Below are positions 1-64,000 of a DNA stretch of 64,000 nt, piece by piece. Each line of letters opens with the position of its first letter. Within the stretch, counting starts at the first letter, position 1. The translations under genes and the position numbers were made by a program. This DNA is from Actinomycetospora lemnae (lineage in GTDB: Bacteria; Actinomycetota; Actinomycetes; Mycobacteriales; Pseudonocardiaceae). Location: positions 1-64,000 of the forward strand of contig NZ_JAQZAO010000003.1 of the NCBI RefSeq assembly GCF_028737315.1, written 5' to 3'. Below the pieces are notes generated by a model. That model was not told where the DNA came from. It searched no databases and was given only the letters and a program-made list of their open reading frames with translations.

Positions 1-452
1 CGGCCGCGCCGACGAGCACGTCCCCGCCGACCAGCGCCGCGCCCCCCGCGTCGGCGACGGGGACCGCGCCGACGTCCACCGACGCCGCCGGCCCCTCCAC
101 CGCCGCGACGACGCCCGACGCCGACGAGGTCGAGGAGCTCGCCGAGGAGCTCGCCGAGCCCCAGGCCTCCGAGGCGCTGACGCCGTCCGGGTTCTGCGAC
201 CCGGCGCTGCAGTCGCTGCTCGACGCGGCGTCGTCCGGCGCCGTCTCCACCGACACCGCGCTCGCGCTCGCCGAGCCGTCGCTGTGGTCGTCGCTGCCGA
301 CGATCCCGCTCTTCCAGGCCGCGTCGGTGCTGGTCGGGCCCGCCGACCGGACCGACGTCGTCGTGCCGCCGCTCACCGAGAGCCCGTTCGCCGGCGCCGA
401 CCGGTGGACCCCGCCGCCCGCGACCCAGCGCGGCGACGACGGCATCAACTGA
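1..452 (+). CDS. C-terminal fragment of a family 5 solute-binding lipoprotein (LpqW-like)
   Basis: The gene is cut by the window edge; the open frame runs from base 3 to a TGA at 450-452 (149 codons). The first 60 or so residues are a Thr/Ala/Pro/Asp/Glu-rich linker. The last 90 residues carry a pattern seen at the C-terminus of family 5 (oligopeptide-type) solute-binding proteins: FCDPALQSLLDAA, then ALAEPSLWSSLPTIPLFQAA, then a short Pro-rich end. In Mycobacterium the family 5 lipoprotein LpqW, linked to mannolipid synthesis, is encoded just upstream of mshB, and mshB follows here at 6.9 kb, so an LpqW-like protein is the best guess. A plain peptide-binding protein is the alternative. The function cannot be settled without the N-terminus. 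Confidence 0.6.
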   Translation, partial: AAPTSTSPPTSAAPPASATGTAPTSTDAAGPSTAATTPDADEVEELAEELAEPQASEALTPSGFCDPALQSLLDAASSGAVSTDTALALAEPSLWSSLPTIPLFQAASVLVGPADRTDVVVPPLTESPFAGADRWTPPPATQRGDDGIN

Positions 453-480
453 CCCACGAGGGAGGTCAGCGTCCGGGACG

Positions 481-492
481 GTTCACGTGAAC
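481..492. promoter_or_regulatory. 12-bp perfect palindrome upstream of the peptide transporter operon
   Basis: GTTCACGTGAAC reads the same on both strands. The right half, GTGAACG, recurs at 521-527, between the -35 and -10 of the promoter that follows. A palindrome plus a half-site at a promoter fits a repressor or activator operator. The regulator is unknown and no regulator gene is adjacent. Confidence 0.45.
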
Positions 493-506
493 GTTCCCGG
501 CCACTC

Positions 507-534
507 TTGCGGGCTTCTTGGTGAACGCTAAGGT
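507..534 (+). promoter_or_regulatory. Candidate promoter of the oligopeptide ABC operon
   Basis: A TTGCGG hexamer (507-512) and a TAAGGT hexamer (529-534) are 16 nt apart, which fits a housekeeping sigma factor. The predicted start near 541 leaves an 80-nt leader before the lipoprotein gene at 620. The GTGAACG half-site (521-527) lies inside the spacer. Confidence 0.45.
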
Positions 535-619
535 TTCGCGCGACCGAGTGACGCGCCGTGACGACGCGGTCGCGCCGCGCGAGCGAGCCGGTCGGAACCG
601 TCGAGGAGGAACGTTGTCG

Positions 620-2218
620 ATGCGCCGTCTGGTCACGGCCGGGGCCGCCGCGCTGGCCGTGGCGCTGGTCGCCACCGCGTGTGGTGGGGGAGGGGGCGGC
701 GACGACCCGTCCGCCCAGACGATCAGCATCGAGTGGGGCGAGCCCGAGAACCCGCTGATCCCGGGCAACACCACCGAGCAGAACGGCGGCGACGTCATCG
801 ACGCGCTGTTCGCCGGGCTCGTGAAGTACGACGTGGACACCGCCGACCCGAGCAACGAGGTCGCGGAGTCGATCACCACGACGGACAACCGGAACTTCAC
901 CATCCGGGTCAAGCCGGGCTGGACGTTCCACGACGGCACCCCGGTGACGGCGCAGAGCTTCGTCGACTCCTGGAACTGGACGGCCTACGGCCCCAACGCG
1001 GCCGAGGCGCAGTCGTTCATGGAGAAGATCGACGGCTACGACGAGGTCTCCACCGAGGCGCCGACCGCACCGACCATGCGCGGACTGCGCGTCGTCGACC
1101 CGCAGACGTTCACGGTGGCGCTCAAGGCGCCGTTCACGATCTTCCCGCTGACGCTCGGGTACTCCGCGTACTACCCGATGCCGCAGAAGTTCTTCACCGA
1201 CCGCGCCGGCTACGAGGCCGCGCCGGTGGGCAACGGCGAGTTCCGGTTCGAGTCCCGCACGCCGAACCAGAACCTGACGCTGGTGCGCAACGACCAGTAC
1301 GCGGGCTCGGTGAAGCCGCAGGCCCAGCGCCTGGAGTTCCGCGTCTACTCCGAGATCCAGACCGCCTACGACGACGTGGTGTCCGGGAACCTCGACCACG
1401 TCCGCGCGATGCCCAGCGCCGCCCTGGCCGGCGACCGGTGGCGCACCGACCTCGGGGCGGGGGCGCACCAGAAGGAGGGGCTGGTCACCGACTCGCTCGG
1501 CTTCCCGCTCTACGACCCGCGCTTCGCCAACCCGGACCTGCGCAAGGCCATCTCGATGGCCATCGACCGGCAGGCGATCGTGAACCAGATCTTCGGCGGG
1601 GTGTACCGGCCGGCCACCGGCTACGCGACGTCGGCCGCCGAGGGCTACGTGCCGGGCCAGTGCGGGGAGTCCTGCACCTTCGACCCGCAGCGCGCCCAGC
1701 AGCTGCTCGCCCAGGCCGGCGGCTTCCAGGGCCCGCTGACCCTGACCGCCAACTCCGACGGAGGGCACGACCCGTACATGCAGGCCGTCGCCAACAGCAT
1801 CCGTCAGACCCTCGGCATCGACGCCCGGTACACCCCGGTGCCGTCGTTCTCCGAGCAGCGGCGCCTGGCCAACGACCGCGGGTTCACCGGCCTGTTCCGC
1901 AACGGCTGGCAGGGCGACTACCCGAGCATCGAGACGTTCCTGACGCAGCTGTACCGCACGAACGCCTCGACGAACGACTACGTGTACTCGAACCCCGCGG
2001 TGGACGCCGCGCTGAGCCAGGCCGACCAGGCCCCGGACATCGCGACCGCCGACCAGGGCTACGCCGCGGCCGAGCGCCTCGTCCTCGGCGACATGCCGAA
2101 CATCCCGCTGTGGAGCCGCCCGGTGATCTACGGCAACTCCGCGCGGGTGGCCGAGGCCGAGCACAACCCGCTCAACCGGCAGGACACCACGACCTACCGG
2201 CTCAACCCGCAGGGCTGA
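620..2218 (+). CDS. Family 5 extracellular solute-binding lipoprotein (oligopeptide/dipeptide type)
   Basis: This is the substrate-binding component of an oligopeptide-type ABC importer, anchored to the outer face of the membrane (532 residues). An N-terminal basic segment, MRR, is followed by a hydrophobic stretch and a lipobox with the modified cysteine at residue 21 (VATAC). The SBP_bac_5 fold is shown by WTFHDGTPVTAQSFVDSWN and by DLRKAISMAIDRQAIVNQIF, both family hallmarks. I chose ATG 620, 10 nt after the GGAGG at 605-609. An in-frame TTG at 614 is possible but sits only 4 nt from that site. It is the first gene of a five-gene operon with two permeases and two ATPases. The substrate is probably peptides, but related systems take other solutes. 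Confidence 0.9.
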   Translation: MRRLVTAGAAALAVALVATACGGGGGGDDPSAQTISIEWGEPENPLIPGNTTEQNGGDVIDALFAGLVKYDVDTADPSNEVAESITTTDNRNFTIRVKPGWTFHDGTPVTAQSFVDSWNWTAYGPNAAEAQSFMEKIDGYDEVSTEAPTAPTMRGLRVVDPQTFTVALKAPFTIFPLTLGYSAYYPMPQKFFTDRAGYEAAPVGNGEFRFESRTPNQNLTLVRNDQYAGSVKPQAQRLEFRVYSEIQTAYDDVVSGNLDHVRAMPSAALAGDRWRTDLGAGAHQKEGLVTDSLGFPLYDPRFANPDLRKAISMAIDRQAIVNQIFGGVYRPATGYATSAAEGYVPGQCGESCTFDPQRAQQLLAQAGGFQGPLTLTANSDGGHDPYMQAVANSIRQTLGIDARYTPVPSFSEQRRLANDRGFTGLFRNGWQGDYPSIETFLTQLYRTNASTNDYVYSNPAVDAALSQADQAPDIATADQGYAAAERLVLGDMPNIPLWSRPVIYGNSARVAEAEHNPLNRQDTTTYRLNPQG

Positions 2219-2221
2219 CGC

Positions 2222-3148
2222 GTGGGCCGCTACACCCTGCGGCGCCTGCTGCAGCTCGTCCCGGTGTTCCTCGGGACGACCTTCATCGTCTACGTCCTGG
2301 TCTGGGGTCTGTCCGACGACCCGTTCGCGGGCAAGTGCGGGCAGCGGGAGTGCTCGGCCTCCTACGTCGCCCAGATGACCGAGCGGTACAACCTCGACGA
2401 CCCGCTGGTCCTGCAGTACCTCAAGTACCTCGGTGCCCTGCTGACCGGCGACTTCGGGCAGACGTTCTCCGGGACCGAGGTGTCGACCCTCATCGCCGAC
2501 GCCTACCCGGTGACGATCCAGCTGGCCCTGGTGGCCGTGGTGATCGAGGCCCTCATCGGCGTCGCGGCCGGTGTGCTCACCGGCCTGCGCGGGCGCGGGT
2601 TCGTCGACAACCTCGTGCTCGTCTCGACCCTGGTGCTCATCGCGCTGCCGGTCTTCGTCACCGGCCTCGTCCTGCGCCAGGTGCTCGGGGTGGAGCTCGG
2701 GTGGATCCGGCCCTCGGTGCCCGGCGACCCGACGATCGGGCAGCTCATCGTCCCCGGCTTCGTGCTGGGGAGCCTGTCCATGGCCTACGTCGCCCGCCTG
2801 ACGCGCACGAGCCTCGTCGAGAACGCCCGCGCCGACTTCGTGCGCACCGCGGTCGCCAAGGGCCTCCCGCGCCGCCGCGTGGTCGGGGTGCACATGCTGC
2901 GCAACTCCCTCATCCCGGTGGTGACCTTCCTCGGCTACGACGTCGGCGCGCTCATGGGCGGGGCGATCGTCACCGAGGGCGTGTTCAACATCCGCGGCAT
3001 CGGCGGGCTCGTCTTCCGGGGCATCCAGCAGCAGGACATCGCCACCGTCGTGGGGATCGTGTCCCTGCTCGTCGTCGTGTTCCTGCTGGCGAACCTGCTC
3101 GTCGACCTGCTCTACGCCGTGCTCGACCCGAGGATCCGCTATGACTGA
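2222..3148 (+). CDS. ABC transporter permease, DppB/OppB type
   Basis: This is the first inner-membrane permease of the peptide importer (308 residues). The N-terminus GRYTLRRLLQLVPVFLGTTF is the typical start of DppB proteins. About six membrane segments follow, with the cytoplasmic EAA loop ADFVRTAVAKGLPRRRVVGVH that docks on the ATPases. It starts with GTG only 3 nt after the lipoprotein stop, and its own stop lies inside the start of the next permease (8-nt overlap), so the operon is translationally coupled. Confidence 0.93.
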   Translation: MGRYTLRRLLQLVPVFLGTTFIVYVLVWGLSDDPFAGKCGQRECSASYVAQMTERYNLDDPLVLQYLKYLGALLTGDFGQTFSGTEVSTLIADAYPVTIQLALVAVVIEALIGVAAGVLTGLRGRGFVDNLVLVSTLVLIALPVFVTGLVLRQVLGVELGWIRPSVPGDPTIGQLIVPGFVLGSLSMAYVARLTRTSLVENARADFVRTAVAKGLPRRRVVGVHMLRNSLIPVVTFLGYDVGALMGGAIVTEGVFNIRGIGGLVFRGIQQQDIATVVGIVSLLVVVFLLANLLVDLLYAVLDPRIRYD

Positions 3149-4082
3149 GACCGCACCGGGCCTCCGCACGGCCGGGGCCGCCGCGTCGACGGGGACCGGC
3201 CCGGACGCCGAGCCCACCGGCGGGCTGTGGGCCGACGGGTGGGACCAGCTGCGCCACCGCCCCCTGTTCTGGATCGCCTCGACGCTCATCGGGGTCCTGC
3301 TCGTGATGGCGCTCTTCCCGACGCTGTTCACCTCGGTGGATCCGCAGGCGGCCGACCTCGCCCTCTCGGGCGCCGACCCGTCGCCGGACGCGATCTTCGG
3401 CCGGGACCTCCAGGGCCACGACATCTACGCGCGGGCCATCCACGGCGCCGCGCCGACGTTGACCGTCGGGCTGCTCGCGAGCCTGGGCACGGTCGTCCTC
3501 GGATCCGTGGCCGGGCTCGCCGCGGGCTACGTCGGCGGCTGGGGCGACAGCGTCATCTCGCGGTTCGCCGAGGTGTTCGCGGGCCTGCCGTTCATCCTCG
3601 GCGGCATCGTCATCCTCACGACGTTCAACAAGCCGGGACAGATCGTCGGCGAGGTCCGCATCGTCACGCAGGTGGTGCTGACGATCGTCGTGCTGTCCTG
3701 GCCGCTGGCCATGCGCATCATGCGCGCGGCGGCGCTGGAGGCCGTCCAGCAGGACTACGTCAAGGCCGCCCGCGCCCTCGGGGCGGGGCCGTGGCGCATC
3801 GTGGCCCGCCACATCCTGCCGAACACGCTGGCCCCGGTGCTGGTGTTCGCCACCATCCAGTTCGGGGTGTTCATCGGCGCCGAGGCCACGCTGTCGTTCC
3901 TCGGCATCGGGCTGCGCGACCCGGTGGTGTCGTGGGGCGTGATGATCTCCGAGGCCCAGGAGCGCGTCGCCGACATCCCCCAGGCGCTGTTCTTCCCGGC
4001 GGCCTTCCTGGTCGTCGCGGTGCTCGCCTTCGTCATGCTCGGCGACGCCGTGCGCGACGCCTTCGACCCGAGGGGACGGTGA
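3141..4082 (+). CDS. ABC transporter permease, DppC/OppC type
   Basis: This is the second permease of the importer (313 residues), pairing with the upstream DppB-like protein. A 35-residue polar N-terminal tail precedes the first membrane segment, as in DppC/OppC proteins. The characteristic segment [19 protein letters not shown] follows. The EAA loop is [20 protein letters not shown], and the C-terminal half contains [13 protein letters not shown], another DppC signature. Its ATG overlaps the stop of the preceding gene, and its TGA overlaps the GTG of the next one (GTGA). Confidence 0.93.
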
Positions 4083-5152
4083 CCGCCGTGAGCGGGGCCC
4101 GCCTGCTGGAGGTCGACGACCTCCGCGTCGAGTTCGGCCGCGGCCCGGACACCGCGCACGTGCTCAACGGCGTCGGCTACCACGTCGACGAGGGCGAGAC
4201 GCTCGCGGTGCTCGGCGAGTCGGGGTCGGGCAAGAGCGTCACCGCGCAGACGATCATGGGCATCCTCGACGCCCCGCCGGGGCGCATCACCGGCGGCTCG
4301 GTGCGCTTCCGCGGCGAGGAGCTGCTCGGCGCCGACCCCGAGCGTCGCCGGCTCCTGCGCGGCGAGTCGATGGCGATGATCTTCCAGGACGCGCTGTCGG
4401 CGCTGAACCCCGTCTACACGGTGGGCTTCCAGATCGCCGAGCAGTTCCGCTTCCGCCGCGGGATGTCGCGCAGGGACGCGATGGTGCGCGCGGCGGAGAT
4501 GCTCGACCTCGTGCGCATCCCGAACGCCCAGCAGCGCGTCAAGGAGTACCCGCACCAGTTCTCGGGCGGCATGCGGCAGCGGGCGATGATCGCGATGGCG
4601 CTGGCGCTGGACCCCGAGCTGCTCATCGCCGACGAGCCGACGACGGCCCTCGACGTCACCGTGCAGGCGCAGATCATGGAGCTGCTCGACGAGCAGCGCC
4701 GCGAGCGGGGGATGGGGCTGATCCTCATCACCCACGACCTCGGGGTGGTCGCGGAGGTCGCCGACCGGATCGCGGTGATGTACGCCGGGCGGATCGTCGA
4801 GCACACCGACGCCACGACGCTCTACGCGCACCCCGGGCACCCGTACACGCGCGGGCTCATGGAGTCGGTGCCGCGCGTGGACAGTGGCGCCGGCGGGGTC
4901 GCGGGCGCCCCGCTGCGCCCGATCCCGGGCCTCCCGCCGAGCCTCGCGGCGATCCCGAACGGCTGCCCGTTCCACCCGCGCTGCGCGTCCGCGGTGGACG
5001 TGTGCACCGACGAGGTGCCGCCGCTGCGGGAGATCGGGCCCGCGTCCGCCACCCAGCACGCCACCGAGCACCAGGCCGCCTGCCACTTCGCCGAGCGCTT
5101 CGCCGCCGAGGGGTCCGACCGGCCGTCGACGCAGGAGGTGGTGTCGCGGTGA
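4079..5152 (+). CDS. ABC transporter ATPase, DppD/OppD type
   Basis: This is one of the two nucleotide-binding subunits that energise the importer (357 residues). Walker A is GESGSGKS at residues 46-53, the ABC signature is FSGGMRQR, and Walker B is [12 protein letters not shown], followed by the H-loop THDL. The C-terminal oligopeptide-transporter extension contains [17 protein letters not shown], whose cysteines are typical of DppD/OppD proteins. I chose GTG 4079 because it overlaps the upstream stop as GTGA; GTG 4088 is an alternative. Confidence 0.92.
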
Positions 5153-6159
5153 GCACCGAGCCCGTCCTGTCCGTGCGCGACCTGGTCAAGCACTTCCCGG
5201 TCACCCGCGGCGTGCTGTTCCGCAAGACCGTCGGCCACGTCCGCGCCGTCGACGGGGTGTCGCTGGACCTGCACCCGGGCGAGACGCTCGGGGTGGTCGG
5301 GGAGTCGGGCTGCGGCAAGTCGACGCTCGCCCAGGTGCTCATGCGCCTCATCCCGCCCACGAGCGGGACGGCGACCTTCGAGGGCGAGGACCTGTTCGCC
5401 AAGCGCGGCTCGGCGCTGACCGCGTGGCGCCGCGACATGCAGATCGTCCTGCAGGACCCCTACACCTCGCTGAACCCGCGCAAGACGGTCGGCGACATCG
5501 TCGGCGAGCCCTTCGACATCCACCCCGAGGTGGCGCCCAAGGCCGACCGGCAGCGGCGCGTGCAGGAGCTGCTCGAGGTCGTCGGCCTCAACCCGGAGCA
5601 CATCCGGCGCTACCCGCACCAGTTCTCCGGCGGGCAGCGCCAGCGCATCGGGATCGCGCGGGCGCTGGCGCTGCGGCCCAAGGTCATCGTGTGCGACGAG
5701 CCGGTGTCGGCGCTCGACGTCTCGATCCAGGCGCAGGTGCTCAACCTGCTCTCGGAGCTGCAGCGCGAGTTCGGGCTGGCCTACCTGTTCATCGCCCACG
5801 ACCTCGGCGTCGTGCGCCACCTCTGCGACCGGGTCGCGGTGATGTACCTCGGGTCGATCGTCGAGACCGGGACCGCCGAGGAGATCTACACGCGGGCGTC
5901 GCACCCGTACACGCAGGCGCTGCTGTCGTCGGTGCCGGTGCCCGACCCGTCGCTGCGCGGGCGCCGCGAGCCGATCCGGCTCGAGGGCGACGTGCCGAGC
6001 CCCGTCGACCCGCCCTCGGGCTGCCGGTTCCGCACGCGCTGCCCCAAGGCGGCGACGATCTGCGCGCAGGACCCGCCGGCCCTCGAGGTGCGCCCGTCGA
6101 CCGACCACCCCGCCGCCTGCCACTTCGCGGAACCCCCGCACCTGGTGCGCGCGGAGTAG
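5149..6159 (+). CDS. ABC transporter ATPase, DppF/OppF type
   Basis: This is the second ATPase of the importer (336 residues). It carries Walker [10 protein letters not shown], signature [10 protein letters not shown], Walker [13 protein letters not shown], and the C-terminal Cys-containing extension [18 protein letters not shown] 5149 overlaps the stop of the preceding ATPase gene by 4 nt, after GGAGG at 5135. It is the last gene of the operon; a strong stem-loop follows 8 nt after its stop. Two distinct ATPases plus two permeases plus one binding protein is the full classical set for this transporter class. Confidence 0.92.
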
Positions 6160-6167
6160 CACGCCCC

Positions 6168-6194
6168 GTGTCAGCGAAGTGCCGTCGCTGACAC
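6168..6194. terminator. Stem-loop after the peptide transporter operon
   Basis: GTGTCAGCG (6168-6176) pairs perfectly with CGCTGACAC (6186-6194) around a 9-nt loop. It lies between the end of the operon and the end of the oppositely oriented acetyltransferase gene, so it can serve both strands. There is no U-tract, as is usual for GC-rich actinobacterial terminators. Confidence 0.6.
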
Positions 6195-6231
6195 CCAGTG
6201 TCCGTATCGGTACTTCGATCACCGCGAGACG

Positions 6232-6798
6232 CTAGATCCCCCGCCCGTCCTGGGCGAGGACGCTCGCGGCGGGCCAGTCGGTCAGCGGGCGGCCCGCCGC
6301 GTGCACCATGGCCGGGTCCTGGTCGGTGACGACGCAGTCGTCGATGCTGACCATGCGCACGGCGACGCCGGGCAGCCGCGTCCACCCCACGGCCCGGTAG
6401 AAGCCCTCGACATCGGGTCCGCAGGTCAGGAACCCGAACGGGACGTCGAGGCCCACGAGCGTGTCGACGACCTGCGCCATCAGCGCCCGGCCGACGCCGC
6501 CGCGGTGCTGGTCGGGGTCGACGGCGACGAGGCCGACGTGGCCGACGAGGACGTCGCGACCCGGTCCGTGGTGCGGGTCGGCGCGCAGGAACCGGCGGAT
6601 GATCCCGGCGTGGGCGACGGGGACGCCGCCGTCGCGGGCGACGATCCGCAGCTCGGGGCGCGCGCCGGTCCAGCTGCGGCCCCCGACCAGCCGGTCCGTC
6701 TCGGCGGGGTAGGCCCGCGCCAGGAGCGCGGTCAGCGGCTCGTGCTCCGCGTCGTCCAGGTCGGTCTCCCAGGACACCGACCACACCAGCTCCGTCAC
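6232..6798 (-). CDS. GNAT family N-acetyltransferase
   Basis: This is a probable acetyl-CoA-dependent N-acetyltransferase (188 residues). The acetyl-CoA binding segment is seen as VGLVAVDPDQHRGGVGRALM, with the QxxGxG/A loop, followed by a helix and the DVPFGFLTC strand typical of motif B. The start is GTG 6798 with GGAGG 6 nt upstream; an upstream in-frame extension would run into the divergent mshB gene. The acceptor substrate is unknown. It is divergent from mshB, so both may share the short control region at 6799-6877. Confidence 0.8.
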   Translation of the reverse strand: MTELVWSVSWETDLDDAEHEPLTALLARAYPAETDRLVGGRSWTGARPELRIVARDGGVPVAHAGIIRRFLRADPHHGPGRDVLVGHVGLVAVDPDQHRGGVGRALMAQVVDTLVGLDVPFGFLTCGPDVEGFYRAVGWTRLPGVAVRMVSIDDCVVTDQDPAMVHAAGRPLTDWPAASVLAQDGRGI

Positions 6799-6862
6799 CG
6801 CTCTCCTCCCGCGCGCCGCTGTGACGTCATACCCGGTGGCCGCGCCCGCCGCGTCGAGCACC

Positions 6863-6868
6863 TACGGT
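6863..6868 (+). promoter_or_regulatory. -10 element of a likely leaderless mshB transcript
   Basis: TACGGT is followed after 9 nt by GTG 6878. No Shine-Dalgarno is present, so transcript and reading frame probably start at the same base. Confidence 0.45.
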
Positions 6869-6877
6869 CACGTGCTC

Positions 6878-7738
6878 GTGAGCCCCGGTCCGCTGCTGCT
6901 CGTCCACGCCCACCCGGACGACGAGACGATCACCTGTGGCGGCGTGATGGCCCTCGCGACCGCGGCGGGCGTGCCGGTGACGCTCGTGACGTGCAACCGC
7001 GGCGAGCAGGGCGAGGTGATCCCGCCCGAGCTGGCGCACCTGTCCGGCGCGGCGCTGGGGGAGCACCGCGAGGGCGAGCTCGCGGCGGCGTGCGCGGCGC
7101 TGGGCGTCACCGACCACCGCTGGCTCGCGGGCGCCGGGACGTGGCAGGACTCGGGGATGGAGCGCGTGGGCGAGGGCATCCTCGCGGCCGCGCCGGCGGT
7201 CATCGCGGCGGGCGCGTTCGCAGGCCCGGACGGGTTCGACGCGCAGGTCGCGTCGCTGACCGACGTGCTGCGCGAGGTGCGGCCGCAGGTGGTGGTGACC
7301 TACGACGCGCACGGCGGCTACGGCCACCCCGACCACGTGCGGGCCCACGACATCACGATGGCCGCGGTGGAGGCCGTCGACCCGGACGCGGCCACGGTCA
7401 CCGTCGTCGCCACCGCCGCACCGCGCGACGAGGTCGCCGCCGGGCTCGCGGTGCTGCGGCGCCGGTCGTGGCTCGGGCTGCCCGTGCCGCCCGTCGAGGA
7501 CCTGCCGACGGTGCCCGACGCGACGATCACGACCCGGGTGCCGCTGGGCAGGGCGCGCGTCCGCAAGCTCGCCGCGCTGCGCGCCCACGCCACCCAGATC
7601 GCGGTGTACGACGACGGCCGCGAGCCGCCGGTGTTCGCGCTGTCGAACGGCCTCGCCCAGCCCGTGCTGCCCGTGGAGTGCTTCGTGCACCTGCGCGGTC
7701 CGGCGAGCCCGCCGGACGACCTGTTCCCGCCCTCGTGA
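6878..7738 (+). CDS. mshB: MshB, GlcNAc-inositol deacetylase of mycothiol synthesis
   Basis: This zinc hydrolase (286 residues) of the PIG-L/LmbE family removes the acetyl group from N-acetylglucosaminyl-inositol, the second step of mycothiol synthesis. The metal and catalytic motif HAHPDDE lies near the N-terminus and the third metal ligand motif HPDHVRAHD in the middle. TYDAHGGYGHPDH matches MshB better than the related Mca amidase. I chose GTG 6878 because a -10 hexamer lies 9 nt upstream and because the protein then begins, like known MshB, just before LLLVHAHPDDE. An upstream GTG at 6821 would leave only 22 bp between divergent starts. The next gene overlaps by 4 nt. Confidence 0.9.
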   Translation: MSPGPLLLVHAHPDDETITCGGVMALATAAGVPVTLVTCNRGEQGEVIPPELAHLSGAALGEHREGELAAACAALGVTDHRWLAGAGTWQDSGMERVGEGILAAAPAVIAAGAFAGPDGFDAQVASLTDVLREVRPQVVVTYDAHGGYGHPDHVRAHDITMAAVEAVDPDAATVTVVATAAPRDEVAAGLAVLRRRSWLGLPVPPVEDLPTVPDATITTRVPLGRARVRKLAALRAHATQIAVYDDGREPPVFALSNGLAQPVLPVECFVHLRGPASPPDDLFPPS

Positions 7739-8271
7739 GCGGGTCCGGGGGGAGCCCAGCCGGGGGGAGCGAGGGAGTCCCCGGGCGCGTGGCAGGCAGC
7801 GAGGGTGACCCACGCTCCACCACCACCACCACCACCACCGGCGCCGACGACCCGCGCACCCCCACCCTGCCGCCCGTCGTGGCCATCGTGGCCGTGGTCC
7901 TGCTGGCGATCGACGCGGTGCTGCTCGCGTGGACCGAGATGGCGTGGCTGACCCTGCGCACCGCCGACGCCGGGATCCCGCTGCCGCTCGCGGCGCTGGT
8001 GGCGCTGGTGACGACGCCGGTGCTCGTGCTCGCCGCGGACGCGGCGCGCCCCCGGGGGCGCGCGGCGGCGGTGCCGCTGGCGGCGTGGACGCTGACCGTC
8101 CTCGTCGCGGGGCTGTGGAGCCCCGCGGGCGCGGGCGTGCTGCCGCCGGACTGGCGCGCGGTCCTGCTGCTCGGCGCCGGGGTCGTGCCGGGCGCGCTGG
8201 CGCTGTCGTGGCGCTCGGCGCGGGCCGCCCGTCGCGCCGAGCGCGTCCCCGCGCCGTCCGCCGACGGTTGA
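7735..8271 (+). CDS. Small membrane protein coupled to mshB (Rv1171-like position)
   Basis: Function is not recognised (178 residues). The first 40 residues are polar, with a run of seven Thr from a (ACC)n tract near 7819-7839. Four hydrophobic segments follow, for example VVAIVAVVLLAIDAVLLAW, LAALVALVTTPVLVLAA and VLLLGAGVVPGALAL, and a basic tail ends the protein. GTG 7735 overlaps the mshB stop as GTGA, so the two are co-translated. In M. tuberculosis a small membrane protein (Rv1171) also follows mshB, so the pairing is conserved although its meaning is unknown. Confidence 0.7.
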   Translation: MSGSGGSPAGGSEGVPGRVAGSEGDPRSTTTTTTTGADDPRTPTLPPVVAIVAVVLLAIDAVLLAWTEMAWLTLRTADAGIPLPLAALVALVTTPVLVLAADAARPRGRAAAVPLAAWTLTVLVAGLWSPAGAGVLPPDWRAVLLLGAGVVPGALALSWRSARAARRAERVPAPSADG

Positions 8272-8300
8272 GCCGGGCGGCGGTCGGGAAACGAGCCGCC

Positions 8301-9128
8301 ATGCCCGCCATCCCGGACGAGCACGTCGTCCGCGTCCTGCGTCCGTTCGTGGCCGCCACCGGCCCGGTGCTGCGCGGCCTGCGCGACGCCGACCCCTTCC
8401 GCCTCGGTCGCCTGGCCCGCCGCCGCGCGCTCGAGCTGCAGCAGGGCGGTCACGAGACGGCCCCGGTGCCGACGACCCGCCGCGGCAAGGTCGGGCGGGC
8501 CTTCCGCACCGTGCGCGCCCGGGTGCTCGACCGCCTGGCCACCTCCAAGCTGCCCGGCACCCCGCGCTGGCAGGCGATGAGCCCCGAGGAGCGCGACCGG
8601 TGGTGGGTGTCGCGGGTCGGCCGCTTCACCTCGGTGGTCGCCTCGATCCCGGGCATCGGCGGCGCCCTGGCGCGCCGGCTGCCCGTCTCGGACATCCTCG
8701 GGCTCGCCGCGCAGGGCCTCGTCGTCTGCGCGATCGCGAGCGAGCACGGCATGGACGGGCGCGACGAGCAGGTGCGCCTGCTCGCGTCGGTGCTCTTCGG
8801 CCGTGACGTCGACCCGCGCCGCCACGGTGACCCGCACGCCGCCGACGTCGAGCGCGAGGCCGGCGAGCTGGCGGGGGCGGTGAGCACCGAGCGCGAGGAG
8901 CGCGGGCACCTGTCCGCGCTGGCCAGCGCCCTGTGGCGCATGGGCAAGACGCTCTGGGGCCTGCAGGGCGAGCTGGACCGGCGCCCGCAGGGCAACCGGT
9001 TCTGGCGCGCGCTGGCCAACCTGCCCGTCGTCGGGGCCCTCGCGAGCTACCGCAGCGAGCGCTCCGGGCTCAAGCGGGCCGCCCGCGCGGCGGCGCGGTG
9101 GGTGGCGCGTGAGCAGGGCAGGGCCTGA
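8301..9128 (+). CDS. Conserved hypothetical protein, possibly EcsC-like
   Basis: Function is not recognised (275 residues). The ATG at 8301 follows AAACGAG. The protein is rich in Arg and has one moderately hydrophobic stretch (PVSDILGLAAQGLVVCAIAS) preceded by SIPGIGGALARRL. This arrangement is reminiscent of EcsC-type proteins but is not decisive. No signal peptide and no catalytic motif are visible. It lies 29 nt after the mshB-linked membrane protein and may be the last gene of that operon; a gap of 179 nt then precedes the ferredoxin. Confidence 0.6.
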   Translation: MPAIPDEHVVRVLRPFVAATGPVLRGLRDADPFRLGRLARRRALELQQGGHETAPVPTTRRGKVGRAFRTVRARVLDRLATSKLPGTPRWQAMSPEERDRWWVSRVGRFTSVVASIPGIGGALARRLPVSDILGLAAQGLVVCAIASEHGMDGRDEQVRLLASVLFGRDVDPRRHGDPHAADVEREAGELAGAVSTEREERGHLSALASALWRMGKTLWGLQGELDRRPQGNRFWRALANLPVVGALASYRSERSGLKRAARAAARWVAREQGRA

Positions 9129-9156
9129 CGGGGCACCCGGGGTGTGACCGCCGACA

Positions 9157-9171
9157 TGCCGCTGTGCGGCA
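9157..9171. promoter_or_regulatory. Short inverted repeat between the hypothetical gene and ferredoxin
   Basis: TGCCGC-TGT-GCGGCA is a perfect 6-3-6 inverted repeat. It lies 30 nt after the upstream stop and about 140 nt before the ferredoxin start, so it could be a terminator or an operator. Confidence 0.3.
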
Positions 9172-9307
9172 ATCTGGACGCCCCCGCACGGGCATGACGC
9201 GGCGACGACCGGAATACTCGCCGCAGACGTGCCCCGAGGCCGCGTGACACCACCACGCGTGGGTCCGGGTCGTGTCGGACTTTCGTGAGTGAGGAGCAGG
9301 AGCAGAC

Positions 9308-9628
9308 GTGACGTACGTGATCGCCGAACCGTGTGTCGACGTGCTCGACAAGGCGTGCATCGAGGAATGCCCTGTCGACTGCATCTACGAGGGGGGTCGG
9401 ATGATGTACATCCACCCCGACGAGTGCGTCGACTGCGGGGCGTGCGAGCCGGTCTGCCCGGTGGAGGCCATCTACTACGAGGACGACGTCCCGGACCAGT
9501 GGTCGGTCTACACCCAGGCGAACGTCGACTTCTTCGACGAGCTGGGCTCGCCCGGCGGCGCCTCCAAGGTCGGCAAGGTCGACCGCGACGCGGGCCCGGT
9601 GCCCGACCTGCCGCCGCAGGGGGAGTGA
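9308..9628 (+). CDS. fdxA: Seven-iron ferredoxin (3Fe-4S/4Fe-4S)
   Basis: This is a small soluble electron carrier (106 residues). Cysteines 9, 17 and 50 fit the 3Fe-4S site and cysteines 21, 40, 43 and 46 the 4Fe-4S site; Cys25 is the extra cysteine also present in Azotobacter-type 7Fe ferredoxins. The motif [12 protein letters not shown] is intact. GTG 9308 follows GAGGAGCAGGAG. In M. tuberculosis the equivalent gene (fdxC) is likewise followed by dapC. Its GTGA overlap with a possible early start of dapC suggests joint transcription. Confidence 0.93.
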
Positions 9629-9633
9629 CTGCG

Positions 9634-9664
9634 CGGGAGACGGGGCGGAGCGGAGCTCGACCCG
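9634..9664 (+). repeat. Dispersed 31-bp repeat, copy A (upstream of dapC)
   Basis: The core GGCGGAGCGGAGCTCGACCC lies in a 31-bp stretch that matches 30 of 31 bases of the reverse complement of 58097-58127. The match sits in the ferredoxin-dapC junction and overlaps the likely start region of dapC. Diverged copies lie at 58600-58630 and near 43387-43410. Confidence 0.6.
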
Positions 9665-10788
9665 TGAGGATGCCGACGAGCGTCCGGTTCCCGGCGCTCC
9701 CGGACTTCCCCTGGGACAGCCTGGCCGGGGCCGCCGCGGTCGCGCGCGGCCACCCGGACGGGGTCGTCGACCTGTCGGTCGGCACGCCCGTCGACCCCGT
9801 GCCTGCCGCGGTGGGCGAGGCCCTGCGCGTCGCGTGGGACTCCCCGGGCTACCCGCAGACCTGGGGCACGCCGGCGCTGCGCCGGGCCGCGGTCGAGGCC
9901 CTCGGACGCCGGCACGGCGCCGCCGCGTCGGCCGGTGAGGGTCTGGACCCCGACGCCGTGCTGCCCACCATCGGCTCCAAGGAGCTGGTGGCGTGGCTGC
10001 CGACGCTGCTGGGACTGGGGGCGGGCGACCTCGTCGCCTTCCCCGACCTCGCCTACCCCACCTACGAGGTCGGCGCCCAGCTCGCCGGTGCCCACCCGGC
10101 GCGGGTGGGCGACGACGAGCCGCTGCCCGCGGGCACGCGGCTGGTCTGGCTGAACTCGCCGTCGAACCCCACCGGGCGCGTCCTCGACGCCGCCGCCCTC
10201 ACCGCGCGGGTGGCCGAGGCCCGGGAGCTCGGGGCCGTCGTCGCCGCCGACGAGTGCTACCTCGCCCTGCCCGGGCCCGGGGTGGTGACGACGTCGGTGC
10301 TCGACCCGGTCGTGCACGGCGGCGACCTCACCGGCCTGCTCGCGGTGCACTCGCTGTCGAAGACGTCGAACCTCGCGGGCTACCGCGCGGGCCTCGTCGT
10401 CGGTGACCCCGCGCTGGTGGCCGGCCTGCTGCAGGTCCGCAAGCACGCCGGGATGATCGTGCCGCGCCCCGTGCAGGAGGCGATGACGGCTGCACTCACC
10501 GACGACGTCCACGTCGCGGACGCCCGCGCGCGCTACGACGCCCGCCGCGCGGTCCTGCGCCCCGCGCTCGAGGCCGCCGGCCTGCGCGTCGAGCACTCCG
10601 AGGCCGGCCTGTACCTCTGGGCGACCGCCGGCGAGCCGTGCCGCGCCACCGTCGACCGCCTCGCCGCGCGCGGTGTCCTCGTCGCCCCCGGCGAGTTCTA
10701 CGGGCCCGCGGGCGCGTCCCACGTGCGCGTCGCGCTGACGGCCTCCGACGAGGGGATCGCCGCGGCCGCGCGACGCCTGGCGGAGTGA
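9664..10788 (+). CDS. dapC: N-succinyldiaminopimelate aminotransferase (DapC)
   Basis: This is a PLP-dependent class I/II aminotransferase (374 residues) that makes N-succinyl-diaminopimelate for lysine and cell-wall DAP. The N-terminal FPWDSLAGAAAVARGHPDGV and DLSVGTPVDPVP are close to mycobacterial DapC. LNSPSNPTGR is the substrate/PLP loop and the PLP lysine is K233 in HSLSKTSNLAGYR. I chose GTG 9664; ATG 9670 is equally possible, and GTG 9625 overlaps the ferredoxin stop but would add a poorly conserved extension made largely of repeat copy A. dapD and dapE lie 3-5 kb downstream. Confidence 0.88.
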   Translation: MRMPTSVRFPALPDFPWDSLAGAAAVARGHPDGVVDLSVGTPVDPVPAAVGEALRVAWDSPGYPQTWGTPALRRAAVEALGRRHGAAASAGEGLDPDAVLPTIGSKELVAWLPTLLGLGAGDLVAFPDLAYPTYEVGAQLAGAHPARVGDDEPLPAGTRLVWLNSPSNPTGRVLDAAALTARVAEARELGAVVAADECYLALPGPGVVTTSVLDPVVHGGDLTGLLAVHSLSKTSNLAGYRAGLVVGDPALVAGLLQVRKHAGMIVPRPVQEAMTAALTDDVHVADARARYDARRAVLRPALEAAGLRVEHSEAGLYLWATAGEPCRATVDRLAARGVLVAPGEFYGPAGASHVRVALTASDEGIAAAARRLAE

Positions 10789-11972
10789 CACCCCCGGAGA
10801 CCCGGCAGCCGGTGCGGCCGGTCGTCGTCCTCCTCGCGGTCCTCGCGCTGGGCCTCAACCTGCGTGCCGCGCTGTCGGCCTATCCGCCGCTGCTGGAGAC
10901 GATCCGCGCCGACCTGGGTGTCTCGGCGGGGTTCGCGGGGCTCGTGCAGGCCGCGACCATCCTCATGATGGGCGCCGGCTCGTTCGCCGCGCCCGCCCTC
11001 GCCCGCCGGACGGGACGCGAGCAGGCGGCGGCGCTGGGCGTGTCGGCGATCGCGCTCGGCACGCTGACCCACGGGCTGCCCGCGGCGGTGCCCCTGCTGG
11101 TCGGGAGCCTCGCGATCGGGCTGGGCATCGGCGTCGTCGGCGTCGCGATCACCGGCGTCGTCCGCGACCACCTGCCCGACCGCGCCGGTGCCGCCACCGG
11201 CCTCTACACGGTCTCGATGATGGGCGGCGCCACCGTCGCCTCGCTGACCGCGCTGCCGCTGCAGGACCTGCTCGGCGGGTGGTGGTGGGCGCTCGCGGCC
11301 TGGACGGTGCCCGCCGTGCTCGCGCTGGTGGTGTGGTGGCCGGCGACCCGGCGTCTGCACGACGTGACGCAGGCGCCGCCGGTCCGGCTGCCGTGGCGCA
11401 ACCGGTTCGCGCGGCTCGCGGTGCTGTTCCAGGCGATGTCGTCGGTGCAGTTCTACGGGTGGCTGACCTGGCTCGCCCCGCTCTACGAGGCGCAGGGCTC
11501 CTCGACCGCCCGCGCGGCGGTCGTGCTGTCGGTGTGGAACGTCGTCCAGATCCCCGCGGCCCTGCTCGTGCCGCTCCTGGCCGAGCGCCGGCGGGCCTGG
11601 GCGCCGTGGGCGGCGTTCTGCGTCGTGTGCGCCGGGGTCGGCGTGGTGGGGATCCTCGTGGCGCCCGTGCTGCCGATCGTGGGGCCGTGGCCCTGGGTGG
11701 TGCTCGCGTCGGTGGCGGTGGGCGCGGGCTTCCCGCTGGGCCTCGCCGTGGTCGCCTGGCGCACCCCGGACGGCGCGACGTCGGCGTCGGTGTCGGCGCT
11801 GACCCTCGGCTCGGCGTACGTCCTCGCCGCGCTCGCCCCGCCGGTCATGGGCGTGCTCATCGACCTCGCGGGGTTCCGGGCGGCGCTGGTGGTCATCCTG
11901 GCCGCCGTGGTCGTGCAGGGCGTCGCGGTCGTGCGGCTGGGCCCGCGACGGGTCACCTACGAGGACTCCTGA
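10785..11972 (+). CDS. MFS transporter, CynX/NimT family
   Basis: This is a major facilitator protein with about 12 membrane segments (395 residues). ALGLNLRAALSAYPPLLETI at the N-terminus is typical of the CynX/NimT (cyanate/nitroimidazole resistance) group. The loop after TM2 carries ARRTGREQAAALG. GTG 10785 overlaps the dapC stop as GTGA, so it is co-translated with dapC. The substrate is unknown. It ends 30 nt from the convergent antiporter gene, leaving almost no intergenic DNA. Confidence 0.85.
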   Translation: MTPPETRQPVRPVVVLLAVLALGLNLRAALSAYPPLLETIRADLGVSAGFAGLVQAATILMMGAGSFAAPALARRTGREQAAALGVSAIALGTLTHGLPAAVPLLVGSLAIGLGIGVVGVAITGVVRDHLPDRAGAATGLYTVSMMGGATVASLTALPLQDLLGGWWWALAAWTVPAVLALVVWWPATRRLHDVTQAPPVRLPWRNRFARLAVLFQAMSSVQFYGWLTWLAPLYEAQGSSTARAAVVLSVWNVVQIPAALLVPLLAERRRAWAPWAAFCVVCAGVGVVGILVAPVLPIVGPWPWVVLASVAVGAGFPLGLAVVAWRTPDGATSASVSALTLGSAYVLAALAPPVMGVLIDLAGFRAALVVILAAVVVQGVAVVRLGPRRVTYEDS

Positions 11973-12002
11973 GCTCCCGACCCTCCGGGCCCGCCGCTCG
12001 GG

Positions 12003-13181
12003 TCAGCCCGGCGACGGCCGCACACGGCGCGTGAGCGCGGCGTGCACGGGTTCGACGACCCGCGCGGCGACCGGGCCCAGGATGGCCATGAGCAGCACGT
12101 ACGTCGTCGCCAGCGGCGCGAGGCCGGGATCGACGGAGCCGGTGGTCAGCGCGAGCCCGGCGATGACGATCGAGAACTCGCCGCGGGCCACGAGCGCCGC
12201 GCCCGCGCGCCAGCGGCCGAGCCGCCCGACCCCGATCTGGCGGGCGGCGAACCAGCCCGCGCCGAGCTTCGTCGCCGTCGACACGATCGCCAGCACGATC
12301 GCGGCCGGCAGCACCGCGGGGATCTGGCGCGGGTCGGTGTTGAGGCCGAAGACGACGAAGAACACCGCCGCGAACAGGTCCCGCAGCGGGGCGAGCACGC
12401 GCGTGGCGCTCTCCGCGGTGTCCTCGGAGATCGCGATGCCGAGCAGGAACGCCCCGACGCCGGCCGAGACCTGCAGCTGCGAGGCGACGCCGGCCACCAG
12501 CAGCGCGATGCCGAACACGCGCAGCAGGAACACCTCGGAGCTCGGGGACTCGACGACCGCCGAGACCACCCGCCCGAACCGCAGCGCGACGACGAGCACG
12601 ATGACCAGGAGCACGACGGCGATCGCGACCGTGCGCAGCCCCGCCGCGAAGCCCAGCGCGGCGAGCGCGGCGGTGGTGATCGGGAGGTAGAGCGCCATCG
12701 CGAGGTCCTCCATGACGAGGACCGACAGCACGGCCGGGGTCTCCCGGTTGCCCAGCCGGCCGAGCTCGTCGAGGACCTTCGCGACGATGCCCGACGACGA
12801 CACCCACGTCACCCCGGCCATGGCGAGCGCGCCCAGCGGGCCCCAGCCCAGGATCAGCGCGGTGATGGCCCCGGGCGCGGCGTTGAGGACCATGTCGACG
12901 ATCCCGGCGAGCCACGACCGCCGCAGGCCGCCGATGAGGTCGGAGGCGGAGTACTCGAGGCCCAGCAGCAGGAGCAGCAGGACGACGCCGACCTCGCTGG
13001 CGACGCCGGTGAAGGGCTCGATGCCCTCCAGCGGCACGAGCCCGCCCGACCCGAAGGCCAGCCCGCCGAGCAGGTAGAGCGGGATCGGCGAGATGCCCAG
13101 GCGCCCGGCGACCCGCCCGAGCACGCCGAGCCCGAAGAACAGCGCGCCCAGCTCGATGAGCGAGAGGGCGGTCGAGTGCAC
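12003..13181 (-). CDS. Cation/proton antiporter (KhtU/KefB-like, CPA2)
   Basis: This is a membrane antiporter of the CPA2 family (392 residues, 11-12 membrane segments), probably exporting K+ or NH4+ for H+. Landmarks are YLLGGLAFG, LLLLLGLEYS and the segment SSSGIVAKVLDELGRL followed by VLVMEDLAMALYLPI, the usual core of Kef/Kht proteins. It lacks the long C-terminal RCK domain of KefB/C, consistent with a separate regulatory subunit encoded just upstream. The GTG at 13181 lies 7 nt after that gene's stop, so the pair forms a two-gene unit like Bacillus KhtTU. Confidence 0.87.
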   Translation of the reverse strand: MHSTALSLIELGALFFGLGVLGRVAGRLGISPIPLYLLGGLAFGSGGLVPLEGIEPFTGVASEVGVVLLLLLLGLEYSASDLIGGLRRSWLAGIVDMVLNAAPGAITALILGWGPLGALAMAGVTWVSSSGIVAKVLDELGRLGNRETPAVLSVLVMEDLAMALYLPITTAALAALGFAAGLRTVAIAVVLLVIVLVVALRFGRVVSAVVESPSSEVFLLRVFGIALLVAGVASQLQVSAGVGAFLLGIAISEDTAESATRVLAPLRDLFAAVFFVVFGLNTDPRQIPAVLPAAIVLAIVSTATKLGAGWFAARQIGVGRLGRWRAGAALVARGEFSIVIAGLALTTGSVDPGLAPLATTYVLLMAILGPVAARVVEPVHAALTRRVRPSPG

Positions 13182-13188
13182 CCGACGA

Positions 13189-13671
13189 TCAGCCGTTCTC
13201 GAGGATCGCCGCGGCCTGGCCGAGGCCCTCGCCGGTGCCCACCACGACGACGAGGTCGCCCGCGACGAACACGAACTCCGGGCCCGGCGACGGCGACACG
13301 ACGTGGTCGCGCACCACGGCGACGATCGACGTGCTCGTGCGCGTGCGCATGGCCGTGTCGCCCAGCGGGCGACCGTCGTACGGCGAGCCCGCCCCGACCG
13401 GGAACTGCGCGGTGCTGATGCCCTCGACCTCGCGCTGCTGGTCCTGCAGCTGCGCGACGAGGTTCGGCGCGCCCAGCAGGGTCCCGAGCGCCTGGCCCTC
13501 GGCGTCCGACAGCGCCACCGACGCGCTGCACGCGTCCGGGTCGTCGCGTCCCGACACCAGGAGCTCCCGGTGCCCGTCGCGGTGGGTCAGCACCCCGATC
13601 CGGCGCCCGGACGCGGTGTCGAACTCCTGCTTGGTGCCGATCCCGGGCAGCCGGGTGACCTCCACGTCCAC
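13189..13671 (-). CDS. TrkA-C domain regulatory subunit of the antiporter (KhtT-like)
   Basis: This is a soluble RCK-type regulator (160 residues). The N-terminal half contains TKQEFDTASGRRIGVLTHRDG, as in KhtT/AmhT proteins. The C-terminal TrkA-C domain contains AMRTRTSTSIVAVVRDHVV and ends with AGDLVVVVGTGEGLGQAAAI. It presumably binds a nucleotide and gates the antiporter encoded next. The start, just before DVEVTRLPGIG, sits 41 nt downstream of the dapD stop on the same strand, so it may also be reached by dapD transcripts. Confidence 0.85.
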   Translation of the reverse strand: MDVEVTRLPGIGTKQEFDTASGRRIGVLTHRDGHRELLVSGRDDPDACSASVALSDAEGQALGTLLGAPNLVAQLQDQQREVEGISTAQFPVGAGSPYDGRPLGDTAMRTRTSTSIVAVVRDHVVSPSPGPEFVFVAGDLVVVVGTGEGLGQAAAILENG

Positions 13672-13712
13672 ACGTCCACCCTACGAGCCGGTAGGGCGGC
13701 GCGCCGGGGCGG

Positions 13713-14690
13713 TCAGTTCTTGTGCAGGGCGGCGTTGAGCTCCACCCGCGCGCCCTCGGTGCGCGGCAGGGCGTGCACGGTGCCGGTGGTCGAGTCGCGG
13801 CGGAACAGCAGGCCGGGACGTCCGGAGAGCTCGACGGCCTTGACCACGGTGCCGTCGTCCAGCGTCACCCGCGTGCCCGCGGTGACGTAGAGGCCGGCCT
13901 CGACGACGCAGTCGTCGCCGAGCGAGATCCCGATGCCGGCGTTGGCGCCCAGCAGGCAGCGCTCGCCGATGGCGATGACCTCCTTGCCGCCGCCCGAGAG
14001 CGTCCCCATGATCGACGCTCCGCCGCCGACGTCCGAGCCGTCGCCGATGACCACGCCGCCGGAGATGCGGCCCTCGACCATCGAGGTGCCCAGCGTCCCG
14101 GCGTTGAAGTTGACGAAGCCCTCGTGCATCACGGTCGTGCCGCTCGCGAGGTGCGCGCCGAGGCGCACGCGGTCGGCGTCGCCGATGCGCACGCCGGAGG
14201 GGATGACGTAGTCGACCATGCGCGGGAACTTGTCCACCGCGTAGACGGTGACCGGCCCGCGGGCGCGCAGCCGGGCACGGACGATCTCGAACTCGGGCAC
14301 CGGGCAGGGGCCGTGGTTGGTCCACACGACGTTGGCGAGGTGGCCGAAGATGCCGGTCAGGTCGACGCCGTGGGGCTGCACGAGGCGGTGCGAGAGCAGG
14401 TGCAGGCGCAGGTAGACGTCGTACGCCGAGGCGGGCGGGCCGGTGAGGTCGGCGACGGTGCGCACGGCGACGACCTCGACGCCGCGGTCCCGGTCGGTGC
14501 CCAGGGCGTCGACCAGCGACGGCTCGAGCTCCCCGGCCGGCACGACCACGGTGCCCGGCTCCTCGGCCATGTCGTCGCCCGCGTCGACCAGCTCGGGCAG
14601 CGGGTACCAGGTGTCGAGGACGGTGCCGTCGAGGGCGACGGTGGCCAGTCCGACGCCGAGGGCGCGGGACGGCGGCGCGGGGGTGCTCAT
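13713..14690 (-). CDS. dapD: Tetrahydrodipicolinate N-succinyltransferase (DapD)
   Basis: This acyltransferase of the left-handed beta-helix type transfers succinate to tetrahydrodipicolinate in lysine/DAP synthesis (325 residues). The sequence matches the actinobacterial DapD group: [18 protein letters not shown], then [20 protein letters not shown], then the hexapeptide-repeat region with [20 protein letters not shown] and [19 protein letters not shown] 14690 has a TAGCCT hexamer 8 nt upstream and no Shine-Dalgarno, so it is probably leaderless. It is divergent from a DUF1275 gene and close to dapE, as in Mycobacterium. Confidence 0.95.
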
Positions 14691-14698
14691 CGCGCGCC

Positions 14699-14704
14699 AG
14701 GCTA
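14699..14704 (-). promoter_or_regulatory. -10 element of a likely leaderless dapD transcript
   Basis: TAGCCT on the minus strand is followed after 8 nt by ATG 14690. Confidence 0.5.
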
Positions 14705-14726
14705 GTCGTCCGCCAGGCTGGCGGCC

Positions 14727-15398
14727 GTGACCGCACCGGCGACCGGGGCGACCCGGCGCGCGCCCGGCCGGGTGGCGACCGCCTCGACCCTGCTGGCCGC
14801 CGTCGCCGGTGTCGTCGACCTCTGGGCGGTGACGAGCCTGGGCGGGCCGTTCGCGGGGGTCGTCACCGGCAACCTCGTCACGGCCGGCGGGGCGGCGGGC
14901 CGGGGCGACACGCGCGCGCTGTGGCCGCCGGCGCTCGCGGTGCTCGGGTTCGCCGTCGGGGTCGTGGTGTGGTCGTACGCGTGGCGCCGCCGCGCCGGGT
15001 CCGTCGCCCGGCCGCTCCTCGCGGAGCTGGTCGTGCTCGTCGCGCTCGCGGTGGCGTGGGTGCTGGTCGGGGCCACCGCGTCGGGGGCCGTGGTCCTCGT
15101 CCTGCTGGCCGCGGCGTCGCTCGCGATGGGCGCCCAGAGCGCCACGGCGCTGCGGCTCGGGGAGTCGACGACGTACCTCACCGGCACGCTCACCGGGGGC
15201 CTCGCGGCGCTCGTCGCCGGCGGGTCGCGCGGGCGGGTGGTCGCGCTGCGCCAGCTCGGCGCGCTCGTCGGCGGCGCCGCCGTCGCGGCGGTCCTGCTCG
15301 ACGTCGCGCGGTGGTCGGTGCCCGTGCTCGCGGTCGTGCTGCTGGTCGCGGCGCTCGGGGTGCTGGGGCGGCCGCGGCGCGACCCGTCCGGGGGCTGA
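14727..15398 (+). CDS. DUF1275 (YoaK-type) membrane protein
   Basis: This is a membrane protein of the YoaK/DUF1275 family (223 residues, about six hydrophobic segments). Diagnostic pieces are [20 protein letters not shown] and [10 protein letters not shown] at the N-terminus and [20 protein letters not shown] in the second half. The biochemical function of the family is unknown. It lies between divergent dapD and co-directional dapE; GTG 14727 was chosen as the first start after the shared control region. Confidence 0.85.
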
Positions 15399-15458
15399 CG
15401 GTGAGCGCCCGACCGGGTGAGGGGGCGGGACCTGCGCCGGACGGACCGAACACCCGGT

Positions 15459-15464
15459 TAGCCT
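15459..15464 (+). promoter_or_regulatory. -10 element of a likely leaderless dapE transcript
   Basis: TAGCCT is followed after 8 nt by GTG 15473, with no Shine-Dalgarno. Confidence 0.5.
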
Positions 15465-15472
15465 CCGGCAGC

Positions 15473-16552
15473 GTGAGTGCCCCGCCCGTGACCCTCGACC
15501 TGCTCGCCGACCCGGTGTCGCTGACCGCCGCGCTGGTCGACGTCCCGAGCGTGTCCGGCGACGAGGAGGCTCTCGCCGACGCGGTCCAGGCCGCGCTGTC
15601 GAGCCAGGCGCCGCACCTGGAGCTGCTGCGCTCGGGGCAGGCGCTCCTCGCCCGCACGCGCCTCGGACGCCCGCGCCGGGTGCTGCTCGCCGGGCACCTC
15701 GACACCGTCCCGATCGCCGACAACGTCCCCTCCCGGCGCGACGGCGGGACGCTGTACGGCTGCGGGACGAGCGACATGAAGTCCGGGGTGGCGGTGATGA
15801 CCCACCTCGCCGCCGCGCTCGTCGAGCCCGCGCACGACGTCACGCTGGTGCTCTACGACTGCGAGGAGGTCGAGGCGTCGCGCAACGGCCTCGGGCGCCT
15901 CGAGCGCGAGCACCGCGACTGGCTCGACGCCGACCTCGCGCTGCTCGGCGAGCCGACGTCCGGCCAGGTCGAGGCGGGGTGCCAGGGCACGCTGCGGGTG
16001 GTGGTGCGCACCGAGGGCCGTCGCGCGCACTCGGCGCGCTCGTGGCTGGGGACGAACGCGATCCACGCCGCGGCACCGGTGCTGACGCGGCTGGCGGAGT
16101 ACACCGCGCGCGAGGTCGACATCGACGGCTGCGTCTACCGCGAGGGCCTGCAGGCGGTGAAGGTCGCCGGCGGGGTGGCGGGCAACGTCGTGCCCGACGT
16201 CTGCGAGGTGACGGTCAACTTCCGCTTCGCGCCCGACCGCTCGCTCGACGACGCGCGCGTCCACGTCGCGGAGGTGCTCGCGGGGTACGACCTCACGGAG
16301 ACCGACGCCTCCCCGGGCGCGCTGCCGGGGCTGTCGGCGCCCGCCGCGGCCGACTTCGTCACGGCGACCGGGACCGTGCCCGTCGCGAAGTACGGGTGGA
16401 CCGACGTCGCCCGGTTCGCGGCGCTCGGCATCCCGGCGCTGAACTTCGGCCCGGGCGACCCGAACCTCGCCCACACGCGCGAGGAGTCGGTGCCGGTCGC
16501 GGCGATCTCCGAGGCCGCCGACGTCCTGCGCACCTATCTCACGCGCGCCTGA
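15473..16552 (+). CDS. dapE: Succinyl-diaminopimelate desuccinylase (DapE)
   Basis: This is a di-zinc M20-family amidohydrolase (359 residues) that releases LL-diaminopimelate in the succinylase branch of lysine synthesis. Metal-site motifs are [10 protein letters not shown] and [10 protein letters not shown], followed by YDCEEVE (catalytic Glu) and [18 protein letters not shown]. The dimerisation domain lies near residues 175-290, and the last metal ligand is in [10 protein letters not shown]. With dapC and dapD in the same 7 kb, the window encodes three consecutive steps of the pathway. Tandem hairpins follow its stop. Confidence 0.93.
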
Positions 16553-16568
16553 GCCGTCGTCTCGTTCC

Positions 16569-16697
16569 GACCGAAGGGCACCTCCGCTCGATCTACCGGT
16601 CGAGAGGCGCCCTTCGCCGGAACGGTGCGAGTCGCGCCCCCTATTGACCGAAGGGCACCCTCGCTCGATCTACGCGAGCGGAGGTGCCCTTCGGTCA
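16569..16697. terminator. Tandem repeated hairpins between convergent dapE and wrbA
   Basis: Two hairpins built on the same 28-nt sequence (16569-16596 and 16646-16673, 26 of 28 identical). In the first, CGAAGGGC (16572-16579) pairs with GCCCTTCG (16609-16616). In the second, TGACCGAAGGGCACC (16645-16659) pairs perfectly with 16683-16697, with an inner CGCTCG/CGAGCG stem and a 7-nt loop. They lie between two converging genes and should terminate in both directions. Confidence 0.8.
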
Positions 16698-16711
16698 GGT
16701 CGGCCGCCGCC

Positions 16712-17344
16712 TCAGATCGCGGCGACCTCGCTGCGGCCCGCGACGAGCTGGCGGGTCACGGTGGCGATGCGCTGGCCCGCGTACTGCGTGGCGTGGCGCG
16801 TGTCGTCCGAGATCGGGATCGAGCCCTGGCCGTCGACGTGCGACGGGCCGTAGGGGTTGCCGACCGTGAACTGGATCGGGTCGGTGTAGCCCGGGGTCAC
16901 GATCACGCCGCCGAAGTGGTGGATCGTGTTGTAGAGCGCGAGCAGCGTCGACTCCTGGCCGCCGTGGGCGGTCGAGGTCGACGTGAAGCCCGAGTACACC
17001 TTGTCGGCCAGCTGGCCCTGCGCCCACTGCGGGCCGAGGGTGTCGATGAACTGCTTGAGCTGCGCGGCGATGTTGCCGTAGCGCGTCGGCGAGCCGAACA
17101 CGACGGCGTCGGCCCACAGCACGTCGTCCGCCGTGGCCTCGGGCACGTCGGCGGTGGCGTCGACGTTCCGCTGCCAGGCCTCGTTCGACGCGATGGCCTC
17201 CGGCGGCGCGAGCTCGCGCACCTTGCGGATGCGCACCTCGGCGCCCGCGTTCTCCAGGCCCTTCGCGTACTCCTGCGCCAGCTCGTGGATGGTGCCGGTG
17301 GAGCTGTAGTAGATGATCGCGACCTTGGGCGTGACCGTCGCCAC
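16712..17344 (-). CDS. wrbA: WrbA-type NAD(P)H:quinone oxidoreductase
   Basis: This is an FMN-binding flavodoxin-fold quinone reductase (210 residues) that reduces quinones by two electrons and so prevents redox cycling. The FMN phosphate loop is YYSSTGTIHELA, and GSPTRYGN and HHFGGVIVTPGY are WrbA hallmarks. GTG 17344 has GGAGGAGG about 7 nt upstream. An imperfect copy of the MarR-type operator found before the dioxygenase gene at 30.4 kb lies 25-36 nt upstream of the start, suggesting a common quinone/catechol stress control. Confidence 0.93.
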   Translation of the reverse strand: MATVTPKVAIIYYSSTGTIHELAQEYAKGLENAGAEVRIRKVRELAPPEAIASNEAWQRNVDATADVPEATADDVLWADAVVFGSPTRYGNIAAQLKQFIDTLGPQWAQGQLADKVYSGFTSTSTAHGGQESTLLALYNTIHHFGGVIVTPGYTDPIQFTVGNPYGPSHVDGQGSIPISDDTRHATQYAGQRIATVTRQLVAGRSEVAAI

Positions 17345-17364
17345 GGGTGGTCCTCCTCCGAGAA

Positions 17365-17384
17365 GTGGTTCGTGCTTCAACCAC
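17365..17384 (-). promoter_or_regulatory. Inverted repeat upstream of wrbA, related to the marR operator
   Basis: GTGGTT and AACCAC are perfect inverted arms around 8 nt. The contained TGCTTCAACC is shared with 30413-30422, in the marR/dioxygenase control region. It lies just upstream of the wrbA Shine-Dalgarno. Confidence 0.45.
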
Positions 17385-17456
17385 CCCGGGCGTGCCACGC
17401 AACGGGCCCACCCAAACCGTGGACCCGGCGGTCCGGCCTCGTTCGGGTCGGCCTCC

Positions 17457-17462
17457 TAGGCT
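17457..17462 (+). promoter_or_regulatory. -10 element of a likely leaderless LOG-protein transcript
   Basis: TAGGCT is followed after 7 nt by ATG 17470. Confidence 0.5.
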
Positions 17463-17469
17463 CGGCCGC

Positions 17470-18249
17470 ATGCTCCACGACGACCCGGCGGGCACTGACG
17501 CCACCGCGCCGCGCCCGACCACCATCGACCGCCGTCGCCCGGAGCACCGCGACCCGGCACGGCTGAGCTCCACCACCGACCAGCGCCTTCTGGACTCCCG
17601 GGGCCCGGCGGACTGGGTGCACTCCGACGCCTGGCGCCTGCAGCGCATCCAGGCCGAGTTCGTCGAGGGCTTCAGCGTCCTCGCCGAGATCCCGCGCGCG
17701 GTGACGGTCTTCGGGTCGGCGCGCACGCCCCGCGAGCACCCCGACTACGCGCTCGGGATGGCGCTGGGCGGGGCGCTGGCGAACGCGGGCTACGCCGTCA
17801 TCACCGGCGGCGGGCCCGGCGTCATGGAGGCCGCCAACCGCGGGGCGGCGGAGGCCGGCGGGCTGTCGGTGGGCCTGGGCATCGAGCTGCCCTTCGAGCA
17901 GGGCCTCAACCCGTGGGTCGACCTCGGCGTCGGGTTCCGCTACTTCTTCGCCCGCAAGACGATGTTCGTCAAGTACGCCCAGGCGTTCGTCTGCCTGCCC
18001 GGCGGCTTCGGCACGCTCGACGAGCTGTTCGAGGCGCTGGTGCTGGTGCAGACGGGCAAGGTCACGCGGTTCCCGGTCGTGCTGCTGGGCACGAGCTACT
18101 GGGGCGGGCTCGTCGAGTGGCTCGCCGGGGCCGCCGTCGACGCGGGGACGATCAGCCGCCACGACGTCGACCTCATCCACCTCACCGACGACATCGACGA
18201 GGTGGTCACCATCGTCGAGGAGGGCTTCCGCGAGGTCGTGGGCTCGTGA
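17470..18249 (+). CDS. LOG family protein (nucleotide 5'-monophosphate phosphoribohydrolase type), first copy
   Basis: This is a lysine-decarboxylase-like LOG protein (259 residues); characterised members release cytokinin-type bases or other bases from nucleoside monophosphates. The two family motifs are TGGGPGVMEAAN and PGGFGTLDELFEAL. The N-terminal 70 residues are a polar extension containing RGPADWVHSDAWRLQRIQAE. It overlaps a second, shorter LOG gene by 4 nt. In M. tuberculosis a single LOG gene (Rv1205) precedes folP2, so the tandem pair is a point of interest. Confidence 0.9.
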   Translation: MLHDDPAGTDATAPRPTTIDRRRPEHRDPARLSSTTDQRLLDSRGPADWVHSDAWRLQRIQAEFVEGFSVLAEIPRAVTVFGSARTPREHPDYALGMALGGALANAGYAVITGGGPGVMEAANRGAAEAGGLSVGLGIELPFEQGLNPWVDLGVGFRYFFARKTMFVKYAQAFVCLPGGFGTLDELFEALVLVQTGKVTRFPVVLLGTSYWGGLVEWLAGAAVDAGTISRHDVDLIHLTDDIDEVVTIVEEGFREVVGS

Positions 18250-18809
18250 GGGTCTGCGTCTTCTGCGCGTCGGGACCCGTGCCCGAGGCGGCGATCGCGC
18301 TGGCCGGCGAGGTGGGCGCCGCGATCGCCGCGCGGGGCTGGAGCCTCGTCTCGGGCGGTGGACGGGTCTCGATGATGGGTGCCGTCGCCCGCGCCGCGCG
18401 GGAGGGCGGGGCCCGCACGGTCGGGGTCATCCCCGAGGCGCTCGTGGCGCTCGAGGTCGCCGACGACCAGTGCGACGAGCTCGTCGTCGTCGGCGACATG
18501 CGCACCCGCAAGGCCGAGATGGACGCCCGCAGCGACGCGGTGCTCGCCCTGCCCGGCGGGCTCGGCACGCTCGAGGAGCTGTTCGAGGCCTGGACGTCGC
18601 ACGCGCTGGGGATGCACGCCAAGCCGGTGGTCGTGCTCGACCCCGACGGCCACTACGACCCGCTCTTCGCCTGGCTCGAGGACCTGCGCGGCACCGGGTT
18701 CGTCACGGCCCGGGGCATGTCGGGGGTCGTGCGCACGACGACCGTGGCGACCGCCCTCGACGCGCTCGACCCGGCCCGCACCCCGCGGGCCGTGTCAGGA
18801 TCGGGGTGA
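18246..18809 (+). CDS. LOG family protein, second copy
   Basis: This is a second, shorter LOG-type protein (187 residues) without the long N-terminal extension. It starts VCVFCASGPVPEAA, with the motifs SGGGRVSMMGAVA and PGGLGTLEELFEAW; RKAEMDARSDAVLAL is also typical. Compared with the upstream copy it looks closer to the canonical cytokinin-activating LOG proteins. GTG 18246 overlaps the upstream stop (GTGA), and its TGA overlaps the ATG of folP2 by one base, so all three genes are coupled. Confidence 0.9.
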   Translation: MRVCVFCASGPVPEAAIALAGEVGAAIAARGWSLVSGGGRVSMMGAVARAAREGGARTVGVIPEALVALEVADDQCDELVVVGDMRTRKAEMDARSDAVLALPGGLGTLEELFEAWTSHALGMHAKPVVVLDPDGHYDPLFAWLEDLRGTGFVTARGMSGVVRTTTVATALDALDPARTPRAVSGSG

Positions 18810-19681
18810 TGACCACCCCTCGGCCGGCGCGGCCCCTGCTGCCCGCGGACGGGCGCGTGGCGGTGATGGCGATCGTCAACCGCACCCCGGACTCGTTCTA
18901 CGACCGCGGCGCCGCCTGGGACCCGTCGGCGGCGCTCGACGCGGTGGACCGCGTGGTGGCGGAGGGCGCGGACGTCGTCGACGTCGGCGGGGTCAAGGCC
19001 GGCCCCGGGCCCGGGGTGGACGTCGCGGAGGAGCTCCGCCGGGTGCTGCCGACCGTCGCCGCCGTGCGCGAGCGCCACCCGGACGTCCCGATCAGCGTCG
19101 ACACCTGGCGGGCAGAGGTGGCGCGCGAGGTCTGCGCGGCCGGCGCGGACCTCATCAACGACACGTGGGCGGGGGTCGACCCGAAGCTGGGCGAGGTGGC
19201 CGCCGAGTTCGGCGCCGGGATCGTCTGCTCGCACACCGGCGGCGCGGTGCCCCGGACCCGCCCGCACCGCGTGCGCTACACCGACGTCGTCGCCGACGTG
19301 GTCGCCGAGGTCGAGCGGCAGGCGCGGGCACACGAGCGCGCGGGCGTCGACCCGTCGCGGATCCTCGTCGACCCGACCCACGACTTCGGCAAGAACACCT
19401 TCCACGGCCTGGAGCTGCTGCGCCGCCTCGACGAGCTCGTCGCGCTCGGGCGCCCGGTGCTCATGGCCCTGTCGAACAAGGACTTCGTCGGCGAGACCCT
19501 CGGCACCACCGAGGTCACCGAGCGCCTCGAGGGCACGCTCGCCGCGACGGCCGTGGCGGCGTGGGCGGGCGCGCGGATGTTCCGCGCGCACGAGGTGGCG
19601 GCCACACGCCGGGTCGTCGACATGGTGTCGGCGATCCGCGGCGACCGCGCCCCGGTCCGGACCGTGCGGGCGCTGGCATGA
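18809..19681 (+). CDS. folP2: Dihydropteroate synthase homolog FolP2
   Basis: This is a TIM-barrel dihydropteroate synthase-like protein (290 residues). MAIVNRTPDSFYDRG is the family start motif, SVDTWRAEVAREV the second conserved strand, and ILVDPTHDFGKNT the third. Its place next to gpgS marks it as the FolP2 paralog; mycobacterial FolP2 is reported not to replace FolP1 in folate synthesis, so its real substrate is unclear. Its TGA lies inside the ATG of a 13-codon ORF that leads into gpgS. Confidence 0.88.
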   Translation: MTTPRPARPLLPADGRVAVMAIVNRTPDSFYDRGAAWDPSAALDAVDRVVAEGADVVDVGGVKAGPGPGVDVAEELRRVLPTVAAVRERHPDVPISVDTWRAEVAREVCAAGADLINDTWAGVDPKLGEVAAEFGAGIVCSHTGGAVPRTRPHRVRYTDVVADVVAEVERQARAHERAGVDPSRILVDPTHDFGKNTFHGLELLRRLDELVALGRPVLMALSNKDFVGETLGTTEVTERLEGTLAATAVAAWAGARMFRAHEVAATRRVVDMVSAIRGDRAPVRTVRALA

Positions 19682-19719
19682 CGGTGCGCTGCTCACAGGC
19701 GCCGGAGGCGCACCGGTGA
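19678..19719 (+). CDS. 13-codon bridging ORF between folP2 and gpgS
   Basis: ATG 19678 overlaps the folP2 stop (ATGA), and its TGA at 19717-19719 overlaps the gpgS GTG (GTGA). The peptide has 13 residues, beginning MTVRCS. The frame exactly spans the gap, so ribosomes finishing folP2 could hand over to gpgS in two steps. The ORF contains the inverted repeat CGGTGCGC/GCGCACCG (19682-19689/19708-19715). It may have no function as a peptide. Confidence 0.4.
   Translation: MTVRCSQAPEAHR
19698..19714. repeat. 17-bp repeat shared with rsgA
   Basis: GGCGCCGGAGGCGCACC occurs here between folP2 and gpgS, and identically at 32436-32452 inside rsgA, where it codes part of an atypical loop. Confidence 0.5.
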
Positions 19720-20672
19720 GGAACGGGACCGAGGACTGGTTCGCGCGCCGGACCTGGGCGCACCCGGACTGGACCGCCGAGGCGCTCACCGCCGCCAAGC
19801 GCGGGCGCACGGTGTCGGTGGTGCTGCCCGCGCTCGACGAGGAGGCGACGGTCGGCGGGGTCGTGGCGGCGGTGCGCCCGCTGCTCGGCACGCTGGTCGA
19901 CGAGCTCGTCGTCGTCGACTCCGGCTCCACCGACGCCACCGCCGAGCGGGCCCGCGCGGCCGGCGCCCGGGTCGTGGCGCGCGACGCGGTCCTGCCCGAC
20001 GTCCCGGTCCGGCCGGGCAAGGGCGAGGTGCTGTGGCGCTCGCTGGCCGCGACGTCGGGGGACCTCGTCGTCTTCCTCGACTCCGACCTCGTCGACCTCG
20101 GCCCCGACTTCGTCACCCACCTGCTCGGCCCGCTGCTGACCGTCGACGGGGTCGCGCTGGTCAAGGGCTTCTACCACCGGCCGCTACGGCTTCCGCTTGC
20201 TGGGATGGCGGACCACGACGCGGCCCTGACGGGCGGGGGACGGGTCACCGAGCTCACCGCGCGCCCCGCGCTCGCAGCCCTGCGCCCCGAGCTCGCCGGC
20301 GTGGTGCAGCCCCTCGGCGGCGAGTACGCCGCCACCCGCGAGCTGCTCGAGTCGCTGCCGTTCGCCGCCGGCTACGGCGTCGAGATCGGCCTGCTGCTCG
20401 ACACCCACCGCGAGCGGGGCCTCGACGCGATCGCGCAGGTCGACCTCGGCGTGCGCAAGCACCGCCACCGCAGCCTGCGCGCCCTCGGCGCCACGGCCGC
20501 CGAGGTGCTCGACGCCGTCCTGCGCCGCTGCGTCCCCGGCCATCCCGGCAGCGACCCGCTCACCCAGTTCGTCCCCGTGGACGGTGACTGGCTCCCCGAC
20601 GAGCAGGCCGTCGCCACCACCGACCGCCCGCCGCTGGCGTCGCTCACGACACGACGCGCCACCGGGAGCTGA
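19716..20672 (+). CDS. gpgS: Glucosyl-3-phosphoglycerate synthase (GpgS)
   Basis: This is a GT81 retaining glycosyltransferase (318 residues) that makes glucosyl-3-phosphoglycerate, the first step toward glucosylglycerate or methylglucose lipopolysaccharide. VVLPALDEEATVGGVV is the NDP-sugar binding start, FLDSDLVD contains the metal-binding DSD, and TGGGRVTELTARP, QPLGGEYAATRELL and GYGVEIGLLLD match the family closely. The stretch between RPL and TGGG is slightly longer than I expect and its DNA is locally less GC-rich. GTG 19716 is set by the coupling overlap. Confidence 0.95.
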   Translation: MRNGTEDWFARRTWAHPDWTAEALTAAKRGRTVSVVLPALDEEATVGGVVAAVRPLLGTLVDELVVVDSGSTDATAERARAAGARVVARDAVLPDVPVRPGKGEVLWRSLAATSGDLVVFLDSDLVDLGPDFVTHLLGPLLTVDGVALVKGFYHRPLRLPLAGMADHDAALTGGGRVTELTARPALAALRPELAGVVQPLGGEYAATRELLESLPFAAGYGVEIGLLLDTHRERGLDAIAQVDLGVRKHRHRSLRALGATAAEVLDAVLRRCVPGHPGSDPLTQFVPVDGDWLPDEQAVATTDRPPLASLTTRRATGS

Positions 20673-20709
20673 CGGGCGGTAGCCGGCAGGGCGTGTCGGG
20701 GCGGGCACC

Positions 20710-20715
20710 TACGAT
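20710..20715 (+). promoter_or_regulatory. -10 element of a likely leaderless DivIVA-like gene
   Basis: TACGAT is followed after 7 nt by ATG 20723. Confidence 0.5.
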
Positions 20716-20722
20716 CGGGGGC

Positions 20723-21280
20723 ATGGGCAGCGCGCTGGTGTACGTCATCGTGGTCGGCCTCGTGGCCGCCGCGGTCTACCTGCTCGCCGCCTTCGTCTTC
20801 GGCCGGGGCGAGGAGCTGGCCCCGATGCCGCCCGGCGCCACGCCGACGCGGCTGCCCGCGCGCGACCTCACGGGCGGTGACGTGCGCGACCTGCGCTTCC
20901 AGCAGACCCTGCGCGGCTACAAGTGCAGCGAGGTCGACTGGGCGCTCGAGCGCCTCGCGGCCGAGGTCGACGCCCTGCGGGCCCGTGTCGAGGCGATGGA
21001 GGGCGGTGCTCCTGGCGCTCCCGGATCGCCCGACGCCGGCCCGCCGGTCGAGCCCGCGACGGTGGTGCGCACGAACGGCCACGGCCGATCCGGGGCCGAC
21101 GGGCTCGACGACCCGACGCCCACCGACCCGACGGTCAGGGCGGGCACAGCTGGCACGGCGGGCACAGTGAGCACGGCGGGATCGGTGGGGACGGTCGGGA
21201 CCGCGGCCGGCGGTGACGCACCCGGCGCGTCGTCGGGCGCGCTGCGGGGAACGTCCGGCGTCGACGGCCCGCGGCGCTGA
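20723..21280 (+). CDS. Membrane-anchored DivIVA-domain protein (Rv1209-like)
   Basis: A single N-terminal membrane segment (residues 4-26, LVYVIVVGLVAAAVYLLAAF) is followed by a short DivIVA-type motif, FQQTLRGYKCSEVDWALERL, and a coiled-coil start (185 residues). The rest is a low-complexity Gly/Ala/Thr/Val tail with GTxGTxGT-like repeats, encoded by degenerate GC-rich repeats near 21140-21210. DivIVA-type motifs often sense curved membrane or recruit growth-zone proteins, but no role is known here. The same kind of gene lies between gpgS and tag in M. tuberculosis. Confidence 0.8.
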   Translation: MGSALVYVIVVGLVAAAVYLLAAFVFGRGEELAPMPPGATPTRLPARDLTGGDVRDLRFQQTLRGYKCSEVDWALERLAAEVDALRARVEAMEGGAPGAPGSPDAGPPVEPATVVRTNGHGRSGADGLDDPTPTDPTVRAGTAGTAGTVSTAGSVGTVGTAAGGDAPGASSGALRGTSGVDGPRR

Positions 21281-21311
21281 GCGGCGGGGGAGCGGCGAGC
21301 GGGGAGCGGAC

Positions 21312-21779
21312 ATGGCGCGGCGCGAGATCACGGTGTCGGTGGACGTCGACGCCCCGGTCGAGACGGTGTGGCACGAGGTCACCGACTGGGAGTCCCAGGG
21401 CGAGTGGATGCTGGGGACGTCGGTCAAGGTCACGCGCGGCGACGGCACGAGCATCGGCTCGGAGCTGGCCGCGACCACGGGTGTGGGTCCGCTCGGGGTC
21501 ACCGACACCATGGAGATCGTCGGCTGGGACCCGCCGCACCGGGCCACCGTCCGGCACACCGGTCACGTCGTGCGGGGCAGCGGTGTCTTCACCGTCCTGG
21601 AACGGAGGGGCGACGACGGGCGCGAGGCGGCGACGTTCGTGTGGAGCGAGCAGCTCGACCTGCCGCTCGGCCCCCTCGGGGCGCTCGGCTGGCCGGTGGT
21701 CAAGCCGGCGTTCGCCTGGGGTCTGCAGCGGTCGCTGCAGGAGCTTGCCCGCCGCTGCGAGCGGGACGTGGCACCGTGA
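21312..21779 (+). CDS. SRPBCC family (START-like) protein
   Basis: This is a small helix-grip fold protein (155 residues), likely binding a hydrophobic ligand. The start REITVSVDVDAPVETVWHEV is the typical polyketide-cyclase/SRPBCC opening, and VVKPAFAWGLQRSLQELARR is the C-terminal helix that closes the cavity. ATG 21312 follows GGGGAGCGGAC. The ligand is unknown. It is co-directional with tag 66 nt downstream. Confidence 0.82.
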   Translation: MARREITVSVDVDAPVETVWHEVTDWESQGEWMLGTSVKVTRGDGTSIGSELAATTGVGPLGVTDTMEIVGWDPPHRATVRHTGHVVRGSGVFTVLERRGDDGREAATFVWSEQLDLPLGPLGALGWPVVKPAFAWGLQRSLQELARRCERDVAP

Positions 21780-21845
21780 GGGCCCGGTGAGGAACACGGC
21801 GAGGAGCACGGGTGGTGCCACGGTGAGCGCCCGGTGGAGAGCCCG

Positions 21846-22481
21846 GTGACCGCCGTGCTGACCGCCGTCGTCGGTGCCGACGGCGTGGGGCGCTGCCCGT
21901 GGGGCGCCGGGGACGGGCTGCTGGCGGAGTACCACGACACCGAGTGGGGGCGGGAGCTGCGCGGCCGCGACGCGCTCTACGAGCGGATCAGCCTCGAGGC
22001 GTTCCAGTCGGGGCTCTCGTGGCTCGTGGTCCTGCGCAAGCGGCCCGCGTTCCGAGCGGCGTTCGCGGGGTTCGACCCGGAGGCCGTGGCCCGTTTCGGC
22101 GACGACGACGTGGCGCGCCTGCTCGCCGACGCCGGCATCGTCCGCAACCGGGCGAAGATCGAGGCCACCATCGAGAACGCCCGCGCCGTCCTGGGGCTCG
22201 CCGAGCGCGACGAGGACCTCGACACGCTGCTCTGGTCGTTCGCCCCGCCTCCGCGCCCCGCGCCGCCGAGCTTCGCCGACGTCCCCGCGACCACACCGGA
22301 GTCGACGGCGATGGCGAAGGCGCTGCGGGCCCGCGGCTTCCGGTTCGTGGGCCCGACGACGTGCTACGCCCTGATGCAGGCGACCGGCATGGTCGACGAC
22401 CACGTGGCCGGATGCTTCCGCGCGGCGGGGGCCGGGAACGGCACGGGAACAGCCCTGACCGGGGAGGACACGCCCGGATGA
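21846..22481 (+). CDS. tag: DNA-3-methyladenine glycosylase I
   Basis: This base-excision repair glycosylase removes 3-methyladenine (211 residues). GRCPWGAGDGLLAEYHDTEWGR is the family N-terminal signature (shown in part), then EAFQSGLSWLVVLRKRPAFR. The zinc-binding C-terminus is seen in GPTTCYALMQATGMVDDHV. I chose GTG 21846 with GGAG at 21836; GTG 21834 is in frame too. The same order gpgS, DivIVA-like, tag, DUF3117 occurs in M. tuberculosis. Confidence 0.93.
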   Translation: MTAVLTAVVGADGVGRCPWGAGDGLLAEYHDTEWGRELRGRDALYERISLEAFQSGLSWLVVLRKRPAFRAAFAGFDPEAVARFGDDDVARLLADAGIVRNRAKIEATIENARAVLGLAERDEDLDTLLWSFAPPPRPAPPSFADVPATTPESTAMAKALRARGFRFVGPTTCYALMQATGMVDDHVAGCFRAAGAGNGTGTALTGEDTPG

Positions 22482-22607
22482 TCGCTCCGGTGTCGTGCCG
22501 GTCGGGACCATAGGGAAGAATCGTCGCCTGTCACACGGCGCTCGCTCCCGGTCGTCCCTTCGGGCGACGGGAGGGCGAAGACGACCAGTTCGTGGAGGGA
22601 GCACGCT

Positions 22608-22775
22608 ATGGCGGCCATGAAGCCCCGGACCGGTGACGGTCCCCTCGAGGTCACCAAGGAGGGGCGCGGCATCGTGATGCGCGTGCCGCTCGAAGGTGGG
22701 GGGCGCCTCGTCGTCGAGATGACGGCGGACGAGGCGGGCGACCTGCGGGAGGCCCTGCAGGGCGTGGTCGGCTGA
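22608..22775 (+). CDS. DUF3117 small protein
   Basis: This 55-residue protein begins AAMKPRTGDGPLEVTKEGRG and contains RLVVEMTADEAGDLREAL, a close match to the DUF3117 family found downstream of tag in many actinobacteria (Rv1211 in M. tuberculosis). Function is unknown; the pattern of alternating strands suggests a small beta-rich fold. ATG 22608 follows GGAGGGA at 22594-22600. The 5' region contains a GC-rich hairpin closed by CCC-TTCG-GGG-like pairing near 22555-22570. Confidence 0.9.
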   Translation: MAAMKPRTGDGPLEVTKEGRGIVMRVPLEGGGRLVVEMTADEAGDLREALQGVVG

Positions 22776-22831
22776 GCACCTCGACGCCCGCCGGGCCGGA
22801 CGGCGCCGCCGGGGCGAGCAGCGAGGGTGCC

Positions 22832-24487
22832 GTGGACGCGGCCTTCGCCGCCCCGGCGCTGCCCACCCCGCTCGCCGTCCTCACCCCCGAGACGCCCGCC
22901 GGCGCCGTCGCCGTGCTGCGCTGGCGACGGCGCGACGGGCGCACCCCCGACGACGACACCGACAGCAGCACCGCCGACGGCGGCGCCCGCGGTGACGACC
23001 GCAGTGACGACCCCGGCGGCAGCGAGACCGGCGGCAGCGAGACCGGCACCAGCGCGACCGACAGCAGCGAGACCGACAGCAGCGAGACCGACAGCAGCGA
23101 GACCGACGAGGCGGCCACCCCGGTCGTCGAGGGCGCCCCGCCCGGCTGGCGACCGTCGGCCGGCGCCGTGGTCGCGCTGCCCGGCGAGCCCCCGGCGAGC
23201 TGGCTCGTCGGGGTCGGCGAGGGCCGCGCCCGCGACTGGCGCTCCGCCGGCGCGGCGGCGGTCCGCGCGGTCCGGGACGCGCCCCCGCACGCCCTCGGCG
23301 ACGCGGTGGCCGACGGCACCCGCAGCGCGCTCCTGCGCCCGGACCGCGACGAGGACCGTCCCGCCACCGCCGACGACTGGGCCGCGCTGGCCATCGGCGT
23401 CGTCCTCGGCTCGCACCGCTTCACCGTCCGCCCCGACGGCGCCGCGCCGCGGGTGCGCGTGCACCTCGACGTCCCCGCCGAGCACCACGACGCCGTCGAG
23501 CGCGCCGTGGAGCTCGCCACCGCGACCGCCCGGGCCCGCGACCTCGCGGACACGCCCTCGGGCGCCAAGTCGCCGGCCTGGTTCGCCGCCACGGCCGGCG
23601 AGCTCGTTGCCGACGCCCGCGGCCTCGAGGTCACCGTGCGGGACGAGGACTGGCTCGCCGCGGAGGGCTTCGGCGGCGTGCTCGCCGTCGGCGGCGGCTC
23701 CTCACGCCCGCCGCGGCTGCTGGAGCTGTCCTGGTCGCCGCCCGACGCCGACCCCGCCGCCGGGCACGTCGTGCTCGTCGGCAAGGGGATCACGTTCGAC
23801 ACGGGCGGTATCTCGATCAAGCCGAACGCCGGCATGGCGGACATGCGCACCGACTGCGCCGGCGGCGCCGCGGTCGTCGCCGCCCTGCGGGCGCTGGCCC
23901 GGCTGCGCGTGCCGGTGCGGGTGACCGGGCTCGTCCCGCTCGCCGAGAACCACGTCTCGGGCTCGTCGTACCGCCCCGGCGACCTCGTGCGCCACCGCGG
24001 TGGCACCACCACCGAGGTCACCAACACCGACGCCGAGGGCCGCATGGTCCTCGCCGACGCGATCGCCTATGCGCTCGAGGTGCTCGGGCCCGACGTCGTC
24101 GTCGACGTCGCCACGCTGACCGGGGCGATGAAGGTCGCGCTCGGCGTGCGCACGGGCGGGGTGTTCGCGAGCGACCCGGCCCTGCGCGCCGCGATCGTCG
24201 ACGCCGGCGCGGCGACGGGGGAGGCGTGGTGGCCGATGCCCCTGTCGGCCGACCTCGACCCCGACGTCGACTCCACCATCGCCGACGTCCGTCAGGCGCC
24301 CGGCGGCCCCGGCGGCATCGCGGCGGCCCTGTTCCTGCGCCGCTTCACCGACGGGCAGCCCTGGGCGCACCTCGACATCGCCGGCCCCGCGCGCTGCGAC
24401 AGCCCGCACGAGGAGGTCGCCAAGGGCGCCACGGGCTTCGCCGCCCGGACGCTGGTCGAGTTCGTCGCCGGACGCGCCGGGAGCTAG
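22832..24487 (+). CDS. M17 family leucyl aminopeptidase with an acidic repeat insert
   Basis: This is a cytosolic two-metal aminopeptidase (551 residues). The catalytic domain has VLVGKGITFDTGGISIKP (K318, D323, K330) and NTDAEGRM, the signature that holds the second metal ligands; an aspartate-rich, Ala/Gly-rich C-terminus follows. The N-terminal domain is unusual: residues 36-94 form a Ser/Asp/Glu/Thr-rich insertion coded by a tandem repeat. It lies downstream of DUF3117 and ends in a CTAG stop overlap with the convergent methyltransferase. The metal ligands are intact, so it should be active. Confidence 0.9.
   Translation: MDAAFAAPALPTPLAVLTPETPAGAVAVLRWRRRDGRTPDDDTDSSTADGGARGDDRSDDPGGSETGGSETGTSATDSSETDSSETDSSETDEAATPVVEGAPPGWRPSAGAVVALPGEPPASWLVGVGEGRARDWRSAGAAAVRAVRDAPPHALGDAVADGTRSALLRPDRDEDRPATADDWAALAIGVVLGSHRFTVRPDGAAPRVRVHLDVPAEHHDAVERAVELATATARARDLADTPSGAKSPAWFAATAGELVADARGLEVTVRDEDWLAAEGFGGVLAVGGGSSRPPRLLELSWSPPDADPAAGHVVLVGKGITFDTGGISIKPNAGMADMRTDCAGGAAVVAALRALARLRVPVRVTGLVPLAENHVSGSSYRPGDLVRHRGGTTTEVTNTDAEGRMVLADAIAYALEVLGPDVVVDVATLTGAMKVALGVRTGGVFASDPALRAAIVDAGAATGEAWWPMPLSADLDPDVDSTIADVRQAPGGPGGIAAALFLRRFTDGQPWAHLDIAGPARCDSPHEEVAKGATGFAARTLVEFVAGRAGS
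23017..23108 (+). repeat. 15-bp tandem repeat inside the aminopeptidase gene
   Basis: Units of AGCGAGACCGACAGC and near variants are repeated about five to six times, coding SETDS/SETGG blocks. The last three units are identical, which suggests recent slippage. The unit length keeps the reading frame, so copy number can vary without breaking the gene. Confidence 0.75.
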
Positions 24488-25260
24488 CGCCGCGCGGCGC
24501 AGAGCAGGCCCTCGGCCACCGGCAGCAGCAGGGGCACCAGGCGTTCGTCCTCCCGCACGAGGCGCACGGTCTCGCGCAGCGCGCCGGCGACGGCCTCGCG
24601 GCGCACCGGGTCGGCGACGCGGCCGGACCACAGGACGTCGTCGACGACCACCACCCCGCCCGGGCGCAGCAGCCGCAACGACGCCTCGAGGTCGCGGGGG
24701 AACTCGGTGGTGACACCGTCGACGACGACGAGGTCGTAGCCGGCGTCGGAGAGCCGGGGGAGCACCTGGCGCGACGTGCCCTTGATCATGCGCACACGGT
24801 TCGCCGCGAACCCCGCCTCGACGCACGCCGCGCGGGCCCGGACCTGGCGGTCGCCGTCGGGGTCGATGGTGGTCAGCAGGCCGTCGGACGGCATCCCGCG
24901 CAGGAGGGCGACGGTGCCGAGGCCCAGGCCGGTGCCGATCTCGACCACCGCACGTGCCCGCGTCGACGCCGCGAGGAACGTCAGCGCCGCGGCGGTGGCG
25001 GGCGCGACGGCCACGACGCCCTCGGCGGCGGAGCGCTCGCGCAGGTCGGCGAGCAGCTCGTCCTCGGCGAGGAACGCCTCCGCCCGCTCGGCGAGCCGGG
25101 TCCGCGCGCGGGCGCGCACGGCCTCGGCGTCGGGCTCCGGGGCGTCGCCGACGGCCACAGGACCGGTCGGGGCCTCGGGGGTGCGCCGGACGGCCCGCAG
25201 CGGGCGGGACGAGCCGCGCACGCCCCCGCCCCCGCGCCCCCCGGGGCGTCCCGTCGCCAT
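24484..25260 (-). CDS. O-methyltransferase-type SAM methyltransferase (Rv1220c-like)
   Basis: This is a class I SAM-dependent methyltransferase of the caffeoyl-CoA O-methyltransferase type (258 residues). Motif I is VVEIGTGLGLGTVALL, followed by LLTTIDPDGDRQ (acidic residue for SAM), YDLVVVDG and RLLRPGGVVVVDDVLWSG. The first 40 residues are Arg/Gly-rich and look disordered. The position upstream of and divergent from sigE is conserved in Mycobacterium (Rv1220c). The substrate is unknown. Its stop shares the tetranucleotide CTAG with the stop of the aminopeptidase. Confidence 0.87.
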   Translation of the reverse strand: MATGRPGGRGGGGVRGSSRPLRAVRRTPEAPTGPVAVGDAPEPDAEAVRARARTRLAERAEAFLAEDELLADLRERSAAEGVVAVAPATAAALTFLAASTRARAVVEIGTGLGLGTVALLRGMPSDGLLTTIDPDGDRQVRARAACVEAGFAANRVRMIKGTSRQVLPRLSDAGYDLVVVDGVTTEFPRDLEASLRLLRPGGVVVVDDVLWSGRVADPVRREAVAGALRETVRLVREDERLVPLLLPVAEGLLCAARR

Positions 25261-25389
25261 TCGAGCAGGCTAGATCGCGTGGACGCTCCCGGGCGGCGTG
25301 CCGCGCCGACACGCCGCCGACACGGTCGGGGTGAGGGACGCGTCACCGCCCCGTCCGGAAACTCAGGGGTCTCTCAGGCCGACCTCACC

Positions 25390-25405
25390 CCCGTGACATC
25401 ACGGG
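25390..25405. promoter_or_regulatory. Perfect palindrome upstream of sigE
   Basis: CCCGTGA (25390-25396) and TCACGGG (25399-25405) form a 7-2-7 perfect inverted repeat about 76 bp before the sigE start. The size and symmetry fit a dimeric regulator. Confidence 0.5.
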
Positions 25406-25480
25406 CCGCCACAGTGGTGGCCAGGTCGCCGGGCACCCCCGACCGGCGCCGCCCCGACGAGCCGAGGAGCGCGCCCGCCG

Positions 25481-26146
25481 ATGCCCGACCGACCCGTCCC
25501 CGCCGCCGACACCGCCTCCCCCGGTCCGGTGGGCGGCTCGGCGACGGCCCTGCTCGAGCGCCCGGAGGACAGCACCACGACCGAGCCGTTCGCCGACGCC
25601 GCCGACGCCTGGGTGCCCCCGACCTGGGACGACGTCGTGCGCCAGCACGCCGACCGGGTCTACCGCCTCGCCTACCGCCTGACCGGCGACGCCCACGACG
25701 CCGAGGACCTCACGCAGGAGACGTTCATCCGCGTGTTCCGGTCCCTCGCCGGCTACAAGCCCGGCACGTTCGAGGGCTGGCTGCACCGCATCACCACGAA
25801 CCTCTTCCTCGACATGGTCCGCCGCCGCGCCCGCCTGCGCATGGAGGGCCTGCCCGAGGACACCGACCGCCTGCCCGGCGGCGGCCCCGACCCGGAGCAG
25901 GTCTGGTCCGACGCCCACCTCGACCCCGACCTGCAGGCCGCGCTCGACGCCCTCGCGCCCGAGTTCCGCGCCGCCGTCGTGCTCTGCGACGTGGAAGGTC
26001 TCTCGTACGAGGAGATCGCGGCGACCCTCGGTGTCAAACTGGGGACCGTGCGAAGCCGCATCCACCGCGGGCGCCAGTCGCTGCGCGCCGCCCTCGAGTC
26101 CCGTGCCGCCGACCGGGTCGGCGCCGGCCCACGGCGGTCCTCGTGA
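25481..26146 (+). CDS. sigE: ECF sigma factor SigE
   Basis: This is an extracytoplasmic-function sigma factor (221 residues) for envelope stress. Region 2 is [19 protein letters not shown] with [12 protein letters not shown]; region 4 carries the DNA-binding helix [20 protein letters not shown]. The first 45 residues are an extension typical of SigE. ATG 25481 follows GAGGAGCGCGCCCGCCG. It is the first gene of sigE-rseA followed by htrA and tatB, the conserved actinobacterial order. A GGAAAC element near 25366 could be an ECF -35 but has no clear partner. Confidence 0.94.
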
Positions 26147-26733
26147 TCTCCGGGCGCACCGGGGGCTGGCCGCGGCGGTTCACCGACGCCGGCCACCTCG
26201 CGCTCGACGCCGTCGTCGCGTTCGTCGACGACGAGCTCCCGCCCGGTCCGGCCCGGCGCGCCGCCGCGCACGTCGACCACTGCCTGTCCTGCGCCGCCGA
26301 GGTCGCCGCGCAGCGCCAGGCGCGCCGCCGCGTGCGCGCCGCCGGGGGCCCGGCCGTGCCGAGCTCGCTGCTCAGCGCCCTGTGCTCGATCCCCGACGCC
26401 GCGCCGCTGCCCGAGCCGCCCGCCGGGTTGGCCGTGGGCCCCGACGGCGAGCTCGTCGTCCCCGCCGAGACACCCGCCCGCGGCCGCCGCTCCCGCCGGC
26501 GGACCCTCGGCGTGCCCGTCGCCCTGAGCTCCGGGGTGGTCGTCGGCGCCGCCGCGCTGGCCGCCCTGTCCGGCCCCGCCGTCGTGTCCGGCACCGCGCC
26601 GGCCTCCTCGTCCGGCGGCCCGGTCGTCGTCGCGCCGACCGTCACGCCCACCGCCGCGGCCGCCGACCTCGCCGTCCGCGCGAGCACCACCACCCCGTCC
26701 GCACCCGGCCTGCCCGGACCCGGCGCCCCCTGA
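26143..26733 (+). CDS. rseA: Anti-sigma-E factor RseA (zinc-associated)
   Basis: This anti-sigma factor holds SigE inactive until stress (196 residues). The ZAS motif is [14 protein letters not shown] (HxxxCxxC), with an upstream His in [19 protein letters not shown] long basic/Pro linker precedes a single hydrophobic segment, [16 protein letters not shown], and an Ala/Thr/Pro-rich tail, so this version may be membrane-anchored. GTG 26143 overlaps the sigE stop as GTGA, giving coupled 1:1 synthesis of sigma and anti-sigma. Confidence 0.9.
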
Positions 26734-26797
26734 CGCACCCTTCACCACGGCGGTCGCACGCTGTGACCGTGTCGACGCGTGCCGCGGGCCGAGGCTC

Positions 26798-26803
26798 TAC
26801 GGT
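26798..26803 (+). promoter_or_regulatory. -10 element upstream of the htrA leader ORF
   Basis: TACGGT is followed after 9 nt by ATG 26813, the start of a 19-codon ORF, which fits a leaderless transcript. Confidence 0.45.
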
Positions 26804-26812
26804 GGAGGGGCG

Positions 26813-26872
26813 ATGAGCACCACCGTTGAGCCCGGGCTGCGGCCCGCCGCCCCCCGCGGGGAGGCGTCATGA
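26813..26872 (+). CDS. 19-codon leader ORF coupled to htrA
   Basis: ATG 26813 opens a 19-residue frame (start MSTTVEPG, Pro/Ala-rich middle) whose TGA overlaps the htrA ATG as ATGA. The promoter element 9 nt upstream would make it a leaderless start. A GGGGAGG at 26858-26864 can serve htrA directly. The frame may tune htrA translation; it may also be an accident of the htrA leader. Confidence 0.4.
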   Translation: MSTTVEPGLRPAAPRGEAS

Positions 26873-28584
26873 GCGGACCCACCGATCCGCGCCCCGAGCC
26901 GGGCCCGGACGCCGGTCACGGCGACGCCGGCTCCGGCAACGGCTCCGGCAACGGCTCCGGCAACGCCTCCGGCAACGCCTCCGGCAACGGCCACGCCTCG
27001 GGCAACGGCCACGCGGCGGGCAACGGCCACGCGGCGGGCAACGGCCACGGCCCGGCACCGACGAACGGCCACGGCGCGGTGCCCGAGAACGGCGCGTCCC
27101 ACGGCACCAACGGCGTCAACGGCGCCGCCCACGCTCCCGGCAACGGCCACCCCGCCCCCGACGAGCGAGAGCTCGCCGCCGTCTTCGGCCGGCCCGCGGG
27201 GGTCGAGGGCGGCTTCGGCGCCCGCAACGGCGACCCCGGCCGTCGGCCGGCCCCGCACCGCGACGCGCCCGCCCCGGCGCTCACCGCGGCGTTCGGACGC
27301 CCCCCGGGCGGCGCGACCACCTCGCTGCAGCGGCCCGACCGGCCCCCGGAGCGCCCCACCGACACGCCCGACGACTTCTGGGCGGGCGAGACCGCGACCG
27401 CCGACCCCTGGCGCGACCCCGACACGGGCGCCGAGCTCGGCGGCCCGGCGCTGGGCGAGTCCCGGCCCGGCGAGGCGGCCCGCCCGGTGGGCCCGCGCCT
27501 GTCGGCCCGCGAGCTCCTCCTCGGCCGGCGCGTCCAGCCGACCGCGCTGGCTCTCCTCGCCGTGGTGGCCCTGCTGCTCGGCGGGGTCGGCGGCGTCGTC
27601 GGGTGGGCGGTCGCGGGCGGCGCCGACAGCCTCGTCGACCCGGGCGCCACGCTGACCCCCGTCGAGGTCGGCCGCGAGCGCCCGCCGGGATCCGTCGCCG
27701 ACGTCGCGGGCCGCGTGACCCCGGCGGTGGTCTCGCTCGAGCTGCAGGCCGGCACCAGCGGCGGCACCGGCTCGGGCGTCGTGCTCACACCCGACGGCTA
27801 CATCGTCACCAACAACCACGTCGTCGAGCTCGCCGCCACCGACCCGCGCGCCACCCTCGAGGCCGTCTTCGCCTCCGGGCTGCGGGCGCCCGCGCGCGTC
27901 GTCGGCCGCGACCCGCAGACCGACATCGCCGTGGTCAAGGTCGACATCGCGAACCCCGTCGTCGCCCAGCTCGGACGCTCCTCCGACCTGCGCGTCGGCG
28001 ACGGCGTCATCGCCATCGGCTCGCCGCTCGGCCTCGCGGGCACGGTCACCGAGGGCATCGTCAGCTCGGTCGACCGCCCGGTGCGCCTCGACGCCGAGTC
28101 CGCCGAGGCCAACCCCGTCATCGACGCCATCCAGACCGACGCCGCGATCAACCCCGGCAACTCCGGCGGCGCGCTCGTCGACACCTCCGGGGCCGTCGTC
28201 GGCATCAACACCGCGATCCGCACCCTCGGCGGCGGCGAGGGCGGCTCGATCGGCCTCGGCTTCGCCATCCCGATCGACGACGTCCGCGTCATCGCCGAGT
28301 CGATCATCCGCACCGGCGGCTACACCCACAGCGACCTCGGCGTGAACGCGAAGTCGGTCACGGACGGCGCCGCGGACGGTGCGCAGGTGCTCAACGTGCG
28401 TCAGGGTGGACCCGCGTCGCGTGCCGGGCTGCTGGAGGGCGACGTGGTCCTGCGGGTCGACGACCGGCCCATCGCGTCCGCCGACGAGCTCGTGGTGGCC
28501 GTGCGGGAGCACCCGCCGGGCCAGGTGGTCACGCTCGGCGTGGTGCGCCAGGGCCGTCCGCTGACGCTGCAGGTCACGCTCTAG
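26869..28584 (+). CDS. htrA: HtrA-like membrane serine protease with PDZ domain
   Basis: This is a DegP/HtrA-family S1C protease (571 residues), anchored in the membrane with the protease outside. Residues 1-215 are a cytoplasmic, disordered, Asn/Gly-rich region with GNGSGN-type repeats (22-60) and two short AxFGRP motifs near 104-109 and 140-145. The membrane segment is residues 226-250. The catalytic triad is His317 (TNNHVV), Asp352 (QTDIAVVK) and Ser432 (NPGNSGG). A PDZ domain (about 485-570) ends the protein. It follows sigE-rseA and precedes tatB, as in Mycobacterium, where HtrA acts in envelope quality control. Confidence 0.94.
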   Translation: MSGPTDPRPEPGPDAGHGDAGSGNGSGNGSGNASGNASGNGHASGNGHAAGNGHAAGNGHGPAPTNGHGAVPENGASHGTNGVNGAAHAPGNGHPAPDERELAAVFGRPAGVEGGFGARNGDPGRRPAPHRDAPAPALTAAFGRPPGGATTSLQRPDRPPERPTDTPDDFWAGETATADPWRDPDTGAELGGPALGESRPGEAARPVGPRLSARELLLGRRVQPTALALLAVVALLLGGVGGVVGWAVAGGADSLVDPGATLTPVEVGRERPPGSVADVAGRVTPAVVSLELQAGTSGGTGSGVVLTPDGYIVTNNHVVELAATDPRATLEAVFASGLRAPARVVGRDPQTDIAVVKVDIANPVVAQLGRSSDLRVGDGVIAIGSPLGLAGTVTEGIVSSVDRPVRLDAESAEANPVIDAIQTDAAINPGNSGGALVDTSGAVVGINTAIRTLGGGEGGSIGLGFAIPIDDVRVIAESIIRTGGYTHSDLGVNAKSVTDGAADGAQVLNVRQGGPASRAGLLEGDVVLRVDDRPIASADELVVAVREHPPGQVVTLGVVRQGRPLTLQVTL

Positions 28585-28593
28585 GGGGCAGGG

Positions 28594-29049
28594 GTGTTCG
28601 ACAACATCGGCTGGCCCGAGCTGATCGTCCTCGCGCTCGTCGGCCTGTTCGTCCTGGGCCCCGAGCGCCTCCCGGCGGCCGCGGCGTGGGTCGCGAACAC
28701 GGTGCGGACGATCCGCGACTACGCCACCGGCGCGCGCGACCAGCTGCGCCAGGAGCTCGGGCCCGAGTTCGACGAGCTCCGCAAGCCGCTCGAGGACCTG
28801 CGGTCGGTCCGCGACCTCGACCCGCGCCGGGCGGTGCGCCAGCACCTGTTCACCGAGCCGCCCGCCGACGGCACCTGGAGCGGGTCCCCGACGCCGGGGT
28901 CGACCGCCGGCACCACGGCGAGCACCGCCGCCGGCACGGCCGCGGCGCTGCCCGCCACCCCGGCGCCCGGCACGCCCACCCGCCGCCCCGAGGCCAGCCG
29001 TCCGCTGGGCCCGGGCGAGAGCGCCCCGCTGGATCCCGACGCCACGTGA
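28594..29049 (+). CDS. tatB: Twin-arginine translocase subunit TatB
   Basis: This is a TatB-type protein (151 residues): a short N-terminal membrane helix with [20 protein letters not shown], the conserved hinge GPERLP, an amphipathic helix with [25 protein letters not shown], and a low-complexity Thr/Ala/Pro tail. It recognises twin-arginine precursors together with TatC, which is not in the window. GTG 28594 lies 10 nt after the htrA stop with GGGGCAGGG in between. tatB next to htrA is the usual actinobacterial arrangement. Confidence 0.93.
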
Positions 29050-29107
29050 GCCCCGTGTCCCTCCTCACGAGGTGCTCGGGGGCGAGGGTCGGTGGCGGGT
29101 CGGCTGT

Positions 29108-29113
29108 TACCGT
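29108..29113 (+). promoter_or_regulatory. -10 element of a likely leaderless cyclase transcript
   Basis: TACCGT is followed after 8 nt by GTG 29122. Confidence 0.5.
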
Positions 29114-29121
29114 CGGTCAAC

Positions 29122-29916
29122 GTGCTCGCGCATCAGCGTGAGCCGGTGCGCCGCCGGGTCCTGGAGGCGGCCCACCGGCTCGACTCCGACCCGCGGCTGC
29201 TCGCTGCGGTCGAGTGGGCGAGGTCCCGGCTGCCCGGCGACGCGACGTACGGCGACCCCCTCTCGACCGGGGACGACGCCGTCGGGCGGCTCGCGGCCCA
29301 GCTCGCCCCGCTCGCGGCGACCCGCCCGAGCGTGCTGCGCGAGGTCGGGCTCACCGCGTTGCAGGTCTGGCAGGCGCACGCGGGCGTCGAGGAGCGGCAC
29401 AGCGACGAGCAGGTGGTCGTCCTGTTCACCGACCTCGCCGGGTTCTCGGACTGGACGCTCGAGGTCGGCGACGACGTCGCGGTGACGGCACTGCGCCGGG
29501 TCGGCGCGGCCGTCGAGCCCCTCGTGCGCCGGCGCGGGCGCGTCGTCAAGCGGCTCGGCGACGGGCTGATGGCCGTGCACCCGAGCGTCGAGGACGCGGT
29601 GGAGGTGGCGCTGGCGGCGCGCGACGCGGTCGGCGAGATCGACGTCGACGGGCACCGCCTGGCCCTGCGCGCCGGGGTGCACGTCGGCACCCCGCAGCAG
29701 CTCGGCGGCGACTACTACGGCCGCGACGTCAACATCGCCGCCCGGATCACCGACGCGGCCGGGCCGGGCGAGGTCTGCGTCTCCAGCACGAGCCGGGCGT
29801 TCCTCGACGCCGAGCGCTTCGCCGCGTTCCCGCTCCGCGGCCGCCGCGGCAAGGGCGTGCCGCCCGACATCACCCCGTGGCGGGTCGGTCGTCGACCGGG
29901 TGGGCCTCGCGGCTGA
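29122..29916 (+). CDS. Class III adenylate/guanylate cyclase
   Basis: This is a soluble nucleotidyl cyclase (264 residues): an N-terminal helical region of about 100 residues, then a single class III catalytic domain. Metal-binding aspartates are in VVLFTDLAGFSDW and VKRLGDGLMAV. The transition-state pair Asn/Arg is in DVNIAARI, and LRAGVHVGTPQQLGGDYYG completes the domain. All key residues seen are intact, so it should make cAMP (or cGMP). Its last 47 nt overlap the 3' end of the convergent marR gene. The start is set by the -10 hexamer 8 nt upstream. Confidence 0.9.
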   Translation: MLAHQREPVRRRVLEAAHRLDSDPRLLAAVEWARSRLPGDATYGDPLSTGDDAVGRLAAQLAPLAATRPSVLREVGLTALQVWQAHAGVEERHSDEQVVVLFTDLAGFSDWTLEVGDDVAVTALRRVGAAVEPLVRRRGRVVKRLGDGLMAVHPSVEDAVEVALAARDAVGEIDVDGHRLALRAGVHVGTPQQLGGDYYGRDVNIAARITDAAGPGEVCVSSTSRAFLDAERFAAFPLRGRRGKGVPPDITPWRVGRRPGGPRG

Positions 29917-30394
29917 GCGGGTTCGCCCGCATCCCGCCGGCCGGGTCGAGGCGGCCCAGGATCGCCGCGGTGACGCACGCCAGCGACGCGACGCCCTCGT
30001 CGTCGAGCGCGTCGAAGATCAGCCGGCGGACCTCCGCGGCGTGCCCGGGCGCGGTCTCGCGGACCTTCTCCATGCCCGCGTCGGTGAGCCGCGCGACGGT
30101 GACCCGCCCGCTCTCCGGCGACGGCTCGCGCGTCACCCAGCCCTGCTGCTCCAGGCGCGCCACGACGTGCGAGAGCCGCGAGAGCGACGAGTTCACGGTG
30201 GCGGCCAGCGCGCTCATGGGCAGCGTGCGCCCGGGCGTCTCGGAGAGCATCGCGAGCGTCAGGTAGGAGAACTGGGTCAGGCCGGCGTCACGCTGGAGCT
30301 GGGCGTCGAGCGCGGCGGGCAGCAGCGTCATCACCGCGGCCGTGCGGCGCCACGCCCGCTGCTCCGCGTCGTCCAGCCACGGCGTCTCGTCCAT
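29870..30394 (-). CDS. MarR family transcriptional regulator
   Basis: This is a winged-helix MarR-type regulator (174 residues). The DNA-binding region is MSALAATVNSSLSRLSHVVA with the wing LEQQGWVTREPSPESGRVTV; the N-terminal helix contains AAVMTLLPAALDAQLQRDAG. I chose ATG 30394 because the -10-like TAACAT ends 7 nt upstream; ATG 30403 is in frame but overlaps that hexamer. It is divergent from an extradiol-type dioxygenase gene and probably represses it and itself through the palindrome at 30409-30420. Such MarR proteins often sense catechols or quinones. Confidence 0.88.
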   Translation of the reverse strand: MDETPWLDDAEQRAWRRTAAVMTLLPAALDAQLQRDAGLTQFSYLTLAMLSETPGRTLPMSALAATVNSSLSRLSHVVARLEQQGWVTREPSPESGRVTVARLTDAGMEKVRETAPGHAAEVRRLIFDALDDEGVASLACVTAAILGRLDPAGGMRANPLSREAHPVDDRPATG

Positions 30395-30401
30395 GGGACC
30401 C

Positions 30402-30407
30402 ATGTTA
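30402..30407 (-). promoter_or_regulatory. -10 element of marR
   Basis: TAACAT on the minus strand ends 7 nt before ATG 30394, which fits a leaderless transcript. Confidence 0.4.
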
Positions 30408-30408
30408 C

Positions 30409-30437
30409 TTGATGCTTCAACCCACAGCCCGTAGTGT
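30409..30437 (+). promoter_or_regulatory. Dioxygenase promoter with overlapping MarR operator
   Basis: TTGATG (30409-30414) and TAGTGT (30432-30437) are spaced 17 nt apart. The -35 is the left half of TTGATGCTTCAA (30409-30420), an imperfect palindrome matching at 5 of 6 positions per half. A repressor there would block both this promoter and the divergent marR promoter. Part of the site recurs upstream of wrbA. Confidence 0.6.
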
Positions 30438-30469
30438 CGGCGGTGGAATCGTTGGACGAGGAGCTCGCC

Positions 30470-31342
30470 ATGGACCCGTTCGCCACCGCCCACCCGGGAG
30501 CGGCGTTCGACGCGTACGAGCCGGCCGCCCGGGAGCGCGCCGCCCGCCGCGCGTCGTGGACCCCGCAGGACGGACCGCTGCCCGCGCTCTACGTGAGCCA
30601 CGGGGCGCCGCCGCTGTTCGACGACGCGGAGTGGATGACGCGCCTCGGTGCCTGGGCCGACCGGCTGCCGACGCCGCGGGCGATCCTCATCGTCTCGGCG
30701 CACTGGGAGTCCGCGCCGCTGACCCTGTCGAGCCCGGAGGCGGGCACGCCGCTCGTGTACGACTTCGGCGGGTTCGCCGAGCGCTTCTACCGCATGACCT
30801 ACGCGACGCCCGACGCCTCGGCGCTCGCCGCCCGCGTCGCCGCGACCCTGCCCGACGGCGAACCCGTGCACACCTCGCGCCGCGGCCTCGACCACGGGGC
30901 GTGGGTGCCGCTCAAGGTCATGTACCCGCTCGGCGACGTGCCGGTCCTGCAGATGAGCCTGCCGACCGAGGACCCGGAGCGCCTGCTCGCCATCGGCACC
31001 CGCCTGCGTGAGCTGCGCGGCGAGGGCGTGCTGGTCGTCGGCTCGGGCTTCATGACCCACGGCCTGCCGTTCCTGACCCCGGAGATGCTCGGCGGGCAGG
31101 AGACCCCGGGCTGGACCGGCGACTTCGACGCCTGGGCCGCCGAGGCCCTCGACCGCGGCGACCTCGAGACCCTCCACCGCTTCCGCGAGGCGCCGGGCAT
31201 GCCCTACGCGCACCCGACGGCCGAGCACTTCGTGCCGCTGTTCGTCACCCTGGGCGCGGCCACCGACCCCGAGGCCCCGGTGACGACGACGATCGACGGC
31301 ACCATGTGGGGCCTGTCGCGCCGGTCGCTGCAGGTGGCCTGA
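30470..31342 (+). CDS. DODA-type extradiol aromatic ring-opening dioxygenase
   Basis: This is a non-heme metal dioxygenase of the LigB/DODA superfamily (290 residues). Ligand motifs are LYVSHGAPPLFDD, VSAHWES and GSGFMTHGLPF, with the general-base motif RGLDHGAWVPLKVMYP. Members open catechol-type rings or act on quinol-like compounds; the substrate here is unknown. The family usually starts near PALYVSHG, so the first 40 residues are an extension. ATG 30470 has GAGGAG 6 nt upstream. It is divergent from marR and shares an operator motif with wrbA, suggesting a catechol/quinone detoxification role. Confidence 0.9.
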   Translation: MDPFATAHPGAAFDAYEPAARERAARRASWTPQDGPLPALYVSHGAPPLFDDAEWMTRLGAWADRLPTPRAILIVSAHWESAPLTLSSPEAGTPLVYDFGGFAERFYRMTYATPDASALAARVAATLPDGEPVHTSRRGLDHGAWVPLKVMYPLGDVPVLQMSLPTEDPERLLAIGTRLRELRGEGVLVVGSGFMTHGLPFLTPEMLGGQETPGWTGDFDAWAAEALDRGDLETLHRFREAPGMPYAHPTAEHFVPLFVTLGAATDPEAPVTTTIDGTMWGLSRRSLQVA

Positions 31343-31356
31343 GGCTCGGCGTCGTC

Positions 31357-31405
31357 GCAGCGAACGCGCTGTTCGCGGCTTCTACGCGCACGAAGTCGCC
31401 GTTCG
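31357..31405 (-). repeat. 49-bp dispersed repeat, copy 1 (inverted)
   Basis: Its reverse complement matches 32875-32923 at 44 of 49 bases; the shared 3' part is GCGAACAGCGCGTTCGCTGC. It starts 15 nt after the dioxygenase stop. With the opposite copy it brackets rsgA and its leader region. Confidence 0.8.
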
Positions 31406-31551
31406 TGTCTGCGGGGACCTGGCGATCGGGCGGGCAATGGCGCCGAGTGGATGCCGTCCGCGAAAAGGGATGGCGCAGTCCGGGACGCGGGGAGCATGCT
31501 GGCTCCGTCCGGGGAGGTCGAATCCCGGGGACTGTTCGAGGAGTGAACGCC

Positions 31552-31605
31552 ATGGCGGCCCGCACGGGCGCCATCAACGGCGCCGTCCGACGCACCTCCT
31601 GGTGA
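31552..31605 (+). CDS. Small ORF (17 residues) in the rsgA leader region
   Basis: ATG 31552 has GAGGAG 8 nt upstream and encodes a 17-residue basic peptide beginning MAARTGAINGAV and ending in Trp. It sits 105 nt before rsgA, and GC-rich hairpins lie between the two. It may be a leader peptide or a chance frame. No family is recognised. Confidence 0.35.
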   Translation: MAARTGAINGAVRRTSW

Positions 31606-31710
31606 CGCCGACCGGCTCGCACTGAGTGCTGCGCGCACGGTGCTCACGGGGCGCACCAGAGCTCCCGCCCGCCGTCGCCCGACGGCGGCTCCTCGAAGGG
31701 TCCCCTTCCC

Positions 31711-32787
31711 GTGCTCTCTGCTTCCACCCCTGACCACACCACCCTGACCCGCTACGGCTGGGACGACGCGTGGAACGCGCTCGTGCCCGACGGTGCCGTG
31801 CCCGGCCGGGTCGCCCGGGTCGACCGCGGCCGTGTCGACGTCCTCACCGCCGACGACCGCGTCCACGCCGATCCGCGCGGGCATGTCCCGGCCGTCGGCG
31901 ACTGGGTCCTCGTCCGTGACGGCACCGTCAGCGCCGTCCTGCCCCGGCGCACCGCCCTCACTCGAGCGACGGTCTCCGGGCGCTCCGACGCGCAGGTCCT
32001 CGCCGCCAACGTCGACACGGTCCTCGTCGTCGTGCCCCTCGACGCCCGGCTCCGGCCCGGTCGCGTCGAACGGCTGCTCGCCCTCGCGTGGGAGGGCGGC
32101 GCGACGCCCGTCGTCGTCCTCACCAAGATCGACCGGGACGACGGGGCGCTGGTCGAGGCGCTCACCGACCTCGCCGACTCGGCACCCGGCGTCGACGTCG
32201 TGCCCGTCAGCGCGGTGACCGGCGACGGGCTCGCCGAGGTCGCGGCCGCCGCGCGCGGCACCACCGTCCTCGTCGGGCCTTCGGGCGCCGGGAAGTCCAC
32301 CCTGGCCAACGCGCTGCTCGGCGTGGAGGCGATGGCGACCGGGGCGGTCCGCGCCGTCGACGGCAAGGGCCGCCACACGACGGTGCACCGCGAGCTGCTG
32401 CCCCTCCCGTGCCGCACGGAGCTCTGCGGAGCTGCGGCGCCGGAGGCGCACCACTGCGGGGTGCTCGTCGACACCCCGGGCCTGCGGGCGGTGGGCGTGC
32501 GTGACGCCGCCGAGGGCATCGACCGCGCCTTCACCGACGTCGTCGAGCTCGGGGAGGGGTGCCGCTTCACCGACTGCGCGCACCAGCACGAGCCCGGCTG
32601 CGCGGTGCAGGAGGCCGTCGCGGGCGGGACGCTCCCGGCGCGGCGGCTCGAGGCCTACCGCAAGCTCCTGCGCGAGGACGAGTGGGCGGCCGCGCGCACC
32701 GACGCCCGGCTCGCGGCCGAGCGTCGGGGGCGCTGGAAGCAGGTCACCAAGGAGCAGCGCGCGGCGTACCGGGCGCGCGGATACTGA
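31711..32787 (+). CDS. rsgA: Ribosome small-subunit maturation GTPase RsgA
   Basis: This circularly permuted GTPase (358 residues) checks late 30S assembly. An OB-fold N-terminus (VDVLTADDRVHADPRGHVPAVGDWVLV) is followed by the permuted motifs in order: TKID (G4), then GPSGAGKST (G1), then GKGRHTT and VDTPGLR (G3). The zinc domain is CRFTDCAHQHEPGC. Between HRELLPLP and GVLVDTPG it has an extra Cys-containing loop, CRTELCGAAAPEAHHC (234-249), where RsgA proteins usually have only one or two glycines. The loop contains the 17-bp repeat found before gpgS. The gene is bracketed by inverted 49-bp repeats. Confidence 0.9.
   Translation: MLSASTPDHTTLTRYGWDDAWNALVPDGAVPGRVARVDRGRVDVLTADDRVHADPRGHVPAVGDWVLVRDGTVSAVLPRRTALTRATVSGRSDAQVLAANVDTVLVVVPLDARLRPGRVERLLALAWEGGATPVVVLTKIDRDDGALVEALTDLADSAPGVDVVPVSAVTGDGLAEVAAAARGTTVLVGPSGAGKSTLANALLGVEAMATGAVRAVDGKGRHTTVHRELLPLPCRTELCGAAAPEAHHCGVLVDTPGLRAVGVRDAAEGIDRAFTDVVELGEGCRFTDCAHQHEPGCAVQEAVAGGTLPARRLEAYRKLLREDEWAAARTDARLAAERRGRWKQVTKEQRAAYRARGY
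32436..32452. repeat. 17-bp repeat inside rsgA, shared with the folP2-gpgS junction
   Basis: GGCGCCGGAGGCGCACC is identical to 19698-19714. Here it codes part of the atypical RsgA loop at residues 234-249. Confidence 0.5.
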
Positions 32788-32793
32788 GCGGGT

Positions 32794-32926
32794 GTTGCAG
32801 CGAACGCGCTGTTCGTACGCGTAGAAGCAGCGAACAGCGCGTTCGCACACCGGAGGCGAACGCGACCCCGCGAGCGAACGCGGACTTCGTACGCCTAGAA
32901 GCAGCGAACAGCGCGTTCGCTGCAAC
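32794..32926. repeat. Inverted-repeat structure with 49-bp dispersed repeat, copy 2
   Basis: A perfect 22-bp inverted repeat encloses the region: 32794-32815 pairs with 32905-32926. Inside, a 35-bp direct repeat occurs at 32812-32846 and 32886-32920 (34 of 35 identical). The right end, 32875-32923, is the partner of the inverted copy at 31357-31405. Located between convergent rsgA and mrp, it can also act as a bidirectional terminator. Confidence 0.85.
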
Positions 32927-32956
32927 CCCGGACCGCGCCGCCGCCGGCGAGGTGAC

Positions 32957-34093
32957 TCAGCGGCCCGCGGGCGAGATGTTGAGCGACATGCCCGCGAGGC
33001 CCCGGGAGCGCACCGACAGCTTCTCGGCCACCGCGCGCAGGGCGGCGCCTGCGGCGGACTCCGGCTGGCTGAGCACCAGCGGGACGCCGGCGTCGCCACC
33101 CTCGCGCAGGCGGGTGTCGATCGGGATCTGGCCCAGCAGCGGCACGTTCCCGCCGACCGACTTCGCCAGCGAGTCGGCCACGGCCTGCCCGCCGCCCGAC
33201 CCGAAGAGGTCGAGTCGCGAGCCGTCGGGCATGTCCATCCACGACATGTTCTCGACGACCCCGGCGAGGCGCTGGCGGGTCTGCAGCGAGATGGCGCCGG
33301 CGCGCTCGGCGACCTCGGCCGCGGCCTGCTGCGGCGTGGTGACGACGAGCAGCTCGGCGTTCGGGATGAGCTGCGCGACCGAGATGGCGATGTCGCCGGT
33401 GCCCGGGGGCAGGTCGAGCAGCAGGATGTCGAGGTCGCCCCAGAACACGTCGGCGAGGAACTGCTGCAGGGCGCGGTGGAGCATCGGCCCGCGCCACACG
33501 ACCGGGGTGTTGCCCGGGGTGAACATGCCGATCGAGATGACCTTCACGCCGTGGGCCTGCGGCGGCATGATCATGTCGTCGACCTTGGTGGGTCGGTCGT
33601 CGGTGCCCAGCATGCGCGGCACCGAGTGGCCGTAGATGTCGGCGTCGACCACGCCGACCGACAGGCCGCGGTCGGCCATGGCGGCGGCGAGGTTGACCGT
33701 CACCGACGACTTGCCGACCCCGCCCTTGCCCGACGCGACGGCGTAGACGCGCGTCAGCGAGCCGGGCTGGGCGAACGGGATGACGGGCTCGTCGGCGTCG
33801 CCGCGCACCGTCTTGCGCAGCTCGCGGCGCTGCTCGTCGTTCATGACGTCGAGGTCGACCGACACGGCGGTGACGCCGGAGACGGCGGAGACCGCCGAGG
33901 TGACCCGCTGGGTGATCGTCTCCTTCATCGGGCACCCGGCCACGGTGAGGTAGACGCCGACCTCGACCTTGCCGTGGTCGAGGACGTTGATGTCCTTGAC
34001 CATGCCCAGCTCGGTGATCGGACGGTGGATCTCGGGATCCTCGACGCCGGCCAGTGCGGACCGGATCGCGTCGACGGATGGTGCTGCGGCCAT
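32957..34093 (-). CDS. mrp: Mrp/ApbC-type Fe-S cluster carrier ATPase
   Basis: This P-loop ATPase is related to ParA/MinD and carries or inserts Fe-S clusters (378 residues). An N-terminal MIP18/DUF59 domain contains LAGVEDPEIHRPITELGMV and VAGCPMKETI. The deviant Walker A is ASGKGGVGKSSV, then VDADIYGHSVPRML and LLLDLPPGTGDIAI. The usual CxxC cluster-binding motif after VVENMSW is absent (MDMPDGSRLDLFGSGGG), which I believe is also true of mycobacterial homologs. ATG 34093 has GAAGGG upstream; a longer start at 34135 is possible. Confidence 0.92.
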   Translation of the reverse strand: MAAAPSVDAIRSALAGVEDPEIHRPITELGMVKDINVLDHGKVEVGVYLTVAGCPMKETITQRVTSAVSAVSGVTAVSVDLDVMNDEQRRELRKTVRGDADEPVIPFAQPGSLTRVYAVASGKGGVGKSSVTVNLAAAMADRGLSVGVVDADIYGHSVPRMLGTDDRPTKVDDMIMPPQAHGVKVISIGMFTPGNTPVVWRGPMLHRALQQFLADVFWGDLDILLLDLPPGTGDIAISVAQLIPNAELLVVTTPQQAAAEVAERAGAISLQTRQRLAGVVENMSWMDMPDGSRLDLFGSGGGQAVADSLAKSVGGNVPLLGQIPIDTRLREGGDAGVPLVLSQPESAAGAALRAVAEKLSVRSRGLAGMSLNISPAGR

Positions 34094-34163
34094 CGGACCC
34101 TTCTCGACATCTCGAGGACACCCGGCCCCACGCACCGCGGGGAGACCCGCCGGGGCACCGGGG

Positions 34164-34182
34164 CGGGGGCGTGAGGCCCCCG
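34164..34182. terminator. Hairpin between DUF1003 gene and mrp
   Basis: CGGGGGC (34164-34170) pairs with GCCCCCG (34176-34182) around GTGAG. It follows the end of the mgtE-like/DUF1003 pair and precedes mrp on the same strand, so it probably ends the upstream transcript. Confidence 0.55.
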
Positions 34183-34271
34183 TCGGCTCACCGCCATGCT
34201 ACGTGCCGGTCACCTGAGGGGCTCCGGCACGGGAGGCGGTGCGCGTCACCCCTCCTCGAGCGCGGCGCGGC

Positions 34272-34922
34272 TCAGCGCCCGTTGGTCCGGTCACCCTCGG
34301 CGGCGATGGCCCGCTGCTCGAGGGCGCGGACCAGGGCACGCTCCACCGCGTCGTCGAGCGTGCGGTTCACGGCCCGGTCGACGGCCCGGTCCACGGCCTT
34401 CGTGACCGCCTTCTCCAGGGCCTTGTCCGGCTTGCCGGGGCGCTCGCCGTCCCGCGCGCCCTCCCGGACCCCCCGGGCCTGCTCGAGCTCGCCGCGCAGG
34501 TAGTCGCGGGTGACGACCTCGCCGAGCTGCAGCCGCATCGACGCCAGCTCGCGGGCGAGGTACTCGGTCTCGGCCGACAGCCGTCCCGCGCGCATGCGGT
34601 CCTCCTCGAGGGAGACGCGGTCGCGGTCGTCCTGGCGGTTCTGCGCCAGCAGGATGAGCGGCGCGGCGTACGCGGCCTGCGTCGAGAACGCGAGGTTGAG
34701 CAGGATGAACGGGTAGGGGTCCCACTGCAGGCTGATCGCGAAGACGTTGAGCGCGATCCAGGTGGCGACGAGGATCGACTGCCACAGCAGGAACGTGCCG
34801 GTGCCGAGGAAGCGGGCCAGGCGCTCGGCGACCCGCGCGAACCACTCGGTGTCGACGGTGAGGCGCAGTCGGCGGCTGCCGGCGGGCTGGTCCAGGCGCC
34901 GGCGGGTGGTGGGCTCAGGCAC
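34272..34922 (-). CDS. DUF1003 membrane protein with a repetitive helical tail
   Basis: This is a DUF1003-family protein (216 residues). Two membrane segments, TFLLWQSILVATWIALNVF and PFILLNLAFSTQAAYAAPLI, are followed by AQNRQDDRDR, the family signature. A long charged helix and a tail made of AVDRAV/AVNRTL-like repeats (residues 165-205) come next, likely a coiled coil. Function is unknown. It overlaps the upstream MgtE-N/CBS gene by 8 nt, and the same two-gene pairing is seen in Mycobacterium, so the two products probably act together. Confidence 0.85.
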   Translation of the reverse strand: MPEPTTRRRLDQPAGSRRLRLTVDTEWFARVAERLARFLGTGTFLLWQSILVATWIALNVFAISLQWDPYPFILLNLAFSTQAAYAAPLILLAQNRQDDRDRVSLEEDRMRAGRLSAETEYLARELASMRLQLGEVVTRDYLRGELEQARGVREGARDGERPGKPDKALEKAVTKAVDRAVDRAVNRTLDDAVERALVRALEQRAIAAEGDRTNGR

Positions 34923-36207
34923 GGCCGCCTCCGGTGGGTGCGGCCCGTGTCGTGGGGGTCGGCTCCGGGTCGGGCTGCGAGCGCCAGTCCTCGGGCAGCA
35001 GGTGGTCGAGGACGTCGTCGACGGTGACGGCCCCGACCAGGTGCCCGGCCTCGTCGATGACGGGCCCGCAGACGAGGTTGTAGGTCGCGAAGTAGCGGGT
35101 GACCTCGGCGAGCGACGCCTCGGGCCCCAGGCGCGTGAGCTCGGCGTCGAGCACGCCCGCGACGAGGTCCGACGGCGCCTCGCGCAGCAGCCGCTGGGCG
35201 TGCACGCAGCCGAGGTAGCGCCCGGTCGGGGTGGCCGTGGGCGGCCGGCAGACGAACACCATCGACGCCAGCGCCGGGGTGATGTCGGGGTTGCGGACGT
35301 GGGCGAGCGCCTCGGCGATCGTCGCGCCGGGCTGGAGCACGATCGGCTCGGGCGTCATGAGCCCGCCCGCGGTGTCCGACGAGTAGGTCAGCAGCCGCCG
35401 GACCGGCTCGGACTCCTCGGGCTCCATGAGACCGAGCAGCTCCTCGGACTCGGCGCCGGGGAGGTCCGCGAGCAGGTCGGCCGCGTCGTCGGGGTCCATC
35501 TCCTCGAGCACGTCGGCGGCGCGCTCGGTGGACAGGTGGCGCAGGAGGTCCTGCTGCTCGGACGACGGGAGCTCCTCGAGCACGTCGGCGAGCCGGTCGT
35601 CGCCCAGGCCGTCGGCGACGTCGTGCCGGCGGCGCTGGGGCAGGTCCATCAGCGCGTGCGCGATGTCGGCCGGGCGCATGTCCTCGAACGTCGAGAGCAG
35701 CTGCTCGGTGCCCTGCCCGGACTCCGAGAGCGAGAGCCCGGAGATCGCCGCCCACGGCAGCACCTGCACCGGGCCCCGCCGGCCCAGCCGCCCGACGAGC
35801 TCGCGCACCGCGAGGCGCGTGACCAGCCAGTCGCGGCTGCGCTGGTGCTCCATGAGCACGTCGACGACCTGCGCGTCGGCGTCGTGGTCGACCACCCGCA
35901 CGCGGGCGTCGAGCATCTCCCCGACGACGAGCACCTCGTTGGGGCGCTGCGCGAACGCCCGCAGGTTGACCTGCCCCGTCGCGAGCGTGACCGCCGCGGC
36001 GTCCACGGACGTGACCCGCAGCATCGGCACGAAGATGCGCCGCCGCGAGCCCACCCCGACGACGAGGCCGAGCACGCGGGGTGGCCGCGGGCCCACCGCC
36101 ACCGCGCAGACCGCGTCGCGCACGCGGCCGATCCGCTCGCCGTCCGGGCCCAGGACGGGCAGCCCGACCATGCGGGCCACGAACACCCTGGACATGGCGG
36201 TAGTCAC
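34915..36207 (-). CDS. PRC-barrel/MgtE-N/CBS domain protein lacking the MgtE channel
   Basis: This is a soluble protein (430 residues) made of a PRC-barrel-like N-terminal region (VLGPDGERIGRVRDAVCAVAV), an MgtE N-terminal superhelix (LEELPSSEQQDLLRHLSTER, LEEMDPDDAADLLADLPG), and a CBS pair (SSDTAGGLMTPEPIVLQPGA, YNLVCGPVIDEAGHLVGAVT). The membrane channel of a true MgtE transporter is missing. In MgtE the N and CBS domains sense Mg2+, so this protein could be a free-standing Mg2+ or nucleotide sensor acting with the DUF1003 partner. GTG 36207 is preceded by a TAACCT hexamer at 6 nt. Confidence 0.85.
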   Translation of the reverse strand: MTTAMSRVFVARMVGLPVLGPDGERIGRVRDAVCAVAVGPRPPRVLGLVVGVGSRRRIFVPMLRVTSVDAAAVTLATGQVNLRAFAQRPNEVLVVGEMLDARVRVVDHDADAQVVDVLMEHQRSRDWLVTRLAVRELVGRLGRRGPVQVLPWAAISGLSLSESGQGTEQLLSTFEDMRPADIAHALMDLPQRRRHDVADGLGDDRLADVLEELPSSEQQDLLRHLSTERAADVLEEMDPDDAADLLADLPGAESEELLGLMEPEESEPVRRLLTYSSDTAGGLMTPEPIVLQPGATIAEALAHVRNPDITPALASMVFVCRPPTATPTGRYLGCVHAQRLLREAPSDLVAGVLDAELTRLGPEASLAEVTRYFATYNLVCGPVIDEAGHLVGAVTVDDVLDHLLPEDWRSQPDPEPTPTTRAAPTGGGRA

Positions 36208-36213
36208 CGCAGC

Positions 36214-36219
36214 AGGTTA
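36214..36219 (-). promoter_or_regulatory. -10 element of the MgtE-N/CBS gene
   Basis: TAACCT on the minus strand is followed after 6 nt by GTG 36207, consistent with leaderless expression. Confidence 0.45.
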
Positions 36220-36287
36220 ACGGTCGCGCGCCGCCGGTCGTGCCGTCCGGCTGGATCGAGTCACCGGTGAGAGGGTCGCCACCTCGA

Positions 36288-36320
36288 CCGATGCTCCGTG
36301 ACGGTCCGTGTCAGCATCGG
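36288..36320. promoter_or_regulatory. Inverted repeat upstream of the CoA lyase gene
   Basis: CCGATGCT (36288-36295) and AGCATCGG (36313-36320) are perfect 8-bp arms separated by 17 nt, in which CCGTG is repeated. The layout suits an operator for the acyl-CoA gene pair. Confidence 0.4.
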
Positions 36321-36381
36321 CGACCAGCCCGCGGCGTGCCCCGAGCGCCCGCGGACGGACGACGAGGAGGTCAGCAGTCTC

Positions 36382-37341
36382 GTGAGTGTCGTGAACCGCC
36401 CCCGCCGGTCGTGCCTGGCGGTGCCGGGGTCGAGCCAGAAGTTCATCGACAAGGCCCGGACCCTGCCCGCCGACCAGATCTTCCTCGACCTCGAGGACGC
36501 CTGCGCGCCGCTGGTGAAGCCCGAGGCCCGCAAGACGATCGTGGCCGCGCTCAACGAGGGCGGCTGGGAGGGCAAGACGCGCGTCGTGCGCGTCAACGAC
36601 TGGACCACCGAGTGGACCTACCGCGACGTCACCGAGGTCGTGGAGGGCGCCGGGGCCAACCTCGACGCGATCATGCTGCCGAAGGTCCAGACCGCCGAGC
36701 AGGTCCACGCGCTCGACATGCTGCTCACGCAGATCGAGAAGACGATGGGCCTCGAGGTCGGCCGGCTGGGCATCGAGGCGCAGATCGAGAACGCGCGCGG
36801 GCTGAACAACGTCGTCGCGATCGCCGCGTCGTCGCCGCGCCTGGAGACCATCGTCTTCGGCCCCGCCGACTTCATGGCCTCGATCAACATGAAGTCGCTG
36901 GTGGTCGGCGAGCAGCCCCCCGGCTACACCGAGGGCGACGCCTACCACTACATCCTCATGCAGATCCTCATGGCCGCGCGGGCCAACGACCTGCAGGCCA
37001 TCGACGGCCCCTACCTGCAGATCCGCGACGTCGACGGCTTCCGCCGCGTCGCGAACCGCGCCGCCGCGCTCGGCTACGACGGCAAGTGGGTGCTGCACCC
37101 CGGCCAGATCGACGCCGCGAACGAGACCTTCTCGCCGTCGCAGGAGGACTACGACCACGCCGAGAACATCCTCGACGCCTACGAGTGGTTCACCTCGGAG
37201 GCGGGCGGCGCCAAGGGCTCCGCGATGCTCGGCGACGAGATGATCGACGAGGCGTCGCGCAAGATGGCGCTGGTCATCGCCGGCAAGGGCCGCGCCGCGG
37301 GCATGACCCGCGGCGAGCGGTGGACGCCGCCGGAGAGCTAA
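36382..37341 (+). CDS. HpcH/HpaI (CitE-like) CoA ester lyase, malyl-CoA lyase type
   Basis: This is a TIM-barrel CoA-ester lyase (319 residues) that cleaves or forms C-C bonds in malyl-, methylmalyl- or citramalyl-CoA. SCLAVPGSSQKFIDKA and IFLDLEDACAPLVKPEARK contain the metal-binding Glu/Asp; IEAQIENARGLNNV and the PADFMASINM loop are close to malyl/beta-methylmalyl-CoA lyases. Length also fits that group better than the shorter CitE proteins of 270 residues. GTG 36382 lies 11 nt after GAGGAGG. It precedes an acyl-CoA dehydrogenase and is near a MaoC hydratase, suggesting a C5 dicarboxylate or leucine breakdown route. Confidence 0.85.
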   Translation: MSVVNRPRRSCLAVPGSSQKFIDKARTLPADQIFLDLEDACAPLVKPEARKTIVAALNEGGWEGKTRVVRVNDWTTEWTYRDVTEVVEGAGANLDAIMLPKVQTAEQVHALDMLLTQIEKTMGLEVGRLGIEAQIENARGLNNVVAIAASSPRLETIVFGPADFMASINMKSLVVGEQPPGYTEGDAYHYILMQILMAARANDLQAIDGPYLQIRDVDGFRRVANRAAALGYDGKWVLHPGQIDAANETFSPSQEDYDHAENILDAYEWFTSEAGGAKGSAMLGDEMIDEASRKMALVIAGKGRAAGMTRGERWTPPES

Positions 37342-37346
37342 GGCGA

Positions 37347-37358
37347 TACTCGCCGGTA
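37347..37358 (+). promoter_or_regulatory. Candidate operator before the acyl-CoA dehydrogenase
   Basis: TACTCGCCGGTA has TAC/GTA ends and an overlapping GGCGA-TAC-TCGCC repeat (37343-37355). TetR-type regulators of fatty-acid genes often bind such TAC...GTA sites. It lies in the 44-nt gap before ATG 37386. Confidence 0.3.
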
Positions 37359-37385
37359 ACTTCTACTCGCCCAGGAGCACCACGC

Positions 37386-38579
37386 ATGGCACGCCTCGCC
37401 CAGACCGCCGGCCTGACCGATGTGCAGCAGGAGATCCTGTCCACGGTCCGCGACTTCGTGGACAAGGAGATCATCCCGCACGCGCAGCAGCTCGAGCACG
37501 ACGACGTCTACCCGCAGGACATCGTCGACGGGATGAAGGAGATGGGCCTGTTCGGGCTCATGATCCCGGAGGAGTTCGACGGTCTGGGCGAGTCGCTGCT
37601 GACCTACGCGCTGGTCGTCGAGCAGATCGCCCGGGGGTGGATGAGCGTCTCGGGCGTCATCAACACCCACTTCATCGTCGCCTACATGCTGCGCCAGCAC
37701 GGCACGCCCGAGCAGAAGGCGCACTACCTGCCGAAGATGGCGACCGGCGAGATCACCGGGTCGTTCTCCATGTCCGAGCCCGACCTCGGCTCGGACGTCG
37801 CGGCCATCAAGACCAGCGCGAAGGCCGACGGCGACGACTACGTCGTCAACGGCGCCAAGATGTGGCTGACCAACGGCGGGTCGTCGAACCTGTCGGCGGT
37901 GCTGGTCAAGACGGACGAGGGCGCCGAGAAGCCGTACCAGAACCTGACGACGATCCTCGTCGACAAGGAGCGCGGCTTCGGCAAGGTCGCCGAGGGCCTC
38001 AGCATCCCCGGCAAGATCGACAAGATGGGCTACAAGGGCGTCGACACCACCGAGATGGTGTTCGACGGCTTCCGCATCCCGCAGTCGCAGGTCCTCGGCG
38101 CGGCGCCCGGCAAGGGCTTCGCGCAGATGATGGACGGTGTCGAGGTCGGCCGCGTCAACGTCGCCGCCCGCGCCTGCGGCATCGCGATCCGCGCCTTCGA
38201 GCTCGGCATCGAGTACGCCCAGCAGCGCTCCACCTTCGGCAAGCCGATCGCCCAGCACCAGGCGATCTCGTTCAAGCTCGCCGAGATGGCCACCAAGGTC
38301 GAGGCCGCGCACCACATGATGGTCAACGCCGCGCGCCTCAAGGACCGCGGCGAGCGCAACGACGTCGAGGCCGGGATGGCCAAGATGCTCGCCTCGGAGT
38401 ACTGCAAGGAGGTCACCGAGGAGTCGTTCCGCATCCACGGCGGCTACGGCTACTCCAAGGAGTACGAGATCGAGCGCCTCATGCGCGAGGCGCCGTTCCT
38501 GCTCATCGGCGAGGGCACCTCGGAGATCCAGAAGACGATCATCAGCCGCGGTCTGCTCAAGGACTACAAGCTGCGCTGA
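37386..38579 (+). CDS. Acyl-CoA dehydrogenase
   Basis: This FAD-dependent acyl-CoA dehydrogenase (397 residues) introduces a double bond at C2-C3. FSMSEPDLGSDVAAIKT and MWLTNGGSSN are the FAD/substrate motifs. The catalytic base is the Glu in LMREAPFLLIGEGTSEIQ (GEGTSE, where medium/short-chain enzymes place it), and HGGYGYSKEYEIERL is the family signature. ATG 37386 has AGGAG upstream. It is 44 nt downstream of the CoA lyase and probably co-transcribed. The acyl substrate may be branched or a C5 dicarboxyl-CoA, given the neighbours; that is inference. Confidence 0.92.
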   Translation: MARLAQTAGLTDVQQEILSTVRDFVDKEIIPHAQQLEHDDVYPQDIVDGMKEMGLFGLMIPEEFDGLGESLLTYALVVEQIARGWMSVSGVINTHFIVAYMLRQHGTPEQKAHYLPKMATGEITGSFSMSEPDLGSDVAAIKTSAKADGDDYVVNGAKMWLTNGGSSNLSAVLVKTDEGAEKPYQNLTTILVDKERGFGKVAEGLSIPGKIDKMGYKGVDTTEMVFDGFRIPQSQVLGAAPGKGFAQMMDGVEVGRVNVAARACGIAIRAFELGIEYAQQRSTFGKPIAQHQAISFKLAEMATKVEAAHHMMVNAARLKDRGERNDVEAGMAKMLASEYCKEVTEESFRIHGGYGYSKEYEIERLMREAPFLLIGEGTSEIQKTIISRGLLKDYKLR

Positions 38580-38702
38580 TCGCTCGACGGCGCCGGGCGG
38601 CGGTACGGTCCTGCGTCACACCCCGTCCGGTCCGGGCACTCCCGGGCCGGGCGAGGCGTTGACGTACCAGTTGGACCGTATGGAAGACAGCGAGGGATCG
38701 TC

Positions 38703-39218
38703 GTGACTGCGCCGTTCACCGGGAACCGCCCTGGCGCCCAGCCCGGGCTGCCGAACCTCCCCGAGCCGCCGTCGGGCTGGCCGGTCGGCTCGTACGCGAA
38801 GTACGAGGAGGCGCAGCGCGCTGTCGACCACCTGGCGGACAACGACTTCCCGGTCGCCGACGTCACCATCGTCGGGGTCGACCTCATGCTCGTCGAGCGG
38901 GTCATCGGTCGCCTGACCTGGGGCCGCGTCCTGCTCACCGGCGCGGCGTCCGGGGCGTGGCTGGGTCTGTTCGTGGGCCTCGTGCTGTCGCTGCTCTCGC
39001 CCACCGGCGGCCTCGCCTCGATCCTCACCGGCCTCGTCATCGGCATCGTGTTCGGTGTCGTGTCGGGCGCGATCACCTACGGCGCCTCCCGCGGCCGGCG
39101 CGACTTCACCTCGCAGAGCCAGCTCGTGGCCGGGCGCTACGACGTCCTCTGCCAGCCCCGCAACGCCGAGAAGGCCCGCGACATGCTGGGCAAGCTCGCC
39201 ATGGGCACCGAGGGCTGA
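38703..39218 (+). CDS. General-stress-type membrane protein (YflT-like domain)
   Basis: This 171-residue protein starts with a Pro-rich tail and then PVGSYAKYEEAQRAVDHLADN, the usual opening of YflT/general stress protein 17M domains. Two membrane segments (VLLTGAASGAWLGLFVGLVL and ASILTGLVIGIVFGVVSGAI) interrupt the domain, and QSQLVAGRYDVLCQPRNAEK closes it. This arrangement is common in actinobacteria; the function is unknown, probably stress-linked. GTG 38703 follows GAGGGA. TTGACG (38659-38664) and TATGGA (38679-38684) are present but only 14 nt apart. Confidence 0.8.
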   Translation: MTAPFTGNRPGAQPGLPNLPEPPSGWPVGSYAKYEEAQRAVDHLADNDFPVADVTIVGVDLMLVERVIGRLTWGRVLLTGAASGAWLGLFVGLVLSLLSPTGGLASILTGLVIGIVFGVVSGAITYGASRGRRDFTSQSQLVAGRYDVLCQPRNAEKARDMLGKLAMGTEG

Positions 39219-39284
39219 CCTCCCCGCCCCTGCCTCCTGAGACCGTCCGACGGCGGGCGCGCTGCCCGGGGCCGGCCGACCCGG

Positions 39285-40394
39285 TCAGAGCCAGCGGTTC
39301 TTCCGGAACGTCCGCCAGAGGACGCCGCAGATGAGCAGGATCGCGAGGATCACCGCCGGGTAGCCGAACTCCCAGTGCAGCTCGGGCATGTAGTCGAAGT
39401 TCATGCCGTAGATGCCGGCGAGCATCGTCGGCACGGCGAGCAGGGCCGCGTAGGCGGTGATCTTGCGCATGTCGTTGTTCTGGCGCAGCGTGATCTTCGC
39501 GAGCACCGCGTCGACCAGCGTCGTGAGCAGCTCGTCGAACGACGCGACGCGCTCGGCCACGGTGGCGAGGTGGTCCTCGACGTCGCGGAAGTAGCTGCGC
39601 ACCTCCGACGGCACGAGCGGCGAGTAGCCCTCGGTCAGCCGCCGCATGGGCGTGACCAGCGGCGTCACGGCCCGGCGCAGCTCGAGCACCTCGCGCTTCA
39701 TCATGTAGATCTGCTCGGCGCCGACCTCGGTGTACGGCGCGAACACCTCGGTCTCCATGACGTCGATGTCGTTCTCCACGCCGGCGGCGACGTCGAGGTA
39801 GGAGTCGACGATGTGGTCGGCGACGGCGTGGAGCACGACCGCCGGTCCCTGGGCGAGGTGCTCGGGGTCGGCCTCGAGGTTGTGGCGCACCCGGCGCAGC
39901 CCGGAGTGCTGGCCGTGGCGCACGGTGACGACGAAGTCGCGGCCCAGGAACACCATGAGCTCGCCGGACTCGACGATCTCGTTGGCGGTGGTCGGGGACG
40001 CGTGCGCCACGTAGCGCATGGTCTTGAACACCGAGAACAGCATGTCGTCGCCGCCGCCCGCGGCCCCGGTGTACCGCTCGATCTTCGGGCGCTGGTGGGC
40101 GTGCACGGCGTCCTCGACGGCCAGCGGGTGCAGGCCGAACACCTCGGCGATGTCGTGGATCTGCTCGGCGTCGGGCTCGTGCAGGCCGATCCACACGAAG
40201 CCCTCGCCGCGCCGGCGGACCTCGCCGATCGCGTCACGGTGGTTCCAGTGCCCGTCGAGCCGCCTGCCGTCGACGTAGACCGCGCAGTCGACGACGAAGG
40301 CGGCCAGCGGCACGTGGGGGACCCGCGGGTCCTTTGCGCGACCCGGGCGGATCACGCGGGCTCCGGCGTTGCGCAGGGTGGGCAGGGCAGGCAT
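39285..40394 (-). CDS. corA: CorA magnesium/cobalt transporter
   Basis: This pentameric Mg2+ channel (369 residues) has a large N-terminal cytoplasmic funnel (WIGLHEPDAEQIHDIAEVFG and VEDAVHAHQRPKIERY are CorA hallmarks), a long stalk helix and two C-terminal membrane helices with the selectivity motif YGMNFDYMPEL between them. The KNRW basic end is typical. ATG 40394 has GGAGG 5 nt upstream. Its roughly 200-nt 5' leader carries a 26-codon ORF and a large hairpin, so expression is probably controlled after initiation of transcription. Confidence 0.95.
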   Translation of the reverse strand: MPALPTLRNAGARVIRPGRAKDPRVPHVPLAAFVVDCAVYVDGRRLDGHWNHRDAIGEVRRRGEGFVWIGLHEPDAEQIHDIAEVFGLHPLAVEDAVHAHQRPKIERYTGAAGGGDDMLFSVFKTMRYVAHASPTTANEIVESGELMVFLGRDFVVTVRHGQHSGLRRVRHNLEADPEHLAQGPAVVLHAVADHIVDSYLDVAAGVENDIDVMETEVFAPYTEVGAEQIYMMKREVLELRRAVTPLVTPMRRLTEGYSPLVPSEVRSYFRDVEDHLATVAERVASFDELLTTLVDAVLAKITLRQNNDMRKITAYAALLAVPTMLAGIYGMNFDYMPELHWEFGYPAVILAILLICGVLWRTFRKNRWL

Positions 40395-40442
40395 GACGAC
40401 CTCCGGGGACCGGACGGGGTGCGGACTTCGGACATCCAGCCA

Positions 40443-40507
40443 CCGCGTCCCTCCCGGACCACCCGCGGACGCGTCAGCGCCGGGTGGTCCCACGGGAGGG
40501 GACGCGG
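40443..40507 (-). promoter_or_regulatory. Large hairpin in the corA leader (candidate attenuator)
   Basis: The plus-strand arms 40443-40464 and 40482-40507 pair over 22 positions with a 1-nt and a 3-nt bulge, around a 17-nt loop. In the corA transcript the 5' arm is the second half of the leader ORF and the 3' arm follows its stop codon. A ribosome on the leader ORF would prevent pairing. What the hairpin controls (termination or access to the corA start) is not evident. Confidence 0.6.
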
Positions 40508-40554
40508 CCCGTACTCGGGGGCAGGGCAGCCGGCCTGCAATAGGAGTCGTCCAC
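40474..40554 (-). CDS. 26-residue leader peptide ORF upstream of corA
   Basis: GTG 40554 is preceded at 6 nt by GGAGGTGA (40558-40565 complement), a full match to the 16S anti-Shine-Dalgarno. The 26-residue product begins MDDSYCRPAALPPS and ends in two arginines; it has two adjacent Asp, a Pro pair and a rare AGG Arg codon early. The TGA at 40474-40476 falls in the hairpin loop. Leader peptides with acidic or Pro residues control Mg2+ transporter genes in enterobacteria; this one is not recognised from any known family. Confidence 0.6.
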   Translation of the reverse strand: MDDSYCRPAALPPSTGRVPSRGTTRR

Positions 40555-40600
40555 GTCTCACCTCCCTCGCCTCGCGCGACACGAACTCGGTCGGTCCGTC

Positions 40601-40606
40601 ATCCTA
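40601..40606 (-). promoter_or_regulatory. -10 element of the corA transcript
   Basis: TAGGAT on the minus strand places the start near 40594, giving a leader of about 200 nt before the corA ATG and about 40 nt before the leader ORF. The -35 region is weak. Confidence 0.45.
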
Positions 40607-40693
40607 GCGACCTTCGTCGGCGCCGTCGGACCGAGGAGTCACAGGTCTCGGACGCGGCGCCTTCTCGACCAGAGACGTTCAGGAGGCGGATCC

Positions 40694-41209
40694 GTGCAGT
40701 TCGGTCGGTACTTCGAGGAGTTCGAGGTCGGCGCCACGTACAAGCACTGGCCGGGCAAGACGGTCACCGAGTACGACGACCACCTCTTCTGCCTCATCAC
40801 GATGAACCACCACCCGCTGCACCTCGACTCCCACTACGCCGAGGGCACCCAGCAGGGGCGCAACGTCGTCGTCGGCAACTACGTCTACTCGCTGCTGCTC
40901 GGGATGTCGGTGGCCGACGTGTCGGGCAAGGCCATCGCGAACCTCGAGGTCGAGTCGCTGCGCCACGTCAAGCCGGTGTTCCACGGCGACACGATCTACG
41001 GCGAGTCGACGGTGCTCGACAAGAAGGAGTCGTCGTCGAAGAACGACCGCGGCGTCGTCCAGGTCGAGACGATCGGCTACAACCAGGACGGCGTCGTGGT
41101 GTGCATCTACCGCCGCAAGGTGATGGTGCCCAAGCGCCCGGCGTCCGAGGGCACCGACGAGGCCGTGGAGGCGGAGCAGCCCCGCCGCCCGGTCCCGCAG
41201 CGCGACTAG
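40694..41209 (+). CDS. MaoC-like hot-dog dehydratase/hydratase
   Basis: This is a single hot-dog domain protein of the MaoC group (171 residues). [20 protein letters not shown] and [17 protein letters not shown] contain the hydratase 2 region with the catalytic Asp and His; [16 protein letters not shown] follows. It resembles the MaoC protein encoded with CitE and FadE19 in mycobacterial leucine/C5 acyl-CoA clusters. GTG 40694 has AGGAGG at 7 nt. It is separated from the CoA lyase and acyl-CoA dehydrogenase by two unrelated genes and ends in a CTAG overlap with the convergent Nudix gene. Confidence 0.87.
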
Positions 41210-41679
41210 CGGGGCAGGCAGTCCCACCCGCGCAGCGCGGCGGTGAGCCCGGTGACGAGCTCACCGGCCGCGTCGAGGGCGGCGTAGGCGGCGGCGTCGA
41301 CGAAGCGGGCGTCGGCGGCGTCGTCACCCGCGCGCGGCTCCGTCGCCGGGTCGGACGCGTCGGAGAGCCGGCAGCGGAAGTCGTGGATGACGAACGTCCG
41401 CCCGTCCGGCGCGGGCCGGCGCACGTGCCCGACCTCCTCGCCGACGACGACGTCGAGCCCGGTCTCCTCGGCGACCTCGCGCGCCGTGGCGGCGACCGTC
41501 GTCTCGCCCGGGTCGACCTTCCCGCCGGGCAGCGACCAGCGTCCGGCCTCGGGATCGTGGCCCCGGCGCACGAGCAGCAGGCGGCCCCGCGCGTCGGTGA
41601 CGATGCCCCCGACGCACACCACGTCACCCGCCACACCACGCGACGCGCCGAGCGCCACCTGGGGATCACGCATCGTCAC
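41206..41679 (-). CDS. Nudix hydrolase
   Basis: This small Nudix pyrophosphohydrolase (157 residues) has an intact Nudix box, [20 protein letters not shown] followed by ETGL (GX5EX7REUXEEXGU). [20 protein letters not shown] is the first strand region. The substrate may be a damaged dNTP or a nucleotide-sugar type compound; the sequence does not tell. GTG 41679 has TAGGGT 8 nt upstream (leaderless); ATG 41673 is in frame. Its stop overlaps that of the MaoC gene. Confidence 0.9.
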
Positions 41680-41687
41680 ACGAGATC

Positions 41688-41693
41688 ACCCTA
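41688..41693 (-). promoter_or_regulatory. -10 element of a likely leaderless nudix transcript
   Basis: TAGGGT on the minus strand is followed after 8 nt by GTG 41679. Confidence 0.5.
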
Positions 41694-41775
41694 GTATCAC
41701 CCGTGGCCGGATGTCCGTCACGGCCCGGACGACCCATACTGCCCACGACCACGGCGACGACCGCGAGGGATCCTG

Positions 41776-41934
41776 GTGAACGCGAGAAAGATCGGCATCT
41801 TCGTGGGCGTCGCGTTCCTGCTCTTCTTCGTGATCTCCCAGCCCCAGGGCTCGGCGGATCTGGTGCTCAGCATCCTGACGATCCTGGGCGACGCGGCGGC
41901 TGCAGTGGTGGAATTCATCCAGGCGCTGTTCTAG
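41776..41934 (+). CDS. Small membrane protein (52 residues)
   Basis: GTG 41776 has GAGGG 6 nt upstream and opens a 52-residue frame starting MNARKIGIFVGVAFLLFFVI, a membrane segment, then SQPQGSADLVLSILTILGDA and a hydrophobic end. A second, amphipathic or membrane helix is likely. It lies 15 nt before the PH-domain gene and is probably in its operon. I do not recognise a named family, though similar small proteins accompany bacterial PH-domain genes in actinobacteria. Confidence 0.7.
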   Translation: MNARKIGIFVGVAFLLFFVISQPQGSADLVLSILTILGDAAAAVVEFIQALF

Positions 41935-41949
41935 GTCCGGAGGTCCGAC

Positions 41950-42501
41950 GTGCTGGCACCCCGCGAGGTCGACGAGTACGTCCTGCCCACCGAGCGGCGG
42001 GTGATCCGCTTCCGCCGGCACTGGGCGGTCATCGTCGGCGAGGTGCTGCAGGCCGTCGTCCTGTTCGTCCTGCTCGCGCTCGGCGCGGCGTTCCTCCCGC
42101 AGAACGTCGTGCTGGACAACCTGTTCTGGTACGGCGCGCTGCTCGTGCTGCTCAAGACCAGCTACAAGGTCAGCGAGTGGTGGGTCGAGAAGGTGGTCGT
42201 CACCGACAAGCGCGTCATGCTCACCAAGGGGATCTTCACCCACCAGGTCGGCATGATGCCGCTGACCAAGGTCACCGACCTGACGTTCGAGCGCAGCCTC
42301 AACGGCCGCCTGCTCGGCTACGGGACGATGGTCATCGAGTCGGCCGGTCAGATCCAGGCGCTCAACCGCATCGACTTCCTGCCCGACCCCGAAGAGGTCT
42401 ACGAGGCCATCTCCGAGCTGGTGTTCGGCGACAAGCGCCAGACCCGCTCGTACACGCTGCCGGGGTCCGGGTTCGGCGGCGCGCGGGGACGGCGGCGCTG
42501 A
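41950..42501 (+). CDS. PH domain-containing membrane protein
   Basis: This is a bacterial PH-domain protein (bPH2/YdbS-like; 183 residues). An N-terminal PTERRVIRFRRHWAVIVGEV leads into two membrane segments (LQAVVLFVLLALGAAFL and LFWYGALLVLLKTSY). The PH-like domain follows with VVVTDKRVMLTKGIFTHQVG, PLTKVTDLTFERSLNGRLLG and GTMVIESAGQ, the classical pattern of this family. GTG 41950 has GGAGG 7 nt upstream. Function is unknown; the family is thought to bind lipids or membrane proteins. Confidence 0.87.
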   Translation: MLAPREVDEYVLPTERRVIRFRRHWAVIVGEVLQAVVLFVLLALGAAFLPQNVVLDNLFWYGALLVLLKTSYKVSEWWVEKVVVTDKRVMLTKGIFTHQVGMMPLTKVTDLTFERSLNGRLLGYGTMVIESAGQIQALNRIDFLPDPEEVYEAISELVFGDKRQTRSYTLPGSGFGGARGRRR

Positions 42502-42513
42502 GGCCCGGCCGGT

Positions 42514-42519
42514 GATACT
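42514..42519 (+). promoter_or_regulatory. -10 element of a likely leaderless PHP-gene transcript
   Basis: GATACT is followed after 6 nt by GTG 42526. Confidence 0.4.
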
Positions 42520-42525
42520 GGCCGG

Positions 42526-43383
42526 GTGATCGACCTCCACACCCACTCCGCGGTCTCCGACGGCACCGACTCGCCGACCGAGCTCGTCGCCACGGCCGTG
42601 GCCGCCGGCGTCACCGTGCTCGCGCTGACCGACCACGACACGACGGCGGGCTGGGACGAGGCCACCCGGGCGCGTCCTGCGGAGCTCACGCTCGTGCGTG
42701 GTGCGGAGTTCTCCACCGAGAGCCCCGACGGGCGGGGCGGGACGGTCACCGCGCACGTGCTGGGCTACCTCTTCGACCCCGCCGCCCCCGAGATCCTCGC
42801 CGAGCAGGAGCGGCTGCGGGCCTCGCGGCGCGAGCGGGTGCGGGCGATGGGGGAGCGGATGGCCGCGGGCGGGCTCCCCGTCGACGGCGAGGCGCTGCTG
42901 GCCCGCCTACCCGCCGACGCGCCCGCCGGGCGCCCGCACCTCGGGCAGGCGCTCGTCGAGGCCGGCGTGGTGGGGTCGGTGTCCGAGGCGTTCGAGCACA
43001 TCCTGCGCAAGGACGGCCCGTACTACGTCGAGAAGGAGGACACGCCGATCGCGCGGGCGATCGCGATGATCGTGGCCGCCGGTGGCGTGCCGGTCTTCGC
43101 GCACCCCTTCGCCCGGCGGCGCGGTCCGGTGGTCGAGGCGTCGGTGCTGGCGGACCTGGCGCGCGAGGGTCTCGTGGGCATCGAGGTCGACCACCCCGAC
43201 CACGACGCGGACGACCGCGCGGCGCTGCACGAGGTCGCGGCGGCCGAGGGCCTGTTGGTCACGGGCTCGAGCGACTACCACGGCACCAACAAGTCCACCC
43301 CGATCGCCGCGGAGACCACCGCGCGGGACCAGTTCGAGGCCCTCGCGGCGCGCGCGACGGGGGCCGAGGTGCTCGCGGGCTGA
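42526..43383 (+). CDS. PHP domain phosphoesterase (YciV/RNase AM type)
   Basis: This is a PHP-superfamily metal-dependent phosphoesterase (285 residues) of the TrpH/YciV group, whose characterised members hydrolyse 3',5'-nucleoside bisphosphates and short RNA. The metal motifs are DLHTHSAVSDGT, ALTDHDTTAGW, GAEFSTE, FAHPFARR and SSDYHGTNK. RPHLGQALVEAGVVGSVSEA is the inserted helical region. All ligands appear intact. It starts with a leaderless-type GTG at 42526. Confidence 0.9.
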   Translation: MIDLHTHSAVSDGTDSPTELVATAVAAGVTVLALTDHDTTAGWDEATRARPAELTLVRGAEFSTESPDGRGGTVTAHVLGYLFDPAAPEILAEQERLRASRRERVRAMGERMAAGGLPVDGEALLARLPADAPAGRPHLGQALVEAGVVGSVSEAFEHILRKDGPYYVEKEDTPIARAIAMIVAAGGVPVFAHPFARRRGPVVEASVLADLAREGLVGIEVDHPDHDADDRAALHEVAAAEGLLVTGSSDYHGTNKSTPIAAETTARDQFEALAARATGAEVLAG

Positions 43384-43386
43384 GGA

Positions 43387-43410
43387 CGCGGAGCGCAGCG
43401 GAACCGGACC
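43387..43410 (+). repeat. Diverged copy of the 31-bp dispersed repeat
   Basis: CGCGGAGCGCAGCGGAACCG resembles the core of copies A and B (GACGGAGCGGAGCGGAGCTC). It starts right after the PHP gene stop. Confidence 0.3.
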
Positions 43411-43433
43411 ACGGACGCTCTCCCGGCGCCGCC

Positions 43434-43439
43434 TAGGGT
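43434..43439 (+). promoter_or_regulatory. -10 element of a likely leaderless RecB-like gene
   Basis: TAGGGT is followed after 7 nt by ATG 43447. Confidence 0.5.
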
Positions 43440-43446
43440 GGAGGCG

Positions 43447-44301
43447 ATGAGCATGCAGCTGGGTCTGGACGGCATGCCCGCCCGCCTGGTCCGCGTGACC
43501 CCGTCGCGCCTGGCCACCTGGCAGGACTGCCGGCGCCGCTACCGCCTGACCTACCTCGACCGCCCCGCGCCGCCGCGGGGCGGGCCGCGGGCGGCGAGCA
43601 CGCTCGGCGCCGTGGTGCACAACGCGCTGCACGCCGTCTTCGGCGAGCGCCCCGCCCGGCGCAGCGCCGCCCGCGCGGCCCTGGAGGTGGACCGGCACTG
43701 GTCGTCGGAGGGTTTCCGCGACGACGCCCAGGCCGCCGAGTACCGCGAGCGCGCCCGGACGTGGGTCGGCGACTACGTCGAGCGCCACGGCGTCGTCGAC
43801 GCGCCGGAGCCGGTGGGCGAGGTCGTCGGGCTCGAGCGGTGGCTGTCCGCGCCCGTCGGGGCGATGGTCGCCGAGGGTCGCGCCGACCGTCTCGACGACC
43901 GCGACGGCGAGGTCGTCGTCGTCGACTACAAGACCGGCCGCCGGGTGCCCGACGCCGCCGACGCCGCGGGCTCGCCGGCCCTCGCGCTCTACGTCCTCGC
44001 CGCGCGCCGCACGCTGCGCCGCCCGTGCCGCCGGGTCGAGCTGCACCACCTGCCGAGCGGGACGATCGCCGCCGCCGACCACGACGAGGCCTCGCTCGCC
44101 GCCCACCGCGAGCGGGCCGAGGCCGGCGCCACCGCGCTCGGTGCGGCCGCCGACGTGCTCGAGGAGGACCCGCGCCGCGCCGAGGAGCTCTTCCCCCCGC
44201 TGCCCGGGCCCCGCTGCGGCGCCTGCGAGGTCCGGCGGCACTGCCCGGAGGGACGCGCCGCCGCGCCCGCGGAGCCGGCCTGGTCGGGGCTCGCGCCGTG
44301 A
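43447..44301 (+). CDS. RecB-family PD-(D/E)XK nuclease with Fe-S cluster cysteines
   Basis: This is a single-domain Cas4/AddB-like nuclease (284 residues). An N-terminal Cys28 in TPSRLATWQDCRRRYRLTYL and a C-terminal CGACEVRRHC together give the four cysteines of a 4Fe-4S clasp. The nuclease core is GRADRLDDRDGEVVVVDYKT (D...D-x-K) with LGAVVHNALHAVF as the conserved N-terminal helix. No helicase and no CRISPR locus are nearby, so it is probably a DNA repair exonuclease rather than a Cas protein. A membrane protein gene overlaps its end. Confidence 0.88.
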   Translation: MSMQLGLDGMPARLVRVTPSRLATWQDCRRRYRLTYLDRPAPPRGGPRAASTLGAVVHNALHAVFGERPARRSAARAALEVDRHWSSEGFRDDAQAAEYRERARTWVGDYVERHGVVDAPEPVGEVVGLERWLSAPVGAMVAEGRADRLDDRDGEVVVVDYKTGRRVPDAADAAGSPALALYVLAARRTLRRPCRRVELHHLPSGTIAAADHDEASLAAHRERAEAGATALGAAADVLEEDPRRAEELFPPLPGPRCGACEVRRHCPEGRAAAPAEPAWSGLAP

Positions 44302-44885
44302 GCGCCGCCGAGCCGGACCCGGGACGCCCGGACGGGCCGGAGACGCAGCCGACGCCACCGCGGCCGTGGAGCGGGGGCGAGGCGCCGATCCCGCCCCGCG
44401 GGGGCGCACCTGGCGGTCCCGGCGCCCGCGGTGCCCCCGGCGTGACCGCCACCGGCTCCTGGCGCCCGACCTCCACCGAGCGCTGGACCTCGCCCGCCGG
44501 CGTGCCCCGCGCGGCGACCCGCCGGGAGCGGGCGCGCGCCGTCGGCCGGCCCACCCCGCCCTCGGGCCTGTCGACCGGGGCGATCGCGCGCACCGGACGC
44601 CCCGACCGCCTCGCCGGCACCCGCCGCCGCCTCGTGGCCCTGGCACGCGTGCTCGCGGGCGGGCTCGTGGTGCTCGCGGTGGTCGTCGTCGCCGCGCCGT
44701 GGCTCCTCGGCGGGCCCGGGCCGGGCGTGGACACCGTGGCCGCGCACCTGTTCGGCGCGGTCGTCGCGGTCGGCGCGACCGCGATCGCCGCGCACCGCCG
44801 CACCTCCTCCGGGGTGGCGGTGCTCGCCGCCGCGTCGGTGCCGGTGATCCTCTTCCTGCTGCTCGCGATCAGCTGGTGGGCCTGA
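44298..44885 (+). CDS. Membrane protein with a long polar N-terminus
   Basis: Function is not recognised (195 residues). The first 115 residues are Pro/Gly/Arg-rich and probably disordered. Three hydrophobic segments follow: LVVLAVVVVAAPWLL, HLFGAVVAVGATAIAA and LAAASVPVILFLLLAISWW. GTG 44298 overlaps the nuclease stop (GTGA), implying co-translation. It ends 8 nt from the convergent hydrolase gene. Confidence 0.65.
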   Translation: MSAAEPDPGRPDGPETQPTPPRPWSGGEAPIPPRGGAPGGPGARGAPGVTATGSWRPTSTERWTSPAGVPRAATRRERARAVGRPTPPSGLSTGAIARTGRPDRLAGTRRRLVALARVLAGGLVVLAVVVVAAPWLLGGPGPGVDTVAAHLFGAVVAVGATAIAAHRRTSSGVAVLAAASVPVILFLLLAISWWA

Positions 44886-44893
44886 GCGGCCCG

Positions 44894-45934
44894 TCAGCCC
44901 AGCAGGTCGTCGCGCAGCCAGGTGCGCCACGTCGGGACGAGGACGTCGAGCAGGGCCGTCGGGTTCTCGACGTTCGGCGCGTGCGCGGCGTGGGGCACGG
45001 CGGCGAACTCGGCCTCGAGGCGGTCGGCCATGGTGCGCTGCATGCTCACCGGCCAGGCGTCGTCGTCGATCCCGCAGACGATGAGGCACGGCACGCGGCG
45101 GGCCCGGACGGCGGCGACGAGCTCGGCGGTGCGGTCGGGCTCGGCGCGCAGCGCGTCGCCCATACCGAGCAGCCCGGTCACCGTGGAGCGGCGCAGGCGC
45201 TCGCGCAGCAGGGCGACGACCTGCGGGTCCTTCGACGACCACTCCCCGGACGCGTCGCGCAGCGCGATGACGTCCTCGATGCCCCGGCGGCGCAGGATCG
45301 GCTCGAGCACGTCGAGGTTCGTCCGCCGTTGGCCCATGGGCAGCTCGCCGGGCCCGGAGTCCATGAGCGTCAGCCCGCGCACCGCCGCCCCGGCCAGCAC
45401 CGCGGCGCGGGCGACGAGCCCGCCGAACGAGTGCCCGAGCAGCAGGACCCGGCGGCCGGCGGCGACCTCGTCGGCGACGATCCCGGCGATCACCGGCCCG
45501 AGCCGGTCCGGCTGGTACTCGCTCTCGGCGGCCGGGCCGGGCGACTCGTACTGGCCGGGCAGGTCGAGCGCGAGCACCCCGATGCCGCCCGCGGCGACGG
45601 CGTCGATGAGCGGCGCGAAGTCCTCCTTCGAGCCGGAGTAGCCGGGCAGCAGCAGCGCCGTGGCGGGCCGGCCCTCGATCGCGGCCGCCGCGTCGGGCTC
45701 GGCCCGCAGCGCCGCGAGGGGACCGAGCGACGACGGGACCGTGACCCGGCGCGCACCGTGGGGGTGGCGCTGGGCCCGGCCCCGGCCCACCGGGAGCGCG
45801 GGCGTGGCGTCGGGCGGGCCGGCCGGCACGCCGGTGGCCTCACGAGCCACCGCACCGTCCAGCCCGTCGTCCGCCGTGTCGTCCGCCGTGCCGTCCGACG
45901 GCGCGGCGGTGCCGGGGTGATCGGGGCGGCCCAC
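44894..45934 (-). CDS. Alpha/beta hydrolase
   Basis: This is an alpha/beta hydrolase-fold protein (346 residues). The nucleophile elbow is GHSFGG, the oxyanion region LLPGYSGSKEDF, the acid is in CGIDDDAWP, and the catalytic His is in AAHAPNVENP. The N-terminal 65 residues are a polar extension, so the true start may be later; GTG 45934 has a CAGACT hexamer 7 nt upstream but no Shine-Dalgarno. The substrate is unknown. It follows the beta-propeller gene on the same strand with a 63-nt gap. Confidence 0.82.
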   Translation of the reverse strand: MGRPDHPGTAAPSDGTADDTADDGLDGAVAREATGVPAGPPDATPALPVGRGRAQRHPHGARRVTVPSSLGPLAALRAEPDAAAAIEGRPATALLLPGYSGSKEDFAPLIDAVAAGGIGVLALDLPGQYESPGPAAESEYQPDRLGPVIAGIVADEVAAGRRVLLLGHSFGGLVARAAVLAGAAVRGLTLMDSGPGELPMGQRRTNLDVLEPILRRRGIEDVIALRDASGEWSSKDPQVVALLRERLRRSTVTGLLGMGDALRAEPDRTAELVAAVRARRVPCLIVCGIDDDAWPVSMQRTMADRLEAEFAAVPHAAHAPNVENPTALLDVLVPTWRTWLRDDLLG

Positions 45935-45997
45935 CTCGGGGAGTCTGCCGCATGACAGGCCCGGAAGGGCCGTGACGTGGTGCGGGCGGCGGTGCGG

Positions 45998-47344
45998 TCA
46001 GCCCGGCGGGCGCAGGGCGACGACGGTCGATCCGCGCAGCTCGACCACGGTGGTGCCGGTGGCGGCGACGGCCACCGGGGCGGTCGGGTCCCCGCCCCGG
46101 GCGACCGGGACGACCGGGCCGCGGGGGGTGCCCGTCGCGGCGTCGACGACGGCGAGGCCGTCGGGCACCGGGACGAGCGCCACGGCCGCGGGCGCGCTGC
46201 CCGGCCACGCCGCGCCCGCCCCGAGCGTGCCGGGCAGGGTCCAGCGGGGCCGCAGGTCGCCCGCGTCCAGCCCGACGGTGGCGGTGCCCGTCCACCACAG
46301 CAGGACCGGGCCGACGGGCCGGACGGTCGCCGCGAGGTCGGTCGGGTCGGTCGTGGGGCCGGCCGCCGTGCCGAGGGGGTACACGGTCTCGGGGATCAGC
46401 GTCTCGGCGTCGGCCGAGGTGCCGACCACGTGCAGCGTGCCGTCCGGCGCCGCCCACGCGGCGCGCTGGTCGGTCAGCGCGACGAGCCGCGCGCCGCGCA
46501 CCCCGAGGGGGGTGCTGGAGCGCTCCTCGGGCTTCTCCGAGCTCTGCGGGTCGGCGTCGACGACGGTCAGCCGGTCGCTGTCCTCGCCGGGGCAGCGCTG
46601 GACCATGCCGACGGTGCCGCCGCCGACGGCGATCGAGCCGTTGGTGCACTCCGCGCGCGGCTGGGCGTCGGGCGGCTGCACGGGCGTCGCGACGCGGCCG
46701 ACCTCGGTGGTCAGCACGAGGTCGGAGCGCCAGGTCTCGACGTGGTCCGCGCCGGTGCCGGTGACGTGGTCGCGGTCGGCGAGCAGGCGGGTGCCCTCGC
46801 GCAGGTCGGCGTTGCGGGCGGGGCCGCGGGTGCCGGTGTCGGGCTCGAGGGCGGCGACGTCGGAGCACCACGTGCCCAGCGGCCCGTCGGTGCGGAACAC
46901 CGCCAGGACGTCGCCGAACCCGGTGCCGACGGTGCACGGCGCCTCGGGCCGGCTGTAGCGCCACGCCTCGCGGCCGGTGACCGGGTCGTGGCCGACGACG
47001 CCGTCCGGGCCCGCGGTGACCACGGCCGGGCCGACCGCGAGCGGCGCCGGCGTGGCCGGGCTCGCGGCCCGCCACACCTCGCCCAGGGCGGTCGGCACGG
47101 GGCCGTCCGCGCCGGGCTGCAGCGGCGGCGACGCCGGGGTGAGCTCGGTGTCCGCCGCGTCACCGGACGCCAGCACCAGCAGTGTGCCGACGACGGCCGC
47201 CACCACCAGGAACGCGACGGCGACGAGGTCGCCGCGGCTGCGCCGCTCCGGGCGCGGCAGCCGGGACGGGCGCGGGGACCCGTCCCTCGACCGGTCGCCC
47301 GGGTCGGCGGACCCGGGCGTGCGGGCCGACGTCGGCGAGCTCAC
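45998..47344 (-). CDS. Membrane-anchored PQQ-like beta-propeller protein (Rv3212-like)
   Basis: This protein (448 residues) has a cytoplasmic basic N-terminus, one membrane segment (LVAVAFLVVAAVVGTLLVLA, about residues 40-60) and a large extracytoplasmic domain with propeller-blade signatures such as VVGHDPVTGREAWRYSRP, VAALEPDTGTRGPA and LAVVDAATGTPRG. Several cysteines could form disulfides. In M. tuberculosis the homolog Rv3212 also follows rhlE. Function is unknown, possibly in envelope assembly. The start lies 12 nt after the rhlE stop. Confidence 0.8.
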   Translation of the reverse strand: MSSPTSARTPGSADPGDRSRDGSPRPSRLPRPERRSRGDLVAVAFLVVAAVVGTLLVLASGDAADTELTPASPPLQPGADGPVPTALGEVWRAASPATPAPLAVGPAVVTAGPDGVVGHDPVTGREAWRYSRPEAPCTVGTGFGDVLAVFRTDGPLGTWCSDVAALEPDTGTRGPARNADLREGTRLLADRDHVTGTGADHVETWRSDLVLTTEVGRVATPVQPPDAQPRAECTNGSIAVGGGTVGMVQRCPGEDSDRLTVVDADPQSSEKPEERSSTPLGVRGARLVALTDQRAAWAAPDGTLHVVGTSADAETLIPETVYPLGTAAGPTTDPTDLAATVRPVGPVLLWWTGTATVGLDAGDLRPRWTLPGTLGAGAAWPGSAPAAVALVPVPDGLAVVDAATGTPRGPVVPVARGGDPTAPVAVAATGTTVVELRGSTVVALRPPG

Positions 47345-47356
47345 CGGCGCGTGGCC

Positions 47357-49216
47357 CTACTCGGTCGTGGACGCCGCGGGTGCGGCCTCGGCGGGCGCGG
47401 TGCCCGCGCCGTCGGACCCGTCCGGCGAGGCACCGTTCGCGCCGGACCGGGAACCCGATCCGCGGCCGCCCCGACGGCGGCGACGGCGTCGGCCGCCCTC
47501 GCCCGAGCCCTCGCCCGAGCCCTCGCCCGAGCCCTCGGTCAGGGTCTCGGTCGAGCCCCCGTCCGCGTCACTGGTGGCTTCCTCGTGCCGCTCGGTGTCG
47601 GCGTCGGTGCCGGTCTCCGTGCCCTCGGCGCCGTCACCGGAGACGACCTCGCCGGCGCGGCGGCGGGTGCGCGAGCGCGTCCGGCGCGGACGCCGCCGGC
47701 CCTCGTCCTCGCCGGACTCCTCACCGGCCTCGGCGTCACCCTCGCGACCGCCGGAACGGCCGTCGCGCGACCGGCCCCGGCCGCGCCCGCCGCTCTCGCG
47801 GGTCTCGCGGCGCGGGCCGTCCTCGGCCTCCTCCTCCGCGGGGCGGCGGCGCCGGGCCACGCGCCCGCCCGAGCCCTCGGGGATGCCGAGGTCGGCGTAG
47901 AGGTGCGGCGAGCTGGAGTACGTCTCCGGCGGCTCCGGGGCACCGAGCCCCAGGTCGTCGGAGATCATCTTCCACTTGGGCAGGTCGTCCCAGTCGACGA
48001 GCGTGATGGCGATGCCCGTCTTGCCCGCGCGGCCGGTGCGCCCGATGCGGTGGATGTAGGTCTTGGCGTCGTCGGGGCACTGGTAGTTGACGACGTGCGT
48101 GACGCCGGTGACGTCGATGCCGCGGGCGGCGACGTCGGTGCAGACCAGGACGTCGATGCGGCCCTCGCGGAACGCGCGCAGCGCGTGCTCGCGGGCGCCC
48201 TGGCCCAGGTCGCCGTGCACGGCGCCGACGGCGAAGCCGCGCTCGGCGAGCTCCTCGGACACCTTGCTCGCGGTGCGCTTGGTGCGGGTGAACACCATGG
48301 TCGGCCCGCGGTCGGTGGCCTGGAGGGTCCGCGCCAGTATCTCGACCTTGTCCAGGGCGTGGGCGCGGTAGACGAACTGCTGGGTCTTCTCGCCGATGGC
48401 GCTGGCGTCGACCTGCTCGGCGCGGATGTGCGTCGGCTGCGTGAGGAACGTGCGGGCCAGCGTGATGATCGGCCCGGGCATCGTCGCCGAGAACAGCATC
48501 GTCTGGCGCTTCTCGGGCAGCATGCCGAGGATGCGCTCGACGTCGGGCAGGAAGCCCAGGTCGAGCATCTCGTCGGCCTCGTCGAGCACCAGGCCGCTGA
48601 CCTTGGCCAGCACCAGGTGGCCCTGCTGGGCGAGGTCGAGCAGGCGCCCCGGGGTGCCGACGACGAACTCGACACCGCGCTGCAGGGCGGCGATCTGCTG
48701 CTCGTACGGGCGCCCGCCGTAGATCGACACCACGCGGGTGCCGAGGCCCTGGGAGGCGGTCTCGATGTCCTTGGCGACCTGCACGCACAGCTCGCGGGTG
48801 GGGACGACGATCAGCGCGCGCGGCGTGCCGTCGTCGGTGGGGCGGCCCAGGCGCTGCAGCAGCGGGACGCCGAAGCCGAGGGTCTTGCCGGTGCCGGTGC
48901 GCGCCTGGCCGATGACGTCCTCGCCGGCGAGGGCCAGCGGCAGCGTCAGCTCCTGGATGGCGAAGGTGCGCTCGATGCCGACCTTCGCGAGGGCCTCGAC
49001 GATCGTGGGGTCGACGCCCAGCTCGGCGAAGGTGGGGGCGTCCTCGGTGACGGGGGCGCGGGCCTGCAGCGGCGCGGCGACCGGCTCGTCGTCGGGAGGA
49101 CCGGAGTCGGAACGGGGGTCGGTGGTGACGGTGGTCAGGGGTCTGCCTCTCTCGCGTCGTGCGCGCGAGGCGGGCCGGCTGGCTCGACCACGTCCGGGGT
49201 CGGCGACGGTGCGCAC
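47357..49216 (-). CDS. rhlE: DEAD-box RNA helicase RhlE with long charged C-terminal tail
   Basis: This is an ATP-dependent RNA helicase. Motifs in order: Q-motif (FAIQ), GQARTGTGKT, PTRELC, GTPGR, DEAD (VLDEADEM), SAT (LFSATMPG), then VFTRTKRTASK, HGDLGQ, DVAARGIDV and HRIGRTGRAG. The C-terminal third is Arg/Gly/Glu-rich, ending in GEGSGEGSGEG repeats coded by 12-bp tandem repeats near 47496-47537. The start is unresolved: GTG 49216 is the first standard start near the domain, while a CTG at 49138 has GAGAGAGG at 7 nt and would give a more typical N-terminus. Confidence 0.88.
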   Translation of the reverse strand: MRTVADPGRGRASRPASRARRERGRPLTTVTTDPRSDSGPPDDEPVAAPLQARAPVTEDAPTFAELGVDPTIVEALAKVGIERTFAIQELTLPLALAGEDVIGQARTGTGKTLGFGVPLLQRLGRPTDDGTPRALIVVPTRELCVQVAKDIETASQGLGTRVVSIYGGRPYEQQIAALQRGVEFVVGTPGRLLDLAQQGHLVLAKVSGLVLDEADEMLDLGFLPDVERILGMLPEKRQTMLFSATMPGPIITLARTFLTQPTHIRAEQVDASAIGEKTQQFVYRAHALDKVEILARTLQATDRGPTMVFTRTKRTASKVSEELAERGFAVGAVHGDLGQGAREHALRAFREGRIDVLVCTDVAARGIDVTGVTHVVNYQCPDDAKTYIHRIGRTGRAGKTGIAITLVDWDDLPKWKMISDDLGLGAPEPPETYSSSPHLYADLGIPEGSGGRVARRRRPAEEEAEDGPRRETRESGGRGRGRSRDGRSGGREGDAEAGEESGEDEGRRRPRRTRSRTRRRAGEVVSGDGAEGTETGTDADTERHEEATSDADGGSTETLTEGSGEGSGEGSGEGGRRRRRRRGGRGSGSRSGANGASPDGSDGAGTAPAEAAPAASTTE

Positions 49217-49461
49217 TGGTGCACGGGCCCGCTCCCTCGTCGGAGCGCGACCCCACGTCACCGGACGCGGGAGAGCCGGCGGAGGCGCCCGCACGCTCGG
49301 GTGCGTCTCGCGGCGCACGACGGCGACCGGGCGGTCGGCGACGATGCATGCCACCGCGGGACGCCTCCATGGTACCGGGCGCCCCGGGACACCCGTGTCA
49401 CCGGCGGTCGTGGCCGAGTCGTCGCCCGCCCCAGCGCGTCACAGCCCTAGGGTGGGCGGCC
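49217..49461. other. Divergent control region of rhlE and the ferritin-like gene
   Basis: It holds a TACCAT hexamer on the minus strand near 49369-49374 as a possible rhlE -10, which would give a long leader. On the plus strand TAGGGT (49448-49453) lies 8 nt before GTG 49462. Long 5' leaders are common for cold-responsive RNA helicase genes. No other gene is visible. Confidence 0.45.
49448..49453 (+). promoter_or_regulatory. -10 element of a likely leaderless ferritin-like gene
   Basis: TAGGGT is followed after 8 nt by GTG 49462. Confidence 0.5.
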
Positions 49462-50142
49462 GTGAGCGAGCCCGGGGGCGATCGCCCCGCCACCAGCACC
49501 GACCCGTCCGGTGACCCGCCCGTCGACCTGCTCGGCGCCGTGGCCTACGGCGCCCTGACCGCGTTCACCAGGCTCGCCGCCGACGCCGCGCTCGCCCCGG
49601 ACCTGACCGGGCGCGCCGAGATGGCCGCGCTCGCGGCGGTCGAGATGGCGCACGTCGAGCGCGTCCGGGCGCACCTCGCGCAGCGGGGTGTGGACCTCAT
49701 CACCACGATGGCCCCCTTCGCCCCGGTGCTCGACTCCTTCGCGGCGCGCACCGCGTCCCGCGACTGGGGCGAGGCGCTCGTCGGCGCCTACGTCGGGCGC
49801 ACGCTCGCGGTGGACCTCGTCGCCGCCTCGGGGGCCGCCGACGACAGCGACGCGTCCGAGCTCCTGCGCGGCCCCGACGCCGGCCGCGAGGCCGCCGGGG
49901 AGAGCGGGTTCGACGCCTTCGCCGAGCGGGCGGTGGGCGAGCTGATCGTCGACGAGCGCACCGCCGGGCGCCTCGCGATGTGGGGCCGGCGACTGCTGGG
50001 CGAGACGCTCGCCGCGGCCGCCGAGGTCCTCGACGAGCACCCGCAGGCGGCCGCCGCGCTGCTCGGCGGGGCGTCGCGGGGCGCGGTGTTCAAGGCGCTG
50101 AAGTCGCGGCACTCCAGGCGGCTGGCGGCGCTCGGCCTGTAG
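49462..50142 (+). CDS. Ferritin-like fold protein (Rv3210c-like)
   Basis: This is a helical protein of the ferritin-like/MiaE-type fold group (226 residues). AEMAALAAVEMAHVERVRAHL carries an ExxH-type helix, and ERAVGELIVDERTAGRLAMW lies in a later helix. Whether it binds a di-metal site is uncertain: only part of the expected Glu/His ligands can be seen. The same gene lies between rhlE and DUF3107 in M. tuberculosis. The C-terminus SRHSRRLAALGL is typical of these homologs. Confidence 0.78.
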   Translation: MSEPGGDRPATSTDPSGDPPVDLLGAVAYGALTAFTRLAADAALAPDLTGRAEMAALAAVEMAHVERVRAHLAQRGVDLITTMAPFAPVLDSFAARTASRDWGEALVGAYVGRTLAVDLVAASGAADDSDASELLRGPDAGREAAGESGFDAFAERAVGELIVDERTAGRLAMWGRRLLGETLAAAAEVLDEHPQAAAALLGGASRGAVFKALKSRHSRRLAALGL

Positions 50143-50166
50143 CCCGCCCGGACGCCGGACGTGGAC

Positions 50167-50172
50167 TAGCCT
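50167..50172 (+). promoter_or_regulatory. -10 element of the DUF3107 gene
   Basis: TAGCCT predicts a start near 50180 and a 5' leader of about 108 nt that includes the 18-bp tandem repeats. Confidence 0.4.
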
Positions 50173-50202
50173 CGCGCGGGCACAGCGCGACGGCACGACC
50201 GA

Positions 50203-50256
50203 CACGTCGAGCAGCACGGGCACGTCGAGCAGCACGGGCACGTCGAGCGGTACGGG
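50203..50256. repeat. Three 18-bp tandem repeats in the DUF3107 leader
   Basis: CACGTCGAGCAGCACGGG occurs at 50203-50220 and 50221-50238, and with two changes at 50239-50256. A further partial copy (CACGAC) follows. The repeats are in the predicted 5' leader. Confidence 0.8.
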
Positions 50257-50287
50257 CACGACACAGCAGTCTCGAGCGGAGGAACGC

Positions 50288-50518
50288 GTGGAGGTCAAGA
50301 TCGGCGTGGCGGAGAGCCCGCGCGAGCTGGTGGTCGCGAGCGACCAGTCGCCCGACGAGGTGCAGGCGCTCGTCGACGAGGCGCTGGCCTCGAACGGCGG
50401 CACGCTCGCGCTCTCCGACGACAAGGGCCGTCGGTACGTCATCCCCTCGGCTCGCATCGCCTACGTGGAGATCGGGCCGCCGGAGGGGCGTCGCGTGGGC
50501 TTCGGGGTCGGCAGCTAG
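50288..50518 (+). CDS. DUF3107 small protein (TB9.4-like)
   Basis: This 76-residue DUF3107 protein begins EVKIGVAESPRELVVASDQS and continues PDEVQALVDEAL and YVIPSARIAYVEIG, very close to the mycobacterial 9.4-kDa antigen-type protein. Function is unknown. GTG 50288 has CGGAGGAA upstream. A strong bidirectional hairpin separates it from the convergent TetR gene. Confidence 0.92.
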   Translation: MEVKIGVAESPRELVVASDQSPDEVQALVDEALASNGGTLALSDDKGRRYVIPSARIAYVEIGPPEGRRVGFGVGS

Positions 50519-50529
50519 CCACCCGGTGG

Positions 50530-50553
50530 CCGGGGCGGGGAGACCCGCCCCGG
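50530..50553. terminator. Bidirectional hairpin between DUF3107 and tetR genes
   Basis: CCGGGGCGGG (50530-50539) and CCCGCCCCGG (50544-50553) form a perfect 10-bp stem closed by a GAGA tetraloop, between two convergent genes. Confidence 0.75.
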
Positions 50554-50555
50554 TC

Positions 50556-51197
50556 TCAGCCCTCCTGGCGGGGGAACCCGCCGATGCCGCGCCACGCGAG
50601 CTGCGACATCAGCGTGATCGCGTCCTCGCGCGGCGGCTGCAGGCCGGCGTCGAGCCAGTAGCGCGCGGCCGTCGTCGACAGGCCCACGAGCCCGACGGCG
50701 AGCAACCGGGCCCGCTCGGGCTCCAGGCCCGCGTCGGTGGTGACGGCCTCGGTGACGGCGTCGATGCAGTCCGAGGTCGCGCGGTCGACGAGGCCCGCGA
50801 TCTCGGGCGTCGCGCGCGTGTCGGTCTCGAAGACCAGGCGCATCGCGCCGTCGCGGGAGGACACGACGTCGAAGTAGGCCTGGATCGTGGCCTGGACGCG
50901 CGCCTTGTTGTCGGTGGTCGAGCGGATGGCCGCGCGCACCGTGCGCACCATGTCGTCCGCGGCGCCCTGAACCAGCGCCCGGTACAGGTCGAGCTTGCCG
51001 GGGAAGTGCTGGTAGAGCACCGGCTTGCTGACCCCGGCCCGCTCGGCGATCTCGTCCATCGCCGCCGCGTGGTAGCCGCGGTGGCCGAACACGTCGCGCG
51101 CGGCCTCGAGCAGCTGGGCCCGCCGCGCCGAGCGGGTCATGCGCGGGCGCCCCGTCGGGGTGCCCGGGCTGCCCGGAAGGCTCGCCTGCCCGTTCAT
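50556..51197 (-). CDS. TetR family transcriptional regulator
   Basis: This is a TetR/AcrR-type repressor (213 residues). The helix-turn-helix is LLEAARDVFGHRGYHAAAMD plus EIAERAGVSKPVLYQHFPGK. The C-terminal ligand domain is divergent, with a W in ARYWLDAGLQPP. ATG 51197 gives a 19-residue basic lead-in; ATG 51140 just before TRSARRAQLLEA is an alternative. It is divergent from the hydrolase gene at 51.4 kb, a possible target. A TetR gene next to DUF3107 is conserved in Mycobacterium (Rv3208). Confidence 0.9.
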   Translation of the reverse strand: MNGQASLPGSPGTPTGRPRMTRSARRAQLLEAARDVFGHRGYHAAAMDEIAERAGVSKPVLYQHFPGKLDLYRALVQGAADDMVRTVRAAIRSTTDNKARVQATIQAYFDVVSSRDGAMRLVFETDTRATPEIAGLVDRATSDCIDAVTEAVTTDAGLEPERARLLAVGLVGLSTTAARYWLDAGLQPPREDAITLMSQLAWRGIGGFPRQEG

Positions 51198-51416
51198 GGC
51201 CCCCGCCCCCAACCAACCGTCGTCCGCCGGGCGGCGCCGGTCTCGGCCGCCTCGGTCGCCCGACCCTACCCATCGGGTGACGTCCGTGCGGGTCGCGGCG
51301 CGCGGGGCGCCGACGTGCGGCGATCTCCGGGTGATCTCCGGGCTCATGCCCGGCGGGGTCGGAGTCCGCCTCCCGTCCACCCGGGCGTCACCGTGACGAC
51401 ACCGGCGGGACACCGC

Positions 51417-52607
51417 ATGATGGTGCGCGTGATCGTCCGTCGTCCCGCGCCGTCCACCGGCCGGTCCTGGTCCGTCCGCGACGACGCGGCGGCGGGTCCG
51501 CACGTGCCCGCGCCCCCGCTCGCCGACCCGTCGGCGCTCGGCCCGACCGGCACGGCGACGGCGCCGACGCCGTACTGGCCGGGGCGCGTGGTGCCGGTCG
51601 GCCGGTCGGGCTCGCTGCACGTCCGCGAGACGCCGGGCCCGGCGGGGGAGACGGCGGTCTACGTCCACGGCCTCGGCGGCTCGTCGAACAACTGGACCGA
51701 GCTCGCCGGTGCGCTGTCCGCCCGCTTCCGGGGGCTCGCCGTCGACCTGCCCGGCTTCGGCCGCACGCCGCCGCCGTCGTCGGGCGACTACCGGCCGGCG
51801 GCCCACGCCGCGACGGTCATCGCCTACCTCGACGACCTGCAGCGGCAGGGCACCCGACCCGTGCACCTGCTCGGCAACTCCCTCGGCGGCGCGGTGTCCC
51901 TGCTCGTGGCCGCCCAGCGCCCCGACCTCGTGCGCACGCTGACCCTGGTCAGCCCCGCGATGCCCGACCTGCGCCCGCTGCCCTCGCGCCTCGGCGGCCG
52001 GCGCGCGGCGCTGGCCCTGCTGCCGCTGCTCGGGGCGAGCGCCCGCGCCGAGCAGGCCGCGGCCACGCCGGCCGAGCGCCTGGCCCGCACCATGGCCCTG
52101 TGCCACGCCGACCCCGACCGGGTCGGGCCCCGCGCCTTCGCCATGGCCGCGGAGGAGGCCGAGGAGCGGGCGGCCCTCGCGCACGCCCCGGAGGCCCTGC
52201 ACCGGTCGTTCCTCGGGCTGCTGGGCACCTGGCTGGCCCCGTCGCCGCGCTCGCTGCGGGCGGCCGCCGCGCGGGTGCGCGCGCCGACGCTGGTCGTCTG
52301 GGGTGAGGTCGACCGTCTCGTCGGCGTGTACCGCGCCGCGCACACCGCCGCCGCCCTGCCCGCGGGGCGCCTGCTGCGGCTGCCGGGGGTCGGCCACGTC
52401 GCGCAGATCGAGCGCCCGCAGACCGTCGCCCGCGCCGTGCTGGGGCTGGTCGACGCCGCCGCCGACGGCTCCTGGCCGGCCGCGGGAACCCCGGTGCGGG
52501 CGCGCGGGACCGTGCGTGGCCGGCTGGACGCGGCGGCACGCCGAGTCCGTGATCGACTGCCGCGGGGCGTGGCCGGACCGGAGGCGTGTGGCACAGTGCC
52601 CGTGTGA
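51417..52607 (+). CDS. Alpha/beta hydrolase (esterase/lipase type)
   Basis: This is an alpha/beta hydrolase (396 residues). The oxyanion loop is YVHGLGGSSNNW, the nucleophile is Ser in LLGNSLGG, the acid Asp in VVWGEVDRLV, and the catalytic His in GVGHVAQIE. A lid-like helical insertion lies between strands 6 and 7. The first 50 residues are a basic/Pro-rich extension and the last 35 a basic tail. I chose ATG 51417; GTG 51393 is in frame. It is coupled to the DUF3152 gene and divergent from tetR. Confidence 0.85.
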   Translation: MMVRVIVRRPAPSTGRSWSVRDDAAAGPHVPAPPLADPSALGPTGTATAPTPYWPGRVVPVGRSGSLHVRETPGPAGETAVYVHGLGGSSNNWTELAGALSARFRGLAVDLPGFGRTPPPSSGDYRPAAHAATVIAYLDDLQRQGTRPVHLLGNSLGGAVSLLVAAQRPDLVRTLTLVSPAMPDLRPLPSRLGGRRAALALLPLLGASARAEQAAATPAERLARTMALCHADPDRVGPRAFAMAAEEAEERAALAHAPEALHRSFLGLLGTWLAPSPRSLRAAAARVRAPTLVVWGEVDRLVGVYRAAHTAAALPAGRLLRLPGVGHVAQIERPQTVARAVLGLVDAAADGSWPAAGTPVRARGTVRGRLDAAARRVRDRLPRGVAGPEACGTVPV

Positions 52608-53686
52608 CCCGGCCGGCCAGGCGCCCCGCCGACGGGGAGGAGGCCCCGGCCGACTCCCCGCTCGACGCCTCCCCGACGGGGGACGGGCGTGCGCCGCGAG
52701 CGGGCCGTCCCGGGCGCGAGCCCACCTCGACCGCCGTCCGCGACCGGCCGCGGACCGGGTCCCGGCCCGGCGCCGGATCGCGGCCCGCGACGGCGCCACG
52801 GGGCCGGGCCGGCGCGCGCCCGCCCGCGCGCTCGGCGCCGCGGAAGTCGGTGCTGCGCTCCTGGCGGACCTGGGTGATCCCGGCGCTGGTGGTGCTCACC
52901 GTGCTCGCCGTCGTCGAGGCGGTGTCGCCCGACGGTGACGCGGGGTCGGCGTCGCCGCTGCTCGCACCGCCCGAGCGGCCGACGCCGGTGGTCACCGAGG
53001 CCCCGCGCGGCGTGGGCCAGAACGTCGACATCCCCTCGGCGGAGCTGCCCGCGGGCGGTGCGTTCCCGGTGACGGGCTCGGGGACCTGGCACGTGGTGCC
53101 GGGGACGACGCCCCAGGCCGGCACGGGTCGCGTCTACACCTACACCGTCGAGGTCGAGGACGGCATCGTCGTGCCCGAGGGCGAGCAGGCCTACGCCACC
53201 GCCGTCGACGCCACCCTCACCGACCCGCGCAGCTGGATCGGCTCCGGGCAGATCGCGGTGCGCCGCATCGACACCGGCGTGCCCGACTTCCGCGTCAGCC
53301 TCTCCGCGCAGATGACCATCCGCGGGCTGTGCGGCTACTCCCTGCGCTACGAGGCGTCGTGCTGGAAGTCCGACATCGGGCGCGTGCTCATCAACGGCAG
53401 CCGCTGGGTCCGCGGCGGCGCGGCGTTCGAGGGCCAGCTGGGCCTCTACCGGCAGTACGCCCTCAACCACGAGGTCGGGCACGTCTTCGACAACCCGCAC
53501 GTGCCCTGCCCGGAGAACGGCGCCCTCGCGCCGATCATGATGCAGCAGAGCTTCGGGACGGCGAACGACTACCTCGCGCAGCTCACCGAGGAGAACCCGC
53601 AGGGCACGCAGATCCCCCGCGACGGGAAGGTCTGCCGGCCCAACGCGTGGCCCTACCCTCAGGGTCCCGTCGCGCCCGTCGGCTGA
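52604..53686 (+). CDS. DUF3152 secreted/anchored metalloprotease-like protein
   Basis: This 360-residue protein has a 90-residue disordered basic N-terminus, one membrane segment (WVIPALVVLTVLAVVEAVS, about residues 96-114) and an extracytoplasmic DUF3152 domain. That domain contains the zinc-protease-like motif LNHEVGHVFDNPHVPCPENG (HExxH) and paired cysteines (CGYSLRYEASC). MMQQS downstream could be a Met-turn-like element. The activity has not been shown to my knowledge. GTG 52604 overlaps the hydrolase stop as GTGA. Confidence 0.88.
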   Translation: MTRPARRPADGEEAPADSPLDASPTGDGRAPRAGRPGREPTSTAVRDRPRTGSRPGAGSRPATAPRGRAGARPPARSAPRKSVLRSWRTWVIPALVVLTVLAVVEAVSPDGDAGSASPLLAPPERPTPVVTEAPRGVGQNVDIPSAELPAGGAFPVTGSGTWHVVPGTTPQAGTGRVYTYTVEVEDGIVVPEGEQAYATAVDATLTDPRSWIGSGQIAVRRIDTGVPDFRVSLSAQMTIRGLCGYSLRYEASCWKSDIGRVLINGSRWVRGGAAFEGQLGLYRQYALNHEVGHVFDNPHVPCPENGALAPIMMQQSFGTANDYLAQLTEENPQGTQIPRDGKVCRPNAWPYPQGPVAPVG

Positions 53687-53778
53687 CGTCACGTCCCCGG
53701 CCGGGGAACATGGCGGGGAGCGCGGCGGTTGTGCGTCGTGAGGACCCGAGCAGAAGAGATGGGGAGTTGAGCGCCGTC

Positions 53779-54954
53779 ATGGCATCCCTGCCGCCCCTGG
53801 TGGAGCCGGCCGCGGAGCTGACCAAGGACGAGGTCGCCCGGTACAGCCGCCACCTGATCATCCCCGACGTCGGTGTCGACGGGCAGAAGCGTCTGAAGAA
53901 CGCGAAGGTGCTCGTCGTCGGCGCCGGCGGCCTCGGCAGCCCGGCGCTGCTCTACCTGGCCGCCGCGGGCGTGGGCACCCTGGGGATCGTCGACTTCGAC
54001 GTCGTCGACGAGTCGAACCTGCAGCGCCAGGTCATCCACGGGCAGTCGGACATCGGGAAGTCGAAGGCGCAGTCGGCCAAGGAGTCGGTCGCCGAGATCA
54101 ACCCGTTCGTCACGGTCAACCTGCACGAGACGCCGCTGGACTCGTCGAACGCGCTGGACATCTTCCGCGACTACGACCTGATCCTCGACGGCACCGACAA
54201 CTTCGCCACGCGCTACCTGGTGAACGACGCGGCGGTGCTGCTGGGCAAGCCGTACGTCTGGGGCTCGATCTTCCGGTTCGAGGGCCAGGTCTCGGTGTTC
54301 TGGGAGGACGCGCCGAACGGCCAGGGCCTGAACTACCGGCACCTCTACCCCGAGCCCCCGCCGCCGGGGATGGTCCCGTCGTGCGCCGAGGGCGGCGTGC
54401 TGGGCGTGCTGTGCGCGTCGATCGGCTCGATCATGGTCACCGAGGCCATCAAGCTGATCTGTGGCATCGGCGACCCGCTGCTGGGCCGGCTCAAGGTCTA
54501 CGACGCCCTCGACATGGAGTACCGCGAGGTCAAGATCCGTCGGGACCCGAACGCCACCGAGGTCACCGAGCTCATCGACTACGAGGCCTTCTGCGGCACC
54601 GTCTCCGACGAGGCCCAGACCGCCGCGGCCGGGCACACCATCACGGCGCCCGAGCTCAAGGAGAAGATGGACGCGGGCGACAAGTTCGAGCTCATCGACG
54701 TCCGCGAGCCCCACGAGTGGGAGATCGTGCGGATCCCCGGCGCCAAGCTGATCCCGAAGGACAAGATCCTCTCGGGCGAGGCGTTCACCGAGATCCCGCA
54801 GGACCGCCAGACGATCCTGTACTGCAAGTCGGGCGTCCGCTCCGCCGAGGCGCTCTCGGCGCTGCACAACGCGGGCTTCTCCAACGCGGTGCACGTCGGC
54901 GGCGGCGTCACCGGTTGGGCGCAGCAGGTCGACACCTCGCTGCCCACCTACTGA
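53779..54954 (+). CDS. moeZ: MoeZ adenylyltransferase/sulfurtransferase
   Basis: This E1-like enzyme (391 residues) activates sulfur-carrier proteins for molybdopterin, thiolated metabolite and CysO-dependent cysteine synthesis. The ThiF/MoeB domain has VLVVGAGGLGSPALLYLA (ATP loop), ESNLQRQVIH and GTDNFATRYLVND. YPEPPPPGMVPSCAEGGVLG carries the conserved cysteine. A C-terminal rhodanese domain has the catalytic Cys in ILYCKSGVRSAEAL. The N-terminus ASLPPLVEPAAELTKDEVAR matches mycobacterial MoeZ, supporting ATG 53779 over TTG 53767. Confidence 0.95.
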   Translation: MASLPPLVEPAAELTKDEVARYSRHLIIPDVGVDGQKRLKNAKVLVVGAGGLGSPALLYLAAAGVGTLGIVDFDVVDESNLQRQVIHGQSDIGKSKAQSAKESVAEINPFVTVNLHETPLDSSNALDIFRDYDLILDGTDNFATRYLVNDAAVLLGKPYVWGSIFRFEGQVSVFWEDAPNGQGLNYRHLYPEPPPPGMVPSCAEGGVLGVLCASIGSIMVTEAIKLICGIGDPLLGRLKVYDALDMEYREVKIRRDPNATEVTELIDYEAFCGTVSDEAQTAAAGHTITAPELKEKMDAGDKFELIDVREPHEWEIVRIPGAKLIPKDKILSGEAFTEIPQDRQTILYCKSGVRSAEALSALHNAGFSNAVHVGGGVTGWAQQVDTSLPTY

Positions 54955-55012
54955 GGCCCGGCCCCCAGCGAGGGCCCCACCGAGGGGCCACCGAGGGCAT
55001 CACCGAGGACGA

Positions 55013-55059
55013 ACGAACGCGCCGTTCGCTGCTTCCAGCGCAGCGAACGGCGCGTTCGT
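55013..55059. terminator. Hairpin of the dispersed GCAGCGAAC family after moeZ
   Basis: ACGAACGCGCCGTTCGCTGC (55013-55032) pairs perfectly with 55040-55059 around a 7-nt loop, between convergent moeZ and the symporter. Its arm sequence GCAGCGAACGGCGCGTTCG is a variant of the repeats flanking rsgA. Confidence 0.8.
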
Positions 55060-55075
55060 GTCTTTCCGGGTGGCC

Positions 55076-56518
55076 CTACCGCGCGCCGGCGGTGGCCGGG
55101 GTGCGGTCGGTCGCGGTGGTGTCGTCCTCGTCGTGGTCGAGGTCCCCGTGGGTCTCCTGCTCGATCGCGTCCCGGACCAGCGACGGGTCGTCGAGCGCGG
55201 CGTGGAAGCGCTCGTCGTCGCGCTCCCCGCACCAGCCCGCGACGACCATCGTGGCGACGGTGTTGCCGATGACGTTGGTCAGCGCGCGGCCCTCGCTCAT
55301 GATGCGGTCGATGCCGGCGATGATCGCGATGCCGATGGCGATCGACTCCGTCGTGTAGAACTCGCCGCCGAAGGCCTGCAGCGACGCGGCGAGGGTCACC
55401 AGCCCCGCCCCGGAGACGCCGGCGGCGCCCTTCGAGGTCAGCAGCATGAGCGCGACGAGCCCGAGCTGCACGCCCCACGGGAGGTCCTGCCCGCCGGCCT
55501 GGGCGATGAACAGCGCCGCCATCGTCAGGTAGATGCAGGTGCCGTCGAGGTTGAACGAGTAGCCGGTCGGCAGCACCATGCTGACCGTCGAGCGGGACGC
55601 GCCCGCCGACTCGAGCTTGGCGAGCAGGCGCGGCAGCACCGTCTCCGAGGACGAGGTGCCGACGATGATGAGGATCTCGTCCTTGATCATCCGGATCAGC
55701 TTGAACACGTTGAACCCGGAGAACGCGGACACGGCGCCGAGCACCACGACGACGAAGATCAGGCACGTGCCCCAGAACGTCAGCATCAGCGCGAGCAGGT
55801 TGCCGAGGCTCTCGCCGCCGAGGGCACCGACGGTGTAGGCGATGCCGCCGAACGCCGCGATCGGCGCCAGGAACATGATCAGGCGGATCATGCCGAAGAT
55901 GACCTTGGCGAACAGGTCGATCCCGCCGACGACGCGCTTGCGCAGGGCCGGGGCGAGCATCGAGGTCGCGGCGGCCACGAGGATCGCCAGCACCAGGACG
56001 CGCAGGATCTCGTTCTCGACGAACGGGCCGACGAAGCTGTCGGGCAGCAGGGTGTTCTCGATGAACTCCAGCGCGCCGCCGCCCTGGGACCCGCTGGCCA
56101 CGTCCGCCTGCGCCTCGGCGAGGGTCTCGGGGTCGGGCGGGATCGGCGGGAAGCCGGCGCCGGGCTGGACGATGTTGACCACGAGCAGCCCGAGGCCCAG
56201 CGCCACCAGCGTCATGAGCAGGAAGTACGCGAGCGCCCGCACCGCGATGCCGCCGGCCGTGGCGAGGCTGCCGATCGAGGCGATCCCGACGATCACCGTG
56301 CAGAAGATGACCGGCGCGGTGATCATCTTGATGAGCTGGATGAAGATGTCGGGCAGGAACTTGAGGTCCGAGGCGAAGCCGGGCGCCGCGAGGCCCACGA
56401 CGACGCCGAGCGCGATGCCGACGACCACCCAGAACCACAGCTGGGTGAAGACCCGGCTGCGGCTCCGTGAGGTGCCCGACGGTCCCGGAGGGGGTGCCTC
56501 CGCCTGCGTGGTCGACAT
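55076..56518 (-). CDS. Dicarboxylate/amino acid:cation symporter (DctA/GltP type)
   Basis: This is a DAACS-family secondary transporter (480 residues). Hallmarks are IKMITAPVIFCTVIVGIASI in TM3, the serine-rich hairpin VGTSSSETVLPRLL (HP1), the TM7 motif GYSFNLDGTCIYLT, and the HP2 region SKGAAGVSGAGLVTLAAS. The C-terminus is a 55-residue acidic tail. Probable substrates are C4-dicarboxylates or glutamate. It is divergent from a response regulator gene, and a citrate/dicarboxylate-type sensor kinase lies just beyond, so substrate-induced expression is likely. Confidence 0.92.
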   Translation of the reverse strand: MSTTQAEAPPPGPSGTSRSRSRVFTQLWFWVVVGIALGVVVGLAAPGFASDLKFLPDIFIQLIKMITAPVIFCTVIVGIASIGSLATAGGIAVRALAYFLLMTLVALGLGLLVVNIVQPGAGFPPIPPDPETLAEAQADVASGSQGGGALEFIENTLLPDSFVGPFVENEILRVLVLAILVAAATSMLAPALRKRVVGGIDLFAKVIFGMIRLIMFLAPIAAFGGIAYTVGALGGESLGNLLALMLTFWGTCLIFVVVVLGAVSAFSGFNVFKLIRMIKDEILIIVGTSSSETVLPRLLAKLESAGASRSTVSMVLPTGYSFNLDGTCIYLTMAALFIAQAGGQDLPWGVQLGLVALMLLTSKGAAGVSGAGLVTLAASLQAFGGEFYTTESIAIGIAIIAGIDRIMSEGRALTNVIGNTVATMVVAGWCGERDDERFHAALDDPSLVRDAIEQETHGDLDHDEDDTTATDRTPATAGAR

Positions 56519-56581
56519 CGTCGTCTCCTTCCGGCCCGCGGTTCCCCGGTGTGGGGTGGCGTGGGTCTCACCGCAGCGTGA

Positions 56582-56587
56582 GGCTAG
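56582..56587 (-). promoter_or_regulatory. -10 element of the symporter gene
   Basis: TAGCCT on the minus strand, with the near-palindrome CTCAC-N6-GTGAG (56567-56582) at the predicted start, a possible binding site for the adjacent response regulator. Confidence 0.4.
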
Positions 56588-56667
56588 GGACGCATCACCC
56601 TCCGTGCGAGGTCGAGGACGCGGAGTTGGGGATGAGTTGAGGAAAGGGCCGGGGAAGGGGAGGCGAC

Positions 56668-57338
<671 letters not shown>

Positions 57339-57363
<25 letters not shown>

Positions 57364-59087
57364 GCGCGGCGACCGGGGGCGGCGCCCACCGGCAGCGTCA
57401 CCGTGAACACCGTCCCGCGGCCGTCGGGACCGGGCTCGACCTCGATGCTCCCGCGCCGCCGGTCGACCACCCGCCGCACGAGCGCGAGCCCCAGACCACG
57501 GCGCCCGGGCGGGCCGTCGCCGTCCTTCGTCGACCAGCCGGGCGTGAACGCGGCGTCGGGGTCGGCGAGCCCCGGGCCGTCGTCGGCCACCCGGATCACC
57601 ACGGCCCCGCCGGCGGCGTGCACGTCGAGCTCCACCACCCCGCCCTCGCCGGCGTGCGCGCTCTGCAGGGCGGCGTCGAGGGCGTTGTCGACGAGGTTGC
57701 CGACGACGGTGACCCGGTCGGTCGACGCCTGCTCGTCGCCGGCGTCGGCGTCGGCGAGCGCGGTGTCGTCGCCGACGCGCAGCTCCAGGCCCCGGTCGCG
57801 GGCGTCGGCGGCCTTGTCGAGCACGAGGGCGGCGAGCGCGGGGTCGGCGATCCGGTCGCGCAGCTCGCCGTCGGCGCCCGCGAGCAGGTCGCGGGTCCAG
57901 CGCTGGGCCAGCTCGCGGGCGTCGTCGCCGGCGCCGAGCTCGATGAGCGTCGACACCGCCTGCAGGTGGTTCGCGTGCTCGTGCGCGGCGAAGCGGAGCG
58001 CGCGGGTCACGGAGCGGGCGTCGTCGAGCTCGCGGGTCATCGCCTCCAGCTCGGTCCGGTCCCGCAGGGTCACGACGACGTCGGGATCGGTGTCGTCGGG
58101 TCGAGCTCCGCTCCGCTCCGTCTCCCGGGCGAGCTCGGTGCGGTTGACCAGCAGCAATCGCTCGCCCACGAGCAGCGTCTCGTCGGTGACGGGGGAGCGG
58201 TCGGCGAGGCGCTCCTGCAGGGCCGGGTCGACGCCCAGCTCCGCGAGCGTCGGCCCCGCCGCGCGGGACGGGGCGACGGTGGCGGGCAGCCCGAGCAGGC
58301 GCGCGGCCTCGGCGTTGAGCACGACCACCCGCCCCGAGCCCGCGTCGAGCACCAGCAGGCCCTCGCGCATCGCGGCCATGACGGCCTCGTGGTGGCGGTG
58401 CAGCGCGGTGATCTCGCGGGGCTCCAGGCCGAGGGTGTCGCGCTTGACCCGGCGCGCCGCGACCACGGCGAGCCCCACCCCGAGCGCGATCGCCACCGCC
58501 GCCGCCAGCGCGAGGATCGCGAGCTCCCGCGCGATGCGGTCGGCCACCTGGACCCGCAGCTGCCCGACCGCGACCATCCCGACCACCGCGCCGTCCCGCC
58601 CGGTCGAGCTCCGCCGCGCTGCGTCTCCCTCCACACCGCGTACCGGCACGATCGCCCGCACCGACAACCCGAGGGTGCCCGGGAACGTCTCCACCAGCGT
58701 CGCGCCGGCGGCCGCGGGCAGGAAGGTGCCCTGGTAGGTCTCGCCGATCCGCGCGGGCTCGGGGTGGCTCAGGCGGGTGCCGGCCGGGTCCATGACGGTC
58801 ACGAACGACACGCCCGTGCCGATCCGCGTGGCCTCGGCCGCCGCCTGGACCCGCGGGACATCGCGCGCGGCCACGGCGTCGGCGAGCCCCGGCGAGGCCG
58901 CCAGTGCCACGGCCACCGCGACCATCTTGTCGGCGGCGTCGCGCTCGATCGTCTCGCGCGTGTTCCAGGCGCTGACCCCGCCGGCGATCACCGCGGCGAG
59001 CACCACCGTCGCGATCTCCAGCACGAGCAGCCGGCGCACGAGCGAGGAGCCCCGGCGGGCGGGGCGCGTCTCCGACGGGCTGCTCAC
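57339..59087 (-). CDS. DcuS/CitA-type sensor histidine kinase
   Basis: This is a membrane sensor kinase (582 residues): TM1 about 18-40, an extracytoplasmic sensor domain 41-185, TM2 187-211, a PAS domain about 225-340, then the kinase. The phosphoacceptor His lies in RFAAHEHANHLQAVSTL (H369), the HExxNxL pattern of citrate/C4-dicarboxylate kinases. The N box is NLVDNALDAA and the G1 box VADDGPGL. Two loop segments (residues 151-166 and 320-336) are coded by copies of a dispersed repeat. GTG 59087 was chosen as the first start before the TM1 region. Confidence 0.9.
58097..58127 (-). repeat. Dispersed 31-bp repeat, copy B (inside the sensor kinase)
   Basis: Its reverse complement matches 9634-9664 at 30 of 31 bases. 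In the kinase it encodes ARETERSGARPDD-like residues between the PAS strand LLLVNRTEL and VVVTLRDRTELE, where related kinases have a shorter loop. Confidence 0.65.
58600..58630 (-). repeat. Dispersed 31-bp repeat, copy C (inside the sensor kinase)
   Basis: Its reverse complement matches copy B at about 26 of 31 bases, including GCGGAGCTCGACC. It encodes GDAARRSSTGR in the loop between two strands of the sensor domain. Confidence 0.5.
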
Positions 59088-59473
59088 GACGCCGACCGTC
59101 GCGTCTGCACCCTCGCGGCGCAAGCGAGGTCCCCCGAGCACGTCCCCGCTCCGGTCGCGGAGCGCGACGACGGCCTGACCGCCCCGACGATCACGCTCCG
59201 CGACCGCGGCGGGGTGTATCGAGGCCCTCGCGCGGCGTTCCGCAACCCCTGCCGCGTGCCCGCCGGCGGCCGTCCCCGGCGTGTCGCCGCGCCGTCGCAC
59301 GAGCCCCGGCGCGCGGCGCTCCTGTGGGCATCGCCTCCCTGGTCGGGGCCTCGTCGGGTCGGGGAGCGACCCCGGGCGCGGGACGAACCGGACGCCGGGG
59401 GACGAGCGGACACGGACCCGGCGCGCCGTCCCTCGTCACGGCCTCTCGGCGACCCCGCACGGCACCCACGCCG
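59088..59473. other. Long gap between the kinase gene and the polysaccharide synthase gene
   Basis: The 483 nt between the two divergent genes contain no open frame with a start signal that I can support. The sequence is GC-rich with Arg/Pro/Gly-type frames on all strands. The only clear signals are the promoter at its right end and the purine-rich GGGGAGGGGG at 59553-59562 before the synthase start. Confidence 0.5.
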
Positions 59474-59502
59474 CGTGACGACGTCCCACCCGCGGATATC
59501 GT
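59474..59502 (+). promoter_or_regulatory. Candidate promoter of the polysaccharide synthase gene
   Basis: GTGACG (59474-59479) and TATCGT (59497-59502) are separated by 17 nt, giving a 5' leader of about 60 nt. Confidence 0.4.
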
Positions 59503-59570
59503 CTGACACACGACGAGGTGACGGTCGGGACACGGCCGCATCACGTGAGGCGGGGAGGGGGTGACGCACG

Positions 59571-62500
59571 GTGACGAGCGTGCGCAGCAGACGGTCCACC
59601 CGTCCGCCACGACGCTGGGGCGTCTGGACGATGACGGTCGTCCTGACGGCCATGGTGCTCACCGTGCTCACGGTGTCGGGGCTCGTGAACGCGAGCATCG
59701 GCAACGACGCCCACGCCCGCGCGCCCGAGGGCCACGACGCCGTGCCCCCGGGCATCGCCGCCGGCGGGCCGATCATCGACGCCCGCGCCGACCCCGTCCG
59801 CTCCGCGCACCTGCCCGACCGCACGGTCGCGCTGACGTTCGACGACGGCCCCGACCCGACGTGGACCCCGCAGATCCTCGCGGTGCTCGCGCGCCACCGG
59901 GTGCCCGGCACCTTCTTCGTCGTCGGCTCGATGGTCGCCCAGCACCCCGACATGGCCCAGCGGATCGTCGCCGCCGGCTCCGAGCTCGGCGTCCACACCT
60001 TCACGCACCCCGACCTCGCCGGTGTCTCGACCTGGCGCCGCGAGCGCGAGATCGCCGACACCGAGCTGGCGATCGCCGGCGCGACCGGCATCTCGACCCA
60101 CCTCGTGCGCCCGCCGTTCTCGTCGACCTCCGACGCCCTCGACGACCCGGGCTACGGCACCGTCGTCGCCGCGGGCCAGGCCGGTTACGTCACCGTGCTG
60201 ACCGACGTCGACGGCGAGGACTGGCAGCGCCCCGGCGTCGAGGCGATCGTGCGCAACGCGACCCCGCAGCACGGCGCCGGCGCCACCGTCCTGCTCCACG
60301 ACGCGGGCGGCGATCGCTCCCAGACCGTCGCCGCGCTCGACAGCCTGATCCCGCAGCTCCAGGCCCAGGGCTACCGCTTCACGACGGTCAGCGACGCGGC
60401 CGGCCTCGGCCCGTACGGGCAGCCCGCCCCGTCGCGCGACCGCGTGGTCGGCCAGGCGCTGCTCGCGACCGTCGGGGTCGCGCAGGGCGTCGTGACCCTC
60501 ATGGAGATCGCGCTCGTCGGCGTCGGCGGGCTGGTCATCGCCCGGCTCGTCGTCATGCTCGTCGTCGCCCGCCGGCACGCCCGCCGGCGTCGCGATCCCG
60601 CGTTCTCGTGGGGCGAGCCGGTGACCGACCCGGTGTCGGTGGTCGTGCCGGCCTACAACGAGGCCGAGAACATCGAGGCCACCGTCCGCTCCATCCTCGC
60701 GAGCGGCCACCCGCTCGAGGTCGTGGTCGTCGACGACGGCTCCACCGACGGCACCGCGGACCTGCTCGAGGACCTGGCCCTGCCGCGGGTGCGGGTGGTG
60801 CGCCAGGCCAACGCCGGCAAGTCCGCCGCGCTCAACCGCGGCGTCGCCGCCGCGCGGCACGACCTCATCGTCATGATCGACGGCGACACGATCTTCCAGC
60901 CGGACACCGTCGCCGAGCTCGTCGCGCCCTTCGCCGACCCGGACGTCGGCGCCGTCGCCGGCAACGTCAAGATCGCCAACCGCGACCGCCTCGTCCCGCG
61001 GATGCAGCACCTCGAGTACGTCGTCGGCTTCAACGTCGACCGGCGCGTGCAGGACTCCTGGGGCTCGATCTCGACGATCCCCGGCGCGGCGGGCGCGTTC
61101 CGCCGGGAGGCCGTGCAGGAGGTCGGCGGCCTGTCGTCGGACACCCTCGCCGAGGACACCGACCTCACCATCGCCCTCGGCCGCGCGGGCTGGCGCGTGG
61201 TCTACGCCGAGAAGGCGCTCGCGTGGACCGAGGCGCCGGTCAGCGCCGGGCAGCTGTGGCGCCAGCGCTTCCGCTGGAGCTACGGCACGATGCAGGCGCT
61301 CTGGAAGCACCGCCGCGCGCTGCGCGAGCGCGGGGCGTCGGGGCGCATGGGCCGTCTCGGGCTCGCCCACGTCGCGGTCTTCCACGTCGCGCTGCCGCTC
61401 GCGGCGCCCCTGGTCGACCTGCTGTTCGTCTACGGGCTGCTCTTCGGCGACCCGGCGGTGGCGCTGCTGCTCTGGGGCTCGATGCTGCTGCTCCAGGTGA
61501 TCGCGGGCGTGCTCGCGTTCCGGATGGACGGCGAGCCGCTCGGACCGCTGTGGGCGCTGCCCGTGCAGCAGTTGATGTACCGCCAGCTCATGTACGTGGT
61601 GCTCGTGCAGGCCGTGATCAGCGCGGTCACCGGGGCCGGCGTGCGCTGGCAGAAGCTGCAGCGCGTCGGCGCCGTCGCCGAGCACCTCCAGGCACCGGCG
61701 GGTCAGGACGGCCGCTCCCGCCCCGCCGCCGACCGCCTCCCCGCCCCGCCGGTGACCCGCGGGCCCGCGCCGGACGCGGCGCCGGCGTCGTCCGAGACCC
61801 CGGTCGCGCCACCGCGCGGCGGGGGGCGCGAGCGCTGGCTCGACCTCCTGCGCGCCATCGCGCTGCTGCGCGTCGTCACCTACCACGCGTTCGGCGGCGG
61901 CTGGATGAGCATGGTCTTCCCGTCGATGGGCGTGATGTTCGCGCTCGGCGGATCGCTCATGGTCCAGTCGCTGCGCCGCGGGGAGGCCCTCGACGTCATC
62001 GGCCACCGCCTGCGCCGCCTGCTGCCCCCGCTGTGGTTCTTCGGGCTGCTCGCGGTGCCGGTGATGCTCTGGCACGGGTGGCCCGCGCAGGACGCCGACG
62101 GCACGGTGACCTCGCCGCTGGTGTGGTCGGACCTCCTGTACTGGCTCTTCCCGCTCATCGACCCGCCCGGCAGCGACTGGGGCGCCGACGCCGTCATCGG
62201 CCTCTGGTACATCCGCGCCTACCTCTGGTTCGTGCTGCTCACGCCCCTGATGCTGTGGGCCTTCCGCCGCCGCCCGCTCGTGGCGCTCGCCGTGCCCCTG
62301 GTCGTGGTGGGTCTCGACGCCCTGGCCGGCTCACCGCTGGGGGAGTGGGGTGCCGCCGGCCCGGCGGTCGTCGACGGCGCCACCTTCGCCGCGTGCTGGA
62401 TGCTCGGCTTCGCCCACCGCGAGGGCACCCTGCGGCGCCTCGCGCCGTGGATCTCCTCGTGCGCCGCGGTGGTGCTCGTCGCCGGCGGCCTGGTCTGGGC

Positions 62501-63644
62501 GTTCACCCACCCCGCGGGCGACGACGGCGTCGACCTCAACGACATCCCGTTCGCCCAGGCGCTGGTCTCCTTCGGCGCGGTGCTGCTCGTGCTGCGGATG
62601 AACCCGCAGGTCGCCTGGCTCGAGCGGGTCCCGGTGCTCGGGCGGCTGGTCACGGTGGTCAACGCCCGCGCGATCACGATCTACCTCTGGCACAACGTGG
62701 CGATCGCCGTCGCGCCGCAGATCGGCGACCTGTTCGGCTGGGACTCCGAGGGCCAGCACTTCGCCATCGCGGTGTGGCTGATCGTCGTGGCGGTGCTCGC
62801 GTTCGGCTGGGTCGAGGACCTGGCCGCGGGCCGCACGCTCTCGGTCCTGCCCGACGGGCGCGGCAACGCCCGTCCCGCCCAGCGCGCCGTCGTCGGTCCC
62901 CGGCCGCCGGTGATCCCCACCGACGTCGAGAGCGGCGAGACCTCGGCGCTCTCCCAGGGCTCGCTGCGGGCCTTCCTCGGCCGGGTCGTCGGCGCCGCGC
63001 CGCCCGCCCCGCCGTCGGGTCCGGCCGACCGCGTCGTCGCCCGGCCCCGCCCTCGTCCGGCGCCGACGCACCGTGGCCCGGTCCCGTCGCCGCCGGCGGG
63101 GACACCGACGGCCGGGGCAGGACCGGGCACCGGTCGCTACACGCCCGTCCCGGCCGGGGCCGGTGCCGTTCCGGGTCCCGTCGCCGGACCGGTGGCGCGC
63201 CCACCGGCCCGGTCGACGGCGGGGACCGCACGTCCCGGGCGTCCCGGGCCGGCGCCGACCGGGGCGCCGCTGCCGGCGCCGCCGCCCCCGCTGCCCGCGC
63301 CGCCGCCCCGGGTGCCCTCGCCGACGCCCACGCCGGGCCGGGCCACCACGAGTCGTCCCGGGCCCCGCCCGACCCCGGCGCCGGGACGGCCGCCGTCCGG
63401 GCCCGCGTCGCCCCCGGACGGGCTCACCGCGCTCGTGCCGTCCGCGAGGGACGAGCCGGTGCTGTCGTTCGCCGAGGCCCGCCCGGGCCGCGTCGCCCGG
63501 TGTCCGACCCGCCCCGACGGACCGGCCGGCACCACTGGTCCGACGACGACGCGGACCGCTGACCGGCTTTCTTGTACACAAGAATCGACTCCGCTCGGTA
63601 GTTCGTCGCCATTGGGCCTTGTTCGCCCGCGACGTCTTCCCTAG
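59571..63644 (+). CDS. Trifunctional exopolysaccharide synthase: NodB deacetylase, GT2 synthase, acyltransferase 3
   Basis: This is a 1357-residue membrane fusion protein. TM1 (20-40) leads to an extracytoplasmic NodB deacetylase, about 82-275: ALTFDDGPD (D91/D92), HTFTH (142-146), RPPFSS, LLHDAGG. After TM helices 298-333 comes a GT2 domain, 352-590: VDDGSTD, DGDT, EDTDL and QRFRW (565-569), then membrane segments to 690. An acyltransferase 3 domain, 755-1085, has LDLLRAIALLRVVTYH with about ten membrane segments. The rest is a Pro-rich tail. The parts match IcaB/PgaB, IcaA/PgaC and IcaC in function, so a poly-GlcNAc-like product is likely. The last 45 residues look out of frame; a +1 shift near 63500 would end the protein at 63562. 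Confidence 0.88.
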   Translation: MTSVRSRRSTRPPRRWGVWTMTVVLTAMVLTVLTVSGLVNASIGNDAHARAPEGHDAVPPGIAAGGPIIDARADPVRSAHLPDRTVALTFDDGPDPTWTPQILAVLARHRVPGTFFVVGSMVAQHPDMAQRIVAAGSELGVHTFTHPDLAGVSTWRREREIADTELAIAGATGISTHLVRPPFSSTSDALDDPGYGTVVAAGQAGYVTVLTDVDGEDWQRPGVEAIVRNATPQHGAGATVLLHDAGGDRSQTVAALDSLIPQLQAQGYRFTTVSDAAGLGPYGQPAPSRDRVVGQALLATVGVAQGVVTLMEIALVGVGGLVIARLVVMLVVARRHARRRRDPAFSWGEPVTDPVSVVVPAYNEAENIEATVRSILASGHPLEVVVVDDGSTDGTADLLEDLALPRVRVVRQANAGKSAALNRGVAAARHDLIVMIDGDTIFQPDTVAELVAPFADPDVGAVAGNVKIANRDRLVPRMQHLEYVVGFNVDRRVQDSWGSISTIPGAAGAFRREAVQEVGGLSSDTLAEDTDLTIALGRAGWRVVYAEKALAWTEAPVSAGQLWRQRFRWSYGTMQALWKHRRALRERGASGRMGRLGLAHVAVFHVALPLAAPLVDLLFVYGLLFGDPAVALLLWGSMLLLQVIAGVLAFRMDGEPLGPLWALPVQQLMYRQLMYVVLVQAVISAVTGAGVRWQKLQRVGAVAEHLQAPAGQDGRSRPAADRLPAPPVTRGPAPDAAPASSETPVAPPRGGGRERWLDLLRAIALLRVVTYHAFGGGWMSMVFPSMGVMFALGGSLMVQSLRRGEALDVIGHRLRRLLPPLWFFGLLAVPVMLWHGWPAQDADGTVTSPLVWSDLLYWLFPLIDPPGSDWGADAVIGLWYIRAYLWFVLLTPLMLWAFRRRPLVALAVPLVVVGLDALAGSPLGEWGAAGPAVVDGATFAACWMLGFAHREGTLRRLAPWISSCAAVVLVAGGLVWAFTHPAGDDGVDLNDIPFAQALVSFGAVLLVLRMNPQVAWLERVPVLGRLVTVVNARAITIYLWHNVAIAVAPQIGDLFGWDSEGQHFAIAVWLIVVAVLAFGWVEDLAAGRTLSVLPDGRGNARPAQRAVVGPRPPVIPTDVESGETSALSQGSLRAFLGRVVGAAPPAPPSGPADRVVARPRPRPAPTHRGPVPSPPAGTPTAGAGPGTGRYTPVPAGAGAVPGPVAGPVARPPARSTAGTARPGRPGPAPTGAPLPAPPPPLPAPPPRVPSPTPTPGRATTSRPGPRPTPAPGRPPSGPASPPDGLTALVPSARDEPVLSFAEARPGRVARCPTRPDGPAGTTGPTTTRTADRLSCTQESTPLGSSSPLGLVRPRRLP
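63569..63584. promoter_or_regulatory. GntR operator 1
   Basis: TTCTTGT-AC-ACAAGAA is a perfect 7-2-7 inverted repeat of the TTGTnnACAA type bound by FadR-subfamily GntR proteins. It lies about 100 bp before the gntR start. Confidence 0.65.
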
Positions 63645-63654
63645 CTTGTACACA
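63619..63654 (+). promoter_or_regulatory. gntR promoter with second operator copy
   Basis: TTGTTC (63619-63624) and TAGCTT (63642-63647) are 17 nt apart. CTTGTACACA (63645-63654) repeats the left ten bases of operator 1 and overlaps the -10, so the regulator probably represses its own gene. The AAGGGGAG Shine-Dalgarno follows at 63659. Confidence 0.65.
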
Positions 63655-63673
63655 GAGCAAGGGGAGATGATCG

Positions 63674-64000
63674 GTGTCACAGTCGGCCACCCGCGTGCAC
63701 GCGGAGCTGCGCGGCGAGATCCTCGGCGGTCGCTGCGCACCGGGTTCCCGCCTGCGCGAGGAGGAGGTCGCCGAGCGCTTCGGCGTCAGCCGGACGCCGG
63801 TGCGGGAGGCGCTGCGCCGGCTCGAGGCCGACGGGCTCGTCGTCGTCACCCCGCGGCGGGGCGCGGAGGTCGTGCGCTGGCGTGATGACGACATCGCCGA
63901 GCTCGTGGAGCTGCGGGCGCTCCTCGAGGGACACGCGGCGCGGCGCGCGGCGATCGGTGGCGACGTCGACCTCGTCGCGCTGGGCGATCTGTGCGCACGC
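63674..64000 (+). CDS. GntR family regulator (FadR/FCD type), truncated by the window end
   Basis: Only the first 109 codons are present. The winged helix is complete: AELRGEILGGRCAPGSRLRE, EEVAERFGVSRTPVREALRR and LEADGLVVVTPRRGAEVV. The following RDDDIAELVELRALLEGHAARR is the start of an FCD effector domain, which places it in the FadR subfamily. GTG 63674 has AAGGGGAG 7 nt upstream. Two copies of CTTGTACACA in the upstream 100 bp suggest autoregulation. The ligand is unknown; its targets may lie beyond the window. Confidence 0.92.
   Translation, partial: MSQSATRVHAELRGEILGGRCAPGSRLREEEVAERFGVSRTPVREALRRLEADGLVVVTPRRGAEVVRWRDDDIAELVELRALLEGHAARRAAIGGDVDLVALGDLCAR

Follow-up and report, generated by a model that had tools for sequence, protein, structure and literature searches.

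In Pseudonocardiaceae, corA is preceded by a short, conserved open reading frame (ORF) which, judged by comparison of related genomes, is coding. An earlier note on this DNA had proposed, from a single sequence, a leader peptide that controls corA. The association of the peptide with the gene is strongly supported by the alignments: frame, ribosome site and position ahead of corA are conserved, and the pairing of a hairpin overlapping the ORF recurs in two families, the Pseudonocardiaceae and a Streptomyces-type family. Loss of frame and pairing in related genomes, which according to the note would have refuted the proposal, is thus not what was observed. We propose, with a probability of about 0.45, that the ORF encodes a leader peptide for a Mg2+ transporter gene similar to mgtL, mgtQ and corL, in which translation and hairpin formation would exclude each other, with ribosome drop-off as the trigger and Rho as the actor. 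The features of the locus, with positions in the window (the whole 64-kb stretch of DNA analysed), are as follows.

39285..40394, minus strand: corA, encoding a CorA-like Mg2+ transporter (Pfam PF01544, E = 2.7e-53), start codon ATG at 40394; the presumed controlled gene
40399..40404, minus strand: GGAGGT, ribosome-binding site of corA
40443..40470, minus strand: 3' arm of the hairpin, beyond the stop codon of the leader ORF; core GACGCGG at 40449-40443
40474..40554, minus strand: leader ORF of 26 codons, GTG at 40554-40552, TGA at 40476-40474, peptide VDDSYCRPAALPPSTGRVPSRGTTRR
40479..40507, minus strand: 5' arm of the hairpin, within the leader ORF (codons 16-25); core CCGCGTC at 40507-40501
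40513..40515, minus strand: AGT serine codon (codon 14), conserved and rare, directly ahead of the hairpin base
40558..40565, minus strand: GGAGGTGA, ribosome-binding site of the leader ORF (full Shine-Dalgarno)
40601..40606, minus strand: TAGGAT, -10-like element of the presumed corA promoter
from 40694, plus strand: gene for a MaoC-like hydratase (Pfam search), divergent from corA

The ORF and its Shine-Dalgarno sequence lie where the earlier note had placed them, now with the minus strand made explicit, and, as had been described, the second half of the ORF doubles as one arm (5') of a hairpin, the other arm (3') lying past the stop codon. The entire hairpin spans 40507-40443 (minus strand), with the stop codon close to the loop. 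A leader of about 200 nt, as assumed before, fits, since the -10-like TAGGAT at 40606-40601 is kept in all 17 leaders of the genus; placed from this element, transcription of corA would start near 40594. A scan with the sigma-70 consensus gave no promoter match at the corA leader (40350-40750). The window belongs to an Actinomycetospora, and its CorA protein is 81-97% identical to that of named relatives.

At this locus the hairpin opens with 27 pairs (-51.7 kcal/mol, row L031). The predicted fold of the 200-nt leader on the minus strand has a z-score of -2.24, with 4 of 200 shuffles equally good, and the plus strand of the same stretch folds with a z-score of -2.23 and 0 of 200. Inverted-repeat pairs of at least 20 nt and at most 150 nt apart number 56 in the window, and the corA leader hairpin is absent from the 25 of them that were listed. 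Since long GC-rich hairpins are thus common in the window, the weight of the argument rests on comparison and not on one sequence. Two other groups of repeats were seen. At 32791-32929 and 55013-55059, two inverted repeats with a common CGAACGCGC.GTTCG resemble a repeated palindromic element, and at 16569-16697 a near-identical inverted-repeat pair with one common arm (GACCGAAGGGCACC...) forms a small palindrome cluster.

A search for CorA in 18 Actinomycetospora genomes yielded a close ortholog in 17, the 18th being a 59% complete assembly. Ribosome site, start, core and both hairpin arms recur in all 17. Common to every one of these leaders are TAGGATG, GGAGGTG and GACGTGG, as well as AGTA(C/T)(C/G)(G/T)GCCGCGTC followed downstream by a G(A/G)CGCGG arm, while the remaining leader sequence has largely diverged. 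Insertions and deletions between start codon and core occur in multiples of three. For 14 of the 17 leaders the folding energy lies between -39.7 and -51.7 kcal/mol; for the other three, where a shorter match was scored, it lies between -16.8 and -20.3 kcal/mol. The 22-bp extent claimed before is not general, the genus-wide pairing being CCGCGTC with G[AG]CGCGG (17/17). The same applies to details of the peptide to which attention had been drawn. Asp-Asp at positions 2-3, an AGG as codon 7 and Pro-Pro all occur here, but were kept in 10, 8 and 7 of 17 leaders of the genus and in 0, 2 and 12 of 76 rows outside it, respectively. The second corA copies of the genus carried no leader ORF in any of 12 loci (L048 left out).

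The comparison was extended to 97 Pseudonocardiaceae leaders, comprising the 17 of the genus, 56 from named species and 24 others, with some species represented twice. A short ORF behind [AG]GAGGTG was found in 93 of them; the exceptions were L115 (masked), L121 (coding-like upstream, start uncertain), L150 and L163. The ORFs are 18-39 codons long and end 59-190 nt ahead of corA. Together the 97 leaders contain 83 distinct ORFs and 74 distinct peptides, for example MDPAPGSSTERVPAAPVVG in Pseudonocardia, MSKDPHPASTKRVLTEVAF in Lentzea, MSSGDSPLPSSPSVPTTSAGLPGF in Amycolatopsis, VGSSADSALPCSTNRVPAGKAIH in Saccharopolyspora and VPDAAGGSSSADSALPCSIGRIPAERFG... in Actinopolyspora, and beyond the core their sequence is very variable. 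The core tetramer AGTA was in frame with the start codon in 92 of 92 rows at 11 different spacings; one row lacked AGTA. Because the ORF picker favours serine motifs where several ORFs are available, the frame test was repeated on the 83 leaders with candidates in a single frame, and gave 108 in-frame against 2 out-of-frame AGTA. Stop codons interrupt the alternative frames in 50 (+1) and 48 (+2) of the 83 distinct ORFs, the ORFs themselves being open by selection. Thus, the alignment of corA upstream regions that the earlier note had called for found both the ORF frame and the Shine-Dalgarno sequence conserved in related genomes. Translation of the ORF in the cell is what these data would lead one to expect. 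A divergent maoC-like gene lies within 1.5 kb of corA in 45 of the 56 loci from named species. Of the 11 loci without this neighbour, 9 retain the leader ORF, indicating that the ORF travels with corA and not with the neighbouring gene. In L071, L083 and L105 (Lentzea, Kutzneria and Kibdelosporangium), a common hairpin-like stretch, GGTGTGTGAG....TCCACC, was observed upstream of the leader ORF near the presumed transcription start.

A feature that the earlier note did not mention is the conserved serine codon, for which 78 of the 83 distinct ORFs use AGT and the other 5 AGC. Serine is encoded by AGT in 188 of 401 cases in these ORFs versus 15 of 745 in the corA coding sequences of the named loci; retention of a rare codon against GC pressure suggests selection at the codon or the RNA level. 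In an unbiased 45-nt scan from the AGY codon, the best stem began 6-11 nt past this codon in 56 of 82 cases, while the distance from start codon to AGY varied between 12 and 51 nt. Given the near-fixed spacing on one side and the variable distance on the other, the AGU codon and the hairpin appear to form a single unit. The early residues are biased as well, as the earlier note had partly recognised. Aspartate makes up 11.8% of residues 2-12 and 0.6% of later ones. Of the 74 distinct peptides, 70 combine an Asp or Glu at positions 2-8 with a Pro at positions 2-12, against 28.9 on average and at most 39 in shuffles; of 29 hand-picked representatives, no more than three from any genus, 25 do so, against an average of 9.9 and a maximum of 18. 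The pair was missing from four of these 29; among 14 peptides from other orders, 10 carried it and 4 did not. Many leader peptides have a single acidic residue. As a statistical property, then, the early acidic and proline residues and the AGU near the hairpin base are established.

Pairing of the hairpin was assessed in the same leaders. Among 89 distinct leaders, the core codons (x-R/S-V-P) formed a stem with the region past the stop codon that reached p ≤ 0.05 in 46, with a mean z-score of 2.2 relative to shuffles; individually, 43 of the 89 missed this threshold. A comparison of arm classes is the more powerful test; for it, 87 of 93 rows were assigned to seven classes and six rows were left out. 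Downstream regions of the own lineage scored best for five of the seven (GCGTCTC, GCGTCCT, GCGTTTC, GCATCCC and GCCTCCC), with the largest gaps for GCATCCC (18.5 versus at most 11.7 elsewhere) and GCCTCCC (19.2 versus at most 17.0); for GCGTCCC and GCGTTCC the own lineage was not top-scoring. The exact complement was found in 6 of 16 own regions and none elsewhere for GCGTCCT, in 4 of 5 and one elsewhere for GCATCCC, and in 3 of 4 and none elsewhere for GCCTCCC, while that of GCGTCCC, present in 12 of its 27 own regions, occurred in other classes too. In all these comparisons the rows are related and hence non-independent. An automatic alignment of 31 rows, in which some 3' arms are misplaced, had 79% of its cells paired, compared with 39-58% in slid versions. 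Shuffles reached the observed value in 7 of 500 cases for the covariation score, 15 for cells with double changes, 51 for pairs with double changes, 80 for cells paired and 120 for further pair types. The co-variation of the arms that the earlier note had asked for is therefore supported by five of the seven arm classes, and the alignment surpasses shuffles on part of the measures. No conserved competing partner of the 3' arm was found down to the corA start (mean z -0.12). Pairing of the 5' arm with the part of the leader that precedes the ORF was weakly favoured (mean z 0.67; z above 2 in 11 of 83) and would be an alternative structure.

Under the mechanism that we favour, the corA leader would carry a translated sensor peptide whose acidic and proline early codons, along with the rare AGU, would make elongation fragile. 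When translation is completed, the ribosome would pass over the 5' arm, the hairpin would be blocked and the leader left open, most likely accessible to Rho, so that corA would be turned down. At low Mg2+ the ribosome would be lost or stalled in the early codons, short of covering the 5' arm; the uncovered arm would let the hairpin close and corA be read through. With usual ribosome footprints, a ribosome positioned at AGU would touch the hairpin base, and the 5' arm would stay free if the ribosome were lost in codons 2-8. What we infer in this proposal is that the signal is Mg2+, that the ribosome drops off, in which direction the switch works and that Rho carries it out. A terminator scan of 40350-40750 found no site resembling an intrinsic terminator. 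With ribosomes on the whole ORF rather than held early, the predicted exposure of the corA start site rose by more than 0.1 in 12 of 90 leaders and fell by as much in 10 (mean -0.009). We therefore regard a Rho-linked step as more likely than a switch with a classical terminator. The same inconsistent exposure, together with the partnerless 3' arm, points away from translation control, and with no terminator, no start-site effect and no competing partner the leader probably acts on transcription. Per 78 nt, the excess of C over G had a median of 13 in leaders and of 9 in coding pieces, a small difference that is no proof of a Rho site.

Several other explanations have to be weighed. With the opposite sign, the hairpin itself, though lacking a U run, would halt or pause RNA polymerase or invite cleavage, and leader translation, by keeping the hairpin open, would turn corA on. 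The high stability of the hairpin in 14 of the 17 genus leaders (-39.7 to -51.7 kcal/mol) would suit such a role, and several leader peptides of Streptomyces lividans lack a typical U-run terminator, as far as passages of PMC8079986 go; the scan found no terminator-like site, however, and if translation failed at low Mg2+, corA would presumably fall, the wrong direction for homeostasis, which makes this version unlikely. Alternatively, the ribosome could wait at AGU by the hairpin base and sense the charging of tRNA-Ser or the speed of elongation rather than Mg2+ through drop-off. The enrichment of AGT in the ORFs relative to corA, its predominance at the conserved serine and its near-fixed spacing to the hairpin are all in line with a codon sensor, but the early acidic and proline residues would then be left unexplained, and the constraint on AGT could equally act on the RNA. 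Moreover, we know of no reason linking corA to serine, and we consider such a sensor somewhat less probable again.

Translation of the leader might also refold the RNA to hide or expose the corA ribosome site, as in Salmonella mgtQ-mgtB, where, in excerpts of PMC8092293, the stem likewise overlaps the ORF. Such control is rendered quite improbable by the inconsistent change in start-site exposure (12 up, 10 down) and by the lack of a conserved partner for the 3' arm anywhere up to the start of corA. The conservation of a coding frame in several families would be expected also of a functional small protein that acts on CorA or elsewhere; yet within the Pseudonocardiaceae the length varies from 18 to 39 codons, the sequence outside the core is very variable and the peptide gene is found in cis to corA, leaving this a slim chance. 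Slimmer still is the chance that the ORF is incidental and the palindrome serves as a DNA operator, placed between the promoters of corA and the divergent maoC-like gene. The frequent divergent maoC-like neighbour fits an operator, whereas the persistence of the ORF in loci without that neighbour, the co-variation of the arms as the sequence changes, and the location of the palindrome downstream of the conserved -10 element and its tie to an in-frame codon do not. Two known types of control were considered as well. For an amino-acid attenuator, neither an intrinsic terminator in 40350-40750 nor a conserved competing partner of the 3' arm was found; the strong enrichment of AGT serine codons could be taken for its run of codons for one amino acid, but no link of corA to serine is known. 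An M-box riboswitch had no covariance-model match in the window and the loci scanned.

Premature drop-off at low Mg2+ and dependence on L31 are traits of MgtL-type sensors. Like MgtL, the actinobacterial leader peptides are acidic and contain proline near their beginning, and in both drop-off would free the mRNA for structure; excerpts of PMC11282234 tie the early EPDP residues of MgtL to fragile translation and drop-off at low Mg2+, with Rho. In contrast to CorA, the importer controlled in mgtL-mgtA is ATP-dependent, the peptides are alike in acid and proline character only, and the near-fixed AGU directly ahead of the hairpin base belongs to the actinobacterial leader. With corL-corA of E. 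coli and Salmonella it shares a short ORF in the corA 5' leader and an overlapping RNA structure; where corL-type leaders have a translated short ORF, the comparison indicates a conserved coding one. Translation of corL is inversely related to corA and Rho is involved, according to passages of PMC11552253, a relation which is proposed here. Those passages also describe a three-way junction and a UUG start, whereas the actinobacterial leader has one hairpin over the second half of the ORF. In permissive Rfam scans of the window and four loci the matches were unrelated families at chance level. No relation to the gamma-proteobacterial leader was detected, and in excerpts of PMC6429828 the published corA motif is confined to gamma-proteobacteria and metagenomes. 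Salmonella mgtQ resembles the present ORF in its stem overlap and in its early acidic residues (Asp2, Glu5), which are tied to poor translation (passages of PMC8092293), but it has 8 codons, lies within an operon and targets the mgtB ribosome site, an effect not predicted for actinobacterial corA. An actinobacterial Mg2+ leader with upstream ORFs and Rho is the M-box leader of Mycobacterium tuberculosis pe20 (excerpts of PMC12810186); it belongs to another gene and contains a riboswitch, while no M-box match occurred in the corA leaders scanned. The corA leader thus appears to be a new form of leader-peptide control of Mg2+ transporters and not a member of the corL or mgtL type.

The Rfam search proposed in the earlier note, M-box included, was run and returned no relevant family: in the window stretch at E up to 5 there were five chance-level matches, in 17 loci at the gathering score one tRNA, and for four loci a limit of E = 0.5 let through a single microRNA model. 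Of six peptides compared with NCBIfam, one gave a match, far below its cut-off. Within the main-text passages of the S. lividans reannotation, which lists leader peptides and Rfam elements, "corA" does not appear (PMC8079986). In open-licence PubMed Central text, covering titles, abstracts and passages, we found neither a description of this leader nor an account of how actinomycetes control this Mg2+ channel gene.

Outside the Pseudonocardiaceae, the leader ORF was found before one corA copy in all 20 genomes listed for family f33, which from its named relatives would be the Streptomyces type. Most of these ORFs read MDRSRPCSTTRSS..., with AGTA at offset 21. An arm of the GCTCTTCC/GGAAGAGC type lies 14-91 nt past the stop codon in 19 of 20; the stem reached p ≤ 0.05 in 13 of 20 leaders and fell short in 7, and the same pairing was predicted from an alignment of 17 f33 leaders. 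Where further corA copies of the f33 genomes were inspected (e.g. L177, L233), the leader ORF was absent. In f31, with a CorA match in 15 genomes, the ORF was present in all nine leaders examined (six lay outside the sample), with peptides such as MSSGDPSST... and MNSGDPVST..., but a downstream stem was supported in none of the nine (p 0.135-0.685). The single f22 leader examined likewise had the ORF, with the stem unsupported (p 0.85). Hence, a hairpin of this type is not universal. In L212-L215 (f31), a local palindrome inside the leader ORF (approximately GTGCTCGCGCACGTACGTCGTGCGCAC in L214) was noted in place of the long-range stem. A Streptosporangiales metagenome-assembled genome encodes the leader peptide MSPDDPSGSSS.... 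In a sample, not a census, of the class, 16 of 69 loci were positive with second corA copies counted, and in a similar sample of the phylum 0 of 18 loci had the leader ORF. A pattern search for the element in five genomes gave 17 matches, 3 of which are corA leaders; against a reversed-pattern control the counts per genome were 1/1, 3/3, 3/4, 5/3 and 5/0, one genome being counted above control. Since neither the copy in the window nor that of the Amycolatopsis type is matched by the pattern, this is a weak test.

It is conceivable, with slightly less confidence than we place in the mechanism, that this is an independently evolved actinomycete leader peptide, with no recognisable kinship to corL or mgtL, in which Mg2+ is sensed through ribosome fragility and the near-fixed AGU parks the ribosome at the base of a hairpin that decides on the transcription of corA. 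Such a leader would be ancient and shared by the Pseudonocardiaceae, the Streptomyces type and at least one further family in which the hairpin has been recast. A leader peptide spread over several families offers a direct test of whether Mg2+ sensing by ribosome fragility evolved more than once; the rule of an AGU codon followed by a hairpin can be searched for elsewhere, and its occurrence in Streptomyces-type genomes makes it immediately testable in laboratory strains.

Two further elements were observed in Streptomyces-type loci (L185, L192, L180 and others). Between the leader hairpin and corA lies a second, highly conserved structured block, CCCGCTTTG.GGACGTG ... ACGTCC.CATTCCGGG, with a predicted stem and a conserved internal loop. 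It had no Rfam match in L185 and L192 and could be another regulatory RNA of corA. Directly upstream of the ribosome site of the leader ORF, these leaders carry a conserved small hairpin, TCCC..ACG.GGGA.
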